The position numbers were made by a program, and so were the translations under genes. A DNA stretch of 64,000 nt. Source: Salisaeta longa DSM 21114. GTDB lineage: Bacteria; Bacteroidota; Rhodothermia; Rhodothermales; Salinibacteraceae. The stretch lies in assembly GCF_000419585.1 (NCBI RefSeq), contig NZ_ATTH01000001.1:208005-272004 (forward strand). The letters run 5' to 3'. This document shows positions 1 to 64,000 of the stretch, one piece after another. Every line of letters begins with the position of its first letter. Position 1 is the stretch's first letter. Under the pieces are notes generated by a model. That model worked only from the letters and a program-made list of their open reading frames with translations, was not told the DNA's origin and made no database searches.

Positions 1-280
1 GGCCCAGCGCTTGAATCCGGTCGACCACCGGGCGCAGCAAGTAAGCAATGATGCCGCCTACCACCAAATAGGTTACGAGGGCGGCAAAATACCAGAGGAG
101 CCAGCCCGCGGCCGCCAGCACACCGATCGCCAGCGCCCAGCGAAGCACACGCTCAATGGTGAATCCGTCCCCCGACCCCTTCGGCGCGCGCGGATGTTGT
201 GGGGCAGGCTGCTGCCCACGCGGCGATACGGCGCGGTGCTGCGGCGGCGGTACGGTACGAGGCAGCGGTTCATCGGGCAT
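1..280 (-). CDS. AI-2E family transporter, N-terminal part (runs off window)
   Basis: Only the first 93 codons are visible; the reading frame stays open to the window edge. The protein starts with a proline-rich, charged cytoplasmic tail of about 42 residues. A tight pair of hydrophobic helices follows at about 46-64 and 66-83, ending in the motif YLLRPVVDRI. That helix pair with the Y-L-x-R-P-x-V-D sequence is how AI-2E/PerM family (PF01594) permeases begin. Members are membrane proteins with about eight helices, linked to autoinducer-2 or small-molecule and sodium export; the substrate cannot be told from this fragment. The start chosen is the ATG at 280-278, the only one that gives a sensible N-terminus. 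The family call rests on the N-terminus alone. Confidence 0.7.
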   Translation of the reverse strand, partial: MPDEPLPRTVPPPQHRAVSPRGQQPAPQHPRAPKGSGDGFTIERVLRWALAIGVLAAAGWLLWYFAALVTYLVVGGIIAYLLRPVVDRIQALG

Positions 281-455
281 GGCACCAGCGAATGCAAGAG
301 ATGAGCGCGGATAAGAACAGCCGTCCCAGCGGCTACCGAAAGTAACAGGAGCGCACAACCAAAATGCAACCGGCGGGCCGCATGATCCAAACGATCACAG
401 CGGATCTTCGCTCGGGCGTTTGGGCTGTGGGCTGCGTAGCGGACGGGCGGTGCAT

Positions 456-496
456 CAAAAAACGCCCCGATCAGCCGTTACGGCCGGTCGGGGCGT
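456..496 (-). terminator. Rho-independent terminator of the metalloprotease gene
   Basis: A perfect 9-bp stem (ACGCCCCGA at 462-470 with TCGGGGCGT at 488-496) is followed on the minus strand by a run of six T. It lies about 58 bp beyond the stop of the minus-strand metalloprotease gene at 554, so it most likely ends that transcript. Confidence 0.8.
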
Positions 497-553
497 AGCG
501 TGCGTCCCGGAGCGGAAGCCGGGCGCCGTTTGCTTTGCAGCAGAATCTGCCGG

Positions 554-3052
554 TTAGGCATCCTGCTCCGGGTTCAGCGTCCGGTCGATGCGCTCCAGCG
601 CGTCGCGCAGATGCATCTCGGTGGCATCGTCGCTTGTGCGGCGGAGGGCGCGCGCAATGTTGTCTTGCAGCGTATTCAGCTCGCTGCGCACCAGTGCGCG
701 GAGGTCCGACTGCACCACGTTTACGGGCGTGTAGATGAGATAATCCTCGGCCCAGTCCGGCAGCTCCATCGGTTCGATGTCTTCCGTCATGAGGTAGTGC
801 ATGCGCTGCAGGTAGCCGCGCTGCAGGTTGCGGCGGAACGGCCCAATGGCTTCGCCGTCGTCAAGCTCGCTCCATACGCCATTGCGCAGGTCGGCAAACA
901 TGGCCTCGGCCGGGTAGGGCGCCACATCGGTTTCCACCGCCTCGGCTTCCAGCAAGCGCGCAATGCGCTGCGGATCGAGGATGAGGTTGAGCGCATCTAC
1001 TTGCTCCTCGCGGATGCGGTTCATGGTACCGGTGGCTTCAAAGCGGCGCGTCACCTCAGCATTTACGAGCCAGGCGGGCGTCGCAAAGCCGTGGTCGATC
1101 AGGAACTGCATGGCGCGCTCCTGTTTCTCGCGGGCCACGGGTGTGTACACCGGTCCATCTTGGTTGTATGTTTTAAACGTCTCGTAGACGCCGCCCACGG
1201 TGCGCCCCACGTGGCCGAGGTAGCGGCCCCATTGGTTGACAACCGCGCCGTAGAGCTCTTCCAGCGTCTCGTAGTTCGCGCCGTCTTTGCGGGTCCACTC
1301 CACCAAGTTGGGCACGGTCCGCTTCAAGTTGGCCAGCCCCAGTTCGCTCGCGCGCACCGCGTCGTGGCCGATGTCTTCACGCTGCGACCGCGGATCGACC
1401 GGCGCAAGTGTTTGCCGTCCGTAGAAGTAGTACGGGTCGCCTGCGTGGCTGCGCACCCACTCGTCGAGGGTTTCGGTATCCGCTTCAGGCGATCCCTCGA
1501 TGTCGGTGTAGCCCCACTTGATGGCCCACTTGTCGTAGATGCCAATCTTGGGCATAAAATTGGTCACGCCATCGCCGGGCTGTGCCACGTAGTTGAAGCG
1601 GGCATAGTCCATGATGGAAGGCGCCGTGCCGTGTGTCTTCATGTACGACGGCGAGCGGAGCGAGTCGACCGGGACGGCATAGCTAGAGCCCCAGTTGTGC
1701 GGCAGGCCGATGGTGTGGCCGACCTCGTGGGCCGCCACAAATGCAATGAGCTTGCCCATCACCTCGGTGTCGAACGTGCGCCCGCGGGCTTCGGCATTGG
1801 CCGCGGCTGTCTGGACGAAGTACCAGTTGCGCAGCAGGTTCATCACGTTATGGTACCAGCCGATGTCCGATTCCAGGATTTCGCCGGTCCGCGGGTCGTG
1901 CACGTGCGGACCGTAGGCGTTCTGGACGTCGGAGGCAAAGTAGCGGATGGTGGAGTAGCGGATGTCGTCGGGGTCGAAGGTCGAGTCGGCCTCCGAGGGC
2001 AGGCGGGCATCGATGGCGTTTTTGAAACCGGCGGCGCGGAAGGCTTCGTTCCACATCTCCACGCCGTCCACCAGGTACGGCCGCCATTTCTCGGGCGTGG
2101 CCGGGTCGATGTAGTACACAATCGGATCCTTGGGCTCCACCAGCTCGCCGCGGGCATAGGCCGCAGGGTCGCTCGGCTCAAGGCGCCAGCGGGTTATAAA
2201 GCACTCCTCTTTGGCTTTTTGGGCGTTGGCGCTGTAGTTGGTGCGCTCCACCTCAAAATACCCCACGCGCTTGTCGCACAGGCGCGGCTGCATCGGGTCG
2301 CTCGGCAGCTGCACGAGCGAGTGGTTCATGGCCACCGTAAGGCTGTTGGTCGACTCGTTCGAGGGTGGGTTCTGCGCCGTGTAGGTAAGGACGTTTTCGA
2401 TGTCGAGATTTTTGGGAAAGCTCTCCACATCGTCAATGTACGTCCGGTCGCCATCCAGGCGGCGCACGCGGTATTGCTCGCGGGCCCCCTGCGGAATGCC
2501 GAGCGACGGCACATCCTTCGTGAACAGGTCGGTCGTCTCAACAACCACGGCGGTGGAGTCGTCGTTGAGCGCTTCAATGTCGAAGGCCGCGATGATCGGC
2601 TCCACGTTGGAGTTTTGCACCGCGCGGTACACCGGATCTTCCGGGTTGGCCACGTTCTGGTAGCTCACCACGCGCAATAGCACCTTCTCGGGACGGCGCT
2701 CCATCCGAAGCACCTGCGTGTTGGCCTTCTCGCCGCCGTAGCCGAAGTTGGTGGCGGTTTTGGCGATCCGCGACACCATCAACAGCTCGTCGCCGAACAG
2801 CTCATTCGGAATTTCGAAGTAGAGCTTGTCGCCGACGCGGTGCGTGGTGATGAGCCCTTCATCGGTTGTGGCTTCGTCGGTAATGACCTCGCTGTAGGCT
2901 TTGAGGTCGTCGTCGGTGTCGTCGCTCGACTGCTGCGATGATGTGCTTTGTGTGCTGGTGGACGTTGTGGCTTGTGAGCTGGAGCAGCCGGTGAGCACGC
3001 CAAGTGCGAGCACCAGCAGCAGGCCCAGCCGCGCCGTGTATCGATACCTCAT
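554..3052 (-). CDS. Zinc-dependent metalloprotease lipoprotein (DUF5117/DUF4953 type)
   Basis: An 832-residue secreted lipoprotein. Residues 1-23 form a lipoprotein signal peptide with lipobox LTGC (Cys23), followed by a Ser/Thr/Gln linker and an acidic stretch. The body matches the layout of the large DUF5118/DUF5117/DUF4953 proteins of Bacteroidota: a beta-rich N-terminal half and a metzincin-like catalytic half. The zinc site HEVGHTIGLPH begins at His442, and a Met-turn-like SIMDY has its Met at about 481. It should be an envelope zinc protease; the substrate is unknown. The frame extends 36 codons upstream, but the ATG at 3052 puts the signal peptide at the N-terminus and is preferred. 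A paralogue lies at 11650-14205 on the other strand. A terminator follows at 456-496. Confidence 0.88.
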   Translation of the reverse strand: MRYRYTARLGLLLVLALGVLTGCSSSQATTSTSTQSTSSQQSSDDTDDDLKAYSEVITDEATTDEGLITTHRVGDKLYFEIPNELFGDELLMVSRIAKTATNFGYGGEKANTQVLRMERRPEKVLLRVVSYQNVANPEDPVYRAVQNSNVEPIIAAFDIEALNDDSTAVVVETTDLFTKDVPSLGIPQGAREQYRVRRLDGDRTYIDDVESFPKNLDIENVLTYTAQNPPSNESTNSLTVAMNHSLVQLPSDPMQPRLCDKRVGYFEVERTNYSANAQKAKEECFITRWRLEPSDPAAYARGELVEPKDPIVYYIDPATPEKWRPYLVDGVEMWNEAFRAAGFKNAIDARLPSEADSTFDPDDIRYSTIRYFASDVQNAYGPHVHDPRTGEILESDIGWYHNVMNLLRNWYFVQTAAANAEARGRTFDTEVMGKLIAFVAAHEVGHTIGLPHNWGSSYAVPVDSLRSPSYMKTHGTAPSIMDYARFNYVAQPGDGVTNFMPKIGIYDKWAIKWGYTDIEGSPEADTETLDEWVRSHAGDPYYFYGRQTLAPVDPRSQREDIGHDAVRASELGLANLKRTVPNLVEWTRKDGANYETLEELYGAVVNQWGRYLGHVGRTVGGVYETFKTYNQDGPVYTPVAREKQERAMQFLIDHGFATPAWLVNAEVTRRFEATGTMNRIREEQVDALNLILDPQRIARLLEAEAVETDVAPYPAEAMFADLRNGVWSELDDGEAIGPFRRNLQRGYLQRMHYLMTEDIEPMELPDWAEDYLIYTPVNVVQSDLRALVRSELNTLQDNIARALRRTSDDATEMHLRDALERIDRTLNPEQDA

Positions 3053-3134
3053 GCGGTCGGAGAGTCCCTGTGATGGAAAAGACAAATACCGATACGTATG
3101 AAGATTGAGGGAGCGCAGAAGTTCGCGCGGTTCA

Positions 3135-3755
3135 TCACGAGGAGATGCGTTCCACAACAACGAGGCGGGGCGGCGCGTGGCGCTGGTTCACGAACCGGTA
3201 ATCCAAGACCTCGAAGGCGTCGGGCGGAAGGGCCGCGGCCCACGATTGCACGGCAGCCGCTTCGTCGGGGCCGCCGGCGTGCCCGGTGTAGCACACCACG
3301 CTGATGCGTCCGCCAATGCGCAGGTGTGCGGCCGCGGCCTGGAGCGCCGCCACGGTGGTGGCGGGCCGCGTGATGATGGCATGGTCGTGCCGCGGCAGGT
3401 AGCCCAGGTTAAAGGCTACGGCGCACAGGGCATGGTGGGCGTCGGCGGGGAGGTGCGCGGCCATGTGCTCGTGCCCCACATGGTGCAGGGTCACGCGGTC
3501 GGCCAGCTGCCGGTTGGCCAGGCGGCGCGTGGTGGCTTCGAGTGCGGCCTTTTGCACATCAAACCCAATGACGTGGCCGTTGGGGCCCAGGGTTTCGGCC
3601 AGGAAGGCGGTGTCGTGGCCGTTGCCCACGGTGGCATCCACGCCCCACCGGTTGTCGGGTGGCGCGGCCGCCGCGGCTTCGTGCAGCAGGTGGTGGGCCT
3701 GATCCAGAATGGAACGAAAGGGCATGACGCGGGCCGTGGGGTGGGTTGAGGGCAT
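3135..3755 (-). CDS. Class I SAM-dependent methyltransferase, rRNA methylase-like (YtqB type)
   Basis: A 206-residue protein with a Rossmann-type methyltransferase fold. Motif I is VDATVGNGHDT at about 39-49, followed by GFDVQKAAL (the acidic end of strand 2) and the motif NLGYLP, which replaces the usual NPPY. This set is typical of the small 'putative rRNA methylase' family (PF06962, B. subtilis YtqB), which binds S-adenosylmethionine; members have been linked to RNA base methylation. The start at 3755 is chosen because it begins 28 bp after the stop of the upstream symporter gene. An ATG at 3725 is also possible, and a longer frame would overlap the symporter. It is probably co-transcribed with the symporter. 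Confidence 0.75.
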   Translation of the reverse strand: MPSTHPTARVMPFRSILDQAHHLLHEAAAAAPPDNRWGVDATVGNGHDTAFLAETLGPNGHVIGFDVQKAALEATTRRLANRQLADRVTLHHVGHEHMAAHLPADAHHALCAVAFNLGYLPRHDHAIITRPATTVAALQAAAAHLRIGGRISVVCYTGHAGGPDEAAAVQSWAAALPPDAFEVLDYRFVNQRHAPPRLVVVERISS

Positions 3756-3783
3756 GGAACGAGGAGCCACAGGCGGCCGGACC

Positions 3784-5283
3784 TCAAGCGCGCGCCGGGC
3801 CGAGGGTGCGCGCCGCAAGCCAGCGGTTCAGCGCCACCACCAACACCAGCGCAAGGCCCCATTGCACCAAGCAGGTGGCAATGCTGTAGGGCTCCAGCGG
3901 GTTGTACCACTGATCGGTGTACACGGCCGCGGCCTGATACAGCCACCAGCTCAGGAGCACCACGGCTTGCAGGGGCACCGCGCCGCCGACCAGGCGCTGC
4001 CAGAGCAGCCCCGGATCGATGTCGCCGGGGACCTGCGCAATGGCTTCGGTGCGGAAGCGCGCGGCGCCATAGCGAATAACCGCAAACGCCACAAACGCGC
4101 CCGAAATGATGAGCGCCACGCCCCACACGAAGTCCTGGTTTGCCAGCACCGTGGTGCTCAGGGCAGAAGGCAAGCCCAGCACGAAGCCCGCGCCCCCCAC
4201 AGCGGCAATTGCTTTCGAGCGATTCAGTCCGGCATCGACGGCGGTGCGCGTGGCCAGCTCAATCATGGAGATGAGCGAGCTGAAGGCCGCAAACGAGAGG
4301 CCCAAGAAAAAGAGCATTGCAAACAGGCGGCCCAGCGGCATCGCCTGAAAGAGTTGTGGCATCCAGATAAAAGTGAGCCCCGTGCCGGCCGGTCCGCTCT
4401 GCTGCATGACGGACAAAATCTCGGGCCGGCTCATCTGGCTGCCCAGCACAGCGAACACCGTCCCAAAGATGATCATCCCGGAGACCAGCGATACGATGTT
4501 GTTGCCGATGCCTGTGATGAGGCCGTTTTTCACGACGCCGTGCCGGCTTTGCATGTAGGCGCCGTACGTGAGGATGAGGCCCCAGCCTGCGCCGGTGTCC
4601 CACGCGTTTTGGGTGAGGGCCTCCAGCCACACCTCGGGGCGCGCGAGTGTTGACCAATCCGGGGTGAACAGGAACGCGAGGCCTTCCCACGCCCCGTCGA
4701 GCGTGAGCGTGCGGCCCAGCGCCGCCAGCAAGATGACGAACAGGGTGGGGATGAGCACTTTGTTCACGCGCTCAATCGAGGAAACGCCTTTCCACACGGC
4801 CCAGGCGCCGCCGAGCATGGCCAGGGCATGGAATAGGACCGGCGTGCCGCCGCTCTGAAATTGATCCCACACGCCTTGCGCGGCCGTCGTGGATAGCGGC
4901 AGCCGGTTGGTGACGGCTTCCACAAAGTAAAAGAGGGCCCACCCGCACACCACCGCGTAGTAGAACATGATGGCGGTAGCCACGAGTCCAACAAACGCGC
5001 CCATCCAGGCCCAGCGCCGCCCGGCCACCTTCGCAAACGTGCCCACGATGCCCATCCGGCCCTTGCGGCCCAGCGCGTATTCGGCAATGATGAGCGGGAT
5101 GCTCCACACCAGCAGGAAAACCAGCCACGCCACCAAGAAGGCTCCCGCGCCGCCCTCGCCGGCGTTGGTCGCCGCAATGCGCGGGAAGCGCCAGATGTTG
5201 CCCGTACCTACGGCAATGCCCAGCACGCTAAGGAGCAGTCCGAGGCGCGAGGAAAAACGCTGGTCGTTGGAAGAAGCAGCCAT
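3784..5283 (-). CDS. Sodium-dependent neurotransmitter-symporter (SNF/NSS) family transporter
   Basis: A 499-residue inner-membrane protein with about eleven to twelve hydrophobic helices. The first helix carries the NSS signature GTGNIWRFP (about residues 25-33), which contributes to the sodium and substrate site of LeuT. Members take up amino acids or amines with sodium. This fits a sodium-rich habitat, but the substrate cannot be read from sequence. The frame is open for 38 codons upstream; the ATG at 5283 is preferred because MAASSNDQRFSSRLGL is a normal short cytoplasmic N-terminus for bacterial NSS proteins. It diverges from riboflavin synthase and is followed closely by the methyltransferase gene. 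Confidence 0.9.
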   Translation of the reverse strand: MAASSNDQRFSSRLGLLLSVLGIAVGTGNIWRFPRIAATNAGEGGAGAFLVAWLVFLLVWSIPLIIAEYALGRKGRMGIVGTFAKVAGRRWAWMGAFVGLVATAIMFYYAVVCGWALFYFVEAVTNRLPLSTTAAQGVWDQFQSGGTPVLFHALAMLGGAWAVWKGVSSIERVNKVLIPTLFVILLAALGRTLTLDGAWEGLAFLFTPDWSTLARPEVWLEALTQNAWDTGAGWGLILTYGAYMQSRHGVVKNGLITGIGNNIVSLVSGMIIFGTVFAVLGSQMSRPEILSVMQQSGPAGTGLTFIWMPQLFQAMPLGRLFAMLFFLGLSFAAFSSLISMIELATRTAVDAGLNRSKAIAAVGGAGFVLGLPSALSTTVLANQDFVWGVALIISGAFVAFAVIRYGAARFRTEAIAQVPGDIDPGLLWQRLVGGAVPLQAVVLLSWWLYQAAAVYTDQWYNPLEPYSIATCLVQWGLALVLVVALNRWLAARTLGPARA

Positions 5284-5432
5284 ACGTGGAGAAATCTGAC
5301 CGAAAGGCAAACGCACCTTGTAGAGTAACGGCGCGGAGGCATGGGTTGCAAATCGGTCGCGTTTTTCGGTGAACGCGCCGCGGCCCGCGCCGTACACCCG
5401 CCGCGCACGTATTGATCGAACCCTTGTAGGCT

Positions 5433-6074
5433 ATGTTTACCGGAATTATCGAGGAGGTGGGGCGCATCCACGCGGTGCAAGCGCGTGATGGCGGCCGCCG
5501 CTTGACCATCGCAGCGTCGTTTGCCGATGCGCTCTCCGTTGACGAAAGCGTGTCGATTAACGGGGCCTGCCAGACGGTGGTGCGCGCCGATGCCGACACG
5601 TTTGACGTGGTGAGCATCGAGGAGACGCTCCGAAAAACAACGTTTGGTGCGCTGGAAGCGGGCGACGCGGTGAACCTCGAGCGCGCGCTGCAGCCGGGCG
5701 ACCGCCTCGACGGCCACTTTGTACAGGGCCATGTAGACGGCACCGGCACCGTGGTGGACGTGACGCGCGAGGGCACCGACTGGCTTTACACCGTGGAGTA
5801 TCCGGCCGATAAGGCCGCCTATCTCATCCCGGTGGGCTCGGTAGCGCTCGATGGCATCAGCCTAACCGTGGCCCGTCTTACGAACGAAACCCTCACGGTG
5901 GCCATCATCCCGCATACCTACGCGCACACGACCGTCGCGGAGTGGGCGGCGGGCACGCCGGTCAACATCGAGTTCGACATGGTGGGCAAGTACGTGGTAC
6001 GCGCCCTGCAAACCGACCGCGACCGCCCCGACGCCACCGCGCTTGCGCAGCAGTGGCTCGACGCGTCGGCTTAA
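5433..6074 (+). CDS. ribE: Riboflavin synthase, alpha chain
   Basis: A 213-residue protein beginning with the diagnostic [10 protein letters not shown]. It contains two tandem lumazine-binding barrels (about 1-97 and 98-200), the second including GHVDGTG and [14 protein letters not shown]. It dismutates two molecules of 6,7-dimethyl-8-ribityllumazine to riboflavin in the cytoplasm. No other riboflavin genes are adjacent and no FMN riboswitch is evident in the 149 bp upstream. Its TAA stop at 6072-6074 overlaps the TAA stop of the convergent threonine aldolase gene within the four bases TTAA. Confidence 0.96.
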
Positions 6075-7099
6075 GCCGCGCGGCCAAGGTGCGTTTTGAG
6101 TACGGGCCAGGCGCGCTTGAGCATCGCCCGGTCGACGTCACGGTGCAGGGTAATGCGCAGCGTCTCGGGGCCAAACGGCGTGATGTGCACGTCGTCGGCC
6201 GCCGTCTGCTCGGCCAGGGCCGCTGCATCACGCCCCGGCACGTCGCAGATGATGATGTTCGTCTCTACGGTGGCGGGGTCAAGCGCTACGCCCGGCAGAT
6301 CGGCCAGGCGTTCGGCCAGCCAGCGGGCGTTGGCATGATCGGTGGCAAGCTGCTCGTACTGATGCTCCAGCGCGTAGAGGCCGGCGGCGGCCAGAATGCC
6401 CGATTGCCGCATGCCGCCGCCGAGTTGTTTGCGTACGCGACGGGCGCGCGCCATCCGGTCGGCGCTGCCGGCCAGCACCGAGCCCACCGGCGCGCCGAGG
6501 CCCTTTGAGAGGGCGACCCACACCGTATCGAACGGCGCAGCAAACGCGTGCTCGGGCGTGCCCGTCGCCACGCTCGCGTTCCACAAGCGGGCCCCGTCGA
6601 GGTGCAGGCGCAGGTCATGCGCGCGGGCAGCGTTGGCAATGCGCTGGATACGGTCGACCGTGTAGATGCGCCCGCCGGCCTTGTTGGCCGTGTTTTCGAG
6701 GCACACAAGCCGCGTGACGGGAAAGACGGCGCCCGTGGGGCGAAGGGCGGCCGTCACGTCGTCGGCGCTCAGGCGGCCACCGGCGCCGGGTACGGGCCGC
6801 AGCTGCACGCCAGAGAGCAGCGCGGGTGCCCCCGATTCGTAGTTGAAGATGTGCGAGCCCTGCTCTACAATCACTTCGTCGCCGGGTCGTGTGAGCACGT
6901 GCAGCGCAATCTGGTTGGCCATCACGCCCGAGGGCACAAACAGTGCAGCTTCCTTGCCGAGGCGCTCTGCAACCACGGCCTCCAACCGGTTGACGGTGGG
7001 GTCTTCGCCGTACACATCGTCGCCCACGGTGGCGGTGGCCATGGCACGGCGCATCCCTTCAGAAGGGCGGGTGACGGTGTCGCTGCGGAGGTCGATCAT
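6071..7099 (-). CDS. ltaE: Low-specificity L-threonine aldolase
   Basis: A 342-residue PLP enzyme of fold type I. It begins [12 protein letters not shown], the conserved N-terminus of threonine aldolases. It has the conserved [15 protein letters not shown] block and the PLP lysine in [16 protein letters not shown]. It cleaves L-threonine or allo-threonine to glycine and acetaldehyde. The gene follows mtgA with only 3 bp between them, so the two are likely co-transcribed although functionally unrelated. It ends tail to tail with riboflavin synthase, sharing stop bases. Confidence 0.93.
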
Positions 7100-7102
7100 G
7101 GA

Positions 7103-7825
7103 TTACAGGTGGGGCGAAATTCGTTGGAGCGTGTGCATGCGTTGCAAAATGATGCGCGTGTACCAGTCCATGCGGTAGGGCCGCCGCTCGCGCGGGTTCG
7201 GGAGGATGGCCGCAAGCGCCGCGGCCTGGTAGCGCGTGAGGCGCGCGGCGGGCTGGTTGTAATGGAAGCGCGCCGCCGCTTCGGCGCCAAAGATGCCTTC
7301 CGGCCCCCATTCCACCACGTTGAGGTAGAGCGTGAGGATGCGCTCTTTCGACAGCACCAGCTCGGCCATATACACCAGCGGCACCTCCAGGCCCTTGCGC
7401 AGCCACGTGCTGTGCGTGGTCAGGAATAGGTTTTTGACGAGCTGCTGCGAGATGGTGGAGGCGCCGCGGGGGTCATCGCGGCGCGCGTTGTCTTCAAGGG
7501 CCTCCTCCACCGCGGCCCAGTCGATGCCCGCGTGCTGAAAGAAGCGCGTATCTTCGGCTGCCACCACGGCTAGGGGCAGGTCGTCGTCGATGGCCGCGCG
7601 GGGAACGGGCGCATACCGCTTCGTGAACGCGCGGCCGTCGGCCCAGGCCGCCACGCGGCGCTGCAGCTGCACGCCGGTGGTCAGTGGAAAGACGTACCGG
7701 TAGGTGGTAAGACACACGAGGCACATCCCAAAATAGAAAATGCCCGCCCCCAACACTGTGCGCCATGCCACGTGCCAGAGGCGGGCAGGCCAAGAACGGG
7801 CGGGTCGGGCAGACGGATCAGGCAT
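7103..7825 (-). CDS. mtgA: Monofunctional peptidoglycan glycosyltransferase
   Basis: A 240-residue protein with one N-terminal membrane anchor (about residues 15-38) and a single glycosyltransferase family 51 domain. Visible motifs are VAAEDTRFFQHAGID with the catalytic Glu, then GASTISQQLVKNLFL and a second-half block with KERILTLYLNVVEWG. There is no transpeptidase domain, which separates it from class A PBPs. It polymerises lipid II into glycan strands at the outer face of the inner membrane. A MITE-like element occupies nearly all the space upstream, so the promoter of the mtgA-ltaE pair must lie within or across that element. Confidence 0.93.
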   Translation of the reverse strand: MPDPSARPARSWPARLWHVAWRTVLGAGIFYFGMCLVCLTTYRYVFPLTTGVQLQRRVAAWADGRAFTKRYAPVPRAAIDDDLPLAVVAAEDTRFFQHAGIDWAAVEEALEDNARRDDPRGASTISQQLVKNLFLTTHSTWLRKGLEVPLVYMAELVLSKERILTLYLNVVEWGPEGIFGAEAAARFHYNQPAARLTRYQAAALAAILPNPRERRPYRMDWYTRIILQRMHTLQRISPHL

Positions 7826-7840
7826 GGCAAGAGGCCGTGT

Positions 7841-8003
7841 TAGGCTGTGTTTAAAAACACCTCGCGGACTGCGCCCGGTTGGAGAGCCGCTGCTGCTGCG
7901 TTGTTCTGCATCGCGGTAGGCCCGCTATCGCTGCTTCGAACGCCTTGCAGCTCCGGCTTCCCCCACGGGCTCGCGCTCACGTTGATTTTTCAAACACAGC
8001 CTA
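7841..8003. mobile_element. MITE-like element with terminal inverted repeats and TA target duplication
   Basis: A non-coding block of 159 bp (7843-8001) bounded by inverted repeats. The left end is TAGGCTGTGTTTAAAAACAC; the right end, read on the opposite strand, is TAGGCTGTGTTTGAAAAATC, giving 17 of 20 matches. Both ends are flanked by TA, consistent with a TA target-site duplication as made by IS630/Tc1-type and some IS5-group transposases. No open frame for a transposase is inside, so it would have to be moved in trans. Its right edge abuts greA: the stop codon of greA is the flanking TA plus the first G of the element. The family assignment is inference. Confidence 0.7.
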
Positions 8004-8492
8004 GCCAAGCGAGCGGTCGAGGCCCACAATCTCTAGTTTTACCTTGCCGGCCGGCACCTTAATCTCAACCACGTCGCCGACCTCTTTGCCCAACAGGCCC
8101 TTGCCAATGGGGCTTTCCACAGAAATCTTGCCTTGCGAGACGTCGGCCTCCTGTTCCGAGACCAGCGTGTACGTTTGCTCGGCATCGGTGGCCAAGTTCT
8201 TGACCGTCACATCCGAGAGGATGTAGGCTTTGGTGGTGTCGACTTCGTCTTCGTTCACCACGCGTGAGCGCGCGATGGTGTCTTCGAGCTTCGTGATGCG
8301 TGCTTCCAGCTTGCCCTGTTCTTCTTTGGCCGCGTCATACTCCGCATTTTCCGAGAGATCGCCCTTGGCACGGGCCTCGGCAATTTCATCGGCGATGCGG
8401 CTCCGCTCCTTGGTCTTTAAGAAATGCAGTTCGTCCTTCAGGTCTTGCAGGCCCTCGGCGGTCAAGTAGATGGTGCGTTGTTGATCAGCCAT
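8001..8492 (-). CDS. greA: Transcription elongation factor GreA
   Basis: A 163-residue protein, close to the usual 158. It has an N-terminal coiled-coil domain with LKTKERSRIADEIAEARAKG and the tip motif GDLSENAEYDAAKEEQ, whose acidic residues reach into the RNA polymerase secondary channel. A C-terminal FKBP-like domain contains SPIGKGLLGKEVGD. It rescues backtracked RNA polymerase by stimulating transcript cleavage. The start is the ATG at 8492, just before ADQQRTIYLT; the 20 extra upstream codons do not look like GreA. The last residues LDRSLG run into the border of the MITE-like element, which completes the TAG stop. Confidence 0.95.
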   Translation of the reverse strand: MADQQRTIYLTAEGLQDLKDELHFLKTKERSRIADEIAEARAKGDLSENAEYDAAKEEQGKLEARITKLEDTIARSRVVNEDEVDTTKAYILSDVTVKNLATDAEQTYTLVSEQEADVSQGKISVESPIGKGLLGKEVGDVVEIKVPAGKVKLEIVGLDRSLG

Positions 8493-8536
8493 AAAGTGCG
8501 ATAAGCGTGTGACACTACCAATGAGTGCGCCCTTAC

Positions 8537-8575
8537 GAAAAAAGAACGCCACGGCCGGCGAAGCGGCAGCGGCGT
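8537..8575 (-). terminator. Rho-independent terminator after the NlpC/P60 gene
   Basis: A GC-rich hairpin whose outer arms are ACGCC (8546-8550) and GGCGT (8571-8575) is followed on the minus strand by TCTTTTTTCG. It lies about 60 bp beyond the stop of the NlpC/P60 lipoprotein gene and just upstream of greA, so it separates the two minus-strand units. Confidence 0.65.
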
Positions 8576-8636
8576 ACAGTACAGCAATGGGCGTCGTGCG
8601 GACCGTATGATTCGATTGAGAAGTGCAGAAGTTCCA

Positions 8637-9182
8637 CTACCATCCGCTCCGCGATGCGGGTGTGGGCGTGGCGGATGACCGGCGTGTGGCTGCGCGGTTT
8701 GCAGTGGAGCGGACGATGCGCCGCGACATCCAGTAATGCTCTTGCCAGTACGGGTTGGAGAGCCGAGAGATGCGCACGCCGCTGCTTGAGGACGCGTGCA
8801 CAAACTCCCCGTTGCTGATGTAGACGCCCACGTGACGGCTCTTGGCGCCTGTTTTGAAGAAGACGAGGTCGCCGGTTTGGAGCCGGTTTACGCGCTGCCC
8901 AACGGAGGCTTGCTGCTCGGTGGTGCGCGGCAGCTGCAGGCCGTACACGCGCTCGTACAACCGAAGGGTAAGCCCCGAGCAGTCGACGCCCCGCTTCGAC
9001 TCGCCGCCCCAGCGATGCGGCACGCCCGCCCACTCAGCCGCGGCCCGTCGTAGGCTCCGCTCGGCGGTGGAGGCGCCCGCAGCAGACGAGGTATACGTCG
9101 CCGGCCGCGAGGATGAGCAGCCGGCAAGCAACAACATGGCGGCAATACCAATCAGCCAGGAGGCGTGCAAGGGGGAGCGCAT
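8637..9182 (-). CDS. NlpC/P60 family peptidoglycan endopeptidase lipoprotein
   Basis: A 181-residue lipoprotein. Residues 1-22 are a signal peptide with lipobox LAGC (Cys22). The NlpC/P60 cysteine peptidase domain follows, with Cys68 in VDCSG, His117 in RHVGVYI and His129 in EFVHAS as the probable catalytic triad. Such enzymes cut peptide stems of peptidoglycan in the envelope during growth or turnover. The ATG at 9182 is chosen because it places the signal peptide at the N-terminus; the frame is open another 32 codons upstream. The C-terminal 20 residues are Arg/Ser/Ala-rich and look disordered. It is transcribed alone, with its own terminator. Confidence 0.9.
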   Translation of the reverse strand: MRSPLHASWLIGIAAMLLLAGCSSSRPATYTSSAAGASTAERSLRRAAAEWAGVPHRWGGESKRGVDCSGLTLRLYERVYGLQLPRTTEQQASVGQRVNRLQTGDLVFFKTGAKSRHVGVYISNGEFVHASSSSGVRISRLSNPYWQEHYWMSRRIVRSTANRAATRRSSATPTPASRSGW

Positions 9183-9302
9183 GACGAGACGAGTCCTGTG
9201 GGCGAGCAAAAAAAGCGGGCACCGCATCGGGTCTATGGGTACAGTCGCAACATAACCGCGCGACGTTACGAAAATCAATGGCGTAGCGCGTTGGCCGGTA
9301 GC

Positions 9303-11018
9303 CTAAACGGTGCGGTGGGGCAGGCGGTACCGCGAGGGATACGGCAAAATGGGAATGATGGCGTTGTTTTGCAGGCGTTGCTTCAGGGCATTCCAGAAAT
9401 CGGCCGTAAAGATATCGCCGTGGTGAGCGTCAAAGGCCGCCATGAGGGCATCGGAAAGGCCCATAGTGGCGCGAAACTCCTCGGGGAAGACATCCGCGGG
9501 GCCCACATAAAACCATGCGCCGGCCGCCATCTCCTCGGCGTGTGTGCGGGGCGCGGGCTTCGTGCGGAAGGTGTAGTCGGTGACGAAGCCGAGCTCGTCG
9601 TAGTCGTAAAAAACGACGCGCCCGTGCCGGGTCACGCCAAAATTTTTAAGCAGCAGGTCGCCCGGAAAGATATTGGTGCGCGCCAAGTCTTTGATGGCTT
9701 GTCCGTAGTCCAGCACAGCCGCGCGGGCGTCGGCGGGCGCTGCCGTGCGCAGGTACAGGTCGAGGGGCGTTACGCGGCGCTCGACGTAGCAGTGATCCAG
9801 AATTACCCGGCCGTCGCGGCAGTGCACCGTGCGCGCGGCCTCGTCGGTCAGGCGGTCGAGCAGCGCATCAGAAAACAGGCGGCGGCTAAGGCGCAGGTGC
9901 TCAAACTCTTGCGCGTCCACCAGGCGGCCGGCGCGGTCGTGCTTGTACACCACGTGGTAGCGCTCCATGACCGCTTGGCGGGTCGTCGACTTCGGGTAGT
10001 CGAATTGGTCTTTGATGACCTTGAACACCATGTTGTAGCTTGGCATGGTAAACACGGTCATCACCATGCCGGGCTGCCCCGGCGCCCGCTCGAAGGTGTC
10101 GGTGGCATGTGCAAAATGCCGCAGCAGGTCGCGGTACAGCTCCGTTTTGCCGTGCTTGTTGTAGCCGATGGAAATGTACAGCTCGGCCCGCCGCTTTTGG
10201 GGCAACAGCTCCGACAGAAACCGGATGAGCGCCCGCGGCTCGGCGGCCTCGACGCGAAAGTACGAGCGCGCGAAGCTGAACAGAATGCTCACGCGGTCTT
10301 CCGAAAGCAGCACCGCGTCAACGGTTACCCCGTGGGGGTCGTGGTGTAGCGCGATCACCAGCGGACGCGTAGCGTCATCGGTCGTGCGCAGGCGGCCCAC
10401 GAGGTAGGCGCCAATGCCGCGGTAGAAGATGGCGCGGGCCAGCGTGATGCGGCGAAGGAGCGGTCCTGGGCCGTCGGCGGCGGGCAGGCGCTCACGCACG
10501 GCACGGACCAGGGCCTGTGCATCGCGGAGGCGATCCTCGTACGGCACGTCGTGCGCATACGCCTGCAAGATGCGGTCGAACAAGTCGACGTCACTCCCGC
10601 GGGAGGTAAACGTGCGCACGACGGCAGCGGCAGAAGCCTCGGGGGCAGCAGCTTGGGTCGTGGTCACAAACTCGATGGCCGGATCGACGCCCACGGTGTC
10701 AAAGATGCGGCGCGTAATGGAGTTGAAGAACGTTTCGGCCAGTTCGGCGTCGGGCCGGTCGGCGATGCGTGCGGCATACGCTTCGCGGAGGGAGGACCAC
10801 CGGCGCCGGCAGGTCGCATCGGAGCCAAGCGCGCGGCGCACATCGGCCTCCACGGCCTGCACCACCTCGCGGTACAGCAGCAGCCGCGCGGTGGCGTCGT
10901 GGCGCCCGCCGTGCCAGTCGCGTTGCTCAAACCGATGCCGCGCCCGCTGCGTGATCACCCGAAACCGCGCCTGGTAGGCGGCAAACCCGTTGGCAATAAG
11001 ATCGGCAGGTGAGGGCAT
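9303..11018 (-). CDS. aceK: Isocitrate dehydrogenase kinase/phosphatase
   Basis: A 571-residue protein, close to the 578 of E. coli AceK. The N-terminal regulatory half includes FFNSITRRIFDTVGVDPAIE. The C-terminal kinase-like half includes the glycine/lysine region (VFKVIKDQFDYPKST) and the catalytic signature GVTRHGRVVFYDYDEL, which is highly specific to AceK. It phosphorylates isocitrate dehydrogenase to divert carbon into the glyoxylate bypass and reverses this with the same active site. The ATG at 11018 gives the expected N-terminus. No aceA, aceB or icd is in this window, so it stands apart from the usual aceBAK operon. AceK is best known from proteobacteria. Confidence 0.93.
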   Translation of the reverse strand: MPSPADLIANGFAAYQARFRVITQRARHRFEQRDWHGGRHDATARLLLYREVVQAVEADVRRALGSDATCRRRWSSLREAYAARIADRPDAELAETFFNSITRRIFDTVGVDPAIEFVTTTQAAAPEASAAAVVRTFTSRGSDVDLFDRILQAYAHDVPYEDRLRDAQALVRAVRERLPAADGPGPLLRRITLARAIFYRGIGAYLVGRLRTTDDATRPLVIALHHDPHGVTVDAVLLSEDRVSILFSFARSYFRVEAAEPRALIRFLSELLPQKRRAELYISIGYNKHGKTELYRDLLRHFAHATDTFERAPGQPGMVMTVFTMPSYNMVFKVIKDQFDYPKSTTRQAVMERYHVVYKHDRAGRLVDAQEFEHLRLSRRLFSDALLDRLTDEAARTVHCRDGRVILDHCYVERRVTPLDLYLRTAAPADARAAVLDYGQAIKDLARTNIFPGDLLLKNFGVTRHGRVVFYDYDELGFVTDYTFRTKPAPRTHAEEMAAGAWFYVGPADVFPEEFRATMGLSDALMAAFDAHHGDIFTADFWNALKQRLQNNAIIPILPYPSRYRLPHRTV

Positions 11019-11067
11019 GGCACAGAGCCAAAACGATAGACACAAGCGGGCCGCGTGCCGGGTCGGA

Positions 11068-11454
11068 TCAGGCGCCGGCCCAGAACGCATCGGGGAAGTG
11101 GTTGATGGCCGGATCGTCGCCCTGCCGAAGCACCACCGTCACGACATCGAAGCGGGCAGGCGAGCCTTCCAGTTGGCGCTCGTACAGATACGCGCGGGCC
11201 GCGTGGGCAATGCGGGCTTGTTTTTCGTCTGTGACCGCCTCCTCCGGCGTACCAAAGGCAAGGCTGGAGCGCGTCTTGACCTCCACAAAGACGAGCTCGC
11301 CGCGTCCATCGCGCGCCGCGGGGTCGTAGCACACCGCATCCACCTCGCCGTGCTCAAACCGGTAGTTCCGATCCATCACGCGGTAGCCACGCGTGGTAAG
11401 AAAGTCCATGGCAAGGTCTTCGCCATGATCGCCAATTTCTTTCGTCGTGTCCAT
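11068..11454 (-). CDS. YraN/UPF0102 family nuclease-like protein
   Basis: A 128-residue cytoplasmic protein. It has the restriction-endonuclease-like core of the UPF0102 family: GDHGEDLAMDFLTTRGY at the N-terminus, then HGEVDAVCYD, then ELVFVEVKTRSS. Together these give the E...D...E-x-K pattern of a metal-dependent nuclease. The biological role is not settled for the family; members are often near housekeeping genes. The ATG at 11454 begins just before the family N-terminus, and the 47 codons upstream look non-coding. It lies 49 bp before aceK on the same strand and may share its transcript, and it is divergent from the second metalloprotease. Confidence 0.88.
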   Translation of the reverse strand: MDTTKEIGDHGEDLAMDFLTTRGYRVMDRNYRFEHGEVDAVCYDPAARDGRGELVFVEVKTRSSLAFGTPEEAVTDEKQARIAHAARAYLYERQLEGSPARFDVVTVVLRQGDDPAINHFPDAFWAGA

Positions 11455-11649
11455 CGTGGGATGTTCGTTGGTTGATAAGGGCGCAAGTGCAACCAGCAAG
11501 CTTGCAAAAGTATCCGGCCCCGGCCGTATGCCGTTCATAGTACCACTTGTAACCAAAACATCACGCGAAACGTAAAGGCCATATCTCCACCGCACGGGTC
11601 GTAGGTCCGTTGCGCTCTTTTGTTTTATTCAATCGAACGATCTCAAACA

Positions 11650-14205
11650 ATGCCACGATCCGTACGATCTTTTGCATGGGTAGTGCTTGTGGCTGCGTTC
11701 GTCGTTGCCGGATGCAGCTCCTCGGCCCAAGTGGCGCAAGCCCCGGCTGCCACGCAAGAAACCGATGCCACCGACTTCGAGAAAGCCGTTAAAGCGAGCA
11801 CGCGCAGCGACGGCCTGTTTACGGTCTATCGCGACACCACCGATGGCTCGCTGCAACTGGCCATTGCCGAAGAGCAGCTCGACAAGGAGTACATCTACTT
11901 CAGCTTTACCAAGGAGGGCGTGCTCCCGGCCGGTCATTTCCGCGGACAGTACCGCGACAATGCCGTCTTTGCGATCAAGAAGTACCACAACAAAATTGCA
12001 TTTGTTGAGCAAAACACGGGTTTCTACTTCAACCCCGAAAGCAACCTGAGCCGCGCATCGAGCGCGAACATCAGTCCATCGGTGCTTGCGGTGGAAAAGA
12101 TCGTGGCCCGCGATACCACCAACGGCGTCTACCTCATTAAGGCCGACGACCTGTTTCTGTCGGAGGCGCTCCACCAGGTGAGCCCGCCGCGGCGCCCCGG
12201 CGCTTCGCCGTTTCAATTCAGGCTTGGCCGCCTGAGCAAGGAGAAATCGCGTGTGACGTCCATCGACAATTACCCCGAGAATACGGACGTCTCCGTGACG
12301 TACGTCTTCGAAAATCCGAGCCCCATCAACGGGGGCGGCAAGGCGGTAACCGACGCGCGCAATGTGAGCGTGACGATGCAGCACACGCTCCTCGCGATGC
12401 CCGCGAATGAATACGAGCCGCGCAGGGCCGATCCGCGCGTGGGCTACTTCACCGAAGCCGTAGACAACCTGACCTCGACGAGCGCGACGCCCTACCGCGA
12501 CCTGATTCACCGGTGGCACCTCGTCAAGAAAAACCCCGACGCGGCGCTCTCGGAGCCCGTAGAACCGATCGTGTGGTGGATTGAAAACACAACGCCCGAG
12601 CGCATCCGGCCGATCATTAAAGACGCCGTGATGGCCTGGAACCAGGCGTTTGAGCAGGCGGGCTTCAAAAATGCCATTCAGGTAAAGGTGCAGCCCGACA
12701 CGGCCACGTGGGAAGCCGGCGACATCCGGTACAACGTGCTGCGGTGGACGTCCTCCCCCAACCCGCCGTTTGGCGGCTACGGCCCCAGCTTCGTAAATCC
12801 GCGCACCGGCCAAATTCTGGGCGCCGATGTGATGCTGGAGTACGTTTTCCTCACCAACCGCTTGCAGTACAGCCGTCTGTTTGAGACGGCCGCGTTGCCG
12901 CTTCACATGCAGCCGGAGCGGGCCCTGCCGAACACGCTGCATTGCTCGTTGGGGCATCGCCTGCACCTGAACAACCTGTTTGGGCGTCAGGCCCTGCGCG
13001 CCACAGGCGCCGATCTTGAGGCCGTCAACGAGCTGACCGAGCAGTCCATCTACTACCTGCTGCTGCATGAAGTGGGCCACACGCTGGGCCTCAACCACAA
13101 CATGAAGGCGAGCCAGATGCTGTCGCTGGCCGAGGTGCAGCAGCGCGACGTGGCGCAGCAGCGCGGCCTTACCGGCTCGGTGATGGACTACCCGGCGATC
13201 AATATCGCGGCCCCCGAGCAGACGCAAGGCATGTACTACACCACGCAGCCCGGCCCGTACGACGTGTGGGCGATTCAGTACGGCTACATGCCCGCGTCCG
13301 AAGACGAACTAAATGCGCTCTTGCAACGGTCAACCGAACCGGCCCTGGCGTTTGGCAACGACGCCGATGACATGCGGAGCCCCGGCAAGGCGATCGACCC
13401 GCGCGTCATGATTGGGGATATGTCGGGCGACGCGGTAGCCTACGCCGACCAGCAGATGGATCTCATTGAGACAACCATGAACGACCTGCTGGAAACCTAC
13501 GATACGCCGGGCCAATCGTACGAGGCCCTGCGCGATGGGTACCTGGTGCTCACCGGCCAAATGGCCAGCGCCATGAGCGTCGTGTCGCGTTACATTGGCG
13601 GTGTGTACGTCGATCGGGCATTCATTGGGCAGCCAGGGGCCACGCAGCCCTATCGTCCGGTGCCGGCCGAGACGCAGCAGCAGGCGATGGATGTGCTGCG
13701 CGCCGAGCTGTTCGCGCCAGAGGCCTTCCAGGCGCCAGAAGCCGTGTATCAGCACTTGCAAGAGCAGCGGCGCGGATTTGAGTTCTTCGGCAACTCGGAA
13801 GATCCGAAGATTCATGCGCGCGCCCTGGCGATCCAGCAGGCGGTGCTGGCGCATCTGCTGCACCCCAACGTGCTGGAGCGGATTACCGACACGCAGCAGT
13901 ACGGCAATGCGTATCCGCTGAGCACCTACATGGCCGATCTTACCGATGCGGTGTTTGCCGCAGACCTGCAGGGTCAGGTGAACACGTTTCGCCAGAACCT
14001 GCAGCTTGCCTACGTGAACGGTCTGGCGTTTGTGCTGAGCGAGAAAGGAGCCGAAGCGTACGACTACGTTGCGCAGTCGGCCGCGCTGCACACGCTGCGT
14101 GAGGTGGAGGCCATGCTGCAAAACAAGCAGGTGGACGACGTGAGCACGCAGGCGCACACCGAGCACGTGCTGCAGGTGATTGCCGCGGCAACGGCGACGG
14201 AGTAG
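11650..14205 (+). CDS. Zinc-dependent metalloprotease lipoprotein, second paralogue
   Basis: An 851-residue lipoprotein with signal peptide and lipobox VAGC (Cys22). Like the protein encoded at 554-3052, it shows the DUF5118/DUF5117/DUF4953 arrangement. It shares landmark blocks such as DPRVGYF, an E-x-W-R/I-E-N-T-T-P-E segment and FEQAGFKNAI. The zinc site HEVGHTLGLNH starts at His473 and the Met-turn SVMDY has its Met at 512. It should be an envelope or surface protease; the substrate is unknown. The ATG at 11650 gives the signal peptide directly; the frame is open ten codons further. The two copies are divergent enough to be old paralogues. Confidence 0.88.
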   Translation: MPRSVRSFAWVVLVAAFVVAGCSSSAQVAQAPAATQETDATDFEKAVKASTRSDGLFTVYRDTTDGSLQLAIAEEQLDKEYIYFSFTKEGVLPAGHFRGQYRDNAVFAIKKYHNKIAFVEQNTGFYFNPESNLSRASSANISPSVLAVEKIVARDTTNGVYLIKADDLFLSEALHQVSPPRRPGASPFQFRLGRLSKEKSRVTSIDNYPENTDVSVTYVFENPSPINGGGKAVTDARNVSVTMQHTLLAMPANEYEPRRADPRVGYFTEAVDNLTSTSATPYRDLIHRWHLVKKNPDAALSEPVEPIVWWIENTTPERIRPIIKDAVMAWNQAFEQAGFKNAIQVKVQPDTATWEAGDIRYNVLRWTSSPNPPFGGYGPSFVNPRTGQILGADVMLEYVFLTNRLQYSRLFETAALPLHMQPERALPNTLHCSLGHRLHLNNLFGRQALRATGADLEAVNELTEQSIYYLLLHEVGHTLGLNHNMKASQMLSLAEVQQRDVAQQRGLTGSVMDYPAINIAAPEQTQGMYYTTQPGPYDVWAIQYGYMPASEDELNALLQRSTEPALAFGNDADDMRSPGKAIDPRVMIGDMSGDAVAYADQQMDLIETTMNDLLETYDTPGQSYEALRDGYLVLTGQMASAMSVVSRYIGGVYVDRAFIGQPGATQPYRPVPAETQQQAMDVLRAELFAPEAFQAPEAVYQHLQEQRRGFEFFGNSEDPKIHARALAIQQAVLAHLLHPNVLERITDTQQYGNAYPLSTYMADLTDAVFAADLQGQVNTFRQNLQLAYVNGLAFVLSEKGAEAYDYVAQSAALHTLREVEAMLQNKQVDDVSTQAHTEHVLQVIAAATATE

Positions 14206-14234
14206 CGGTCCGCCTTCAATCGTTTCGTTGACGC

Positions 14235-14264
14235 GTGCCCGTCGGGAATCGCCCCGGCGGGCAC
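14235..14264 (+). terminator. Strong hairpin between convergent genes, probable terminator
   Basis: GTGCCCGTCGGG and CCCCGGCGGGCAC pair over about 12 bp with a loop of about five bases. It lies 30 bp after the metalloprotease stop and 62 bp before the end of convergent proC. The T-run that follows is poor in either direction (TTCGTGTT on the plus strand), so it may act in both directions or need a factor. Confidence 0.5.
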
Positions 14265-14325
14265 TTCGTGTTGGGGCCGTTACGACACCTCCGGGCGTTG
14301 CGCCCAGGCGAAGCCACGAAGCGGG

Positions 14326-15144
14326 CTACGCCTCGTTGAGGGCTGCCGAGCGCTCGGTGGCCGTCGCCACCGCGTTGATGAGCATGGTGCGCAGCCCGTG
14401 CGCCTCCAACGATGATACCGCCGCGATGGCGGTACCGCCAGGCGTGGTGACCTCATCGCGTAAGATGGCCGGATGCTTGCCGGTCTCTAGGACCATCTTG
14501 GCCGCTCCGTACACCGTCTGGGCCGCGAGGCGGCCCGCCTCGGTCCGCGGAATGCCTTGCTTTACGCCGGCATCGGTAAGCGCCTCAATGACCATGTACA
14601 CGTAGGCCGGCCCGCTGCCCGAGAGGCCCGTCACCGCGTCCATAAGCGACTCCGGGACATCGACGGCCGTGCCCACCGAGGCAAACATGAGGCGAACCCG
14701 CGTCACGTCCTCATCGGAGGCGTACATCCCGCCGCTGAGGGCCGTCGCGCCTTCATCTACGAGCATGGGCGTGTTGGGCATAACGCGCACCACCGGCTGC
14801 TTGGTGCCAAACGCATCCTGTAGCCGGTCGGTGGTTACGCCTGCCAGCACGCTAACGACGAGCGCCGTGGGCGAGAGGGCGTCGTGTAGGTCGGCCACGA
14901 CCGTGGCGCGGTACTGCGGCTTGATCGCGAGCACAACGATGGTGGCCTCGCGGGCCGCCGCGGTGTTGTCGGTGGTGGTGCGAAGCCCAGGGTATTCCTC
15001 CGCGAGGGTCGTCAGAGCGTCCTCGGAGCGACGGGTGGCCACCACCTGTGCCGGCGCAACTAGGCCGCTGCGTATCATGCCGCCAATCAGGGCCCGGCCA
15101 ATGTTGCCCGCCCCGATGACGGCGATCGTTTCGTCAGAAAACAT
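14326..15144 (-). CDS. proC: Pyrroline-5-carboxylate reductase
   Basis: A 272-residue enzyme with an N-terminal Rossmann fold (IAVIGAGNIGRALIGGM at about 7-23). The C-terminal dimerisation domain carries the family signature around SGSGPAYVYMVIEAL and GGTAIAAVSSLEAHGLR. It reduces 1-pyrroline-5-carboxylate to L-proline with NAD(P)H, the last step of proline synthesis. Proline matters as an osmolyte in salt-adapted bacteria, but nothing local shows regulation. The ATG at 15144 gives the family N-terminus; an upstream extension of 74 codons in frame is Arg/Cys-rich and not credible. Confidence 0.95.
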   Translation of the reverse strand: MFSDETIAVIGAGNIGRALIGGMIRSGLVAPAQVVATRRSEDALTTLAEEYPGLRTTTDNTAAAREATIVVLAIKPQYRATVVADLHDALSPTALVVSVLAGVTTDRLQDAFGTKQPVVRVMPNTPMLVDEGATALSGGMYASDEDVTRVRLMFASVGTAVDVPESLMDAVTGLSGSGPAYVYMVIEALTDAGVKQGIPRTEAGRLAAQTVYGAAKMVLETGKHPAILRDEVTTPGGTAIAAVSSLEAHGLRTMLINAVATATERSAALNEA

Positions 15145-15691
15145 GAATAGACCGGTGAATGAAGAGAACGACTGCGACGACGTGCCGGGGCGTGCTCGTG
15201 CGCTTCCCACCCCGAAGGGCGTACAGCAGCCTTGCATACCTTGACCAGACACTTCCAGGCAGGCCCTCCAGCCAACCAGCCACGCGTGTCTCCCGATCCG
15301 CAAGCAGGCGCGATCACGAATGCGCCACACGGCACCATACGTATAGAAGCACCGTGTGAGCAGCACGGTAGCCTCTGCATACGCATTTTATATGTATCAT
15401 CATGCAAAAAAAAGTAACGGATATCAAGTGTCCGTCGATTTGATGCCCTGACGACCACCACAGGCAGGTGGTATGCATAGACCGTGCAAGGGGAAGCGCC
15501 AATTCATCCACTCCGCAAAATAGTCGCTTGCGAAGCAGGAGCGCAATGGTTACCCTCGTATTCCGTTTAGATACAACGCTGCACAGCGCGCCAGCGCCTT
15601 ATTGCTTCACTTTAAATTCGATGCAACAGGCGGCAACAATAGCGCACAGCATTTCTACAACGGTCATCGGAAATATTCCGGTCGGTTCTTT
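15145..15691. other. Intergenic region upstream of the tRNA cluster
   Basis: About 550 bp between proC and tRNA-Tyr. Short frames exist on both strands but none looks like a protein. An A-run lies near 15403-15412 and a small hairpin (CCACC with GGTGG) near 15460. The promoter of the tRNA/tuf operon must be here, but I could not find a convincing -35/-10 pair. Confidence 0.4.
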
Positions 15692-15774
15692 GGGTAGGTA
15701 GCGAAGCGGCCAAACGCACCAGACTGTAAATCTGGCGGTTTTTACCTTCGGAGGTTCGAATCCTCCCCTGCCCA
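15692..15774 (+). tRNA. tRNA-Tyr (GTA)
   Basis: An 83-nt cloverleaf with a long variable arm. The acceptor stem GGGTAGG pairs with CCTGCCC with one G-T wobble. The anticodon arm CCAGA-CTGTAAA-TCTGG gives anticodon GTA at 15726-15728. The T arm has GGTTCGAATCC. CCA is not encoded after the discriminator A. It is the first of three tRNAs ahead of tuf. Confidence 0.95.
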
Positions 15775-15859
15775 CTGCAAGCAAGCGGAGTCCGGCGCGG
15801 CCGGGTGTTCACGCACTCGGTGCGGTACAGATGCGAGCGTCGGGCTTTCGCGCGTTTAC

Positions 15860-15932
15860 GCGGGAGTAGCTCAATTGGTAGAGCATCAGCCTTCCAAGCT
15901 GAGGGTTGCGAGTTCGAGTCTCGTCTCCCGCT
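15860..15932 (+). tRNA. tRNA-Gly (TCC)
   Basis: A 73-nt cloverleaf. The acceptor GCGGGAG pairs with CTCCCGC and the discriminator is T. The anticodon loop CTTCCAA gives anticodon TCC, reading GGA and GGG. CCA is not encoded in full (TCCG follows). Confidence 0.95.
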
Positions 15933-15950
15933 CCGTTTTTAACAGCTTGC

Positions 15951-16025
<75 letters not shown>

Positions 16026-16148
16026 TTGCAACCCCCTCGCTGCGCGCCGCTCAGGTGCGCCCTGTTCGGCTGTGCGCACCGCGTTGCGACAGCCGTTTTG
16101 TACAAAGCATGTTCACCACACTACCCACGTTGATACAGACATAGCGTC

Positions 16149-17339
16149 ATGGCGAAGCAGGCATTTGAGCGGAAGAAGCCGCACATAAACATTGGCACGA
16201 TCGGGCACGTCGACCACGGGAAGACGACGCTCACGGCGGCGATCACGAAGGTGTTAGCCGAGCAGGTGGGCGGCGCGGCCGAGCGCACGTTTGAGTCGAT
16301 TGACAACGCGCCGGAGGAGCGCGAGCGCGGGATTACGATTGCGACCTCGCACGTGGAGTACGAGACGGAGGCGCGGCACTACGCGCATGTGGACTGCCCG
16401 GGGCACGCCGACTACGTGAAGAACATGGTGACGGGCGCGGCGCAGATGGACGGGGCGATCTTGGTGGTCGCCTCCACCGACGGCCCGATGCCGCAGACGC
16501 GCGAGCACATTTTGCTGGCGCGGCAGGTGGGGGTGCCCTACCTGGTGGTGTTTATGAACAAGACCGACCTGGTCGACGACGAGGAGCTGTTGGAGCTTGT
16601 GGAGATGGAGGTCCGCGAGCTGCTTGAGGAGTACGAGTACCCGGGCGACGAGGTGCCGGTGATCCGCGGCTCGGCCTTGCAAGCGCTGGAGAGCGACGCG
16701 GCGGCCGAAGAGAAGATCATGGAGCTGATGGCGGCGGTCGACGAGTACATTCCGACGCCGGAGCGCGACGTGGACCAGCCGTTCTTGATGCCGATTGAGG
16801 ACATCTTCTCGATTACAGGCCGCGGGACGGTAGTGACGGGCCGCATTGAGCGCGGGCGCATCCACACGGGCGACGAGATCGACATTGTGGGGATGCAAGA
16901 GGAGAAGCTCACCTCGACGGTGACGGGGATTGAGATGTTTAACAAGACGCTCGACGAAGGCGAGGCGGGCGACAACGCCGGCATTTTGCTGCGCGGGATC
17001 AAGAAGGAAGAGGTCGAGCGCGGCATGGTGCTGGCGGAGCCAGAGACGGTGACGCCGCACAAGCAGTTTGAGTGCGAGGTGTACGTGCTGTCGAAGGAAG
17101 AGGGCGGTCGTCACACGCCGTTTTTCAAGGGGTACCGCCCGCAGTTTTACTTCCGCACGACGGACGTGACGGGAGACATCAAGCTGCCGGAGGGGATGGA
17201 GATGGTGATGCCGGGGGACAACGCGACGTTCACGGTGGAGCTGATTCAGCCGGTGGCGATGGAGGAGGGCCTGCGCTTTGCGATTCGCGAGGGCGGGCAC
17301 ACGGTCGGTGCGGGCGTGGTCAGCAAGATCCTCGACTAG
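16149..17339 (+). CDS. tuf: Elongation factor Tu
   Basis: A 396-residue translation GTPase. The G domain has the P-loop GHVDHGKT (about 19-26), the switch/G3 motif DCPGHADY, and G4 NKTD in [10 protein letters not shown]. Domains 2 and 3 follow, with [13 protein letters not shown] and the C-terminal [15 protein letters not shown]. It delivers aminoacyl-tRNA to the ribosome. Codon use is strikingly biased and regular, as expected for a very highly expressed gene. No Shine-Dalgarno sequence precedes the ATG. It heads the tuf, tRNA-Trp, secE, nusG, rplKAJL, rpoBC block, probably read through from the upstream tRNAs. Confidence 0.98.
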
Positions 17340-17403
17340 CGCCGCCGCCCGGGCTGTGTGGGCATTCTGCGAATGTCCGCTCCGCTGGGCAACAATTTCC
17401 AGG

Positions 17404-17423
17404 CACCGCCGGTTGAGGCGGTG
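17404..17423 (+). other. Short hairpin between tuf and tRNA-Trp
   Basis: CACCGCC (17404-17410) pairs perfectly with GGCGGTG (17417-17423) around a six-base loop, just before tRNA-Trp. No T-run follows, so it is more likely a processing or mRNA 3'-end stabilising structure than a terminator. Confidence 0.4.
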
Positions 17424-17433
17424 TCTGGCACAC

Positions 17434-17506
17434 ACGGGCGTAGCTCAACTGGGAGAGCAGCGGTCTCCAAAACCGCAGGTTGGGGGTTCGAGTCCTCCCG
17501 CCCGTG
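17434..17506 (+). tRNA. tRNA-Trp (CCA)
   Basis: A 73-nt cloverleaf. The acceptor ACGGGCG pairs with CGCCCGT and the discriminator is G. The anticodon arm GCGGT-CTCCAAA-ACCGC gives anticodon CCA. The 3' CCA is not encoded. Its place between tuf and secE is common in bacteria and implies processing from a mixed tRNA/mRNA transcript. Confidence 0.96.
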
Positions 17507-17588
17507 CAGCATTCAGGGCCCATGCAACGCGCCCTTCGCACGCACCAAGCCGTCGCCAACCAGCGGCACTCTTCAACCCCACTCCTTT

Positions 17589-17771
17589 ATGAACGCGATC
17601 CAGGAATACTTACGGAACGTCCGGGCCGAAATGGAAAAGGTGAATTGGCCGACGCGTGAAGAGCTCATCAGCAGCACGAGCATCACGATTGTGGCCACGC
17701 TGATTATTTCCATCTTCGTCTATCTGGCAGATCGCGTCATCAGTACGGCGCTGGAGATTCTGTACCAGTAG
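17589..17771 (+). CDS. secE: Preprotein translocase subunit SecE
   Basis: A 60-residue protein with one transmembrane helix at about 31-50, preceded by the amphipathic segment YLRNVRAEMEKVNWPTREEL. The K-V-x-W-P-T-R-x-E-L motif is the SecE signature. It is the short single-helix form found in most bacteria and clamps SecY in the inner membrane. The ATG at 17589 is the natural start. It lies between tRNA-Trp and nusG, as in most genomes. Confidence 0.97.
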   Translation: MNAIQEYLRNVRAEMEKVNWPTREELISSTSITIVATLIISIFVYLADRVISTALEILYQ

Positions 17772-17805
17772 TTTCTGCTCTATTGCAACGAGATCCAGCA
17801 TCGGA

Positions 17806-18357
17806 ATGGCCAACGGCATCAAAAAGTGGTACGTGCTGCGCACGTTCTCGGGTCACGAGAAGAAAGTGCGGCGCTACATGGAGAGCGAGCTCGAACGCCT
17901 CGACCTTGAAGATCGGGTCGACGAGATCATGATTCCGACCGAGACGGTGTTCGAGATGCGCGGCGGAAAAAAGCGTACCAAAGAGCGCAAGTTCTTTCCG
18001 GGATACATCCTCTTGCATTGCACGCTCGACACGTACCTTCGGGAGCTCGCTGAAGGACTGCCTTCCGTCATCGGTTTTCTGAAGTCGGGCACGGGCAAAG
18101 AGCCCACGCCGCTGCGTCCGGATGAGGTGCAGCGCATTCTGGGCAAGATGGATCGGGCCGAGGCCATGGGCGAGCAGCCCGAAATTCCGTTTAAGCCCGG
18201 CGATCCGGTGAAGGTTGTGGACGGGCCGTTTGATAGTTTCAACGGCTTCGTCGAAGAGGTCTATCCCGAAAAGATGAAAGTCAAGGTCATGGTTTCCATC
18301 TTTGGACGGAAAACCCCCGTTGAGCTTGACTATCTGCAGGTGGAGCACGAAGAGTAG
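17806..18357 (+). CDS. nusG: Transcription termination/antitermination factor NusG
   Basis: A 183-residue protein. The NGN domain begins KWYVLRTFSGHEKKVRRYME (about 6-25) and a KOW domain near the C-terminus has FKPGDPVKVVDGPFDSFNG. It binds RNA polymerase and couples it to Rho or to the ribosome. It is the second gene of the secE-nusG pair and directly precedes the ribosomal protein genes. The ATG is not preceded by a Shine-Dalgarno sequence. Confidence 0.97.
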   Translation: MANGIKKWYVLRTFSGHEKKVRRYMESELERLDLEDRVDEIMIPTETVFEMRGGKKRTKERKFFPGYILLHCTLDTYLRELAEGLPSVIGFLKSGTGKEPTPLRPDEVQRILGKMDRAEAMGEQPEIPFKPGDPVKVVDGPFDSFNGFVEEVYPEKMKVKVMVSIFGRKTPVELDYLQVEHEE

Positions 18358-18437
18358 CGCCACCCGACACCCGTTTTATCCTATTCAACAACAGGCGGAA
18401 GTCTGCCGCGCGCAGACGCTAGCACCGCACAGGCATT

Positions 18438-18875
18438 ATGGCGAAACCAGTAGAAACCGTTATCAAGCTGCAAATTAAGGCGGGACAAGCCAACCCGGCG
18501 CCGCCTATTGGTCCGGCGTTGGGCCAGCACGGCGTTAACATCATGGAGTTCTGCAAGAAGTTCAATGCGAAGACGCAGGACCAGATGGGCACGCTGCTGC
18601 CGGTTGAGATCTCGGTGTATGCCGACCGGTCGTTCGATTTCATCGTTAAGAGCCCGCCGGCCTCCATTCTGCTGAAGCAGGCCGCCGGCATTGACAAAGG
18701 TGCGGGCGACCCGCTGCGCGAAAAAGTGGCCACCGTGTCGTGGCAAGATTGCATCGACATCGCCGAGCGGAAGATGGACGACCTGAATGCCCATACGCCC
18801 GAGCAGGGCGCTCGCATGGTTGCGGGCACCGCGCGCTCGATGGGCATTAACGTGAAGGGGAAGCCCGACGCGTAA
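18438..18875 (+). CDS. rplK: 50S ribosomal protein L11
   Basis: A 145-residue protein with the full L11 layout. The N-terminal domain has [20 protein letters not shown], which includes the proline-rich [11 protein letters not shown] segment contacted by thiopeptides and release factors. The C-terminal RNA-binding domain ends near [12 protein letters not shown]. It forms the GTPase-associated centre with 23S rRNA and the L10-L12 stalk. It is followed 76 bp later by rplA. Confidence 0.98.
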
Positions 18876-18951
18876 CCACTCACCAATTTCTTTTCACCGC
18901 GGGAGTGCTCGTACCCTGAGGACGCTTGTACCGCACAGATGAACAGCTACT

Positions 18952-19662
18952 ATGCCAACACGAGGAAAACGATATCGTGAGGCAAAGGCCCGCATTGAGG
19001 AAAGCGACGGGCCTTTCAACCTCCGCGAAGCCGCCGAACTGGTTAAAGCGACCGCCACGGCAAACTTCGACGAGTCCGTTGACATCGACCTGCGCCTGGG
19101 CGTCGATCCGCGCCACGCCGATCAGATGGTACGTGGATCGGTGGCGCTGCCCAACGGCACCGGCCGCGACGTGACCGTGCTGGTGCTTGCCAGTGAAGGA
19201 AAGCAGGCCGAGGCGGAGGAAGCCGGCGCCGACTACGTGGGGCTTGATGAATACGTGGAGCGCATCCAGAATGACAACTGGCTCGACTTTGATGTCGTCA
19301 TTGCTACGCCCGACGTGATGGGCCAGGTGGGCCGCCTGGGGCGCATCCTGGGGCCGCGCGGCCTGATGCCGAATCCCAAAAGCGGGACGGTGACGATGAA
19401 CGTTGCCGAGGCTATTAAAGAAGTGAAGGCCGGTAAGATCGAGTTTCGGGTCGACAAGCACGGCAACCTGCACACGGCCATTGGCAAGGTGTCGTTTGAC
19501 GAAGACGAGATCTACGAGAATGCTCGTGCGTTTATGCGGGAAGTGATGCGGCTGCGGCCGCCGGCGTCGAAGGGCTTGTACCTGCGATCCATCACCATCT
19601 CCAGCACGATGGGCCCGCCCATTGCCGTAGACCGGAGCTCGGTGCTAAGCGAGGCCCGCTAG
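18952..19662 (+). CDS. rplA: 50S ribosomal protein L1
   Basis: A 236-residue protein. It starts [12 protein letters not shown] and contains the conserved block [20 protein letters not shown] (about 124-143), the L1 signature. It forms the mobile L1 stalk at the E-site. In many bacteria L1 represses the rplKA operon by binding the leader mRNA; I did not identify the site here. Confidence 0.97.
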
Positions 19663-19712
19663 CGCCCGCACGTCCTTCCTGCGACTGTTGACTTCTGACT
19701 TGCCGAACCACC

Positions 19713-20249
19713 ATGCCTCTTACGCGCTCAGAAAAGGCCGACGTCATCGACTCGATCGGCGAACGGCTTGACGATCATTCCATCATCTACCTGACCAACT
19801 TCCAGGGCCTCTCGGTGGCCCAAACCAACGAGCTGCGCGGGCGCTTCCGCGCGGCCGGGGTGGAGTATCAGGTATGCAAAAACACGCTCGCCCGCATTGC
19901 GCTTGACCGCATCGACGGGTTGGATGCGCTTGATGAATACTTTGCCGGCCCCACGGCCATCGCCTTCAGCGATGACCCGGCCAAGCCGGCCCGCGTGCTC
20001 AAGGACTTTCTTGAGGACGAGGACATCGAGCGCCCCGAGCTGAAAGCCGCCTACATTGAAGGCGAAATCTATGAAGGCCACGAGGCGCTCGACCAGCTGT
20101 CGAAGCTGAAGTCGCGCGAAGAACTCGTGGGCGACATTGTTGGCCTGTTGCTGTCTCCCGCACAAACCGTGGTGGGCAGCCTTACCGGGCCCGGAAGCAC
20201 GCTCGCTGGCGCCATCCAGTCGATGGCCGACAGCGACGAGGAGGCGTAA
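19713..20249 (+). CDS. rplJ: 50S ribosomal protein L10
   Basis: A 178-residue protein. The N-terminal rRNA-binding domain includes VEYQVCKNTLARIAL and FAGPTAIAF. A C-terminal helix with the L7/L12 binding modules ends in an acidic tail (SDEEA). It anchors the L12 stalk dimers. It follows rplA after a 50-bp gap and precedes rplL by 120 bp. Autogenous control by L10 is usual in the family but not shown here. Confidence 0.97.
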   Translation: MPLTRSEKADVIDSIGERLDDHSIIYLTNFQGLSVAQTNELRGRFRAAGVEYQVCKNTLARIALDRIDGLDALDEYFAGPTAIAFSDDPAKPARVLKDFLEDEDIERPELKAAYIEGEIYEGHEALDQLSKLKSREELVGDIVGLLLSPAQTVVGSLTGPGSTLAGAIQSMADSDEEA

Positions 20250-20369
20250 GCCGCCGTACCCTGGCGGGCGCCGCTGTATCATTTACTGCACTCACTAATC
20301 ATCCTTAAACAGCGCGACGTAGCGCGGGCCACGAGGCGCGTAGCGAAGACCGTCGCCGGACAACCAATT

Positions 20370-20753
20370 ATGGCAGACATTCAAGATCTCGCAGAACAGC
20401 TAGTCAACCTCACCATCAAAGAGGCGAACGAGCTGGCAAACATTCTCGAAGAAGAGTACGACATCAAGCCGGCATCCGCTGGCGTAGCCGTGGCAGCCCC
20501 TGGTGCTGCCGGCGGCGACGGCGCCGATGGTGGCGAAGAGAAGACCGAGTTCGACGTCATCCTGGCGGGCGTTTCGGGCAACAAAATCAAGGTGATCAAA
20601 GAGGTGCGCTCCATCACGGGGCTCGGCCTCAAAGAAGCCAAGGCCCTCGTCGACGAGGCCCCAAGCCCGATCAAGGAAGGCATTTCGCGCGAAGACGCGG
20701 ATGAGCTGAAAGCTCAGCTTGAAGACGCAGGCGGCGACGTGGAGTTGAAGTAA
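20370..20753 (+). CDS. rplL: 50S ribosomal protein L7/L12
   Basis: A 127-residue stalk protein. The N-terminal dimerisation helices cover about 1-36, followed by an Ala/Gly/Pro hinge (about 44-60). The C-terminal factor-binding domain carries [20 protein letters not shown] and [13 protein letters not shown]. It recruits translation GTPases. The ATG is preceded by AACCAATT rather than a purine-rich Shine-Dalgarno sequence. Three tandem hairpins follow before rpoB. Confidence 0.98.
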
Positions 20754-20768
20754 CCCACCACGCGTGAT

Positions 20769-20878
20769 TGCAAGGGCGGCGCACGCCACCGCCCTTGCAG
20801 GTAGCCATCGAGCAGCGGCCCATCCTCTACGGAGCGGCCGCTGTTTGCTTGTATCGGCCCGGCCGAATGGCTGGGCCG
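20769..20878 (+). terminator. Three tandem hairpins after rplL (probable attenuator)
   Basis: Hairpin 1 is a perfect 11-bp stem, TGCAAGGGCGG (20769-20779) with CCGCCCTTGCA (20789-20799). Hairpin 2 pairs CAGCGGCC (20813-20820) with GGCCGCTG (20836-20843) and is followed by TTTGCTTGT. Hairpin 3 pairs CGGCCCGGCC (20855-20864) with GGCTGGGCCG (20869-20878) around the loop GAAT. Partial termination between rplL and rpoB is known in other bacteria to keep polymerase subunits below ribosomal protein levels. Hairpin 2 is the best terminator of the three. Confidence 0.6.
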
Positions 20879-21217
20879 TGGCGTGAACACATCGTCAATG
20901 CGTGCGGCGCTCCAACCCCCGAAACATCGGTTTACGCGGCGCGTTGAGGTTGTGCTATGCTTTCAACTGAGGCCACCGGTACGCAAGCCATCGGCCTCTG
21001 ATCTCCCAGCGAACCAGCAGTGCATGAGCGAACTCAGAAGCGCGGTGGGCACGCCACGCATGTCGTTTGGTACACAAGGCGGTGTTGCGCCGCTTGTGCC
21101 ACCGCATGAGTGCACTTCACCCGAGCCCGTCCGCTCCGTCCTGGGTCGCGTTCCGCATGGTGCGCCGCACTGCTTCTCGATTGGACCTAACGTATACTCA
21201 CGGTAGCAACCCAGCCT
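20879..21217 (+). other. Leader region of rpoB
   Basis: About 340 bp with no credible gene. A plus-strand frame at 20883-21206 has a composition unlike the neighbouring proteins. A TATACT hexamer at about 21192 and TATGCT at about 20957 could be -10 boxes of an internal rpoB promoter, but neither has a convincing -35 at the right distance. Confidence 0.35.
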
Positions 21218-24200
21218 ATGCCCACTCTCCTTAACGGCGATATTGCCACGACCGGACACGTTGATGATGCGTGGCCGCGCAAGAGCTTCGGCAGCATCCC
21301 TACCGTTTGGGACTATCCGGATTTTCTCGACATCCAGCTGAAGACGTTTCACGACTTCGTGCAGGACGACGTCCCGCCGGAGGACCGAACGAATACGGGC
21401 CTGCAGGCCGTGTTCAATGAGCACTTCCCGATTCAGGACAGCCGGGAGCGCTACACGCTTGAGTTTATCAACTACGAGCTCGATGCGCCCAAGCACACCA
21501 TTGAGGAGTGCATCGCGCAGGGCCTCACCTATTCCGTTCCGCTCAAGGCTACGTTGCGCCTGTCGAGCAAGGAAGAAGAAGGCGACGAAGAGGCCATTGA
21601 GGCCATTGAGCAGGAGGTGTACCTCGGTACGCTTCCGTTCATGACGCCGCGCGGCTCGTTTATTGTAAACGGGGCGGAGCGCGTCATTGTGGCGCAGCTG
21701 CACCGCAGCCCGGGCGCCTTCTTCAGCAAGGAAATCCACTCGAACGGTACCGAGCTGTTCAGCGCCCGCGTCATTCCGTTCCGGGGGTCGTGGATGGAGT
21801 TTTCCACCGACGTCCGCGATGTCCTGTGGGCTTACATCGACCGGAAGAAGAAGGTGCCGGTTACCACGCTCCTTCGCGCGCTCGGCTTCTCCAGCGACGA
21901 CGAAATCATTCGCATGTTTGGCCTTGCGGATGCCATTGACATTGCGGATGAAGACGACTTTCAGCAGTACGTGGGCCGCGAGCTGGCCACCAGCGTAACC
22001 ATCGAGCGGATCGTTGAGATCGTTGACGAAGATACTGGTGAAGTCGTCGACGAGGAAACCGAACGCGAAGTGGTGCTCCCCGCCGAGCACGAACTCGAAG
22101 AAGACGACTGGGAAGAGCTCGCCGAGTACGACATCAGCCGGGTGTACCTTATCAAAGAGAACACCGATGAGGATGCGCTCGACAAAACGACCCTGGTCGA
22201 GACGCTCAAGAAAGACCCGACGCACACCGAAGAGGAGGCCCTCGAAGAAATCTACCGGCAGCTGCGCGGCTCCGAAGCGCCCGACCTGGAGTCGGCCCGC
22301 AATGCGCTGGACCGCCTCTTCTTCAGCGACAAGCGTTACGATCTGGGCGACGTGGGGCGCTACCGCATCAACAAGCGCCTCGAAATTGACGTCGACCCCG
22401 ACGTGCAGGTGCTCACCAAGGAGGACGTGGTGGCCATCGTGCGCGAGCTCATCGAGCTGCAAAATGGCGAGAACACGCCCGACGACATTGACCACCTGAG
22501 CAACCGCCGCGTGAAAACCGTGGGCGAGCAGATGGGCTCGCAGTTCTCGCTGGGGCTGGCCCGCATGTCGCGGACCATCCGCGAGCGCATGAATCTGCGG
22601 GACGCCGATAAGTTTACGCCGCAGGACTTGGTGAACGCCCGGACGATCTCCAGCGTCATCAACACGTTCTTCGGCACGAACCAGCTCAGCCAGTTCATGG
22701 ATCAGACGAATCCGCTGGCGGAGCTGACGAACAAGCGGCGCCTCTCGGCGCTGGGCCCGGGCGGCTTGACCCGCGAGCGGGCGGGCTTCGAGGTGCGCGA
22801 CGTGCACTACACGCACTACGGCCGCCTCTGCCCCATCGAAACGCCCGAGGGGCCCAACATTGGCCTGATCTCGTCGCTGTGCGTGCACGGCGTCATCAAC
22901 GACTTCGGATTTATCGAGACGCCGTACCGCGTTGTGAAGGACGGCAAGGTGTCTGAGGAAGTGGAATACCTGACGGCCGAGGAGGAAGACCGCGCCATCA
23001 TTGCGCAGGCCAACGCGCCCATTAACGAGGCGGGCGATTTCCTCACCGACCAGGTGACCTGTCGCCACCAGGGCGACTTCCCGGTGGTGCCGCCGGAAGA
23101 CGTGCAGTACATGGACGTGGCCCCGAACCAGATCGTCTCGCCAGCCGCCAGCCTTGTGGCGTTCCTGGAGCACGACGATGCCAACCGTGCGCTGATGGGC
23201 TCAAACATGCAGCGTCAGGGCGTGCCGCTCTTGCGCAGCGACAGTCCCATTGTGGGCACCGGCCTCGAAGGCCGCGTTGCGAAAGACTCGCGGGCCGTGA
23301 TTGTGGCCGAGGGCGACGGCGAAGTGGAATACGTCGATGCCAACAAGATCGTCGTGCGGTACGACGAAGATCAGGGCGCCGAAGACCTCACGTTCGGCGA
23401 GCCGGTGCGCGAGTACGAGCTCACCAAGTTCCGCCGCACCAACCAAGACACGTGCATGAACCAGAAGCCGATCGTGCAGGTCGGCGACCGTGTGGAGGAA
23501 GGCACCGTCATGACGGACGGGTTTGCCACCGAGAAGGGCGAGCTGGCCCTCGGCAAAAACGTCCTCTGCGCCTTCATGCCGTGGCACGGCTACAACTTCG
23601 AGGATGCCATCGTAATCAGCGAGCGCCTCGTGGCCGACGACGTGTACACCTCCGTGCACATCGAGGAATTCGAGCACGAGGTGCGCGACACGAAGCGGGG
23701 CGAGGAAGAGCTCACCCGTGAAATCCCGAACGTCTCGGAGGAGGCCACCAAAGACCTCGACGAGCGCGGCATCATCCGCGTCGGCGCCGAGGTGAATCCG
23801 GGCGACATCATCGTTGGAAAGATTACGCCGAAGGGCGAAACCGATCCGACGCCGGAAGAGAAACTCCTGCGCGCCATCTTTGGCGACAAAGCCGGCGACG
23901 TGAAAGATGCGTCGCTGAAGGCCAAGCCCGGCATGGACGGCGTCGTCATCGACACGCAACTGTTCAGCCGGCGCCAGCTCGACCCGGCCTCCAAGAAGAT
24001 GGAGGAACGTCGGCTGGAGGCGATTGAGCATCAGCATGAGCAGAACCTCAAGAAGCTGAACGAGCGCTTCTGGGACAAATTCTTCCAGCTCGTGGGCGAT
24101 GCCACAAGCGGCGGCATCACCGACCGCGACGGGAACGTCATTCTAAGCGAAGGCGCTGCGTTTGAACGCGACGCGTTCGCCGAGGTCGACCCGCAGAGCC

Positions 24201-25078
24201 TGTCCACGCGCCTCGACTTTACGGGCGACGAAACGCTCAACGAGAAGGTGGCCACGCTGCTGCGCAACTATAAGTCGCGCCGCCGCGAGATTGACGGCAC
24301 CTTTAAGCGCCAGGAGCACCAGGTGCAGATGGGCGACGAACTGCCCGCGGGCATCGTGCAGATGGCCAAGGTGTACGTGGCGCGCAAGCGCAAGATTGGC
24401 GTTGGCGACAAGATGGCCGGGCGTCACGGCAATAAAGGCGTGATCGCCAAGGTGGTGCCGGTGGAAGACATGCCGTTCCTTGAAGACGGCACGCCGGTCG
24501 ACATTGTGCTGAACCCGCTGGGCGTGCCCTCGCGCATGAACCTGGGACAGATTTACGAGACGCTCCTGGGCTGGGCCGGCAGCAAGCTGGGCGTTAAATA
24601 CGCCACGCCGATCTTCGACGGGGCCTCGATGGACGACATCGCCGACGAGCTGGAGAAGGCCGGCCTGCCGCGCGACGGCAAGGCGCAGCTGTACGACGGC
24701 CGTACCGGCGAGGCGTTCGACGAGCGCACCACGGTGGGCCAAATCTACATGATGAAGCTCAGCCACCTGATTGAAGACAAGATGCACGCGCGTTCGATTG
24801 GGCCGTACAGCCTGATCACGCAGCAGCCGCTGGGCGGTAAGGCCCAGTTTGGTGGGCAGCGCCTGGGCGAGATGGAGGTGTGGGCGCTCTATGCCTACGG
24901 CGCCTCCAACGTGCTCCAAGAGATGCTCACGTACAAGTCGGACGACGTGCAGGGCCGCTCACGGGCGTATGAGTCGATCGTGAAGGGCAAAAACATGCCG
25001 TCGGCGGGCGTGCCCGAGAGCTTCAACGTGCTGGTGCGCGAGCTGCAGGGCCTCGGCCTTGAAGTGACGCTGGACTAA
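21218..25078 (+). CDS. rpoB: DNA-directed RNA polymerase subunit beta
   Basis: A 1286-residue beta subunit. The rifampicin-binding region includes [17 protein letters not shown] and [10 protein letters not shown]. Further blocks are [17 protein letters not shown], the hybrid-binding region with [10 protein letters not shown], and the C-terminal clamp segment with [12 protein letters not shown]. The rifampicin cluster looks wild type (S-Q-F-M-D-Q and the later H/K-R-R-L-S-A). An acidic insertion of about 100 residues (about 262-365, rich in Glu and Asp) sits between the lobe segments, as in Bacteroidota relatives. It starts 464 bp after rplL behind a set of hairpins. Confidence 0.98.
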
Positions 25079-25181
25079 CGAGTGACGAATGACGCTGAGC
25101 GGGGGCTTCGAGCAGCCCTCCGCTCCTCATTCCGATGCTCGATCATTCGACACTCGACACTTTCAAATCGCTAATTGTCAT

Positions 25182-29486
<4,305 letters not shown>

Positions 29487-29520
29487 GCCACGCTTCGTAG
29501 TACAGGCTGTATCGCTCAAA

Positions 29521-29560
29521 CGCATCGTGGCACCAGCCACGGTGCGTTTGTCTGTTTGTG
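29521..29560 (+). terminator. Rho-independent terminator after rpoC
   Basis: CGCATCGTGGC (29521-29531) and GCCACGGTGCG (29536-29546) pair over 11 bp with one G-T wobble around the tetraloop ACCA. TTTGTCTGTTTGTG follows. It lies 34 bp after the rpoC stop and closes the tuf-to-rpoC block. Confidence 0.85.
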
Positions 29561-29681
29561 AAGCACTGCAAGGAAACAATGCTTCGCCCATGCAGACCGT
29601 AGCTTGCGGGATAGACCAGCGAACGAGGCCCGCGCACCATCCGTTGACGGTAATGAAGCCCACAATCGGTACAAGAACGTA

Positions 29682-30842
29682 ATGGCTATTTATCTCGACC
29701 ACGCCGCAACCACACCGCTCGACCGCGCGGTGCTGGCGGCCATGGAGCCGTACCTGCTGGAGCATTTTGGCAACGCCTCGTCGGTGCACGGGCGCGGGCG
29801 GCAGGCCCGCGTGGCTGTGGAGGAAGCCCGCGAGCGCGTGGCGGCGGCGCTGGGGGCCGAGCCCTCCGAGGTTGTGTTTACAAGCGGCGGGACCGAGTCG
29901 GATAACCTGGCGCTCAAGGGAGCACTTCGCGCCCGGGCGGCAGACGGCCGAACGCGGCTCGTCACGTCAGCGGCCGAGCACGAAGCGGTGCTTCAGCCCG
30001 CCGAGCAGCTTGCGGCCGAAGGATACGAGGCCACGGTGCTTGCCCCCGATGCCCACGGCCGCATCACTCCCGATCGGCTCGACGAGGCCCTCGACGACCG
30101 CGTGGCGCTCGTGTCGCTCATGCATGCCAACAACGAAATCGGCACCCTGCACGACATCGCGGCACTGGCCGACGTGTGCCACGCCCATGGGGCCTGGTTG
30201 CATTGCGATGCCGTGCAAACCGCCGGGCTGATGGCCCTCAACGTTAAGGACCTGGGGGCCGATCTGCTGTCGCTCTCGGCGCACAAGTTGTACGGTCCGA
30301 AGGGCGTGGGCGCGCTGTACGTGCGAGGGGGCATCGACCTGCCGCCGCTCGTGGCGGGCGGCGCACAGGAGCGCAACCGCCGCGGAGGCACCGAGAACAC
30401 GCCGGGCGTTGTGGGCCTCGCGGAGGCGCTTACGCGTGCCGTCGAGCGGGCGCCCGAGCGGGTGGCGCGCCTCGAGTCGTTGCAGCAGCGGCTCGTGGAG
30501 GGGCTAACGGACGCGCTGGACCACTTCCGCTTCAACACGCCGGTGCACCACGGGCCCGTCGCGCCGCACATCGTCAACATCTCGTTTCCCCCGCACGCGG
30601 GACAGCCCATCGACGGCGAAATGCTGCTCCTGAACCTCGACATGCACGGCGTGCAGGCCTCGGCCGGATCCGCGTGTACCAGTGGCGCGCTGGAGCCCAG
30701 CCATGTGCTTACGGCGCTAGGACTGCCGCGCGAGACGGCCGCTGCCGCGGTGCGCTTCTCGCTGGGGAAGGATACCAGCCCCGAAGACGTTGATGGGGCC
30801 GTGGATACGCTGGCCGATACCATCGATCGCATGCGCCGCTAA
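29682..30842 (+). CDS. Cysteine desulfurase (NifS/IscS family)
   Basis: A 386-residue PLP enzyme of fold type I. It begins AIYLDHAATTPLDRAVL. Landmarks are FTSGGTESDNLAL, the internal aldimine Lys202 in LSAHKLYGPKGVGAL, and the active-site loop cysteine Cys332 in GSACTSGALEPSH. The motif set matches group I desulfurases (NifS/IscS), which pass sulfur from cysteine to Fe-S scaffold or tRNA-thiolation enzymes such as MnmA. No iscU or iscR is adjacent, so the acceptor is unknown. The start at 29682 gives the canonical N-terminus; the in-frame extension of 26 codons upstream is not conserved-looking. A DUF2064 gene follows after 15 bp. Confidence 0.93.
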   Translation: MAIYLDHAATTPLDRAVLAAMEPYLLEHFGNASSVHGRGRQARVAVEEARERVAAALGAEPSEVVFTSGGTESDNLALKGALRARAADGRTRLVTSAAEHEAVLQPAEQLAAEGYEATVLAPDAHGRITPDRLDEALDDRVALVSLMHANNEIGTLHDIAALADVCHAHGAWLHCDAVQTAGLMALNVKDLGADLLSLSAHKLYGPKGVGALYVRGGIDLPPLVAGGAQERNRRGGTENTPGVVGLAEALTRAVERAPERVARLESLQQRLVEGLTDALDHFRFNTPVHHGPVAPHIVNISFPPHAGQPIDGEMLLLNLDMHGVQASAGSACTSGALEPSHVLTALGLPRETAAAAVRFSLGKDTSPEDVDGAVDTLADTIDRMRR

Positions 30843-30857
30843 CCACTCGTCTGTTGC

Positions 30858-31529
30858 ATGACCGACGCCCTCATCGTCTTTGCCAAGCCGCCGGAGCCGG
30901 GGGCCGTAAAGACGCGCCTCACCACGCTCCTGAGCGACGAAGAAGCCGCAGCCCTCTACGCGGCCTTTCTGGAAGATGCCTTGCGGCAGTACGCCGCGCT
31001 CGCTGCCGATGTGCGCCTGTACCTGACCGACGCGTCGGCCGCGCTCCCCGTGCCCGATCGGGTGGGCGTGCACGAGCAGTCGGGGGCGGGCCTCGGCGCG
31101 CGGATGCACACGGCCTTTCAGGAGACGTTTGCGGCGGGGTATGCGCGGGCTGTCATCATCGGGACGGATCATCCTACGCTGCCGTCGGCACGCATCCGCC
31201 GGGCGTTCGATGCGCTGCGCCCCGCTCCGGCCGTTGCGCTGGGGCCAAGCGCCGATGGCGGGTTTTACCTGCTGGGCCTCACCGCTCCGCAGCCCGCGCT
31301 GTTTGCGGGCATGACCTACAGCCACGACGAGGTGTTTGCGGAGACGCGTCGCCGTGCGGAGGGCCTTGACGCCCGTCTCACGGTGCTGCCTGAGTGGTAC
31401 GACGTTGACACCCCCGCGGCGCTGCAACGGATGCTCCAGGACCTAGAGGGCGCGCCGCATGCCGTACGCACGCGGGCTACCGTGCGGCGGCTGAACCTGC
31501 GCGAGCGATTGCGTGCAGCGTCGCGGTGA
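30858..31529 (+). CDS. DUF2064 family glycosyltransferase-like protein
   Basis: A 223-residue protein with a nucleotide-diphospho-sugar transferase-like fold. It has an N-terminal LIVFAKPPEPGAVKTRL block, then IIGTDHPTLP (the likely metal-binding acidic region), SADGGFYLLGL-type glycine motif and a terminal DVDTPAAL block. These mark the TIGR04282/DUF2064 family, some members of which act in arsenosugar or other glycolipid pathways. No arsenic genes are nearby, so the substrate is unknown. It starts 15 bp after the desulfurase and is probably in the same operon. Confidence 0.8.
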   Translation: MTDALIVFAKPPEPGAVKTRLTTLLSDEEAAALYAAFLEDALRQYAALAADVRLYLTDASAALPVPDRVGVHEQSGAGLGARMHTAFQETFAAGYARAVIIGTDHPTLPSARIRRAFDALRPAPAVALGPSADGGFYLLGLTAPQPALFAGMTYSHDEVFAETRRRAEGLDARLTVLPEWYDVDTPAALQRMLQDLEGAPHAVRTRATVRRLNLRERLRAASR

Positions 31530-31539
31530 GCCGGTGCGG

Positions 31540-34500
31540 TTAGCGTGGCGGCGCGGCCGGCGCCTGTAGCTGTTGCAGCCGCTCGAAATACGCCCGGATG
31601 AGCGCCTCGTAGTCTGGGGCATAGCCGCTTTCTAGCGCACGGATCAGGTCGCGGCGCAGGCGGTCGGTCTGCTCCGCGGGCGAGAGCGCATCGGGCGGGG
31701 TCCGTTCGTAAGTGCCCTCGGCGGTGCGTGCCTTCCGCTGATCGTCGGTGCCTTGCGTGCGCAGCGATTGCTGGGCCTGCAGCAGGCGCGTCAAAATCTG
31801 TTGCTGCCGGTCGTTGAGCCGCCGGCGGTCAACGCGCTGCTGTTGCAGCTCGCGGATGGTCTGCTCCATTTGCTCGGCCACCTTGCCCAGGTCGCCCAGG
31901 GCCTGCTGGGCGTTGGGGCCGGCTTGTTTGCGCAGGGCGTTCAGCTCCTGCTGGATGCGCTCCTGCTGGCGCGCGAGCTGCTTGAGGCGGGCTTGCTGGT
32001 TGGCCGACAGCCGCTTGCCTTGCACGCTGTTCAGAAACTGTTGCATCTGGCGGTTGAGCTGCTGTTGCTGGCCGGCCATCTGCTGGAGTTGCTGCATCAT
32101 CTGCTGCATCGACATACCCCCGCCGCCCTTGCCCTGGCCCTTGTTGAGCTGTTCGAGGACGTCAAGAATAAGCGCGGCCAGCTCGTTCAGGTGCATCATG
32201 GCCGATTTTTGCTCGCTCGTCGCGTTGGGCACGCGGCCCTCGGTGAGGGCTGTGGTGGCGGTTTCCATCGCGCGCAAGGCGTTCGTGGCCCGCGCCTGGA
32301 AAGCACTCGAAATTTGTGGGATGCGCTCGGCCAGGTGTTGCAGCGAGTCGCTGAGCAGCGTCGTGCCCGTCACCAGCCGATTTTGCGCCTGCGCCTTCTC
32401 GCGCAGCGTGGGGCTCTCGCTCACCAACCGGTCAACCGCGTGACGCAGCGCTTCCTGTTGCTGCGACAGCCGCAGGGTATGGTCGAGCGCTGCCAGAAGC
32501 CCCGCCCGATTGATGCGCCGTTGCTTGCCCGACATCTGTTGCTTCATCTGCCGGAGCTGCTGCGTCATCTGTTGCATCTGTTGCTGCAGCTGCTGCTGAC
32601 TCTGCTGGGCCTGCTTAAACTGTCCACGGCGCAACTGTTGGCTGCTCTGCTTCATCTGCCGACTTAGCTTCTGTTGCGCCATGCGCTGTTGGAGCTGCTG
32701 CAGCTGCTTTTTGGGAAGCGCCTTGGATGCAGACGGCTCGGTTAGCTTGCGTAGCTGTTTTTGCAGCGCCTCCAGCTGCTTGCGCGCCCGGTCTTGCTCG
32801 CGGGCCAGGGCGTCGCGTTGTTGCTGCGTAGTTTTCTTTTGGGGAGATGGCGAGCGGCCGGCCGCTTTTTGCTGGGGGGCGGTTGGCTTCTGGCCTGCGT
32901 TTTTCTTGCGCTCGGACGCCTTTTTTCCGCTCGGTTGCTGCTGATTGGCCGTTTCAGAGGGCTGGGGCCGCGCGGCGGCCGCGGAGTCGCCCTGCGCCAG
33001 CTTTTGGGTCTGTTCGGCCAGCTGCTTCTGGAGCTTCGCAATGGCCGCGCTCCGCTTCGCCAGCTCATCGAGCGATTGCTGCGCCTTCAGCCGCTCAAAC
33101 AGCTCCTTCACGCGCTTCAGGCGCTGCTGGTACTGTTCCTCATTAAACGTCATCTGCTCCATCGACTGCATCATCTGCCGCAGGTCCATCTGCTGCATGG
33201 CCTCTTGCAGCTTCTGCAGAGCGCGCTCAAGCTCGGGCGACTTCAGCTCCTCAATCACGCGTTGCAGCTCTTTGTACAGCTTCTGCGTCTCGGGGCTGGT
33301 AAGCTCTCCCTTTTGCATCTGCCGCGTGATCTCTTCCATCTGCTGTTGCAGCTGGTTGGCCTTTTGCTCCAGCGCCTGTTGCTGCTGGGCAATCTGCTCG
33401 GCCTGCCGCTTTGACTGCCACGAGGCTTCGCGGGTGCGCCGGATGGTTTGCTTAAGCTCCTGGGTCTCCTGGCGGAGCTGCTGCGCGTCTTGCTGCATCC
33501 GGTCGATCGTTTGCGTGGCCGCCTGTTGCGTCTTGTCGAGGGCTTCGTACTGCTCGGCCATCGACGGGAGGCGCAGCTGCTGGGTGGCCGTTACGTCGGA
33601 GCGATAGCCGGCCACGGCGTTGTTGTCCCACACCTTGGCGTAGTACGACACGACATCGCCCGGCATGAGATTGAGCCCCGAGGCTTGCGCCATGAGCCAC
33701 GTGTACGACAGCGTCTGATCGCGGCCTGCGGGCGGCGGCGGAAGGGAGATGGAGCGAAAGGCGGAGTCGGGGGTGCCAAAGCGGCGCTCCGAGACGCGAT
33801 AGTACAGGCGCACCCGCGAGAACCCGAAGTCGTCGCGCAGGCGCAGGCGCAGGGTTGGGGCGAGGGCCTCGGTGAGGGCGGCCCGGGCGGTCGGGGCCTC
33901 GAACGTAATCGCGGGCGGCGCGTCGCGCTGTGTGGCCAGCTGGTAGCGAATGGGCGCGGCATTGGCTATGCCCTGCGGACTTTCCAGGCGAAGGCTGTAT
34001 GCCCCGTCGGCGTACAGCGTAAACGATCCGAGGGCCGCGCGGCCGTCGATGGTGAGTGGGCGTTGGGTGCTGTCGGCAAACAAGAGCGTGGCGCGTTCAA
34101 CCGGCGCGCCGCCCACATGGGCACGCACCGTCACCCGGCTACCGGGCAGGGCCGTCACGTCGCCCACATTGGTCGCAAGCGTTTCGGCGGGGAGGCCGGT
34201 GTAGGCCGGCGGCGTTATCACCACGCGCAGGCGCTGCACCAGCGGGCGCGGATGCACCGTCACGCGGTACCAGCGCGTATCCAGCAACGGGTGCCGAATC
34301 CGGTAGCGCAGGTCGGATCGTACGCCGCGCAGCAGGTGGGTGAAGACGCCCGCGGCGTTCGGGGTAAGACGCATCGTTTGTACGGGGGCCGCACCTGGGT
34401 CTACCTGCAAGGAGAGCGCCGCTGGCATGTCACCCGTCGCTTCAATGCGGATCTGCAGCGAGTCGCCTTTTACACGGGTGGCGTCGCCGGGCGAGACGGC

Positions 34501-35109
34501 AAGTTGAAACGGCGCCGGCGGTTGAAAATGAGTGCGCGGCGAAAGCAATCGCCCCGAAGCCCCCAGGAACGTGGTAGGAGCGATCAGGAAGAAGGCGAGG
34601 ACGCCCAGGAGCGGAAGAACGGCATATCGCGAAGCCCGCTGCACCGGCGTAAAGTCGGCCAAGTCCTCAAACGGAACGGCGTCAACGTCGGCGCCCAGCC
34701 GCTGCACAGCGGCTTCCACCATCGGGTCGGGCGCTTCCGTCCGCCGCCCATCCGCCAACTGGAGCACCGTGAGGAGGCGGTCGGACACCTCGGGATAGGC
34801 GTTGCCAATGTGCGCAGCAACGGCGGCATCGTCGGGCTGTGGGAGGACGCCTAGGAGCTGGAGGGTCGGACGCGCGACGTAGGCCAACGCGCCAAGCGCA
34901 GCCGCGCCAAGCAGGCCCATGAGCACGGAGCGAGCGGTGGTGGGTAGCCACAGGCCGGCTTCAACAGCCGTGGCAAGGAGCCAGGCAAGGGCGAGGCCGC
35001 CTACGCACCATACGGCCACCGTGGCAGCCTTTGCAAGGGTGAGGCGCCGCAGCGTGCGACGTACGCGCGTGCGGAGGCGCTCAACCAAACGAATCGACTG
35101 TTCACTCAT
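31540..35109 (-). CDS. Large glutamine-rich membrane protein, DUF4175-like
   Basis: A 1189-residue protein. The N-terminus has two membrane helices (about 25-47 and 57-76) and a third hydrophobic stretch near 165-185 (PLLGVLAFFLIAPTTFLG). A beta-rich region of about 300 residues follows. From about 515 to 1120 it is almost continuous predicted coiled coil, extremely rich in Gln, Lys, Arg and Leu with long QQ/MQQ runs. Size and layout match the DUF4175 family. The function is unknown; a membrane-anchored periplasmic fibrous or tethering role is a guess. The Gln-rich part gives long open frames on the opposite strand, which I treat as shadows. It converges with the DUF2064 gene 10 bp away and diverges from the small lipoprotein. 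Confidence 0.75.
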   Translation of the reverse strand: MSEQSIRLVERLRTRVRRTLRRLTLAKAATVAVWCVGGLALAWLLATAVEAGLWLPTTARSVLMGLLGAAALGALAYVARPTLQLLGVLPQPDDAAVAAHIGNAYPEVSDRLLTVLQLADGRRTEAPDPMVEAAVQRLGADVDAVPFEDLADFTPVQRASRYAVLPLLGVLAFFLIAPTTFLGASGRLLSPRTHFQPPAPFQLAVSPGDATRVKGDSLQIRIEATGDMPAALSLQVDPGAAPVQTMRLTPNAAGVFTHLLRGVRSDLRYRIRHPLLDTRWYRVTVHPRPLVQRLRVVITPPAYTGLPAETLATNVGDVTALPGSRVTVRAHVGGAPVERATLLFADSTQRPLTIDGRAALGSFTLYADGAYSLRLESPQGIANAAPIRYQLATQRDAPPAITFEAPTARAALTEALAPTLRLRLRDDFGFSRVRLYYRVSERRFGTPDSAFRSISLPPPPAGRDQTLSYTWLMAQASGLNLMPGDVVSYYAKVWDNNAVAGYRSDVTATQQLRLPSMAEQYEALDKTQQAATQTIDRMQQDAQQLRQETQELKQTIRRTREASWQSKRQAEQIAQQQQALEQKANQLQQQMEEITRQMQKGELTSPETQKLYKELQRVIEELKSPELERALQKLQEAMQQMDLRQMMQSMEQMTFNEEQYQQRLKRVKELFERLKAQQSLDELAKRSAAIAKLQKQLAEQTQKLAQGDSAAAARPQPSETANQQQPSGKKASERKKNAGQKPTAPQQKAAGRSPSPQKKTTQQQRDALAREQDRARKQLEALQKQLRKLTEPSASKALPKKQLQQLQQRMAQQKLSRQMKQSSQQLRRGQFKQAQQSQQQLQQQMQQMTQQLRQMKQQMSGKQRRINRAGLLAALDHTLRLSQQQEALRHAVDRLVSESPTLREKAQAQNRLVTGTTLLSDSLQHLAERIPQISSAFQARATNALRAMETATTALTEGRVPNATSEQKSAMMHLNELAALILDVLEQLNKGQGKGGGGMSMQQMMQQLQQMAGQQQQLNRQMQQFLNSVQGKRLSANQQARLKQLARQQERIQQELNALRKQAGPNAQQALGDLGKVAEQMEQTIRELQQQRVDRRRLNDRQQQILTRLLQAQQSLRTQGTDDQRKARTAEGTYERTPPDALSPAEQTDRLRRDLIRALESGYAPDYEALIRAYFERLQQLQAPAAPPR

Positions 35110-35335
35110 GATGCGCCCTGTTGGGATAGAAGTCCTGCGTGTCGGTAACCTTTGGTAGCGTGCGGATGTTTCTCTGATCCTTCACGCCGCGGCGCGCGCG
35201 GGCCCCGCCCGTCGTCCATGAAAAAGACCCAAAGACGCGTTCCGCGGCTGAAAAGAAGTTCGTCGCTCCTGATCTTATAGCTTGCGCATTGCACGTGTGG
35301 TGCGCACGATGCATTCGACTAGCCAGCATGTTCTT

Positions 35336-35863
35336 ATGTCGCCTATGCCCATGTCGCGTTTCCTCCCGCTGTGTCTCTTGCTTTTGCTCGTTGGCTGCCG
35401 CACGTACGGCGGGTATGGCACCGAGCAAGAAACGTGGCAACAGATGCAGACGGCCACCGAGCAGTTTGCCACCGATCTGACGCAGGCCAAAGCCGAGCTT
35501 GCGCGCCTGCAGGCCGTTGCCGACACCAGCGCGGCGCTCCAGCCGATGGCCGCGCGCTACGAGCGCACCGTTGCGCTGCACCAGGAGCGCCTCAACCACC
35601 ACCAAACCTGGGTGGAGGAGCTGAAGGGGAGCGATAATTACCGCGCCCTCAACCGCACCTACGGCGCCATCATCACCGAGCAACGCCTGACGACGAAGCA
35701 GTACCAGCGGACGCTGCAGAATGTGCAGGCCGTCGTGCGCGGCGCGTCCCCCGTACCGTCCGACGACGACATCTCGGAAAGCACCTACGCCGATGCGCCC
35801 GTGCACTACCGCCGGGTTGAAAACCAGGGCGTCCTCACGCTCACCGAGGCGCTGTCGCAGTAA
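35336..35863 (+). CDS. Small lipoprotein with helical domain, unknown function
   Basis: A 175-residue protein with a signal peptide and lipobox LVGC (Cys21 from this start). The mature part is mostly helical (about 30-150, heptad-like, with QTATEQFATDLTQAKAELARL), then a short acidic tail. I do not recognise a family. Three ATGs (35336, 35345, 35351) could start it; all leave the signal peptide intact. It is divergent from the DUF4175-like gene and convergent with queF, whose stop lies 12 bp away. An outer-membrane or periplasmic location is expected from the lipobox. Confidence 0.7.
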   Translation: MSPMPMSRFLPLCLLLLLVGCRTYGGYGTEQETWQQMQTATEQFATDLTQAKAELARLQAVADTSAALQPMAARYERTVALHQERLNHHQTWVEELKGSDNYRALNRTYGAIITEQRLTTKQYQRTLQNVQAVVRGASPVPSDDDISESTYADAPVHYRRVENQGVLTLTEALSQ

Positions 35864-35875
35864 CCAGCCGCCGCG

Positions 35876-36361
35876 CTATTGCTCGCGGCTGTCGACGCAG
35901 CACGTGGTGTTAATGCCGCCGCGCACGTTGTACTCCGTGGTGACGACGAGGTGTGCGGGGTTTTCGAGGCGGTCGAGGAGATCCTGAAAAATGATTGCCG
36001 TAATATCCTCTTGCGCTGCCCCGATGTCGCGCCACGAGATGAGGTAGTACTTCAGGCTTTTCAACTCCAGGATCCAGTCGCCCGGCACGTACTCCACGCG
36101 GAGGGTGCCAAAATCGGGGAGCCCGGAAAAGGGGCAGCGCGCCGAAAACTCGCCGGGTTCGGTTTCATAGGTCACGCGCTGCGCCACATCGTGTGCAAAC
36201 GGGATGCGGTCGATACTGTCTTGCCGCGTGTCGGGCGGAAGAAACGGGCGAATGTGGCCTTCGGGTTCGATGCCAAACTGCTTCATGTAGTCGAGCGCGG
36301 CCCGCGTGTGCTCAACGGCGGCCTGCTCAAACGCCTCAACGGAATCGGCGGTGTCACTCAT
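35876..36361 (-). CDS. queF: NADPH-dependent 7-cyano-7-deazaguanine reductase
   Basis: A 161-residue enzyme of the short, single-domain QueF type. The catalytic cysteine is in FSARCPFSGLPDFGTL and the NADPH-binding signature is ELKSLKYYLIS, both diagnostic. It reduces the nitrile preQ0 to the amine preQ1 in queuosine tRNA modification. The ATG at 36361 is preferred over the longer frame because MSDTADSVEAF is a normal start. No other queuosine genes are adjacent. It lies 86 bp downstream of the DNA glycosylase on the same strand. Confidence 0.94.
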   Translation of the reverse strand: MSDTADSVEAFEQAAVEHTRAALDYMKQFGIEPEGHIRPFLPPDTRQDSIDRIPFAHDVAQRVTYETEPGEFSARCPFSGLPDFGTLRVEYVPGDWILELKSLKYYLISWRDIGAAQEDITAIIFQDLLDRLENPAHLVVTTEYNVRGGINTTCCVDSREQ

Positions 36362-36447
36362 GATCGGGCGGAAGTCTGTAGAAGAAGGAGCGCGTCGTAC
36401 GTCGGGCCGGCACACGTGTGCCACAGGCGCCGGGTTGTTCGGGGCTC

Positions 36448-37074
36448 TCAGGCGCGCTGATCGCTCGGCACGCCGGGCGACACGTATGGATGATCGGCGA
36501 TAAAGAAGCGCCAGGGGCGGTTGACGCCTTTCGTGAGGCCAATGCGCGCCGACGTCTCCACCGCCGCGTCGTCCACCGGCTGGCCGGCCGTAAAAAAGAG
36601 CGGAGGCTCGGTAAGGAGCGCCGCGTGGAGGCGGTCGTCGACGGCAAACGCCTGCGTCAGCTTGCCGGGGCCATTGGTTAGCTCTACGGGACGCTTAGCG
36701 GCGGCGCGCCGCTGTTGCATGTGGGCGGCCCCTTCAAGCGGTTCAACAGCGCGGATGAGTACGCCGCCGCCTCGCCCTTCCGGCTCGGTGACCACGTTCA
36801 GGAGCCAGTACATGCCGTAGATGAGGTAAATGTAGGCCGTGCCCGGTGCACGGAAGAGATCGGCCGCGCGGCCTTCGCGTCGCAGCGTGCCCGTTTCTTC
36901 GTCGTACAGGCCCCATCCATGAAAGGCGCGGTCGCCCTCGGTGTAGGCCTCCGTTTCAACGATCCGGCCGACCAGGCGCGTGCCATCGTCGGCGATGCGT
37001 ACCAGATGGCGCCCCAGGAGGTCGCGGGCGACGGTGAGGGTGGAGCGGTCGAAAAAATCGGGCGACAACGCCAT
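36448..37074 (-). CDS. 3-methyladenine DNA glycosylase (AAG/MPG family)
   Basis: A 208-residue protein of the Mpg/AAG family. It has FFDRSTLTVARDLLGRHLVR, then RIVETEAYTEGDRAFHGW with the catalytic Glu and Asp region, then GTAYIYLIYGMYWLLNVVTE, and the late block TNGPGKLTQAF. These are the family's substrate-pocket and DNA-intercalation regions. It removes alkylated purines in base excision repair. The ATG at 37074 is used; a TTG at 37092 is possible. Sequence between it and the upstream atp genes holds a strong terminator, so it probably has its own promoter. Confidence 0.9.
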   Translation of the reverse strand: MALSPDFFDRSTLTVARDLLGRHLVRIADDGTRLVGRIVETEAYTEGDRAFHGWGLYDEETGTLRREGRAADLFRAPGTAYIYLIYGMYWLLNVVTEPEGRGGGVLIRAVEPLEGAAHMQQRRAAAKRPVELTNGPGKLTQAFAVDDRLHAALLTEPPLFFTAGQPVDDAAVETSARIGLTKGVNRPWRFFIADHPYVSPGVPSDQRA

Positions 37075-37094
37075 CGCGAGTGCAGGGAGCAATC

Positions 37095-37134
37095 CAAAAG
37101 AAAGCGCGCCCGGTCCACTGGGGGCCGGGCGCGC
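37095..37134 (-). terminator. Rho-independent terminator of the atpD-atpC operon
   Basis: GCGCGCCCGG (37104-37113) and CCGGGCGCGC (37125-37134) form a perfect 10-bp stem around a ten- to eleven-base loop. On the minus strand it is followed by TTTCTTTTGG. It starts 33 bp after the atpC stop. Confidence 0.85.
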
Positions 37135-37166
37135 AGGCGATACGTGGCAACAGCAAAAGAAAACGG

Positions 37167-37616
37167 TTACCGTGCGGCGCCCACTTGGCCCATCGCCACG
37201 CGCAGCCGGCCGCGGGCACGTTCCAGCGCCGCCTCGGCGCGTTCGCGGTCGATGTCGTCGCTGCTCCCTTGCTGGAGGCGGTCGAGCGCGCGCTTTTCGG
37301 CCGCTTGTGCGCGTTCCACATCAATCTCGGAGGCCAGCTCGACGGCATCAGCAAGCACCGTCACCTTGTTATCCAGCACTTCGAGGAAGCCGCCCGTCGT
37401 TGCAAAGACGATGCGGTCGTCGTGCATGTCGGCGTACTCGTGGGCGTCTTGCGTGCGCACCACCAGCGGCCCTACGCCGAGGGCCGCGATGAGCGGCGCG
37501 TGGTTCTTGAGCACTTCAAAGCTGCCCTCTACGCCGGGCGCGCGCACGCCGCTGGCATGGCCGCGGAAGGCGCGGTCGTCGGGCGTTACGATGTCTACGT
37601 ACAATTCGTCTGCCAT
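37167..37616 (-). CDS. atpC: F1F0 ATP synthase subunit epsilon
   Basis: A 149-residue F1 epsilon subunit. The N-terminal beta-sandwich begins LYVDIVTPDDRAFRG and includes the family block PGVEGSFEVLKNHAPLIAALG. The C-terminal helical hairpin (about 90-149) is longer than minimal and Arg/Ala-rich. Epsilon links the catalytic head to the c-ring and can inhibit rotation in reverse. It follows atpD by 91 bp; the rest of the ATP synthase is not in the window, as in Bacteroidota where atpDC is often separate. Confidence 0.95.
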   Translation of the reverse strand: MADELYVDIVTPDDRAFRGHASGVRAPGVEGSFEVLKNHAPLIAALGVGPLVVRTQDAHEYADMHDDRIVFATTGGFLEVLDNKVTVLADAVELASEIDVERAQAAEKRALDRLQQGSSDDIDRERAEAALERARGRLRVAMGQVGAAR

Positions 37617-37707
37617 GACACACTATCGAAATTGGGGGGACCGGTAGGGCGCTGCGCCTCAGCCGCGAGCCGCGCACAACCGCGCGGCCCGCGAAAGGCA
37701 CCATCCG

Positions 37708-39726
<2,019 letters not shown>

Positions 39727-39819
39727 ATGGACAATCCGGTTGACCGCACCATTCGCGTGATGACGATTGGCGTAGGGCTCGTTAGCCTCGTGATGTATGT
39801 CGTATTTACGCTGATGTAA
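39727..39819 (+). CDS. Candidate 30-residue single-helix membrane micro-protein
   Basis: The frame encodes MDNPVDRTIRVMTIGVGLVS and then a short hydrophobic end, 30 residues in all. After a charged N-terminus of ten residues the rest (about 11-30) is one hydrophobic helix long enough to cross a membrane. It was found by reading the sequence directly. There is no clear Shine-Dalgarno sequence, but that holds for many genes here. It stands alone between atpD and the GroES-like gene. The function is unknown and it may not be expressed; an overlapping 24-codon frame in another phase starts at 39686. Confidence 0.4.
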   Translation: MDNPVDRTIRVMTIGVGLVSLVMYVVFTLM

Positions 39820-39952
39820 TATCGTAGGCGCCAGCGCTAAGGCGTCGTAACTTTAGGGCCAGCCAGGGGGGCAAAGGAATCCATTGGGGAGTGGATGTGG
39901 TACGGTTATGCCTACCGCCACCAAATGAATAGCTTGTCGTACCGCAATCCCT

Positions 39953-40357
39953 ATGGGAGAACTGCTCGTCGTCGGAGATCGCATCCTTATTCAGCCCAGC
40001 GATGGGGAAGAACAAACGTCTGGAGGGCTGGTGCTTCCGGAAACGGTTGCGTTGCAGGACAATGTGCGAAGCGGATATGTGGTGAAGACGGGCCCCGGCT
40101 ATCTGATGCCGAACCCGGAGTACACCGAGGACGATTCGTGGAAGCCTGATGGGAGCATGGTTCGGTACTTGCCGTTGCAGGCGGAGCCTGGTGATTATGC
40201 CTTTTTCTTGCGCGACAAGGCGATTGAACTGCGCTACAACGACCAGGAATACCTGATCGTGTCGCACGGGGCGGTGCTGGCCCTGGTGCGCAATCCGGAA
40301 GAGGAGCCGTCGGATACAACGCTCGACGACCTCGACGATCTGTGGGCTGACGAGTAG
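39953..40357 (+). CDS. GroES-like co-chaperonin family protein
   Basis: A 134-residue protein with a Cpn10 fold. Recognisable parts are VVGDRILIQPSDGEEQTSGGLVLPE, corresponding to the GroES N-terminus and mobile loop region, and the later GDYAFFLRDKAIEL block. It is longer than the usual 95-97 residues because of a mid-protein insertion (PGYLMPNPEYTEDDSWKPDG) and an acidic tail of about 20 residues ending DDLDDLWADE. No groEL is next to it, so it is probably an extra, divergent co-chaperonin rather than the main GroES. Confidence 0.75.
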   Translation: MGELLVVGDRILIQPSDGEEQTSGGLVLPETVALQDNVRSGYVVKTGPGYLMPNPEYTEDDSWKPDGSMVRYLPLQAEPGDYAFFLRDKAIELRYNDQEYLIVSHGAVLALVRNPEEEPSDTTLDDLDDLWADE

Positions 40358-40362
40358 CGGCG

Positions 40363-42174
40363 CTATGAAGGTTGGGCGGAGGGCTGATCCCACCACGGCG
40401 TTTCGTCTTCTTCCGCATGAGGAGGGGGAACGGTAGGCTGCTGGGCCTCGGGGGCGTGCTCCGTGCCTTCGAGGGATGGGAGCGTCGCGCTGTAGAAGAG
40501 GTAGCGCACGTAGCGCGCGAGGGAGAGCGCGGGCAGCGCTTCGCGTCGTGCGAGCACCTTTTGTCGTTCGGTGGATTGCACGCGCTTCTTCTCTTTCGCA
40601 CGCGCGATGCGGCGTTCGATGTCGTCGATGCGGCGCTCAACGTAGCGCTGGAGCCGTCGTTCTTCGGCAGGGGAGAGGCGATCGGGAACCTCGTCCTCAT
40701 ACGCGTGGACCAACGCGGCCCGCCACATCAAGAGGCGTGTACGCGTTGTGTCGCCAATGCGCCGCACGTCACGGAGCCGCTTCGGGGTCGCTTCGGCAGC
40801 CGTTCGTATGTTGGCCGCCTTCAGGCGCACCACAATCTTGTGCGTGATGCCGTCCACCGCGCGTGCCTCGCCAATGAAATGGTGCTTTAGGCGATCGTGC
40901 AGGGCGTTTTGCTGCACGGTTTCCAAACGATCGGCGCGCCGTTCGTCGATGGACGCGCGCACGTCGACCTTTTGGGACTGCAGCGTGTCGATCTCGCGGG
41001 TCAGCGTCTCGCACCGCGCACGTAGCCGTTCGGCTTCTTGCGTGAGGCGCCGGTGACGGCGTACGATGGGCTGCTGGCGGTAGCGCCATCCCACGAGCCA
41101 CACCCACACCGCTGCGCCCCCACCGAGGGCCGCGAGGCCCCCAACGGGCGACATTAGCACGAGGAGCGCGGTGGCAGCGAGCCCCGTAGCCAGGGCCAGC
41201 GGGGCAAGCCAGCGCTCCCAGCCGGTGCGCGGCGGTTGGCGACGCGCGCGCCGCCGGGCGCGCGCAGCCTGCAGCGTCCAGCGGGTCGAGGGTTCAGCAG
41301 ACGATTCAAGCGGGGGCACATCCTCGGGCGGCATGTAGCAGGCGTGCTCCAGCGCCTCAACCGACGGCCGCACGGCCTCAATCGTTCGCAGTTCTGCAAA
41401 CAGGGCCGAGGCGCTCGGATCGTAAAAATCCGCCTCGCGAAACAGCATGTTTTCGCCATTATCGAAGCGTGCCCACAGCGCGGGCCGGTGGCGACACGCC
41501 TGAAGCGCCACGTCGATGACGCGGGCGGCGAAGTGGTCGAGGGTGGCGTCGAAGAGCGCGTCGGTGCGGTCCGGGTGCTGGTAGTTGCGGTGGCCCACCT
41601 CGGCGCTCGACCGCTGCTTCAGCGCGGGCACCCACATCGTGTCGTAATCCACCAGGCGAAGGACGCCCGCGTCGGTCACGAGGATGTTGCCGTGCTGCAG
41701 GTCGCCATGCGCGATGCGGGCTGCGCGCAGCGATTGCACGACGCGCCGCCACGTGCGCCGCAGCGACTCGAGTACATCGGGGGTCTCAAGATGATCGGCG
41801 ACGAATTGGTTCAGCGGTGTGCCGTCAATCCATTCCATTTTGAGTACCGGATACCACGTGCCGTCAACGCGGATGCCCTGCGGCTGAAAATCGATGGGTA
41901 CAAGCGCGTCGGGAGCATGCGCCGCGAGATGATCAGCCAGGGCCGCGTAGCGTTCGTCCAGTGCATCGCCTTCTGCAACGAAGCATTTGGCCGCCCAGGT
42001 GCGCCCCGTGGCGGGGTCGGTGAGCGGAAAGACGGCCGCGAACGCGCCGGTTACGGGTTGGGGGAGGCCGAGGACGTTGGTGCGTGGCTCGGCCGCTTGC
42101 AGGACGGGATCGGCGAAGGCGGTGGCTGGAAACTGCACCGCTTCTTGATAGGCGCTTGGGGTGGGATAGGCCAC
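40363..42174 (-). CDS. Protein kinase-like membrane protein with helix-hairpin-helix (YegI-like)
   Basis: A 603-residue protein. The N-terminal kinase-like domain has the lysine in WAAKCF (Lys63), the catalytic loop HGDLQHGN (156-163, Asp158 and Asn163) and the metal motif DYD (176-178). A basic linker precedes two close membrane helices (about 335-385). A coiled coil (about 390-450) and a helix-hairpin-helix-like segment (GITHKIVVRLKAANI to RRIGDTTRTRLL) follow, then a charged tail. The GTG at 42174 begins 2 bp after the upstream PP2C stop; a TTG at 42186 is an alternative and no nearby ATG fits. Kinase plus PP2C pairing resembles E. coli YegI/YegK and TerY-P-type modules. It probably signals by Ser/Thr phosphorylation; targets are unknown. 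Confidence 0.78.
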   Translation of the reverse strand: MAYPTPSAYQEAVQFPATAFADPVLQAAEPRTNVLGLPQPVTGAFAAVFPLTDPATGRTWAAKCFVAEGDALDERYAALADHLAAHAPDALVPIDFQPQGIRVDGTWYPVLKMEWIDGTPLNQFVADHLETPDVLESLRRTWRRVVQSLRAARIAHGDLQHGNILVTDAGVLRLVDYDTMWVPALKQRSSAEVGHRNYQHPDRTDALFDATLDHFAARVIDVALQACRHRPALWARFDNGENMLFREADFYDPSASALFAELRTIEAVRPSVEALEHACYMPPEDVPPLESSAEPSTRWTLQAARARRRARRQPPRTGWERWLAPLALATGLAATALLVLMSPVGGLAALGGGAAVWVWLVGWRYRQQPIVRRHRRLTQEAERLRARCETLTREIDTLQSQKVDVRASIDERRADRLETVQQNALHDRLKHHFIGEARAVDGITHKIVVRLKAANIRTAAEATPKRLRDVRRIGDTTRTRLLMWRAALVHAYEDEVPDRLSPAEERRLQRYVERRIDDIERRIARAKEKKRVQSTERQKVLARREALPALSLARYVRYLFYSATLPSLEGTEHAPEAQQPTVPPPHAEEDETPWWDQPSAQPS

Positions 42175-42176
42175 GG

Positions 42177-42884
42177 CTACGCGGAGCAATGAAGGCGGAG
42201 AACGGTGGTGTCGTCGTTGCGGAGCGCTCCCGCGGCCCGCGCTTTTTGGACGGCCGCTGCAAACGACGGGGGCGTCCATCCTAGCGCGCGCGTCGGGGTG
42301 GTGGCCAGGAGCCAGGCCGCCGCGGCGTCGGTGGCCAGCACCATCACATCGCCCGGCTGCCACGATCCACGGGTGTGCTCGATCGCGGGAGCTGGGGCGT
42401 CTCGACGGCTGCACAGCAGCGCAGGACGATGCGTAAAGGCGTCGGGGGTGTCGTGCGGCCAAGCCTGAAGAAGCGCCTCGTTGCGGAGGTGGAACAGCGC
42501 ACAATCGCCCACGCTGCAGGCCGTCCACGTGAAACCGGGCCGGACCACAATGCCGAGCGCGGTAGCAAACGCCCCCTGCGCCGCCTTCTGGGCTGCATAC
42601 CACGGCAGATCGGTGCGCTGCGGCGCCACCTCGGCGTGCCAGGCGTCGCGTGCATCGTTGGCCGCGTGTGCAAAGGCTGCGGCCGTCAGGGGGGCGGCCC
42701 GGGCAATGGCGGTGGCAAGATGCGCGGCCCACGCGCCGGCAAAAGCAGACTCGGTCGCGCCGTCTGCAATGGCTGCTGCCTGCTGGTGATAAGCCGTAGC
42801 GTCCTCGTTCTCGTCGGGCGCGTGTCCCTGTTTGGGGACCGTCAGAACGGTGGGCGCTTCAAAGAGCGCAGAGCCAGAAGGCAT
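42177..42884 (-). CDS. PP2C-family protein phosphatase
   Basis: A 235-residue protein. The PP2C metal-binding motifs are present: ENEDA with Asp28, ADGATES with Asp41 and Gly42, SVGDCALFHL in the middle, LATDAAAAWLL, and the final RNDDTTVLRL. It should remove phosphate from Ser/Thr residues in the cytoplasm with two manganese or magnesium ions. The stop is 2 bp from the GTG of the kinase gene, so the two are translationally close and likely antagonists on one substrate. The start at 42884 is chosen; a GTG at 42935 would add 17 residues. Confidence 0.82.
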   Translation of the reverse strand: MPSGSALFEAPTVLTVPKQGHAPDENEDATAYHQQAAAIADGATESAFAGAWAAHLATAIARAAPLTAAAFAHAANDARDAWHAEVAPQRTDLPWYAAQKAAQGAFATALGIVVRPGFTWTACSVGDCALFHLRNEALLQAWPHDTPDAFTHRPALLCSRRDAPAPAIEHTRGSWQPGDVMVLATDAAAAWLLATTPTRALGWTPPSFAAAVQKARAAGALRNDDTTVLRLHCSA

Positions 42885-42973
42885 GCAGGCAGGGCGTTCG
42901 TTTCGCAACTTCGATGCGTACGTTGTATGTTGCACAGCGTTCGCATAACGTGTTGCTCAATCGCTAGTTTACT

Positions 42974-44365
42974 GTGCCCGACGTTCATGCTTCAACCCTT
43001 CGCGCATTGTTAGACCGCGCCATGCAGCACCTCGACGACTGGGAGCAGTCGTGGGGGACGTTTGCACGCCACCCATCGCTGTCCGCCGCGCCTGCGCGCA
43101 TCGACGATGTGTTCGATCGGTACCTGGAGCGCCTGGGGGGCAACTATCCGTTTCATCACCCGCGGTATGCCGGGCAGATGCTGAAGCCGCCCCATCCCGT
43201 GGCCATGGCGGCGTACATGGCGGCGATGCGCATCAACCCCAACAATCATGCGCTCGATGGCGGCCCGCCCACGAGTGCAATGGAGAAAGAGGTGGTGGCC
43301 GATCTTGCGCACATGTTGGGGCTGCCCAAAGAAACGCTGGGGCACCTGACGGGCGGCGGTACGGTGGCGAACCTGGAGGCGTTGTGGGTGGCCCGCGAGC
43401 AGCATCCGGACCGCGGATTTGTGTGCTCGGAGGCCGCGCACTACACGCATACGCGCATGGCCAAGGTGCTGGGCGTTCGGATGGACACCGTGCCCACCGA
43501 TGCCCACGAGCGCATCGACCTGAATGCGCTGGAAGAGGTGGTACAGAAAGGCGATGTGGGCACCGTCGTGCTCACCGCCGGAACGACCGGGCTGGGCGTG
43601 GTCGATCCCATCGCAGACGCCATCGCGCTGTGCCGATCGCACGGGGTGCGCGTGCATGTAGACGCCGCCTACGGTGGGTTTTTCGCGCTCGCCGCGCAGC
43701 GCGACGACGTGCCGCCCAACTTCCCCGCTGCCGATTTTGCTGCCATCGCGGAGGCCGATTCGGTGGTCATCGATCCGCACAAACACGGGCTACAGCCCTA
43801 CGGGTGCGGCTGCGTGCTCTTTCGCGATCCCGGCGTGGGCACCGTGTACGCCCACGACTCGCCCTACACGTACTTCACGTCCGACGACCTGCACCTGGGC
43901 GAAATCAGCCTGGAGTGCTCGCGTCCGGGGGCCGCGGCCGGCGCGCTGTGGTGCACGCTGCAAATCTTGCCGCTGCATCCAACCGACGGCGTGGGCGCGA
44001 TTGTGCACACGTGTTTGGAGGCGGCCCGCACGTGGGCCGCGGCGGTGCGCGAGGCATCGGCGCTTCAGTTGTACATGCCGCCTACCACCGACATCGTGGC
44101 GTACGCCCCGCGCATCGACGGCTCGGCGGCCGATCTTAACACGGCCAGTCGCGGCCTGTTCGAGCGTGCGATGACCGACGAACGGGCGCCCATCTTTACC
44201 AGCCTGTACCAAGTGCCCGCCGAGCGGGCGACGAAGCACCTGGAGGGTGTGACGCCGGTTCATGCCGATCAGGTGTCGGTGCTGCGCAGCGTGCTCATGA
44301 AACCGGAGCATCGCAGCTATGCAGCATCCATCGTAGACCGCCTGAACGCGTGGGCCGAAGCGTAG
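42974..44365 (+). CDS. Pyridoxal-dependent group II decarboxylase
   Basis: A 463-residue PLP enzyme. It has TGGGTVANLEALWVARE (phosphate-binding region), VHVDAAYGGFF (the Asp that contacts the pyridine nitrogen) and the lysine motif VIDPHKHGLQPYGC with Lys270. These mark the group II family (glutamate, aspartate, tyrosine and aromatic amino-acid decarboxylases). Substrate cannot be decided from the motifs; no antiporter or accessory gene is next to it to suggest acid resistance. The start is a GTG at 42974, because the next ATG would lose conserved-looking N-terminal sequence. It diverges from the PP2C gene and converges with phoH. Confidence 0.85.
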   Translation: MPDVHASTLRALLDRAMQHLDDWEQSWGTFARHPSLSAAPARIDDVFDRYLERLGGNYPFHHPRYAGQMLKPPHPVAMAAYMAAMRINPNNHALDGGPPTSAMEKEVVADLAHMLGLPKETLGHLTGGGTVANLEALWVAREQHPDRGFVCSEAAHYTHTRMAKVLGVRMDTVPTDAHERIDLNALEEVVQKGDVGTVVLTAGTTGLGVVDPIADAIALCRSHGVRVHVDAAYGGFFALAAQRDDVPPNFPAADFAAIAEADSVVIDPHKHGLQPYGCGCVLFRDPGVGTVYAHDSPYTYFTSDDLHLGEISLECSRPGAAAGALWCTLQILPLHPTDGVGAIVHTCLEAARTWAAAVREASALQLYMPPTTDIVAYAPRIDGSAADLNTASRGLFERAMTDERAPIFTSLYQVPAERATKHLEGVTPVHADQVSVLRSVLMKPEHRSYAASIVDRLNAWAEA

Positions 44366-44403
44366 CGGCGCAGTCCCAGTCCTGCTGCGTACGCTTGAGG
44401 GGT

Positions 44404-45354
44404 TTACGCATCGTGCTTCTCATACGCCGCAATGATCTCGCGAACGAGCCGGTGGCGCACCACGTCGTCGCGGTCGAGGTAGATGAACTCGATGCCGTCG
44501 ATGCCCTTCAGGATGTGCTGCACCTGCACGAGTCCGCTGTCGCGCCGGTTGGCCAGGTCCGTCTGCGTCACATCGCCGGTGATGATGGCGCGGCTGTTGG
44601 GGCCCAGGCGCGTCAAAAACATTTTCATCTGCCGCGTGGTCGCGTTCTGGGCTTCGTCCAGAATTACGAAGGCCGACTTGAGCGTGCGGCCGCGCATGTA
44701 CGCCAGCGGCACCACCTCCACCTGGCTGTGCTCTAGGTACTCCGCCAGCTTTTCGCGGGGCAGCATGTCGCCCAAGGCGTCGTAGAGCGGGCGCAAGTAC
44801 GGATCGATTTTTTCGTAGAAGTCGCCCGGCAAAAAGCCTAGCTGCTCACCGGCTTCCACCGCGGGCCGCGAAAGTACGATGCGTTTCACCTGATGCGCGC
44901 GCAACGCAGCCACCGCCAGCGCCACCGCCACGTAGGTCTTTCCGGTGCCCGCCGGGCCCACCGCAAACACCACGTCGTTGTTGAACGCCGCCTCCACCAG
45001 CCGCTCCTGGTTGGGCGTGCGCGGACGGATCGTGTCGCCGCGGGGCGTCTTTAGAATGGTAAGATCGGAGGCCGGCGTGTGGGCCGGACCCTCGGCCTCC
45101 CCAAACAGCGCCAGCACGGTCTGAACGTCCGATTCCGTAAGCGCATCGTTGCGCTCCAGCACCAGCATCAACTCATTGAACACCTGTTCGACGGTTTGCA
45201 GCGTGTCCGGGTCGCCTGCCAGGTAGATGTCCGTGCCGCGGGCTGTAATCTTAGTGTCGGGAAAGGCCGCCTCTACCTTGCGGAGCAGCACGTCGTTAAA
45301 TCCGAAGAGCAGGCGCGGGTCGGCGCCGTCGATGCGTATGTGTTTTTCAGCCAA
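44404..45354 (-). CDS. phoH: PhoH family protein
   Basis: A 316-residue cytoplasmic ATPase. A short N-terminal KH-like segment is followed by the PhoH domain: the NQERLVEAAFNND entry block, Walker A GPAGTGKTYVA, then VLSRPAVEAGEQLGFLPGD, Walker B with AFVILDEAQNATTRQMK, and RNSRAIITGDVTQTDL-type block. PhoH proteins are linked to RNA metabolism and often sit near ybeY, which is absent here. No ATG lies at the right place; the TTG at 45354 (before AEKHIRIDG) gives the usual family length. TTG at 45381 or GTG at 45474 are alternatives, the last encroaching on the dapF promoter region. Confidence 0.88.
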   Translation of the reverse strand: MAEKHIRIDGADPRLLFGFNDVLLRKVEAAFPDTKITARGTDIYLAGDPDTLQTVEQVFNELMLVLERNDALTESDVQTVLALFGEAEGPAHTPASDLTILKTPRGDTIRPRTPNQERLVEAAFNNDVVFAVGPAGTGKTYVAVALAVAALRAHQVKRIVLSRPAVEAGEQLGFLPGDFYEKIDPYLRPLYDALGDMLPREKLAEYLEHSQVEVVPLAYMRGRTLKSAFVILDEAQNATTRQMKMFLTRLGPNSRAIITGDVTQTDLANRRDSGLVQVQHILKGIDGIEFIYLDRDDVVRHRLVREIIAAYEKHDA

Positions 45355-45495
45355 GGGCTTTGTGGGTTGATGAGCAGACAAACGAGGCGGCACGACACGT
45401 GTGCAAACGCGTTTGCTAGGCTCCTGTACGGCTACTTTTGTTGGAGGTGCCGTGCATCCGTCACAAAATCGCAATCAATTGGTGCGTCGCTTTTT

Positions 45496-46323
45496 ATGGC
45501 CCGTTCGCTTACCGTCACGTTTTCAAAAATGCAGGGCGCCGGCAACGACTTCGTTGTGCTGGACAACCGCTTCTATCGGTTTGCGCCCGAGGAATTATCG
45601 GATCTGGCCGCGCGGTGGTGCCCGCGGCGCACGGGCATCGGGGCCGATGGGCTGCTCGCCTTTGAAGACGGTTCGACGACGGATCTAGACTTTCGGATGC
45701 GTTACTACAACGCGGACGGCTCGCGCGCTACGATGTGCGGCAACGGGGCTCGGTGCTTGGCGCGCTTCGCGCGGGACGCGGGCCTTGAGCGGCCGGTTCT
45801 TCGCTTTGCAACCGATGCCGGGACCTATCGGGCGGCGGTGCCCAACGATCCCACCGCGCCGGTGCGGCTGTACGTTCCATCGCCCGAGCGGTACGCATCG
45901 CCGGTTGATCTGCAGGCCCCGCCGGCAACCCTCCCCGCCGCCCACTTTCTATGGACGGGCACCGAGCACGTGGTCCTGTTTGTGGACGACGTAGAGGCGG
46001 CGCCGCTCGCCGACTGGGGGCCGGCCGTTCGTGGGGATGAGGCCCTGCAGCCGGAGGGGGCCAACGTGAACCTCGTGGAAGTGCGCGGGCCTGCGGCGCT
46101 TGCCGTGCGCACCTACGAAAAGGGCGTGGAGGACGAGACGCTGGCGTGCGGCACCGGCGTGCTAGCCGCTGCGCTAGTGGCCCGCCGGCAGAAGCGCGTG
46201 GACACCGCGCAGCCCACCACCGTGCACACCCGCGGCGGAGCGCTGCACGTGGGGACCGACGACACCGGGCTGTACCTGTCGGGCGCCGCGACGTTTGTCT
46301 TCCGCGGAACGGTAACGTATTAG
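45496..46323 (+). CDS. dapF: Diaminopimelate epimerase
   Basis: A 275-residue enzyme made of two similar halves. The first catalytic cysteine is in MCGNGARCLARFA and the second in DETLACGTGVLAAAL. The N-terminal block SKMQGAGNDFVVLDN is a family signature. It interconverts LL- and meso-diaminopimelate for lysine and peptidoglycan. The start at 45496 is clear, although the open frame continues far upstream. It diverges from phoH. No other lysine-pathway gene is adjacent. Confidence 0.95.
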   Translation: MARSLTVTFSKMQGAGNDFVVLDNRFYRFAPEELSDLAARWCPRRTGIGADGLLAFEDGSTTDLDFRMRYYNADGSRATMCGNGARCLARFARDAGLERPVLRFATDAGTYRAAVPNDPTAPVRLYVPSPERYASPVDLQAPPATLPAAHFLWTGTEHVVLFVDDVEAAPLADWGPAVRGDEALQPEGANVNLVEVRGPAALAVRTYEKGVEDETLACGTGVLAAALVARRQKRVDTAQPTTVHTRGGALHVGTDDTGLYLSGAATFVFRGTVTY

Positions 46324-46449
46324 CACCCCCGGCTGAAAGCGCGTGTGAGGCGGTTGTGTTATCATTTGCGCGCAGCGGGAACGTGCACATAATGATTTGT
46401 TAACATCAAACAGTATCGTGCAGAATATGTGAAGCAAGGGGTGATTGCA

Positions 46450-46959
46450 ATGCAACAGATAGCCCAGTGGAAGGTCATCGTGGGTGTGCTGGGCGTGTGC
46501 GTGCTGGGCGCGTGCAGCGGGCTCTCGAACAGCGCATCGCAGCCGTCGGCGCATGAGGCCCATCGCGTGCTTGGCACCTGGCAGTATCAAGCGAATGGCA
46601 CGCAAGTGCTAAGCCGCGGCACGTTTCAGATTGCTATGCGGAAAGGGCAGCTGCGCGGCATTTTGCGTGATGCCAAGCGAGGCGCGATCCCCTTGCAGGT
46701 GCGCGTGCACAACAACCGCCTGTCGCTCGACCTGGAGGCGTATCAGGTGCGCGGCATTGTGGAAGGAGATGCCTTTACGGCGACGTTAGAGCGCCCGATG
46801 TGGGACGTATCGGTGGCTCCGCCCACGAGTCGTGTGCCGCGCGCGGCGCCGCGCGACGATCGGGGCGCACTGTTTGCACGGCGTGTAGAGCGCGCCGGGT
46901 TGGCCGTGCCGCCGCTGGGGTGCAAGGACGTGGCCATGCAGCGCTGCGCTACGCCGTAA
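46450..46959 (+). CDS. Small lipoprotein of unknown function
   Basis: A 169-residue lipoprotein. The signal peptide carries the lipobox LGAC. The mature N-terminal half looks beta-rich (GTWQYQANGTQVLSRGTFQI, then repeated basic/hydrophobic strands), resembling small lipocalin-like or DUF-type envelope domains, but I cannot name a family. The C-terminal 40 residues are Arg/Pro-rich. This is one of the few starts here with a good Shine-Dalgarno sequence: AAGGGG lies about 9 bases before the ATG at 46450, which decides for it over the upstream GTG at 46429. It overlaps the convergent membrane-protein gene by 11 bp at the 3' ends. Confidence 0.65.
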   Translation: MQQIAQWKVIVGVLGVCVLGACSGLSNSASQPSAHEAHRVLGTWQYQANGTQVLSRGTFQIAMRKGQLRGILRDAKRGAIPLQVRVHNNRLSLDLEAYQVRGIVEGDAFTATLERPMWDVSVAPPTSRVPRAAPRDDRGALFARRVERAGLAVPPLGCKDVAMQRCATP

Positions 46960-47527
46960 CGGCAACCGGCTCATGCGAGCGTACAAGGTCACGTAGCGCT
47001 TCCACCTCGCTGCGCGTAGGCAGGGCAACAACCACCGGGCCCGCATCGGCGGCGCGTATCACCAAAACGGTATCGATCCGCGCGCGGCCCGCGGTAAACA
47101 TCGTTGTGGGCTGGTAGCTGCGATGGTGCATGTGCGCCGTGCGCGCCGAGACGAGACGGCACGACGTTACGTCGTCGTACGCAATCGTACATTCGTTGCG
47201 CCCTTGCGCAAGATGCAGGGCCGCCCCGGTGTCTTCAAGATGGAGCCGCGGCTTCCATCCCACAACGCCTAGCAGAAGAAGTCCCGTTACGGAGGCCACC
47301 TGCGCAATCCAAAACGTCATTTGCGCATCAGGGTTGGTCACCAGCGTGGGTTGCAGCAGGGCCCAGCCCAGGTAGTGCGCCATCAGCAGCAGCAGCCCAA
47401 GCAGCGTAAGCAGCACAATAAACAGCGCCTCGCTTCGCAGGCGATCGCCCACCCACCACCGAACGATGCGCCCTAGCAGTGAATACTTGGGATTAAAGGT
47501 GCGGGCATACTGAGCAGCGTAAGGCAC
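46949..47527 (-). CDS. Two-helix membrane protein with possible PH-like domain, unknown function
   Basis: A 192-residue protein. Two hydrophobic helices lie at about 32-52 and 70-92 (ALFIVLLTLLGLLLLMAHYL and a second one ending GLLLLGVVGW). The C-terminal half (about 95-190) alternates short strands, IAYDDVTSCRLVSARTA and DTVLVIRAADAGPVVVALP, ending in a helix, in the manner of bacterial PH-like (DUF304/YdbT) domains. That is a resemblance, not a firm assignment. No ATG is well placed; the GTG at 47527 before PYAAQYARTF gives the most natural N-terminus. The gene converges and slightly overlaps with the lipoprotein gene. Confidence 0.6.
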   Translation of the reverse strand: MPYAAQYARTFNPKYSLLGRIVRWWVGDRLRSEALFIVLLTLLGLLLLMAHYLGWALLQPTLVTNPDAQMTFWIAQVASVTGLLLLGVVGWKPRLHLEDTGAALHLAQGRNECTIAYDDVTSCRLVSARTAHMHHRSYQPTTMFTAGRARIDTVLVIRAADAGPVVVALPTRSEVEALRDLVRSHEPVAVTA

Positions 47528-47753
47528 AGCGAAACCGTGAGGCTGGGAGGGATGGCTTATTTGACGTTTCTCGAATGGAAACCCCGAGGCACGCGTTCCT
47601 GAACCGCGCAGTGCCCCGGGCACCGCCCGGCACGACTTCTGACGAACGTGCAATCTTCCGTGGCGCGATGCAACCCGGCCTTTGCCGTGTGCGTGTGCCC
47701 GCACGGAGCACTCAACAGCACGAAATCGGATTCAAAACGTCGCCCGCGAAGTT

Positions 47754-48875
47754 ATGGAGCATGCAGTTGGCATTGTAGGCGGCGGGTTGGCCGGATGTGC
47801 AGCAGCCCTTGCGCTTGCGCGGCGCGGCCACCGGGTGCTGCTGTTGGAGAAGGGCACCTATCCGCGCCACAAGGTGTGTGGCGAGTTTTTGTCGCCGGAG
47901 GTGCGGTCCGTTTTTCGTGCCCTTGGCGTGCAGGCAGACGTGGAGGCTGCCGGGGCGCGCCCCATCACAAAAACCCGCTTGGTGGCGCCCGGGGGCGCCG
48001 AAGCGGTGTACCCGCTTCCCGCCGAAGGACTGGGACTCAGCCGGTACGCGCTGGATGCTCTCCTCTTTCGTGCTGCCAAGCAAGCAGGCGCCGATGCGCG
48101 CAGTGGCGTGGCCGTGCGACGCATCGAAGGCTCGCTCGACGCCGGCTTTCGGGTGCACACCGCCCAGGAGGCCTTTTCGATGCGGGTGGTGCTGGGTGCG
48201 TACGGAAAGCGCGCGCGCCTCGATCGGGTGCTGGAGCGCCCCTTCTTCGCCGAGCAAACGGGCCTCGTTGGCTTCAAGGCGCACTTCGATGGCCCGCCCA
48301 TTGGGCCGTTCATTGAGATGTATGCGGTGCCGGGCGGGTACTGCGGCATCTCGCACATCGAAGGCGATGGCCTAAATGTGTGCTGGTTGGTCGATCAGGA
48401 GCGCCTGAAAGCGCAAGGGAAGACGCCCGAGGCCTCCCTCGCGGCGATGCGCGAAGCCAATGCCGGACTCGACGCGCGCTTGCAGCCCATGACGCGCCGC
48501 ATGGAACGGTTTCTGGCCATCAGTCAGGTGTCGCTGGCCCGCAAGGCCCCAATCGTTGATGATGTGCTCATGATTGGCGACACAGCGGGCATGATTGCGC
48601 CGTTGTGCGGCGACGGCATGGCAATGGCGCTGCACAGTGCGTTGCTCGCGGCATCGCCGGTGCACCAGTTTCTGCAGGGGAAAACAGGTGCGCGCGCCCT
48701 GCGGAATCGGTACCGCACCGCATGGACCGATGCGTTTCGCACGCGCCTTACCGTGGGACGGTGGGCGCATCGGGCCACGCTGCGGCCCATGGCGGCGCGT
48801 CTGCTGGTGCACAGCCTGCACCGCGTGCCCCCGTGGGCGCGCTGGCTGATTCGCACCACCCGCGGGACCGCGTAG
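47754..48875 (+). CDS. FAD-dependent oxidoreductase, geranylgeranyl-reductase-like
   Basis: A 373-residue flavoprotein. The dinucleotide-binding motif GIVGGGLAGCAAALALARRG is at about 6-25, followed by LLLEKGTYPRHKVCGEFLSPE, which is typical of the geranylgeranyl reductase / FixC-like group. The second FAD-binding block is VLMIGDTAGMIAPLCGDGMAMAL. Members reduce isoprenoid chains or act in lipid, quinone or pigment pathways. With no neighbours from a pathway the substrate is open; carotenoid or quinone chemistry would fit pigmented relatives. The ATG at 47754 places the Rossmann motif at the N-terminus. It converges with the phasin-like gene. Confidence 0.8.
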   Translation: MEHAVGIVGGGLAGCAAALALARRGHRVLLLEKGTYPRHKVCGEFLSPEVRSVFRALGVQADVEAAGARPITKTRLVAPGGAEAVYPLPAEGLGLSRYALDALLFRAAKQAGADARSGVAVRRIEGSLDAGFRVHTAQEAFSMRVVLGAYGKRARLDRVLERPFFAEQTGLVGFKAHFDGPPIGPFIEMYAVPGGYCGISHIEGDGLNVCWLVDQERLKAQGKTPEASLAAMREANAGLDARLQPMTRRMERFLAISQVSLARKAPIVDDVLMIGDTAGMIAPLCGDGMAMALHSALLAASPVHQFLQGKTGARALRNRYRTAWTDAFRTRLTVGRWAHRATLRPMAARLLVHSLHRVPPWARWLIRTTRGTA

Positions 48876-48885
48876 GGAGGTATCG

Positions 48886-49380
48886 TTAGCTGGACGTATC
48901 GTCCGTGCGGGCATCGAGCGCATCGGCCATGCGCTCAACCTTGGCATTCAGCGACTGCACCTGCTCGCGGAGGGCTTCCACGTCGGACTGGCTGGGCACG
49001 CCAAGACGTTCTAACGCGCCGTTCACCTCTGTACGCATGCGCTGCTCGAATGCCGAGGCGGCATCGGCCAGCTCCGTTTCGGTCTGCTCCAGCCGCTGTT
49101 TGGCATCGGATGTGCGCGCGCGCCGGGTTTGCTCCCACGAGCGGCCCTCCTCGACCAGGGCGTCAAAGATTTTGCCGCTCCACTCCTCCGCGACCGACAA
49201 CGTACCGAGACCGGCCAGCCATACGTTCTGGGCGGTGCGTGCCGCGCCGGAAGCGGCCGATGCGGCGACATCGCCGAGGCCCGCGCCCGACGAGCCGTTG
49301 TGCTTGGAGGACGCACGGGAGGATTTCTTTCCACGCGTGCCCCGTGTGATGTTGATGCTGGGCTTCTGTTCGTCACTCAT
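48886..49380 (-). CDS. Phasin-family (polyhydroxyalkanoate granule-associated) protein
   Basis: A 164-residue protein. A basic, Ser-rich N-terminus (about 1-35) is followed by an amphipathic region with QNVWLAGLGTLSVAEEW and FDALVEEGRSWE. That resembles the PhaI/PhaF phasin domain (R-x-x-W-L-A-G-L-G). The C-terminus (about 130-155) is a short leucine-zipper-like coiled coil with VEALREQVQSLNAKVERM, which would allow oligomers. Phasins coat PHA granules; no pha synthase is nearby, so the granule role is inferred. It is 29 bp downstream of the ABC permease gene and may be read from that operon. Confidence 0.7.
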   Translation of the reverse strand: MSDEQKPSINITRGTRGKKSSRASSKHNGSSGAGLGDVAASAASGAARTAQNVWLAGLGTLSVAEEWSGKIFDALVEEGRSWEQTRRARTSDAKQRLEQTETELADAASAFEQRMRTEVNGALERLGVPSQSDVEALREQVQSLNAKVERMADALDARTDDTSS

Positions 49381-49408
49381 AGCTGGTAGAGGTCAAGTTG
49401 AGAGAAGG

Positions 49409-50707
49409 TCAAGCGCTGTACGTGATCCATCGGGCCAATTCCTTGAAGCTCGCTTTCTTTCCATACATGAAGATCCCCACGCGATAGATCCGACCCGCCA
49501 CCCATACCGCGCCCAGAAAGGTGAGCATGAGCAGCACAAACGCGCCGCTCACTTGCCACAGGGGCACATCGACGAGAGCCACGCGCAGGATCATCAGGAT
49601 GGGCGAGAAGAAGGGGACCATCGACATCACAACCGCCAGCGTGCTGCTTGGATCGTTGATGAGAACGCCGATCATCATCAGCGGCACAATGAGCGGAAGC
49701 ATCACGACGAGCAAGAGGTTCTGGGCATCTTGCTGCTGCTCAACCGCCGATCCAACGGCCGCAAAGAGGCTAGCATACAGCAGGTAGCCGCCAAGGAAAA
49801 ACAGCACAAACCACACAAACAGATCCGCGGGCAGGGTGGGCAGCGAGAGGTTGGCGGCTTCCAGCATCTGTTGCTGCGACGCACCGGCCTGCAACCCCAC
49901 GTCGGACGGATTCATGAAGAGGGTCATGAGCGTGCCTGCGTAGGTGACGGAGGCAAAGCCCACCGCGCCCCATAGAATCATTTGGGTGAGGCCCATGGCG
50001 CCGATGCCGAGCACCTTGCCCATCAGCAGCTCGAACGGCCGAACGCTGGACACCACCACTTCCACCACGCGCGAGCTTTTCTCCTCAATGACGCCCTGCA
50101 TGACGAACTGCCCGTACATAAACACCGCAAAGTAGATGACGAACGAAAGCAGATAGCCCACCGCCATGAAGAAGAAAGAATGGTCTTCGGTGGAGCCGCT
50201 TTCGGTGAGCGTGCGCGTGGTGACGTCTAAATCGGCGGAGAGGGCTGCCATCACAGCAGGCGATGCGTTAGCGCGCTGTAGGCGCACATCTTGCACGATG
50301 TCTTCGAGCGTTCCGATGATGTTCTCTGTGGTTGCAAGGCCGCTCCCGTCGCTCGACAGGAGTTGGGGGGCGGCGGCGCCCGTCAGCAGGCTATCGGGCA
50401 CAATGAGGAGCGCATCGTAGGTGCCGCTTCGCACCGCCGCGCGCGCCGAGTCGGCGGGGGGCTGCACCCGCGTAAACCGGAGCCCGTCGTCGCTGCGCGC
50501 CACCAGCGAGTCGCCAATGGCATCGGGGCCACGGTCGAGCACGGCCACCGTGGCCGTGTCGCCGCTCACGGTGAAGTAGGTGATAAGGCCCGGGGCGGCC
50601 ATCAGGACGACGAAGCCCACGGGCACAAGCAGCGTGGCCAGCACGAACGCTTTCGATCGTACGCGCCGCCAGAATTCGCTTCGGAGAATCAGCCAGATCT
50701 TTTGCAT
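49409..50707 (-). CDS. ABC-2 type transporter permease (NatB-like)
   Basis: A 432-residue inner-membrane protein with one N-terminal helix (about 20-42), an extracytoplasmic domain of about 140 residues, and five or six helices in the C-terminal half. The block VIEEKSSRVVEVVVSSVRPFELLMGKVLG is the signature of the ABC-2/NatB permease family. It would form the channel for export of sodium, drugs or lipids. Its ATPase is encoded 61 bp upstream on the same strand, so the two form an operon. Confidence 0.88.
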   Translation of the reverse strand: MQKIWLILRSEFWRRVRSKAFVLATLLVPVGFVVLMAAPGLITYFTVSGDTATVAVLDRGPDAIGDSLVARSDDGLRFTRVQPPADSARAAVRSGTYDALLIVPDSLLTGAAAPQLLSSDGSGLATTENIIGTLEDIVQDVRLQRANASPAVMAALSADLDVTTRTLTESGSTEDHSFFFMAVGYLLSFVIYFAVFMYGQFVMQGVIEEKSSRVVEVVVSSVRPFELLMGKVLGIGAMGLTQMILWGAVGFASVTYAGTLMTLFMNPSDVGLQAGASQQQMLEAANLSLPTLPADLFVWFVLFFLGGYLLYASLFAAVGSAVEQQQDAQNLLLVVMLPLIVPLMMIGVLINDPSSTLAVVMSMVPFFSPILMILRVALVDVPLWQVSGAFVLLMLTFLGAVWVAGRIYRVGIFMYGKKASFKELARWITYSA

Positions 50708-50768
50708 AGCACGAAGGACGTTTCAAAAAGTGGAGAGCAGTGGCACATGCCGTGGGGGTGCGCAGGGC

Positions 50769-51716
50769 TTAGGCCGCAACAGCAGCCTCTTCGCGCATGG
50801 CGCGGGCGTTGTCTTCACCCACCACTTCGATAAATATCTCGTTGAGCGGCGGGGCGGTGCGCTCGAAGCGATAAAGCTCGTCGACCGTTGCCAGGGCGGC
50901 GTCGAGGACGGCGCGCCCCTTCGCTGCATCCAGCAGCTGGAGCTCGGCCCGGTGCGCAGAACGCGTATTGCATCGGACAATCTCGCGCGCTACGAGGTCA
51001 TCGATGAAGGTGTCGGCCCCATCAAACTCGACAACGACCGTGTTGCGTCCAAACTGCTTCTTAACGTCCTGGAGCGGACCTTGCAGCACAATTTCGCCGC
51101 GCGCCATCAGGCAGATGTCGTCGCAGAGCTGCTCCACCTGTTCCATGCGGTGCGAGGCAAAAAGGATCGTGCGCTCGTCTTGCCGAAGCTCCAGGATGAT
51201 ATCCCGCAGGAGCTCGGCGTTGATGGGGTCGAGGCCGCTAAAGGGCTCGTCAAAAATCAGCAGCGACGGATCGTGCAGCAGGGTTGCGATAAACTGGATC
51301 TTTTGCTGCATGCCCTTGGAGAGCTCGTCGGTTTTCTTGTCAGCCCAATCGGTTGCGCCGAAGCGATCCAGCCAGTGCATGGTACGTTCCTCCGCCACTG
51401 CGGCCGACAGCCCCTTGAGCTGTCCGAGATAAATCAGTTGCTCCTTTACGCGCAAGCGTTTGTACAGGCCGCGCTCTTCGGGCAGGTAGCCCATGCGTTG
51501 CTGGCTCTGTTCGCCCACCGTTGCGCCATCGTAGGTGATCCGGCCCGTATCGGGAACGGTGATGTGCGTAATCATCCGGATGGTGGACGTTTTGCCCGCT
51601 CCGTTGGGGCCTAAGATGCCCAAGATGCGCCCGGGGCGCGCTGTAAACGAGACGTCGTCAACGGCCTGGGTCGAGCCATACCGCTTCGATACGTGATCAA
51701 CGTGTAGCGTGGCCAT
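50769..51716 (-). CDS. ABC transporter ATP-binding protein (NatA-like)
   Basis: A 315-residue ATPase. Walker A is GPNGAGKTSTI (about 35-45), the signature segment is LSKGMQQKIQF, Walker B is LLIFDEPFSGLDP, and the H-loop is in FASHRMEQ. The C-terminal 80 residues form the small DUF4162-type domain common in NatA-like subunits. It drives the permease encoded directly downstream. The exported substrate is not known; sodium extrusion or drug export are the usual guesses for this type. Confidence 0.92.
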   Translation of the reverse strand: MATLHVDHVSKRYGSTQAVDDVSFTARPGRILGILGPNGAGKTSTIRMITHITVPDTGRITYDGATVGEQSQQRMGYLPEERGLYKRLRVKEQLIYLGQLKGLSAAVAEERTMHWLDRFGATDWADKKTDELSKGMQQKIQFIATLLHDPSLLIFDEPFSGLDPINAELLRDIILELRQDERTILFASHRMEQVEQLCDDICLMARGEIVLQGPLQDVKKQFGRNTVVVEFDGADTFIDDLVAREIVRCNTRSAHRAELQLLDAAKGRAVLDAALATVDELYRFERTAPPLNEIFIEVVGEDNARAMREEAAVAA

Positions 51717-51875
51717 AAAGCGCGTGTAGCAATGAAAGAGGGTACAAGGGTAGCGTACACATTATAGACGACAGTTCCAACCCGCGTAAAGAATTCAGCG
51801 GGCTCAGGTCTACAGACGAAGTACAGAGCCTCGGGGTTACACCAACCATGATGTGCCAACCGCCCAGGCGCAGCG

Positions 51876-54275
51876 CTACCGGTTGATGAGCGAGCGGATA
51901 CGGTGCTGTACGCGCATGCCCAGGGGGAGCGCATGATTGCTGGCGTCATGTAGGCCGCGGTACGATTCCGTTCCGTAGGTGTAGCCGTACCCATAGCCCG
52001 GGCCCGTAGACCCGTCGTAGCGGTTGAGCATGCCCATGAGGTGCGGGACGTCCAGCATCGTAAACCGGTCAATCACTTCCTGATACTGGTGTTGGTGCGT
52101 GGCACCGGCCGAGGCGATGACGAGCGCTACGTCACTGATGGCCGCGAGGCGGTGCACGCTGTCAAAAAAGAGCGCGGGCGGCGTGTCGATGATGATCATG
52201 TCCCAGCTGTCGTGCAACTGGTCAAGCGCACGGCAAAAGTGCGTCTCTTGAAGCAAAAGCGACGGCTGCGGGACAGCGTTGCCGGCGGTGAGGGCGCCCA
52301 GGGTGCTGCGTTGTTGCGGCACCGGGCTGCCGTTGGCCGTTTGATCGGCGGCAGAATCTACGATTTGGTGGATCGGCGCTTCGGCACCGGCCAGCAGGTC
52401 GCTAAGCCCCGGGGTCCGCGACAGGTGGAGGCGCCGGTGCACGTTGGGGTTGTAAAGGTCGGCATCTAGCACAAGCGTGCTGTGTCCTGTTTCGCAGAAG
52501 GCCATGCCCAGGTTAATGGCCGTCGTGGTTTTGCCCTCGCCCGCGCCAGGACTCGTGACAAGAATGACGCCCACATCGTCTGGAATGCCCAGGCGTATAT
52601 TTGTTGCCACGTGGCGGTAGGCCTCTGCGGCGGCGGAAAAAGGGGGGACGAGAATCGACGGTGCCTCGGGGGTGTCGGCGGTGTCGTCGTGGTCTGCCCA
52701 CTGGGGAATGGTGCCAAAGAGCGGCGCGCTGCTCTGCTTCAAATCGTTCGGCGTGTCCACAATGTCATCCATCCGATCGAAGACCAGCACTGAGCCTCCG
52801 GCACATACGGTTCCCAACAGGGTGCCCAGCAGGACGATGCGCCACACGTTGGGCGCTGAGGGCATGCTCGGCGCAGTTGCGCGGCGAATCGTGTGCGCCT
52901 GTTCGGCTTGCGATTCTTCGGCCACGCGTGCTTGCTGCAGGCTTTTGGAAAGGGAGAGAAAGAGCTCTTGCGCCATGGCTTTCCGACGCTTCAGGCGTGC
53001 GAGGGTAGGATCTGGCGCTTGCTGCAAGGAGGCGCGGCGCTGCTGCAGCTGCTCGCTTATCACCTTCAGCTGTGCCTTTAGGCGCGTGATCGCAATGCGG
53101 TGCTCCGTGATCTGCCGTTGCAAGTCGACCACCGATTGAATGCCCTGCTCCCCGCTAATGGGGTTAATGGCATCGGTGGAAAGGGCCTGACGTACGTATG
53201 CTTGCGCAAGCTCCTCGGTGCGTTGCTGTAGCGCGTCGATACGCTGCTGTTTGGTTTTTAGCATCGCCTCCAGCGCTGGCGTAAGGGTCTCGTAGTTTTC
53301 CCGCACGGTGCGCACTTCCATCTGCAGGTTGATGAGCCGTTCGTGTGCATTCCGCAGCTTTTGGGTGGTGGTAGAAGCCGCGCGCTTGGCGAGAAGGGGC
53401 CGAATCGACTGCAGCCGGGCACGGGACGAATCCAAAAGGGCTTGCTCAATCTTGAGGTCTACCTGCAGCTGGTCCTTTTGCATCTTGAGTTCAAAGATAC
53501 GGGTGGCAAGCTGCCCCGACCCGCCAAGGAGGGCGCCGCTGCTGTCGGGGCGTAGCAGGCCCGCGCGGCCGTTGGCCTGTATGTACGCTGCAATACTGTC
53601 TTCTACCGTTCGCAGCTGCGCCCTGAGTTTCGACTGTTGCTCGTTTAAGAAGCGACGCGTGTTGCGGAGCTTGGCGTTGCGGGTGCGGCGAAGATGCGCG
53701 CGGTACGTGCGCACCACGGTGTTAGCGAGTAGCGCCGCGATCTGCGGATCGGTGGTTGTCGCATTGATGCGCAGCGCAGGGACTTCGTTGTCATCGCGGA
53801 CGACCCTAATGTGGCGGTGCACGTGCGTGCCGAGGGCCGCGATGGAACGGGGCGGGCCGCCGGGCGGGGCAAAGAACGACGCGTTACGCAATCCCACGGA
53901 GTCGGCCTGCACGCGCAAATTCTGGGCGACCGCTTGCGCAAATGACGCAGAGTTTCGTAGAAAGTACAGCTCGCGTGCAATTTGATTGGAGGGCTCCGGA
54001 CGCATGAACGTCAGAAGCTCGTTCGGTAGCTCCTCCTGGCTTAGCAGAACGATCGCTGATGCCTGGTACTGTTTGGGCTGGCTTTGGACATAGACGTACG
54101 CCAGGGTGCCGGAGACAAAAGCAACGGCCAGGATAATCCATTTGTATTGCCAGAGCACGCGCAGCCGATCCATGACGGAGACCAAGCCTGTATCTTGGGG
54201 GTCGTACAGCAGTTGATCTGCCGCAGGCGAGGCCGTGCCATTCGACGAGGCTGTGCCATTCAGCGAAGAAGCCAT
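51876..54275 (-). CDS. Polysaccharide co-polymerase fused to BY-type tyrosine kinase (Wzc-like)
   Basis: A 799-residue inner-membrane protein. A first membrane helix at about 48-68 starts the Wzz chain-length domain. A long periplasmic coiled coil (about 180-440) follows, then a second helix near 480-505. The cytoplasmic bacterial tyrosine-kinase domain has Walker A TSPGAGEGKTTTAINLG, Walker A' LVLDADLYNPNV and Walker B IIIDTPPA. The end is tyrosine- and glycine-rich (GYGYGYTYG), the usual autophosphorylation cluster. It controls export and chain length of an exopolysaccharide. No glycosyltransferase or Wza gene is in the window. The N-terminal SSLNGTASSNGTAS is a short internal repeat. The ATG at 54275 is used. 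Confidence 0.92.
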   Translation of the reverse strand: MASSLNGTASSNGTASPAADQLLYDPQDTGLVSVMDRLRVLWQYKWIILAVAFVSGTLAYVYVQSQPKQYQASAIVLLSQEELPNELLTFMRPEPSNQIARELYFLRNSASFAQAVAQNLRVQADSVGLRNASFFAPPGGPPRSIAALGTHVHRHIRVVRDDNEVPALRINATTTDPQIAALLANTVVRTYRAHLRRTRNAKLRNTRRFLNEQQSKLRAQLRTVEDSIAAYIQANGRAGLLRPDSSGALLGGSGQLATRIFELKMQKDQLQVDLKIEQALLDSSRARLQSIRPLLAKRAASTTTQKLRNAHERLINLQMEVRTVRENYETLTPALEAMLKTKQQRIDALQQRTEELAQAYVRQALSTDAINPISGEQGIQSVVDLQRQITEHRIAITRLKAQLKVISEQLQQRRASLQQAPDPTLARLKRRKAMAQELFLSLSKSLQQARVAEESQAEQAHTIRRATAPSMPSAPNVWRIVLLGTLLGTVCAGGSVLVFDRMDDIVDTPNDLKQSSAPLFGTIPQWADHDDTADTPEAPSILVPPFSAAAEAYRHVATNIRLGIPDDVGVILVTSPGAGEGKTTTAINLGMAFCETGHSTLVLDADLYNPNVHRRLHLSRTPGLSDLLAGAEAPIHQIVDSAADQTANGSPVPQQRSTLGALTAGNAVPQPSLLLQETHFCRALDQLHDSWDMIIIDTPPALFFDSVHRLAAISDVALVIASAGATHQHQYQEVIDRFTMLDVPHLMGMLNRYDGSTGPGYGYGYTYGTESYRGLHDASNHALPLGMRVQHRIRSLINR

Positions 54276-54459
54276 AGAGAGAAGCGATAAAATTAGAAGC
54301 AATGGTTTCGAGGGTGCTGCGATGCAGCACGTGATGGGGCACAACACCGCACGATAGGGGAGAAATGGCGGCGTACGAGGCAGTGCGTCCGGAAGGGATT
54401 CAATTTAGTGAGGTATCACATAAGCACAGGGGGGGCGAGTATCAGGTGTATCTGTCTGC

Positions 54460-54485
54460 TTAGAGGCACCCGTTAGAGGCACCCG
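54460..54485. repeat. Perfect 13-bp tandem repeat
   Basis: The unit TTAGAGGCACCCG occurs twice, head to tail (54460-54472 and 54473-54485), about 185 bp upstream of the BY-kinase start. It could be a paired binding site or simple duplication. Confidence 0.8.
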
Positions 54486-54797
54486 CCAGTGGACGGGTGT
54501 GGGCATCGTCCAATAAGATTAAGTGCTGGCCGAACGATCAGCGTATGATCCTGTAGCAGGCGGCGCGCGTAGGGAGGTGCCACAAGAGCTGAACGCATAC
54601 ACAGTCAATCGCTCTTTTTAAGAAGTATGTAAAGATGCCCCACACCATTTATTCAAACGTAGAAAGCACGCGAGATAGTTCCAATCCGCTTGTGGTGTAT
54701 CCATCTGCCCGATTCGGCGGATACATTGCGTGGGCAGGTAGCATGCATAGATGCGCCAACGGCTGTCATCATGTGCGCTTCGTGCGTGAGTTTATAG

Positions 54798-54845
54798 TTT
54801 GGGCAAACGCACAAGCGGCTCACCTGTCGAAACAAGCGAGCCGCT
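54798..54845 (-). terminator. Probable terminator after the T9SS gene
   Basis: AGCGGCTC (54814-54821) and GAGCCGCT (54838-54845) pair perfectly over 8 bp. On the minus strand TGTGCGTTTGCCC follows, which itself includes a small GTTTG/CAAAC hairpin. It lies 58 bp beyond the stop of the T9SS cargo gene. The T-run is weak. Confidence 0.45.
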
Positions 54846-54902
54846 GCGCAGCAGAATGGCGTGGGCAAGCCCCACCGCTACGTGGTATCATGTGTCGCAA
54901 AG

Positions 54903-56114
54903 CTATCGGACAAGCGTGACGGTGCGTGTGGACTGAAACGAGGGCGTTTCCAACCGCACGATGTAGAGTCCGCTGCTCAGCCCTTTGTTGGAGAGGCGGG
55001 CGCGCTGTGTTTGCCCCGCTGCCGGCGTGCCCTGGTACAGCACCTGCACACGCTGACCGAGGGTGTTGTACAGCGCAACGGTTACGGGCTGCGACTGCTC
55101 AACGGCAAACGCAACCGTGGCCTGTGACTGAAAGGGGTTGGGGTAGGGCGATTGTAGCGTGAACGACCCGTTGAGGCTGATGCGCGTCGTTACGACGTCG
55201 GAGTAATGCGTGGTCCCGTCGGTATCCACCTGCCGCAGGCGAAAGGCATGCGTGCCGGGGGAAAGGTCGCGAAGCCGGAAGCGATAGGTTTGGGGCGCAT
55301 TGGTCGTGCCGGCGCCCTCAACAAAGTCGCGCGCCGTGAAGGCGTCGGCGTACGGCGCCCGGTGCTCGACATAAAACCCGGCGTTGTTGGTCTCCGAGGC
55401 CGTCTCCCAGGCAAGCACCGCCGATGGGCCGCTGCTCTGCACCGTGAACGCAGCCATCTCAACAGGAAGCGAGCTGCTGGCCGGACCCGCCGTCACCTGA
55501 AACCGTGACACGGCGTCTTCGCCGCTCTTGGGTCCGCCAGGACCGGTGAGGTCGTCGTTGCTCGTGCGCCCGCTAAACGTGTACGTGCTCGACGGCGTCA
55601 GCACCACAAACGTATCATCGGCCGGGTCCGTCGTGCGCTTCGTGTCAATGAGGCGAACGGTCCAGTCGACCGGCACCTGGTACCACGTGCCAATCTTAAG
55701 AGTAAATGTGGCATCGGCAATGCCTTCGGTCACAATGTCAAGCGTGCCGGTATATCCCTCATCCGTGAGGCGGTAGGGAACGCTCTCCTGGGCCTTTAAG
55801 TAATGAGGGTCGCCGTTGCGCTCGGTGACAAACGCAGAGACCGCGTAGGAGTCGCTCAGCGGCGTGAGCTTCGACGCATCGTATGGATCCCACCCGAAGC
55901 TCGCCTCCTTATAGAACAGAAGATTGGTCCCTGCATCTTGTGCGATGAGGGTGCCCGTCGAGTCGCGCGCTTCGAGGGTGAACGCAATGAGCGCGACGTC
56001 AGAGCTTTTCGGGACCGGAAGCGACTGTCCGTGGGCGGAAAAACTCGAAGCAAGAACGAAGAGTGCGAAGAGAAACGGCCAGAAATTGCGATTCGCTGCT
56101 TTCGTGCGTAGCAT
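54903..56114 (-). CDS. Secreted protein with type IX secretion C-terminal sorting domain
   Basis: A 403-residue secreted protein. It has a Sec signal peptide (about 1-30, ending SAHGQ). The N-terminal part (about 35-200) is beta-rich with no family I recognise. The region from about 215 has LPVEMAAFTVQSSGPSAVLAWETASETNNAGFYVEHR-type sequence, a fibronectin/Ig-like fold often placed before the sorting signal. The last 85 residues form the Por/T9SS type A sorting domain: SPYPNPFQSQATVAF, then VALYNTLGQRVQVLYQG, then GLSSGLYIVRLET. T9SS cargo crosses the outer membrane and is released or anchored at the surface. No T9SS machinery gene is in the window. Confidence 0.88.
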   Translation of the reverse strand: MLRTKAANRNFWPFLFALFVLASSFSAHGQSLPVPKSSDVALIAFTLEARDSTGTLIAQDAGTNLLFYKEASFGWDPYDASKLTPLSDSYAVSAFVTERNGDPHYLKAQESVPYRLTDEGYTGTLDIVTEGIADATFTLKIGTWYQVPVDWTVRLIDTKRTTDPADDTFVVLTPSSTYTFSGRTSNDDLTGPGGPKSGEDAVSRFQVTAGPASSSLPVEMAAFTVQSSGPSAVLAWETASETNNAGFYVEHRAPYADAFTARDFVEGAGTTNAPQTYRFRLRDLSPGTHAFRLRQVDTDGTTHYSDVVTTRISLNGSFTLQSPYPNPFQSQATVAFAVEQSQPVTVALYNTLGQRVQVLYQGTPAAGQTQRARLSNKGLSSGLYIVRLETPSFQSTRTVTLVR

Positions 56115-56768
56115 AATAGGTCACATTCAGTTGTGGGGAATGTCGTGGGACAATCAAGGCCCTTCATGACGCGTCGTCGGCGGTTCCAGCGCCTCGGCGC
56201 CACGAAGGGATCTGTGCTCATATGACGTGCTCCACAAACACGAATGGGGGCGGCCTGCCTAGGGAGCGGGTCGGCCCCATTCACTTTTTGAGCCCGTCTC
56301 AAAGCTTATAGTCCAGATCGAAGGGGCGATCTGGGCTTCAAAATAGCTGCAATCGCTGTGCCACTGCATTTTAGAATAGATGACCTTAAAAATTTGTATC
56401 TAAAAACGTTTCCTAATGTCTAGGAAACGGGTTCATCTCTGTTATTGAGTTTTAACTACCCAAGTTCAATTTCGGAAAGTGAGTAAATATGTACCTAATT
56501 GTTTCTTTTTGACAGTTCTTCGTTGTGGCACTAATCTGAAATACTCAGGTTGGCCCGTCTCTAATGCATCCGCTGCCAAGTCAGGCGGCGGGGCCTGCCC
56601 GCCGGTTTGGCGATGCCTGTTGGATGCTGACAGGCACCGCAGGGCGAATGTGTGAGCACTCCGTTAAAGTGTGGGCACAACCGGCGCGCGCGCTCCCTTG
56701 ATGGAACACAGTGGCATGCGGCAGCTACAACGCCCACAGAAATGCGCGGGGCCACCCCGCACCGAGTA
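56115..56768. other. AT-rich intergenic region upstream of the SRP RNA
   Basis: About 650 bp without a credible gene. Positions about 56330-56550 are strongly AT-rich against the GC-rich surroundings. A perfect palindrome lies inside and is listed separately. Promoters of the T9SS gene (minus) and of the SRP RNA (plus) should be here. Confidence 0.4.
56407..56429. promoter_or_regulatory. Perfect 9-bp inverted repeat, possible operator
   Basis: CGTTTCCTA (56407-56415) and TAGGAAACG (56421-56429) are exact reverse complements around ATGTC. The setting is AT-rich and upstream of divergent transcripts. No T-run follows in either direction, so a regulator-binding site is more likely than a terminator. 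Confidence 0.45.
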
Positions 56769-56865
56769 GGGCAAGTCCCACACGGCCAGCTCCCTCTGAA
56801 CTCCGTCAGGGCCGGAAGGCAGCAGCGGTAGGAGGTCGCAGCGGCGCGATGTGGGTCGCTTGCCC
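56769..56865 (+). ncRNA. ffs: Signal recognition particle RNA, small bacterial (4.5S) type
   Basis: A 97-nt RNA whose ends GGGCAAG and CTTGCCC pair. The apical domain contains the invariant SRP sequence GTCAGGGCCGGAAGGCAGCA, including the GGAA-type tetraloop and the asymmetric internal loop bound by Ffh. The 3' end runs into TTTTTCTTTTT, a natural terminator. With Ffh it targets membrane proteins to FtsY and SecYEG. It lies upstream of yajC, another protein-export gene. Confidence 0.95.
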
Positions 56866-57002
56866 TTTTTCTTTTTACCCTCGCCCTACCTGCGCGGCGC
56901 GCGGACCCGCACCTGCTGCTGTTGGTTCGATACCTTCGTTCACCGCGTCGTGCGACGCTGGGGCCTCCACCACTCGTTTCCTGACGAACTGTCCTGCTTT
57001 CT

Positions 57003-57332
57003 ATGGCTTCCTCTCTCGCTGCCGGTTTCATCCTGCTCACTGGCGCCCCTTCGGGCAACAGCACAAGCAGCTTGCTAGGCTTGGCGCTCCCATTCATCCT
57101 GATCCTCGGCATCTTTTATCTGCTCATCTACCGCCCGCAAAAGAAACGCGAGCGTGAGCATCAGGAGCTGATCGACAACCTGGAGCGCGGGGATCAGATT
57201 GTGACCATCGGCGGCATCCATGGGACCATCCGCGAGATTGACGACGATAGCGTGCTGGCGCAGGTCGACTCGAAGGGCGTGAAGCTGCGCATCGATAAGC
57301 AAGCCATTGCGAGCGTGGGCGGCAACGAGTGA
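57003..57332 (+). CDS. yajC: Preprotein translocase accessory subunit YajC
   Basis: A 109-residue protein. One membrane helix (about 25-42, LGLALPFILILGIFYLLIY) is followed by the family motif YRPQKKREREHQELIDNLERGD and the soluble domain with DQIVTIGGIHGTIREI. YajC associates with SecDF and SecYEG. SecDF is not adjacent. It is followed at 57379 by nadE, with only 46 bp between, so the two are likely co-transcribed. Confidence 0.93.
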   Translation: MASSLAAGFILLTGAPSGNSTSSLLGLALPFILILGIFYLLIYRPQKKREREHQELIDNLERGDQIVTIGGIHGTIREIDDDSVLAQVDSKGVKLRIDKQAIASVGGNE

Positions 57333-57378
57333 GCCGTATCCCGTTCATCGATCACCCATCCGAACGGATGTTAGTCTC

Positions 57379-59055
57379 ATGAGGATTGCGCTGGCCCAAA
57401 TCAATCCAACCGTCGGCGACCTGGCGGGCAATCGGCAAAAGATTGTATCGTATGCCGCGCGCGCCGCGCAGCGTGGCGCAGACCTGGTGGTCTTCCCGGA
57501 GCTGTGCGTGACGGGGTATCCGCCGCAGGATCTGCTCGACAATCCGCTCTTTCGTACGGCCGTGCAACAGACGGTGCAGCAGATAGCATCGGACGTGCCG
57601 CGTGGCCTTGGGATTATTGTGGGCGCGCCGCTGCCCAACCCCTCATCAACCGGCAAGCGCCTGCAAAATGTGGCGTGCCTTTTCGAGGATGGGCGCGCGG
57701 TGGGGCGGGTTGCGAAGCGGCTGTTACCCACCTACGATGTGTTCGACGAACACCGCTACTTTGAGCCCGGTACCGCCTCGTCCGTCATCGAGTGGCGTGG
57801 GCACCGCCTGGGGCTGCACATCTGCGAAGACATGTGGAACGCGCAGCAGCAGGACGCCCATCGGATCTATGATGCCAACCCGGTCGATGCGCTGGCCGCG
57901 CAGGCCCCGGACCTGTTCATCAACATCAGCGCGTCGCCGTTTTCGCTGGGCAAGCACGCCGTGCGCACCGAACTCGTGCAGGCGATTTGTGCGCAGCATC
58001 AGCGGCCGTTTCTCATCTGCAACCAGGTGGGCGCCAACACCGAAATCATCTTCGATGGCGACAGCCGCGTGCATGCCCCCGACGGCACCTTGGTGGCCTG
58101 CGCCGACTCCTTCGCCGAGGATCTGCTGCTGTGGGACACCGCGTCGGATACGGCCCCGTGCTCGAAGCCGCACGACGACATTGCCGATCTGCACGACGCG
58201 CTCGTGCTGGGCATCCGCGACTACTTCCACAAGACCGGCATCTTCAACAAAGCCCTGGTGGGGCTCTCAGGCGGCATCGACTCGGCCGTTACCTGTGCCC
58301 TCGCGGCGGAAGCGCTCGGGCCCGAGCAAGTCGTGGGCGTTACCATGCCGTCGGAAATCTCGTCGAAGGGCTCGGTGACCGACTCGGAGGCGCTGGCGCA
58401 CAACCTGGGCATCGCCTTCCGCCAGATTCCGATAAAGCCCGCCGTGGATGCGTTTGATGATATGCTGGCGGCTCCATTTGAAGGGACCACACCCGGCGTT
58501 GCAGAGGAGAACATTCAGTCGCGCGTGCGGGGCACCACGCTGATGGCGCTCTCCAACAAATTTGGCCACTTGTTGCTCTCCACAGGCAATAAAAGCGAAA
58601 TGGCCGTGGGCTACGTGACGCTCTACGGCGATACCAACGGCGGCGTCGCGGTGCTCTCCGACGTGCTCAAGACGCGCGTGTATGCACTGGCGCGTCACAT
58701 GAACGCGCAATCGGCGACCCCTGTCATTCCGCAAAACACCATCGACAAGCCGCCCTCGGCCGAGCTGCGCCCGGACCAGCAAGATACCGACTCGCTTCCG
58801 TCGTACGATGTGCTCGATGAGATTCTGCGCCGTTACATTGAGTCCCAGCAAGAGCTGGCGACGATTGTAGAGGCCACAGGCTTTGAGGAGGCGCTGGTAG
58901 CCGATATTTTGCAGCAGGTCGACCGAAACGAGTACAAGCGCCGTCAGGCCCCGCCGGGGTTGCGCGTGACGGAGAAGGCCTTTGGGATGGGGCGGCGCAT
59001 GCCCATCGTGATGCAGTGGGAGCGCATGAGCGCAACGACGCCATCTACGGCTTAG
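57379..59055 (+). CDS. nadE: NAD+ synthase with N-terminal nitrilase (glutaminase) domain
   Basis: A 558-residue bifunctional enzyme. The N-terminal CN-hydrolase domain (about 1-250) has the Glu in VFPELCVTGYPP, the Lys in GRVAKRLLP and the nucleophile Cys in LHICEDMWN. The C-terminal NAD synthase domain (about 275-558) has the pyrophosphatase loop GLSGGIDSAVTCALA. Glutamine is hydrolysed in the first domain and ammonia is channelled to convert deamido-NAD to NAD. This is the glutamine-dependent form, shorter than the 650-700-residue actinobacterial type. The ATG at 57379 begins the canonical MRIALAQINPTVGD. It is followed 10 bp later by ruvA. Confidence 0.95.
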   Translation: MRIALAQINPTVGDLAGNRQKIVSYAARAAQRGADLVVFPELCVTGYPPQDLLDNPLFRTAVQQTVQQIASDVPRGLGIIVGAPLPNPSSTGKRLQNVACLFEDGRAVGRVAKRLLPTYDVFDEHRYFEPGTASSVIEWRGHRLGLHICEDMWNAQQQDAHRIYDANPVDALAAQAPDLFINISASPFSLGKHAVRTELVQAICAQHQRPFLICNQVGANTEIIFDGDSRVHAPDGTLVACADSFAEDLLLWDTASDTAPCSKPHDDIADLHDALVLGIRDYFHKTGIFNKALVGLSGGIDSAVTCALAAEALGPEQVVGVTMPSEISSKGSVTDSEALAHNLGIAFRQIPIKPAVDAFDDMLAAPFEGTTPGVAEENIQSRVRGTTLMALSNKFGHLLLSTGNKSEMAVGYVTLYGDTNGGVAVLSDVLKTRVYALARHMNAQSATPVIPQNTIDKPPSAELRPDQQDTDSLPSYDVLDEILRRYIESQQELATIVEATGFEEALVADILQQVDRNEYKRRQAPPGLRVTEKAFGMGRRMPIVMQWERMSATTPSTA

Positions 59056-59065
59056 CCTTTGAGTT

Positions 59066-59671
59066 ATGATCGCATACGTGGCAGGAACGCTGGTGGAGCG
59101 CGCGCCCGACGCGGTGGTGGTTGACGTGCACGGCATTGGCTACCGGGTGCTGGTGCCCACCTCAACGTTTGAGGAGCTTCCTCCGGTGGGCAACGACGTG
59201 AAGCTGCACACCTACCATTACGTGCGGGAAGACAACGTGGCGCTCTACGGCTTCGCGACAACCGCCGAGCGCACCGTGTTTGAGACCATGCTGGGGGTGT
59301 CGCGCGTGGGGCCCAAGCTGGCGCTCTCGGCGCTTTCGGCCCTTACGCCGGCGCAGCTACGCGACCATGTGATGGAGGGCGACACGAGCCGCCTGACCGA
59401 CATCTCGGGCGTGGGCCGCAAGACAGCCGACCGTCTGATTGTAGAGCTGCGGGACCGCCTGGCCGACCTCGACGTGTTCGACGGCGCTGCGCCCATCAGC
59501 GGTGGGTCAGAATCGCGGGCCGCGGCGCGGGCCGACGCGCTGGCCGCGCTGGAGTCGCTGGGGCTGAGCCGCGCCGATGCCGAGCGCGCGCTGCGGGAGG
59601 TCTTGCGCGACCACGCCGGGGTGCAGTCTGCTGATGAGCTTGTGCGCTTGGCCCTGCAGGCGGCCGAGTAA
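59066..59671 (+). CDS. ruvA: Holliday junction branch migration protein RuvA
   Basis: A 201-residue protein. Domain I (OB fold) begins MIAYVAGTLVERAPDAVVVD. Domain II has the two helix-hairpin-helix motifs, VSRVGPKLALSALS and ISGVGRKTADRLIVELRD. Domain III is a short RuvB-binding helical bundle (about 150-201). It forms tetramers that hold Holliday junctions for RuvB. It lies 10 bp after nadE and probably shares its transcript; ruvB and ruvC are not in the window. Confidence 0.95.
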   Translation: MIAYVAGTLVERAPDAVVVDVHGIGYRVLVPTSTFEELPPVGNDVKLHTYHYVREDNVALYGFATTAERTVFETMLGVSRVGPKLALSALSALTPAQLRDHVMEGDTSRLTDISGVGRKTADRLIVELRDRLADLDVFDGAAPISGGSESRAAARADALAALESLGLSRADAERALREVLRDHAGVQSADELVRLALQAAE

Positions 59672-59958
59672 TAGCGGCAGCACGTCTTAATTCGTCGCCC
59701 GCGTAGGAGGCCATCCTTATCTCATCGCCCATCCAGGCCCCTGGCTTTCTCCCGATGCGCCACGTGGCGCGCCTCGCTGTGCCCCCTGCATGCTGTGGAT
59801 GAGCCTGCATGCGCCAAAGATACCGGGCGCACAAGCCGCTTGCCCTATTTACCGGTGGGGGCGCGTGGGCTATTCTATCGGCGGTTGTTGCGCAGCATGC
59901 TTTGGGCTTGCTACGCGTACGCTTCGGTCCTTTCGTGATCTCCCTCGGGTCTCTCGTC

Positions 59959-60501
59959 ATGATGTGCCCTTCATACATTTGGTGGTTTGGAGTGTGGCTG
60001 CTCGTCCTGCCCCTCGCGGCGCGCGCCCAAACCGGCGCTGTTGCCGTGTCGCCCGCCGCGAAGGTGGCTGTGCGCGTGCAAGTCGATCGTGCCAAGGATG
60101 CGGCGTCTGCGCCGGATGGCGCATTTTCGTATGTACCGCTCGCCCTCACGTTCGAGATGCAGCGGAAGCGCTTTTCTTCGCTGCGGCAGGTACCGAGCAC
60201 CGAAGGAATGCGCCTGCGCGGACTTGTCATCGACGCGACGCTCACCAAGCTGGGACGCGACTTCTACCTTCAGTTCTTTCAGTATTGGGAGCCGCCAGCG
60301 GTGCAAGGCTTCTACACCATCGAAATTACGGAGCGCCCCACCCCCGGGCGCGGAACGTTGGTGGAAGCGCGGGTGAACGACGACATTCTTTTTCGGTCGC
60401 GCCTGCAAACCGACAGTGATATTGATACCCTCGCTCTAACGGCCGCGCGCCGCGTGTATCAGTATGTGCGCAGCGGTCAGGGCCTCTTCCGTGTGTACTA
60501 A
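59959..60501 (+). CDS. csgE: Curli secretion specificity factor CsgE
   Basis: A 180-residue periplasmic protein with a signal peptide (about 1-25, ending AARAQ). Family blocks are LRGLVIDATLTKLGRDFYLQF, then ITERPTPGRGTLVEARVNDDILFRSRLQ and AARRVYQYV, matching CsgE. In curli biogenesis CsgE caps the CsgG pore and guides CsgA to it. The start at 59959 (or the adjacent ATG at 59962) gives the signal peptide; the frame is open 50 codons further upstream. It is the first gene of a csgEFG(AB) locus, 287 bp after ruvA. Confidence 0.88.
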   Translation: MMCPSYIWWFGVWLLVLPLAARAQTGAVAVSPAAKVAVRVQVDRAKDAASAPDGAFSYVPLALTFEMQRKRFSSLRQVPSTEGMRLRGLVIDATLTKLGRDFYLQFFQYWEPPAVQGFYTIEITERPTPGRGTLVEARVNDDILFRSRLQTDSDIDTLALTAARRVYQYVRSGQGLFRVY

Positions 60502-60522
60502 TCGATCATCCCCCCTGCCTCC

Positions 60523-60942
60523 ATGCTTATCCGGACACTCGCCAGTCTCATCGTATTGCTGGGAATCGGTGCCACCAGCGTAGCAGCGCAAGAACTCGTC
60601 TACCGCCCCACAAATCCAGCGTTTGGCGGTTCGTACCTGAACTATCAATGGCTGCTGAGCTCTGCACAGGCGCAAAATGCGTTTGAGGCCGATGCGGGCT
60701 CCTCTTTTTTCGACCGCGATCCCCTTGCTGACTTCCAAAACTCGCTGCAGCGCCAAATCCTGGATCAGCTCTCGCGCGAATTGGTGACCGAGCGCTTCGG
60801 CAACATCGATCTCTCGCAGCCCGGCACCTTCGACCTCGGGGCATACACGGTGGAAGTGCTACCGGGCGTGAATGGCACAACGATCCGCGTCTTTAACCCC
60901 ATCACCGGGGCTACCACCAGCGTAACCATCCCTAACTTGTAA
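60523..60942 (+). CDS. csgF: Curli assembly protein CsgF
   Basis: A 139-residue secreted protein. After the signal peptide (about 1-22, ending SVAAQ) comes the CsgF hallmark ELVYRPTNPAFGGSYLNYQW, the segment that inserts into the CsgG pore. A helical middle and a C-terminal beta part with FNPITGATTSVTIP follow. CsgF works at the outer face and places the nucleator on the cell. It starts 21 bp after csgE and is followed 12 bp later by csgG. Confidence 0.93.
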   Translation: MLIRTLASLIVLLGIGATSVAAQELVYRPTNPAFGGSYLNYQWLLSSAQAQNAFEADAGSSFFDRDPLADFQNSLQRQILDQLSRELVTERFGNIDLSQPGTFDLGAYTVEVLPGVNGTTIRVFNPITGATTSVTIPNL

Positions 60943-60954
60943 AGCTCGTCTGCC

Positions 60955-62322
60955 ATGCCTGCTGTTCGTCTCTCGATCTTGTCGCTTGCTCTTCTTATTG
61001 CCGGATGTGCCAACTACGCCGCACCCATGCGTACCAAGAGTGCACACCCGGGCTTGCAGAGCGCTGCCGCGCCCGAACTGCGCGGCTTGCCGGCCCCTCA
61101 GGATAAAGTGATTGCGGCCGTCTACCAATTTCGCGATCAGACGGGCCAATACAAGGCGTCTGAGCAAGGGTCGAGTTTTTCAACTGCCGTTACGCAGGGG
61201 GCTACCTCCATCCTAATGCGCGCGCTTGACGTCTCGGGATGGTTTGTGCCCATCGAGCGCGAGGGCCTGTCGAACCTCCTCAACGAGCGACAGATCATCC
61301 AGCAGATCCGCCAGCAGCATCAGGGAGCAGATGGAAAGACGCTCGGGCCGCTTCCGCCGCTTTTGTATGCCGGGGTGCTGCTTGAAGGCGGCATCATTGG
61401 ATATGACACGAACGTCCTAACGGGCGGTGGCGGTGTGCGCTACTTCGGGATTGGCGGTTCGGGGCAGTACCGGCAAGACCAGGTAACGGTCTACCTGCGC
61501 GCCATCTCTACGCAGAGTGGCCGCGTGTTGGCTACCGTGCACACGACCAAAACCATCCTCTCGCAGAAAGTGGACGGCGGGGCGTTTCTGTATGTGGATC
61601 AAGATCGCCTGTTGGAGGCCGAAGCGGGGTACAGCTTTAACGAACCCCCGGTGTTGGCGGTTACGGAAGCCATTGATGCGGCGGTTTATCAGCTGGTGCT
61701 GGAGGGCCTGCGCAGTGACCTGTGGAGTGCGCAAGATAGCCTGGCCGCCGCCCGCGCGTTGCAGTCGTACGACGCCCAACTCATGGCCACCCGGTCCCGC
61801 GACTATTTCGACCGCGTCCTCAAGACCGAAAGCCGCCCGGGCGTAGGCATTGGAGCGAGCGTGCATGCCCAACGATATGCCGGCGATTACAAATATCCGC
61901 GCGTTCGTCCGGCGGCTGAGGTGGCATTCCATCGGCAGATATCTACCCACTGGGGGGCTGAGCTGCTATTTGATGGCGGGTACATCACGGCCAAGGAGTC
62001 GTTTGAGTATCTTTCACTTGGCTCCTCGCTCAACCTCTCCTATCGCTTCCTGCCGTACGCATCGGCAACGCCCTACATTACGCTCGGAGCGGGCCTGCGC
62101 ACGCAGGGCACCAATCGGTTTGTGCTCGGCGAAACCCTGCTGCCACAAGCCACCGTGCGGGTGGGCATGGAAGCCATGGTTTCATCACGCTTCAGCGTTC
62201 AGGTATCGGCCAATGGACAATATGTCTTTTATGATATGCTCGATGGCGTGAAGGTGGGTACCTACGACGATTCACTGTGGAGTGGGTCGATCGGATTTAT
62301 TTACTACACCAGCTTTTTTTGA
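60955..62322 (+). CDS. csgG: Curli secretion pore lipoprotein CsgG with C-terminal barrel-like extension
   Basis: A 455-residue lipoprotein, much longer than the 277 of E. coli CsgG. It has a signal peptide with lipobox IAGC (Cys18). Residues about 50-285 are the CsgG domain: VIAAVYQFRDQTGQYK, GWFVPIEREGLSNLLNERQI, ALLEGGIIGYDTN-type pore region and VTEAIDAAVYQLVLEGLR. Residues about 296-455 are extra. They alternate short amphipathic strands, GVGIGASVHAQRY, AEVAFHRQISTHWGAELLFDG, PYITLGAGLRTQG, and end YYTSFF with the terminal Phe usual for outer-membrane barrels. CsgG forms the nonameric outer-membrane curli pore; the extension could add small barrels beside it. Confidence 0.92.
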   Translation: MPAVRLSILSLALLIAGCANYAAPMRTKSAHPGLQSAAAPELRGLPAPQDKVIAAVYQFRDQTGQYKASEQGSSFSTAVTQGATSILMRALDVSGWFVPIEREGLSNLLNERQIIQQIRQQHQGADGKTLGPLPPLLYAGVLLEGGIIGYDTNVLTGGGGVRYFGIGGSGQYRQDQVTVYLRAISTQSGRVLATVHTTKTILSQKVDGGAFLYVDQDRLLEAEAGYSFNEPPVLAVTEAIDAAVYQLVLEGLRSDLWSAQDSLAAARALQSYDAQLMATRSRDYFDRVLKTESRPGVGIGASVHAQRYAGDYKYPRVRPAAEVAFHRQISTHWGAELLFDGGYITAKESFEYLSLGSSLNLSYRFLPYASATPYITLGAGLRTQGTNRFVLGETLLPQATVRVGMEAMVSSRFSVQVSANGQYVFYDMLDGVKVGTYDDSLWSGSIGFIYYTSFF

Positions 62323-62624
62323 TAAAAATTGTATACTACACAATGGTTATCCAAAGACGTACAGTTGCTGCATCTGGAAGCCGTTGCTTGGCCCTTTGCG
62401 GACTGCTATACTGGCAATGCGCAACAAAAAATGCCTCCCGGCGCGTCTCTGCTGAACCCAGAGAACAACCGCGTGGAAGGCATGATGCGAGGCGCTGCAA
62501 TGTTGCAACCTAGCGTTACACGCAATTCAGCGCGCCTCGCCGTTGTTCCTCTTGCCTCGCAATTTCTGCGGGCAAGAGTCTTTCTCTTACTCAACACAGA
62601 CGCAGCGCAAGCTGCAGTAGACCC
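62323..62624 (+). other. Intergenic region between csgG and the curlin genes
   Basis: About 300 bp. A T/A-rich stretch follows csgG (TTTTTTGATAAAAATTGTATAC at about 62313-62334) and may contain a promoter for the curlin genes. A plus-strand frame at 62329-62628 overlaps the csgA start and has no recognisable features, so it is not called. Confidence 0.35.
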
Positions 62625-63314
62625 ATGAAAAAAACACTCTCCTTAGTACTCACCCTGTTCCTGACGGTGGGATTGGCCTCGGCACAGAGCAGCGGCAGCG
62701 AAGCCAAAATTAAAGCAACAGGAAACAACAATGACGTAACGGTCGAGCAAGTCCGTGGTGCGGACAATAACGCGTCGATCTGGGTTTCTGGTAATCAAAA
62801 TGTGGTCTCCGAGTACCAGCGGGGCGATCGCAACCAGGTCCTGTTGGAAGTTGCCGGTGGCAGCAACGATGCCATACGGTCGAAGCAAATGGGCGACGAC
62901 AACGCGATCTACGTTAATTTCCGCGGCGCCCGCCCGGCCCCGGTCTTCCAAAGCAATGATGTCGATAAGAACGACTTCTTGTTCCTCCAGGTTGGCAAAG
63001 AAAACATCTTTGGGGGTGCTGTTGCGGGTGACGGCAACAGTGGACAGTTCAAGCAATACGGCACAGGAAACACGCTGCTAGGTGATACTGATCTCGATGG
63101 AGATGGTGTCGACCGGTATGATGCCCAAGGGCTGATGATTGAAGGTCACCGCAATACCTTGCGTGGTCTTCAGCAGGGCCGTTTGAACACGGGCAAGATC
63201 ATGGCCACCGGAAACGGGAACCATCTGCGTTTCCAGCAGAAGGGCCAGCAGAACTACGGCGAAATCCTTGTGACGGGCGATGGCAACACCGCCCGTGTGA
63301 CGCAAGGGCAGTAG
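62625..63314 (+). CDS. Curlin-repeat protein, probable major curli subunit (CsgA-like)
   Basis: A 229-residue secreted protein with a signal peptide (about 1-21). The mature part is built of imperfect curlin-type repeats of the form N-x-A/V-x-x-x-Q-x-G-x-x-N: for example GNNNDVTVEQVRGADNNA, GDRNQVLLEVAGGSNDA, GHRNTLRGLQQGRLNTG and GNGNHLRFQQKGQQN. Each repeat should form a strand-turn-strand of an amyloid beta-solenoid. An acidic, Asp-rich insertion (GDTDLDGDGVD) interrupts the series and could bind calcium. It is likely exported through CsgG. Major versus minor subunit is judged only from repeat count and length. Confidence 0.83.
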   Translation: MKKTLSLVLTLFLTVGLASAQSSGSEAKIKATGNNNDVTVEQVRGADNNASIWVSGNQNVVSEYQRGDRNQVLLEVAGGSNDAIRSKQMGDDNAIYVNFRGARPAPVFQSNDVDKNDFLFLQVGKENIFGGAVAGDGNSGQFKQYGTGNTLLGDTDLDGDGVDRYDAQGLMIEGHRNTLRGLQQGRLNTGKIMATGNGNHLRFQQKGQQNYGEILVTGDGNTARVTQGQ

Positions 63315-63379
63315 CGCGCGCGCAAGATTGCATTCACGCCGTAGGCGTACGTTGATCTTGCAGCCATCAGCGCCAACGT

Positions 63380-63434
63380 GCAAGGAGCGGGCAGCCCACC
63401 TCGGTGGTCGCGCCGGCTCCTTGCGCTTTTCTTT
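63380..63434 (+). terminator. Terminator-like hairpin between the two curlin genes
   Basis: GCAAGGAGC (63380-63388) and GCTCCTTGC (63416-63424) pair perfectly over 9 bp, with an inner CCACC/GGTGG hairpin in the loop. GCTTTTCTTTC follows. It would end most transcripts after the CsgA-like gene and let a fraction read into the CsgB-like gene. Confidence 0.7.
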
Positions 63435-63453
63435 CACGTATCCCCTTAATCCT

Positions 63454-63993
63454 ATGAAAAACGTACGTACACCATTCGCCTATCTGCTGGGCTTTTTGCT
63501 AGGGATGGCCTGCCTAGCCCACTTGCCGCACACCATCCATGCGCAGCAAGCGCCCCAGGTGCCCGCAACAGAAGCGCCGACGGTGGTTCAGTCGTTGCAT
63601 CCATCGCTCGTGTTCACGACGCTCGATCGGTCCGAATTTCTGCTCACCGCGCCGTTCTTCACATCGGCCGCGGGCCGCGCGGGTAACAGCGCGCAGGTGC
63701 GAATTGACGGCAGGCAAAACGATCTGTCGCTCACGCAGGTGGGAAGGTTCAATGCCGCAACCATCCAACTGCTTCAGTCAGATGGCAACGTCGTGCGGGC
63801 CCGGCAGCAGGGGCGAGCCAACGAGCTCGGGCTGCTCATCCAAAACGGCGGCAGCAACCAACTGCACCTGTTGCAGCAGGGGCGGGGCCTGGAGCTCTCG
63901 CTCGAACTGCAGAACGTACGGGGGCTGAAGCCGCGGATTTCCCAAGTGGGCCCCCGGGCGTTGCCGCTCTACATAAAAGTCGAAGGCCCGTGA
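63454..63993 (+). CDS. Curlin-repeat protein, probable minor curli subunit/nucleator (CsgB-like)
   Basis: A 179-residue secreted protein with a long signal peptide (about 1-30, ending TIHAQ). After a Pro/Thr-rich stretch the C-terminal 90 residues hold four or so curlin-like repeats: GNSAQVRIDGRQNDLSLTQ, GRFNAATIQLLQSDGNVVRA, RQQGRANELGLLIQNGGSNQ and LHLLQQGRGLELSLELQN. Fewer repeats, a basic C-terminus and its place after a terminator suggest a nucleator such as CsgB. The ATG at 63454 is the only start that gives a signal peptide. The gene ends seven bases before the window edge. Confidence 0.75.
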   Translation: MKNVRTPFAYLLGFLLGMACLAHLPHTIHAQQAPQVPATEAPTVVQSLHPSLVFTTLDRSEFLLTAPFFTSAAGRAGNSAQVRIDGRQNDLSLTQVGRFNAATIQLLQSDGNVVRARQQGRANELGLLIQNGGSNQLHLLQQGRGLELSLELQNVRGLKPRISQVGPRALPLYIKVEGP

Positions 63994-64000
63994 GCTGCGA

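Follow-up and report, generated by a model that had tools for sequence, protein, structure and literature searches.

We analysed a window of 64,000 nucleotides from Salisaeta longa DSM 21114 and followed up a gene pair on its minus strand (G000:C1:248370-250888 in its own genome), in which the gene of a PP2C phosphatase is followed by that of a Ser/Thr kinase (Table 1). A first-pass annotation made from the letters alone had given the two reading frames and placed the GTG of the kinase 2 bp after the TAG of the phosphatase; both points were borne out by the sequence. On the other side of the kinase, a Cpn10 gene ends 5 bp from the kinase stop. The genes read directly around the pair included no recognisable tellurite or defence cluster.

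Table 1. Features at the locus, in positions of the window.
Feature	Position	Strand	Basis
PP2C-type phosphatase, TerY-P kind	42177..42884	-	235 aa, ATG at 42884, TAG at 42177-42179
Ser/Thr kinase, predicted to be membrane-anchored	40363..42174	-	603 aa, GTG start at 42174; STK_OB 2.8e-76
Kinase domain, residues 2-290	41305..42171	-	K63, HGD158LQHGN163, D176YD178; PADLOC match renumbered from GTG
Predicted two-helix membrane hairpin, residues about 322-363	41086..41211	-	hydropathy, 17/17 sequences
Predicted long helix / coiled coil, residues 369-434	40873..41070	-	structure models
Helix-hairpin-helix-like stretch (putative), residues 440-482	40729..40857	-	HHH_5 E 0.13, sub-threshold; aligns with YegI HhH
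C-terminal predicted helix, residues 502-546	40537..40671	-	alignment and structure model
Divergent Cpn10 (GroES-like) gene	39953..40357	+	PF00166 8.7e-11; convergent with kinase

The assignment of the first gene to the PP2C family held in profile searches, as the protein matched PP2C_2 (PF13672) at 9.9e-9, over the Pfam cut-off, and the PADLOC model PP2C at 4.1e-26. Four aspartates that would form the metal site in this family (D28, D41, D186 and D225) are conserved in 96% or more of the 26 sequences compared. The kinase assignment likewise agreed with the profiles, the PADLOC model STK_OB giving the match listed in Table 1 and the Pfam Pkinase profile 6.7e-6, which is under its cut-off. The STK_OB match covers model positions 2-291 of 562 and thus the kinase half only; the OB half (positions 292-562) has no match in the protein, and a Pfam search at E up to 1 found neither an OB fold nor a zinc ribbon at the kinase C-terminus. 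Lys63, Asp158, Asn163 and the DYD motif (residues 176-178) are in place as first described, and K63, D158, N163 and D176 are invariant in all 17 aligned kinases, the window included (alignment A1, the window with 16 of the 19 distinct complete relatives; L020, L028 and L029 were left out). A GxG, usual in the first hairpin, is absent.

The additions that the first-pass annotation had seen behind the kinase domain survived unequally. Both hydrophobic helices were recovered in hydropathy analysis; in 17 of 17 sequences the flanks of the hairpin are basic on both sides and only a few residues separate the helices, and the hairpin sequence itself is poorly conserved in the 17-sequence alignment. 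Because the turn is very short and both flanks are basic, all parts of the kinase apart from the hairpin should be cytoplasmic, a topology read from the sequence. A coiled coil is also predicted, with a block pLDDT of 74-93 in the first part of the tail model as against about 55-76 in the full-length model. The helix-hairpin-helix (HhH) part was weaker than first stated: HHH_5 is sub-threshold in the window tail and, with E values of up to 1 allowed, shows up in two of the 13 tails (a further alignment, A3, holds the window and 12 relatives), and E. coli YegI scores 9.3e-4, likewise under the cut-off, so that the HhH name of the tail rests on sub-threshold Pfam matches. Two AlphaFold runs with three sequences modelled the long helix, and their mean pLDDT was 63 and 47, with the HhH part poor. 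Binding of nucleic acid by the putative HhH-like tail is possible. Near the C-terminus of the kinase, a Trp-Trp pair (residues 594-595; 40390-40395, minus strand) is invariant in 17 of 17 sequences.

A profile of the tail gave nothing of note against solved structures (best E 0.15), but hhalign found an alignment of 78 columns between it and YegI of E. coli (E 9.7e-5, probability 58). In a control search with this profile, YegI ranked first among 3152 sequences, 3000 of which were shuffled versions of YegI, at E 0.0007; the second rank was the YegI reading frame in extended form, and the best shuffle reached E 0.92. With hhalign the YegI tail scored 40, whereas none of 200 shuffled tails scored above 26. 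Since the full-length kinase profile aligns with YegI in the tail stretch only, and in view of the control ranks, the tail is probably shared with YegI through a remote relationship, and the kinase domains of the two proteins belong to different branches.

It had been noted that the VWA protein expected beside such a pair was lacking. This is right for the neighbourhood, as no VWA gene adjoins the pair, but not for the genome: a TerY-type VWA orthologue lies on the same chromosome at G000:C1:1562142-1563005, 1.31 Mb away. It was identified in a search of 27 family genomes with the TerY of Longimonas, to which it is 83% identical, and it matches the PADLOC model TerY at 2e-93 over the full model. 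The MIDAS residues D20, S22, S24, T144 and D177 are invariant in 14 of 14 TerY sequences (alignment A2, 14 of the 23 distinct TerY). Neither a PP2C nor a kinase of the triad was found within 14 kb around this gene. The Pfam profiles PF00092 and PF13519 score TerY below their cut-offs, and a PF00092 search of the genome did not have the orthologue among its matches; two PF00092 matches at G000:C1:1.12 Mb were considered as the partner and rejected, the TerY orthologue being a different gene. In Longimonas halophila (L011) and in an uncultured Rhodothermaceae MAG (L010), the VWA gene stands directly upstream of the phosphatase, and its product matches PADLOC TerY at about 1e-94.

The three genes form one adjacent block in the order TerY-PP2C-kinase in 20 of the 27 family genomes (a count that takes in G013, G014 and G025, whose kinase is cut by the contig end, and G008, with a kinase split over two matches), and a TerY match was obtained in 25 of the 27. 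Fission of the kinase in G013 and G014 was considered and rejected, because both kinase pieces end at contig ends, as expected of an assembly gap. Of the 25 family genomes having both PP2C and kinase, 23 have them side by side, in line with the pairing first proposed. Three genomes keep this pair together with TerY elsewhere in the assembly, namely that of the window (G000) and those of two other species (G017 and G021), and in G001 and G010 it is TerY that adjoins PP2C, the kinase lying on a different contig. In G002 the searches gave no TerY or PP2C and, of the kinase, a fragment that lies at the end of a contig; in G022 none of the three genes was found. When the TerY neighbourhoods of G000 and of G017/G021 were compared over 13-14 kb, TerY was the sole gene in common, which fits with separate relocations. 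Distances between kinases and between TerY proteins were correlated across 20 genomes (r 0.92, reached in 0 of 2000 permutations), as would be expected from shared descent alone; within the row of the window's genome the correlation was 0.38 only.

The module extends beyond the family. All seven genomes examined from three other families of the order carry the three genes in the order seen in the window's family, although in four of the seven PP2C and kinase are some 3 kb apart. In one of these four genomes (G029; L131 7338-10303), the gap is occupied by an isocitrate-lyase gene and the gene of an HTH/M78 regulator. Among 394 genomes drawn from the phylum, 17 had an STK_OB match. The tail profile matched 14 of these 17 and no other genome, and all 14 fall in the same order as the genome of the window. 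In the remaining three, G242, G272 and G396, no match to the window-type tail was obtained. In G272, nine WG-repeat matches take the place of the tail in a triad-type kinase (L140 5379-7343), with TerY and a PP2C-like reading frame near it. Because the G272 kinase has WG repeats instead and these three genomes lack a tail match, the tail is the variable part of the system. Of 19 selected genomes, all 10 with an STK_OB-type kinase match had TerY, against none of the 9 others, among which G002 with its kinase fragment was counted. No phage record matched the kinase; two plasmid records matched TerY, at 36-46% identity. The module is stably kept in these genomes and mostly inherited vertically; it is core in the family and present in three more families.

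Because a TerY orthologue is present in the window's own genome and the TerY-PP2C-kinase block in 20 of the 27 family genomes, we consider the pair to be two thirds of a TerY-P-type triad, whose TerY was split off by a chromosome rearrangement and acts in trans from 1.31 Mb away (probability about 0.72). The apparent lack of a VWA partner is explained by this relocation. In such a triad, the kinase would be anchored by its helical hairpin on the inside of the cytoplasmic membrane and would phosphorylate itself and a target on Ser/Thr, and the PP2C would remove the phosphate and so oppose it. TerY may serve as a switchable scaffold that uses its MIDAS metal site to dock on kinase, phosphatase or target, and the coiled coil and HhH-like tail could make the kinase dimerise or recruit it to its target, the YegI-kind tail standing in for the zinc-ribbon or OB tail of published triads. 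What speaks against a triad here is that TerY is not co-transcribed with the pair, and a working triad is assumed.

Two other readings seem improbable to us. According to one, the pair has become a stand-alone two-gene switch after the split and TerY serves something else, much as the first-pass annotation had supposed a system operating without its VWA partner. The unlinked TerY genes in G000, G017 and G021, where PP2C and kinase stay adjacent, would suit this idea; nevertheless, the unlinked TerY is as conserved as the linked ones, with its 83% identity and all MIDAS residues, TerY is present in every genome where a complete kinase was found (those of the family, the window's own included, and 10 of 10 further kinase-bearing genomes tested), and in G001 and G010 it is TerY and PP2C that stay together instead. 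We give equally little weight to the second reading, a stand-alone anti-phage defence system of the kind formed by TerY-P-like modules with an OB-tailed kinase, which act as stand-alone antiphage systems (PMC11090510). Although the PADLOC models of that system match all three proteins, the OB half of STK_OB finds no match, the module behaves like core genes (found in 25 of the 27 genomes of the family, with a conserved Cpn10 neighbour), the kinase occurs in no phage record, and no more than two plasmid records hold a distant TerY. That the kinase senses the state of the envelope through its membrane part and signals to nucleic acid through the HhH, as first proposed from the two membrane helices and the HhH-like stretch, is very improbable, because a periplasmic domain is absent (the turn is a few residues long with basic flanks in 17 of 17 sequences), the hairpin is poorly conserved, unlike a ligand site, and the GxG is missing.

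The TerY-P-type triad as we read it here is a known kind of system in a modest variant, with its VWA gene relocated and a tail of the YegI kind. TerY-P consists of TerY, a PP2C and a Ser/Thr kinase (STK) with a zinc ribbon, for which a metal-sensing phosphorylation switch has been hypothesised (PMC11090510), and a TerY-P cluster has also been described in Helicobacter (PMC4978471). The traits of this triad, including its stand-alone STK_OB form in PADLOC, are found here: a TerY-like VWA protein with MIDAS, a PP2C phosphatase and a triad-type kinase, each matched by profile, and in relatives the three genes lie in one block, as in published triads. In contrast, the genome of the window does not hold them as a single cluster, and in place of the zinc ribbon or OB tail its kinase has the predicted membrane hairpin, coiled coil and HhH-like tail. 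The tempting reading of an orphan kinase-phosphatase pair is thereby corrected, and a scan of the neighbourhood can miss a partner that has moved.

The resemblance to YegI/YegK that had been suggested beside TerY-P also stands, through the tail. The E. coli genes yegL-pphC(yegK)-yegI encode VWA, PP2C and kinase in the same order as the family block, and in YegI membrane helices precede an HhH tail, as they precede the HhH-like tail in the window kinase. YegI is reported to be bound to the membrane, to undergo autophosphorylation and to be a substrate of the phosphatase PphC (PMC13232886). However, the YegI kinase domain and PphC gave no alignment with the window kinase domain and PP2C by BLASTP or hhalign, and none of YegI, PphC and YegL matches the TerY-P models at E 0.001. 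YegI has been described as lacking conserved motifs (in a title cited in PMC13232886), unlike the window kinase, which keeps them. The shared kind of tail joins the TerY-P triads, with their defence and tellurite associations, to the poorly understood YegI/PphC/YegL module of E. coli. Our literature searches found no paper on YegI and helix-hairpin-helix, and, among the papers listed, none linking TerY-P with Rhodothermus, Salinibacter or helix-hairpin-helix (HhH).

The Cpn10 gene is the convergent neighbour of the kinase in 22 of 32 evaluated genomes (17 of the 25 from the family and 5 of the 7 from other families), where G025 was not evaluable, G022 has no kinase and G007, with 769 bases left on the contig, was scored as no. 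The window copy is the weakest of three Cpn10 matches in its genome, the two stronger ones lying elsewhere. In E. coli, yegD of the HSP70 family converges on yegI just as the Cpn10 gene converges on the window kinase, a parallel that may be a lead or may be due to chance. A wider proposal, which we put forward as speculative and rather unlikely, is that the triad left its defence/tellurite setting and now serves the Rhodothermales as a core switch at the membrane, acting in proteostasis or stress, with a YegI-like kinase tail, a VWA scaffold in trans and the GroES-like neighbour in the same pathway. As Rhodothermus marinus has been genetically modified (PMC5822342), the role of such a triad as a core system is testable.

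A similar arrangement was observed in a Thermoplasmata archaeon MAG (L012, 7377-10367), where a TerY (3.3e-87), a PP2C-like protein and a kinase are encoded side by side. The kinase gene lies on the opposite strand there, and an HhH tail match is absent from that genome, unlike in the window. Its product is 36% identical to the window kinase over residues 42-263.

Follow-up and report, generated by a model that had tools for sequence, protein, structure and literature searches.

The curli locus

The window, a stretch of 64,000 nucleotides from the genome of Salisaeta longa DSM 21114, contains a set of curli genes on its forward strand, in the order csgE-csgF-csgG-curlins. csgE lies at positions 59962..60501 (Pfam CsgE, E = 1.2e-17) and csgF at 60523..60942 (Pfam CsgF, 1.3e-35). 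csgG follows directly 3' of both at 60955..62322, as a single uninterrupted open reading frame of 455 amino acids that ends in YTSFF. Downstream are a curlin (CsgA/B-like) subunit at 62625..63314, with five stretches of curlin repeat (Pfam, 2e-12), and a second curlin-like protein at 63454..63993, whose weak repeats fall below the Pfam cut-off (0.0012). The partners that mark a CsgG protein as part of a curli system, csgE, csgF and curlin genes, all adjoin this csgG, and the sequence of the encoded CsgF retains a TNPAFGG-type N-terminal pore peptide. CsgG is the standard curli channel and is also a nanopore used in sequencing.

Just beyond the window end, after the curlins, lies a gene for a csgH-type curli chaperone (L167:4052-4444; NCBIfam NF041112, 53.6 bits against a cut-off of 35). 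csgH was first described from Alphaproteobacteria. The Salinibacter ruber plasmids pSR66 and pSR84 (L168 and L169) carry csgE-csgF-csgG clusters with csgH downstream, and csgEFG also occurs on Hymenobacter and Spirosoma plasmids. The source genome holds three more CsgG-domain matches (G000:C1:2308447-2309031, 1827977-1828267 and 1826747-1827064).

A CsgG protein that continues beyond its usual end

The N-terminal part of the protein resembles Escherichia coli CsgG (structures 4uv3, 4uv2 and 6si7), which works with the same partners, CsgE, CsgF and curlins. A predicted signal peptide with the lipobox LIAGC (60955..61008) leads to Cys18 (codon 61006-61008), the putative lipid-acceptor residue and the sole cysteine of the protein. 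This column is Cys in 70/70 aligned CsgG homologues. The core domain follows at residues 46-260 (61090..61734). It matches Pfam PF03783 with E = 6.4e-63 (212.3 bits for the protein, curated cut-off 20.8) and E. coli CsgG (3x2r, 4uv2, 4uv3) by sequence and fold. The whole core domain is shared with the E. coli protein (E = 5.5e-63), residues 5-262 aligning with E. coli residues 3-257. When the full-length AlphaFold2 monomer model is searched against known structures with Foldseek, CsgG comes first, with the pre-pore form 4uv2 as the best match (1.3e-20), and OmpA-type barrels come next. Parts of the CsgG core have low confidence in this model.

The two proteins part ways after the core. E. coli CsgG has 277 residues; it stops right after the post-core helix region, about 20 residues past the aligned core, with the tail KAERQNDILVKYRHMSVPPES, and carries no barrel. 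The window protein runs about 170 residues further. Where the E. coli protein ends, AlphaFold2 places a helix (residues 262-280), followed by a linker (281-296) that connects it to the C-terminal domain; together they span 61738..61842. The linker length is nearly constant, with 14-16 residues in all 70 homologues and 16 in the window protein. The sequence-only reading had let the CsgG part end near residue 285, in agreement with these boundaries.

A further difference lies in the pore constriction (61159-61185, residues 69-77). Ser takes the place of both E. coli Tyr66 and Asn70, whereas Phe71 is kept as Phe75. Hence the eyelet chemistry of the window CsgG should differ from that of E. coli.

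The extension is predicted to be an eight-stranded barrel

When the extension is modelled alone with AlphaFold2 (68 sequences), the result is a helix and then eight strands, each 12-15 residues long (mean pLDDT 86.7, pTM 0.79; block pLDDT values of the strands mostly between 80 and 97). The strands cover residues 297-309, 315-328, 333-346, 350-364, 371-384, 395-408, 413-424 and 439-452, and the full-length model contains the identical eight strands. This region, residues 297-452 at 61843..62310, is thus predicted to be an outer-membrane-type beta-barrel. A soluble helical or disordered tail, which would have spoken against a barrel, is rejected for the barrel-bearing group by the domain model.

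Fold comparison points the same way. A Foldseek search with the domain returns OmpA (1.3e-7) and NspA (2.8e-7, TM 0.79 normalised to the target), and also Ail, OprF, OmpW and OmpX. Nearly all of the 40 matches at E ≤ 0.001 are outer-membrane barrels or designed membrane barrels. The domain has the fold of the OmpA, NspA and OprF transmembrane domains (Pfam OMP_b-brl), but is only 12-15% identical to them; OmpA is a protein of its own that carries a peptidoglycan-binding domain.

The strands also have the pattern of a membrane barrel. In the alignment, polar and hydrophobic residues alternate in all eight strands. The mean difference in hydrophobicity between even and odd positions is 0.74, compared to 0.29 ± 0.08 for residues permuted inside each strand, and none of 10,000 shuffles reaches 0.74. 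When the window sequence is taken by itself, 15 in 10,000 shuffles score as high. On the Fauchere-Pliska scale the outward face averages 0.94 and the inward face 0.21 across the alignment. The last strand ends, together with the terminal Phe, in YTSFF (62305..62319), a possible BAM beta-signal, and 65/70 homologues have an aromatic residue in the last four residues of this region. The domain therefore combines an eight-stranded fold with an alternating, hydrophobic exterior and an aromatic-ended last strand. The sequence-only reading had described an extension of about 160-170 residues with amphipathic strands and a terminal Phe, fused to CsgG and resembling an outer-membrane barrel; the alternation, the models and the fold matches bear this out. 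By sequence and model, the window protein consists of CsgG and, fused to it, a predicted C-terminal eight-stranded outer-membrane-type barrel.

Some homologues carry Lys/Arg-rich tails past the last strand, as expected for a C-terminus in the periplasm. The CsgG protein of Xanthovirga aplysinae (L062:3094-5028) has an extra Lys/Arg-rich tail of about 180 residues past the barrel, and those of Marinifilaceae have Lys-rich tails of about 29 residues.

The fusion is conserved in relatives

A fused open reading frame could also arise if a frameshift or a misassembly merged csgG with an adjacent barrel gene. The window frame contains no internal stop, and the conservation of the fusion already refutes such an error, to which we give practically no chance. 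All 12 full-length relatives in a sample from the family and order carry the extension. Patterns inside the CsgG core locate 77 loci in relatives, 72 of them with complete open reading frames, and 69 of these 72 contain at least 190 residues after the core. The three exceptions are a protein of the short type on a MAG contig titled Thiotrichaceae (L092), which lacks the barrel, and two frames that are ended early by a stop (L051 and L082). The fusion is found in many assemblies, under titles that include Salinivenus, Rubrivirga, Fodinibius, Rhodohalobacter, Marivirga, Fulvivirga, Labilibaculum, Marinilabilia, Saprospiraceae, Ignavibacteriae and Calditrichaeota, and on finished plasmids of Salinibacter ruber, Hymenobacter and Spirosoma. 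Frameshift and misassembly are therefore rejected.

The barrel is related to PorG

Pfam OMP_b-brl matches 50 of the 68 homologous extensions, while the window sequence itself has no match. The NCBIfam PorG model matches 60 of the 68, with a best E-value of 5.3e-11. In a profile comparison with HHalign, the extension aligns to 13 PorG proteins with 98.6% probability (E = 1.3e-15), and the two share Y-x-GD, TPY and TD-x-LDG features. Single PorG sequences reach 94-96%, compared to 62% for OmpA, 51% for OmpW and 13% for OmpX. Similarly, hmmsearch gives 16-41 bits for PorG and 9-14 bits for the same three controls. Because PorG outscores these controls, the barrel has its closest relatives, at the level of sequence profiles, among PorG-like barrels and not in outer-membrane proteins at large.

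The barrel is not a PorG of the type IX secretion system (T9SS) itself. The window protein or its domain scores 17.8-21.7 bits against NCBIfam NF052316, whose cut-off is 130. PorG is a predicted eight-stranded outer-membrane protein with a periplasmic tail that is disulfide-bonded to GldK/PorK, a lipoprotein of the T9SS ring or track (PMC12635249). The window domain has no cysteine and hence no C-tail Cys for such a bond; Cys occurs in 5/70 extensions and in none of the C-terminal tails shown. A profile search of the window genome returns no PorG match. The likeness to T9SS PorG consists of an eight-stranded barrel, profile homology and a covalent tie to a periplasmic lipoprotein ring (PMC12635249). 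The difference is that PorG is its own protein, linked through a disulfide, while the window protein is a gene fusion with a Cys-free domain. The phylum hence already has a known case of a barrel bound covalently to a lipoprotein ring in the periplasm.

Conservation within the barrel peaks in two loops, loop 4 (D-LDG-G-ND) and loop 1 (GDY). Loop 4, between strands 7 and 8 (62233..62271), is the most conserved part of the barrel and reads D427-x2-D430-G-x3-G435-x3-D439. D430, G435 and D439 are invariant in the 68 sequences and D427 is present in 96%. Both loops would face outward in the topology implied by the model. The barrels may then act at the surface and not as anchors: conserved extracellular loops would keep the curli attached to the cell by binding LPS, divalent ions, CsgF or the growing fibre. 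In E. coli, CsgF joins the pore and the fibre on the outside (PMC6957492). However, the window CsgF has kept its pore peptide, and motifs related to loop 4 (TDYLDD/TDxLDG) are found in PorG, which is unconnected with curli, so that the conservation of the loops may be structural. We consider a surface function unlikely, although the conserved acidic loop (D427, D430, G435, D439), judged from sequence, leaves room for it.

The barrel-bearing form is widespread

To describe the distribution, we take a CsgF match at E ≤ 2e-29 as clear, which holds for 40 of 394 genomes of the phylum. In 40/40 of these, the CsgG frame is 454-552 amino acids long and matches the extension profile at that place. Outside Chlorobi, every sampled CsgF-CsgG system of the phylum that counts as clear thus has the barrel. 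Together with the 69 of 72 complete relatives, this makes barrel-bearing CsgG the standard form for Bacteroidota, Rhodothermota, Balneolota, Ignavibacteriota and Calditrichota. The sequence-only reading had called the fusion an unusual design. Its spread among CsgG relatives and plasmid copies shows that it is not unusual, and this part of the reading falls away.

The same distribution bears on a barrel that is an independent small porin or sensor and merely hitch-hikes on CsgG. Such a passenger would suit a complete domain on a linker and the low conservation of the domain, since most homologous extensions are only 17-36% identical to that of the window protein. Against it stand the presence of the barrel in each of the 40 genomes outside Chlorobi whose CsgF match is clear, and the architecture of eight-stranded barrels, whose interior is filled as a rule (OmpA/OmpX). 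We regard a passenger barrel as very improbable.

One family (f27) has weak or absent CsgF matches and CsgG frames of about 300 amino acids. Nine genomes of this kind all carry the chlorosome protein family PF02043, which identifies them as Chlorobi. Their CsgG proteins have 290-327 residues and a charged tail, without a barrel. A split arrangement, with a short CsgG and a separate barrel gene, is not seen in two Chlorobi curli loci (L133 and L134). The curli-like loci of Chlorobi (L133-L141) have a very divergent CsgF and a short, barrel-less CsgG that groups with alphaproteobacterial CsgG in the core tree.

Proteobacteria were compared via plasmid copies, one MAG and E. coli K-12. The proteobacterial plasmid copies listed match to residue 293 at most, and nearly all to 257-279, and so lack the barrel. 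In some Alphaproteobacteria and Chlorobi, CsgG has a tail of 23-97 residues that is mostly charged or Pro-rich. It is to these proteins that a soluble or disordered tail seems to apply.

In a tree built from the cores alone, the barrel-bearing sequences form one side of a branch, which requires one change (74% of bootstrap trees; support 71/67). A single gain of the barrel is therefore favoured, with weak support.

A MAG contig titled Ectothiorhodospiraceae (L077) encodes a CsgG that is 65% identical to the window protein over residues 8-251 and is cut at the contig end. It looks mis-binned from a Rhodothermota genome. A search of BFVD with the full-length model contributes nothing further than a CsgG of viral origin and small barrels from viruses. 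The viral CsgG-like protein (A0A6J5RM04, from an uncultured Caudovirales phage) is 38% identical over the aligned part.

A proposed pore with satellite anchors

We propose that the Bacteroidota/Rhodothermota-type curli (type VIII) channel combines a CsgG pore subunit with a PorG-like, BAM-folded barrel, and that nine such satellites anchor the 36-stranded pore. We consider this model probable. The subunit would receive its lipid at Cys18 and reach the outer membrane in the same way as E. coli CsgG. The BAM complex would then fold the C-terminal barrel into the same membrane via the aromatic-ended last strand. Nine subunits would assemble into a 36-stranded pore ringed by nine satellite barrels, each held by a periplasmic linker of about 16 residues. 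The satellites would serve as a second, strong anchor that fixes the orientation of the subunits and aids ring assembly and stability under the load of attached fibres. Since the lipobox (70/70), the core, CsgE, CsgF and the curlins are conserved, secretion proper (CsgE cap, CsgF collar, unfolded curlin) would proceed as in E. coli.

Nine barrels around a nonameric channel are plausible, and simple geometry allows them. Ideal-barrel formulae give backbone radii of 31.6 Å for 36 strands and 7.9 Å for eight. With 5 Å allowed for side chains, nine satellites touching the pore would sit at a radius of 49 Å with a spacing of 34 Å, each 26 Å wide. Hence nine barrels fit without a clash, a check of feasibility and not evidence of assembly.

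A barrel at the C-terminus whose last strand ends in aromatic residues would be expected to need BAM. In E. coli, CsgG assembles and inserts independently of BAM (work by Dunstan et al., summarised in PMC4973683); the pore itself can therefore do without a BAM-dependent domain. Also against the model, Chlorobi and Proteobacteria do without a barrel. Even so, a BAM-inserted second membrane anchor is, judged by analogy, the most likely role of the barrel.

The FapF transporter of Pseudomonas likewise exports amyloid across the outer membrane, and the FapF barrel is a weak Foldseek match. FapF barrels are export pores, whereas in the window protein the CsgG ring is the pore and the barrels would be satellites.

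A wider generalisation is more doubtful, and we put it forward tentatively. In Bacteroidota, PorG-type barrels may serve generally to anchor periplasmic lipoprotein rings in the outer membrane, attached by disulfide in the T9SS and by gene fusion in curli. The curli pore would then be a composite of a BAM-independent 36-stranded pore and nine BAM-dependent satellites, and its assembly would thus depend on both routes.

Relation to published work

A whole bacterial branch carries CsgG with an extra, predicted membrane barrel. If the nine satellites are real, the picture of pore insertion changes, because E. coli CsgG is the textbook BAM-independent pore. They would also form a natural scaffold of large size and connect curli secretion with the type IX system through its PorG barrels.

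A full-text search of openly available literature found no published description of a CsgG-barrel fusion. The fusion architecture is already visible in databases, since Pfam models recognise both halves. The solved CsgG structures that we found come from enterobacteria only, and the searched parts of the structure papers and of the curli survey do not mention an extra barrel. That survey covers Bacteroidetes and reports that CsgG size is unaffected by CsgA size; the passages found do not mention an extension (PMC3521004). A 2026 nanopore catalogue contains models of thousands of pores; CsgG-like nonamers are among them, some modelled from trimmed sequences. It may contain barrel-bearing CsgG proteins (PMC13397529).
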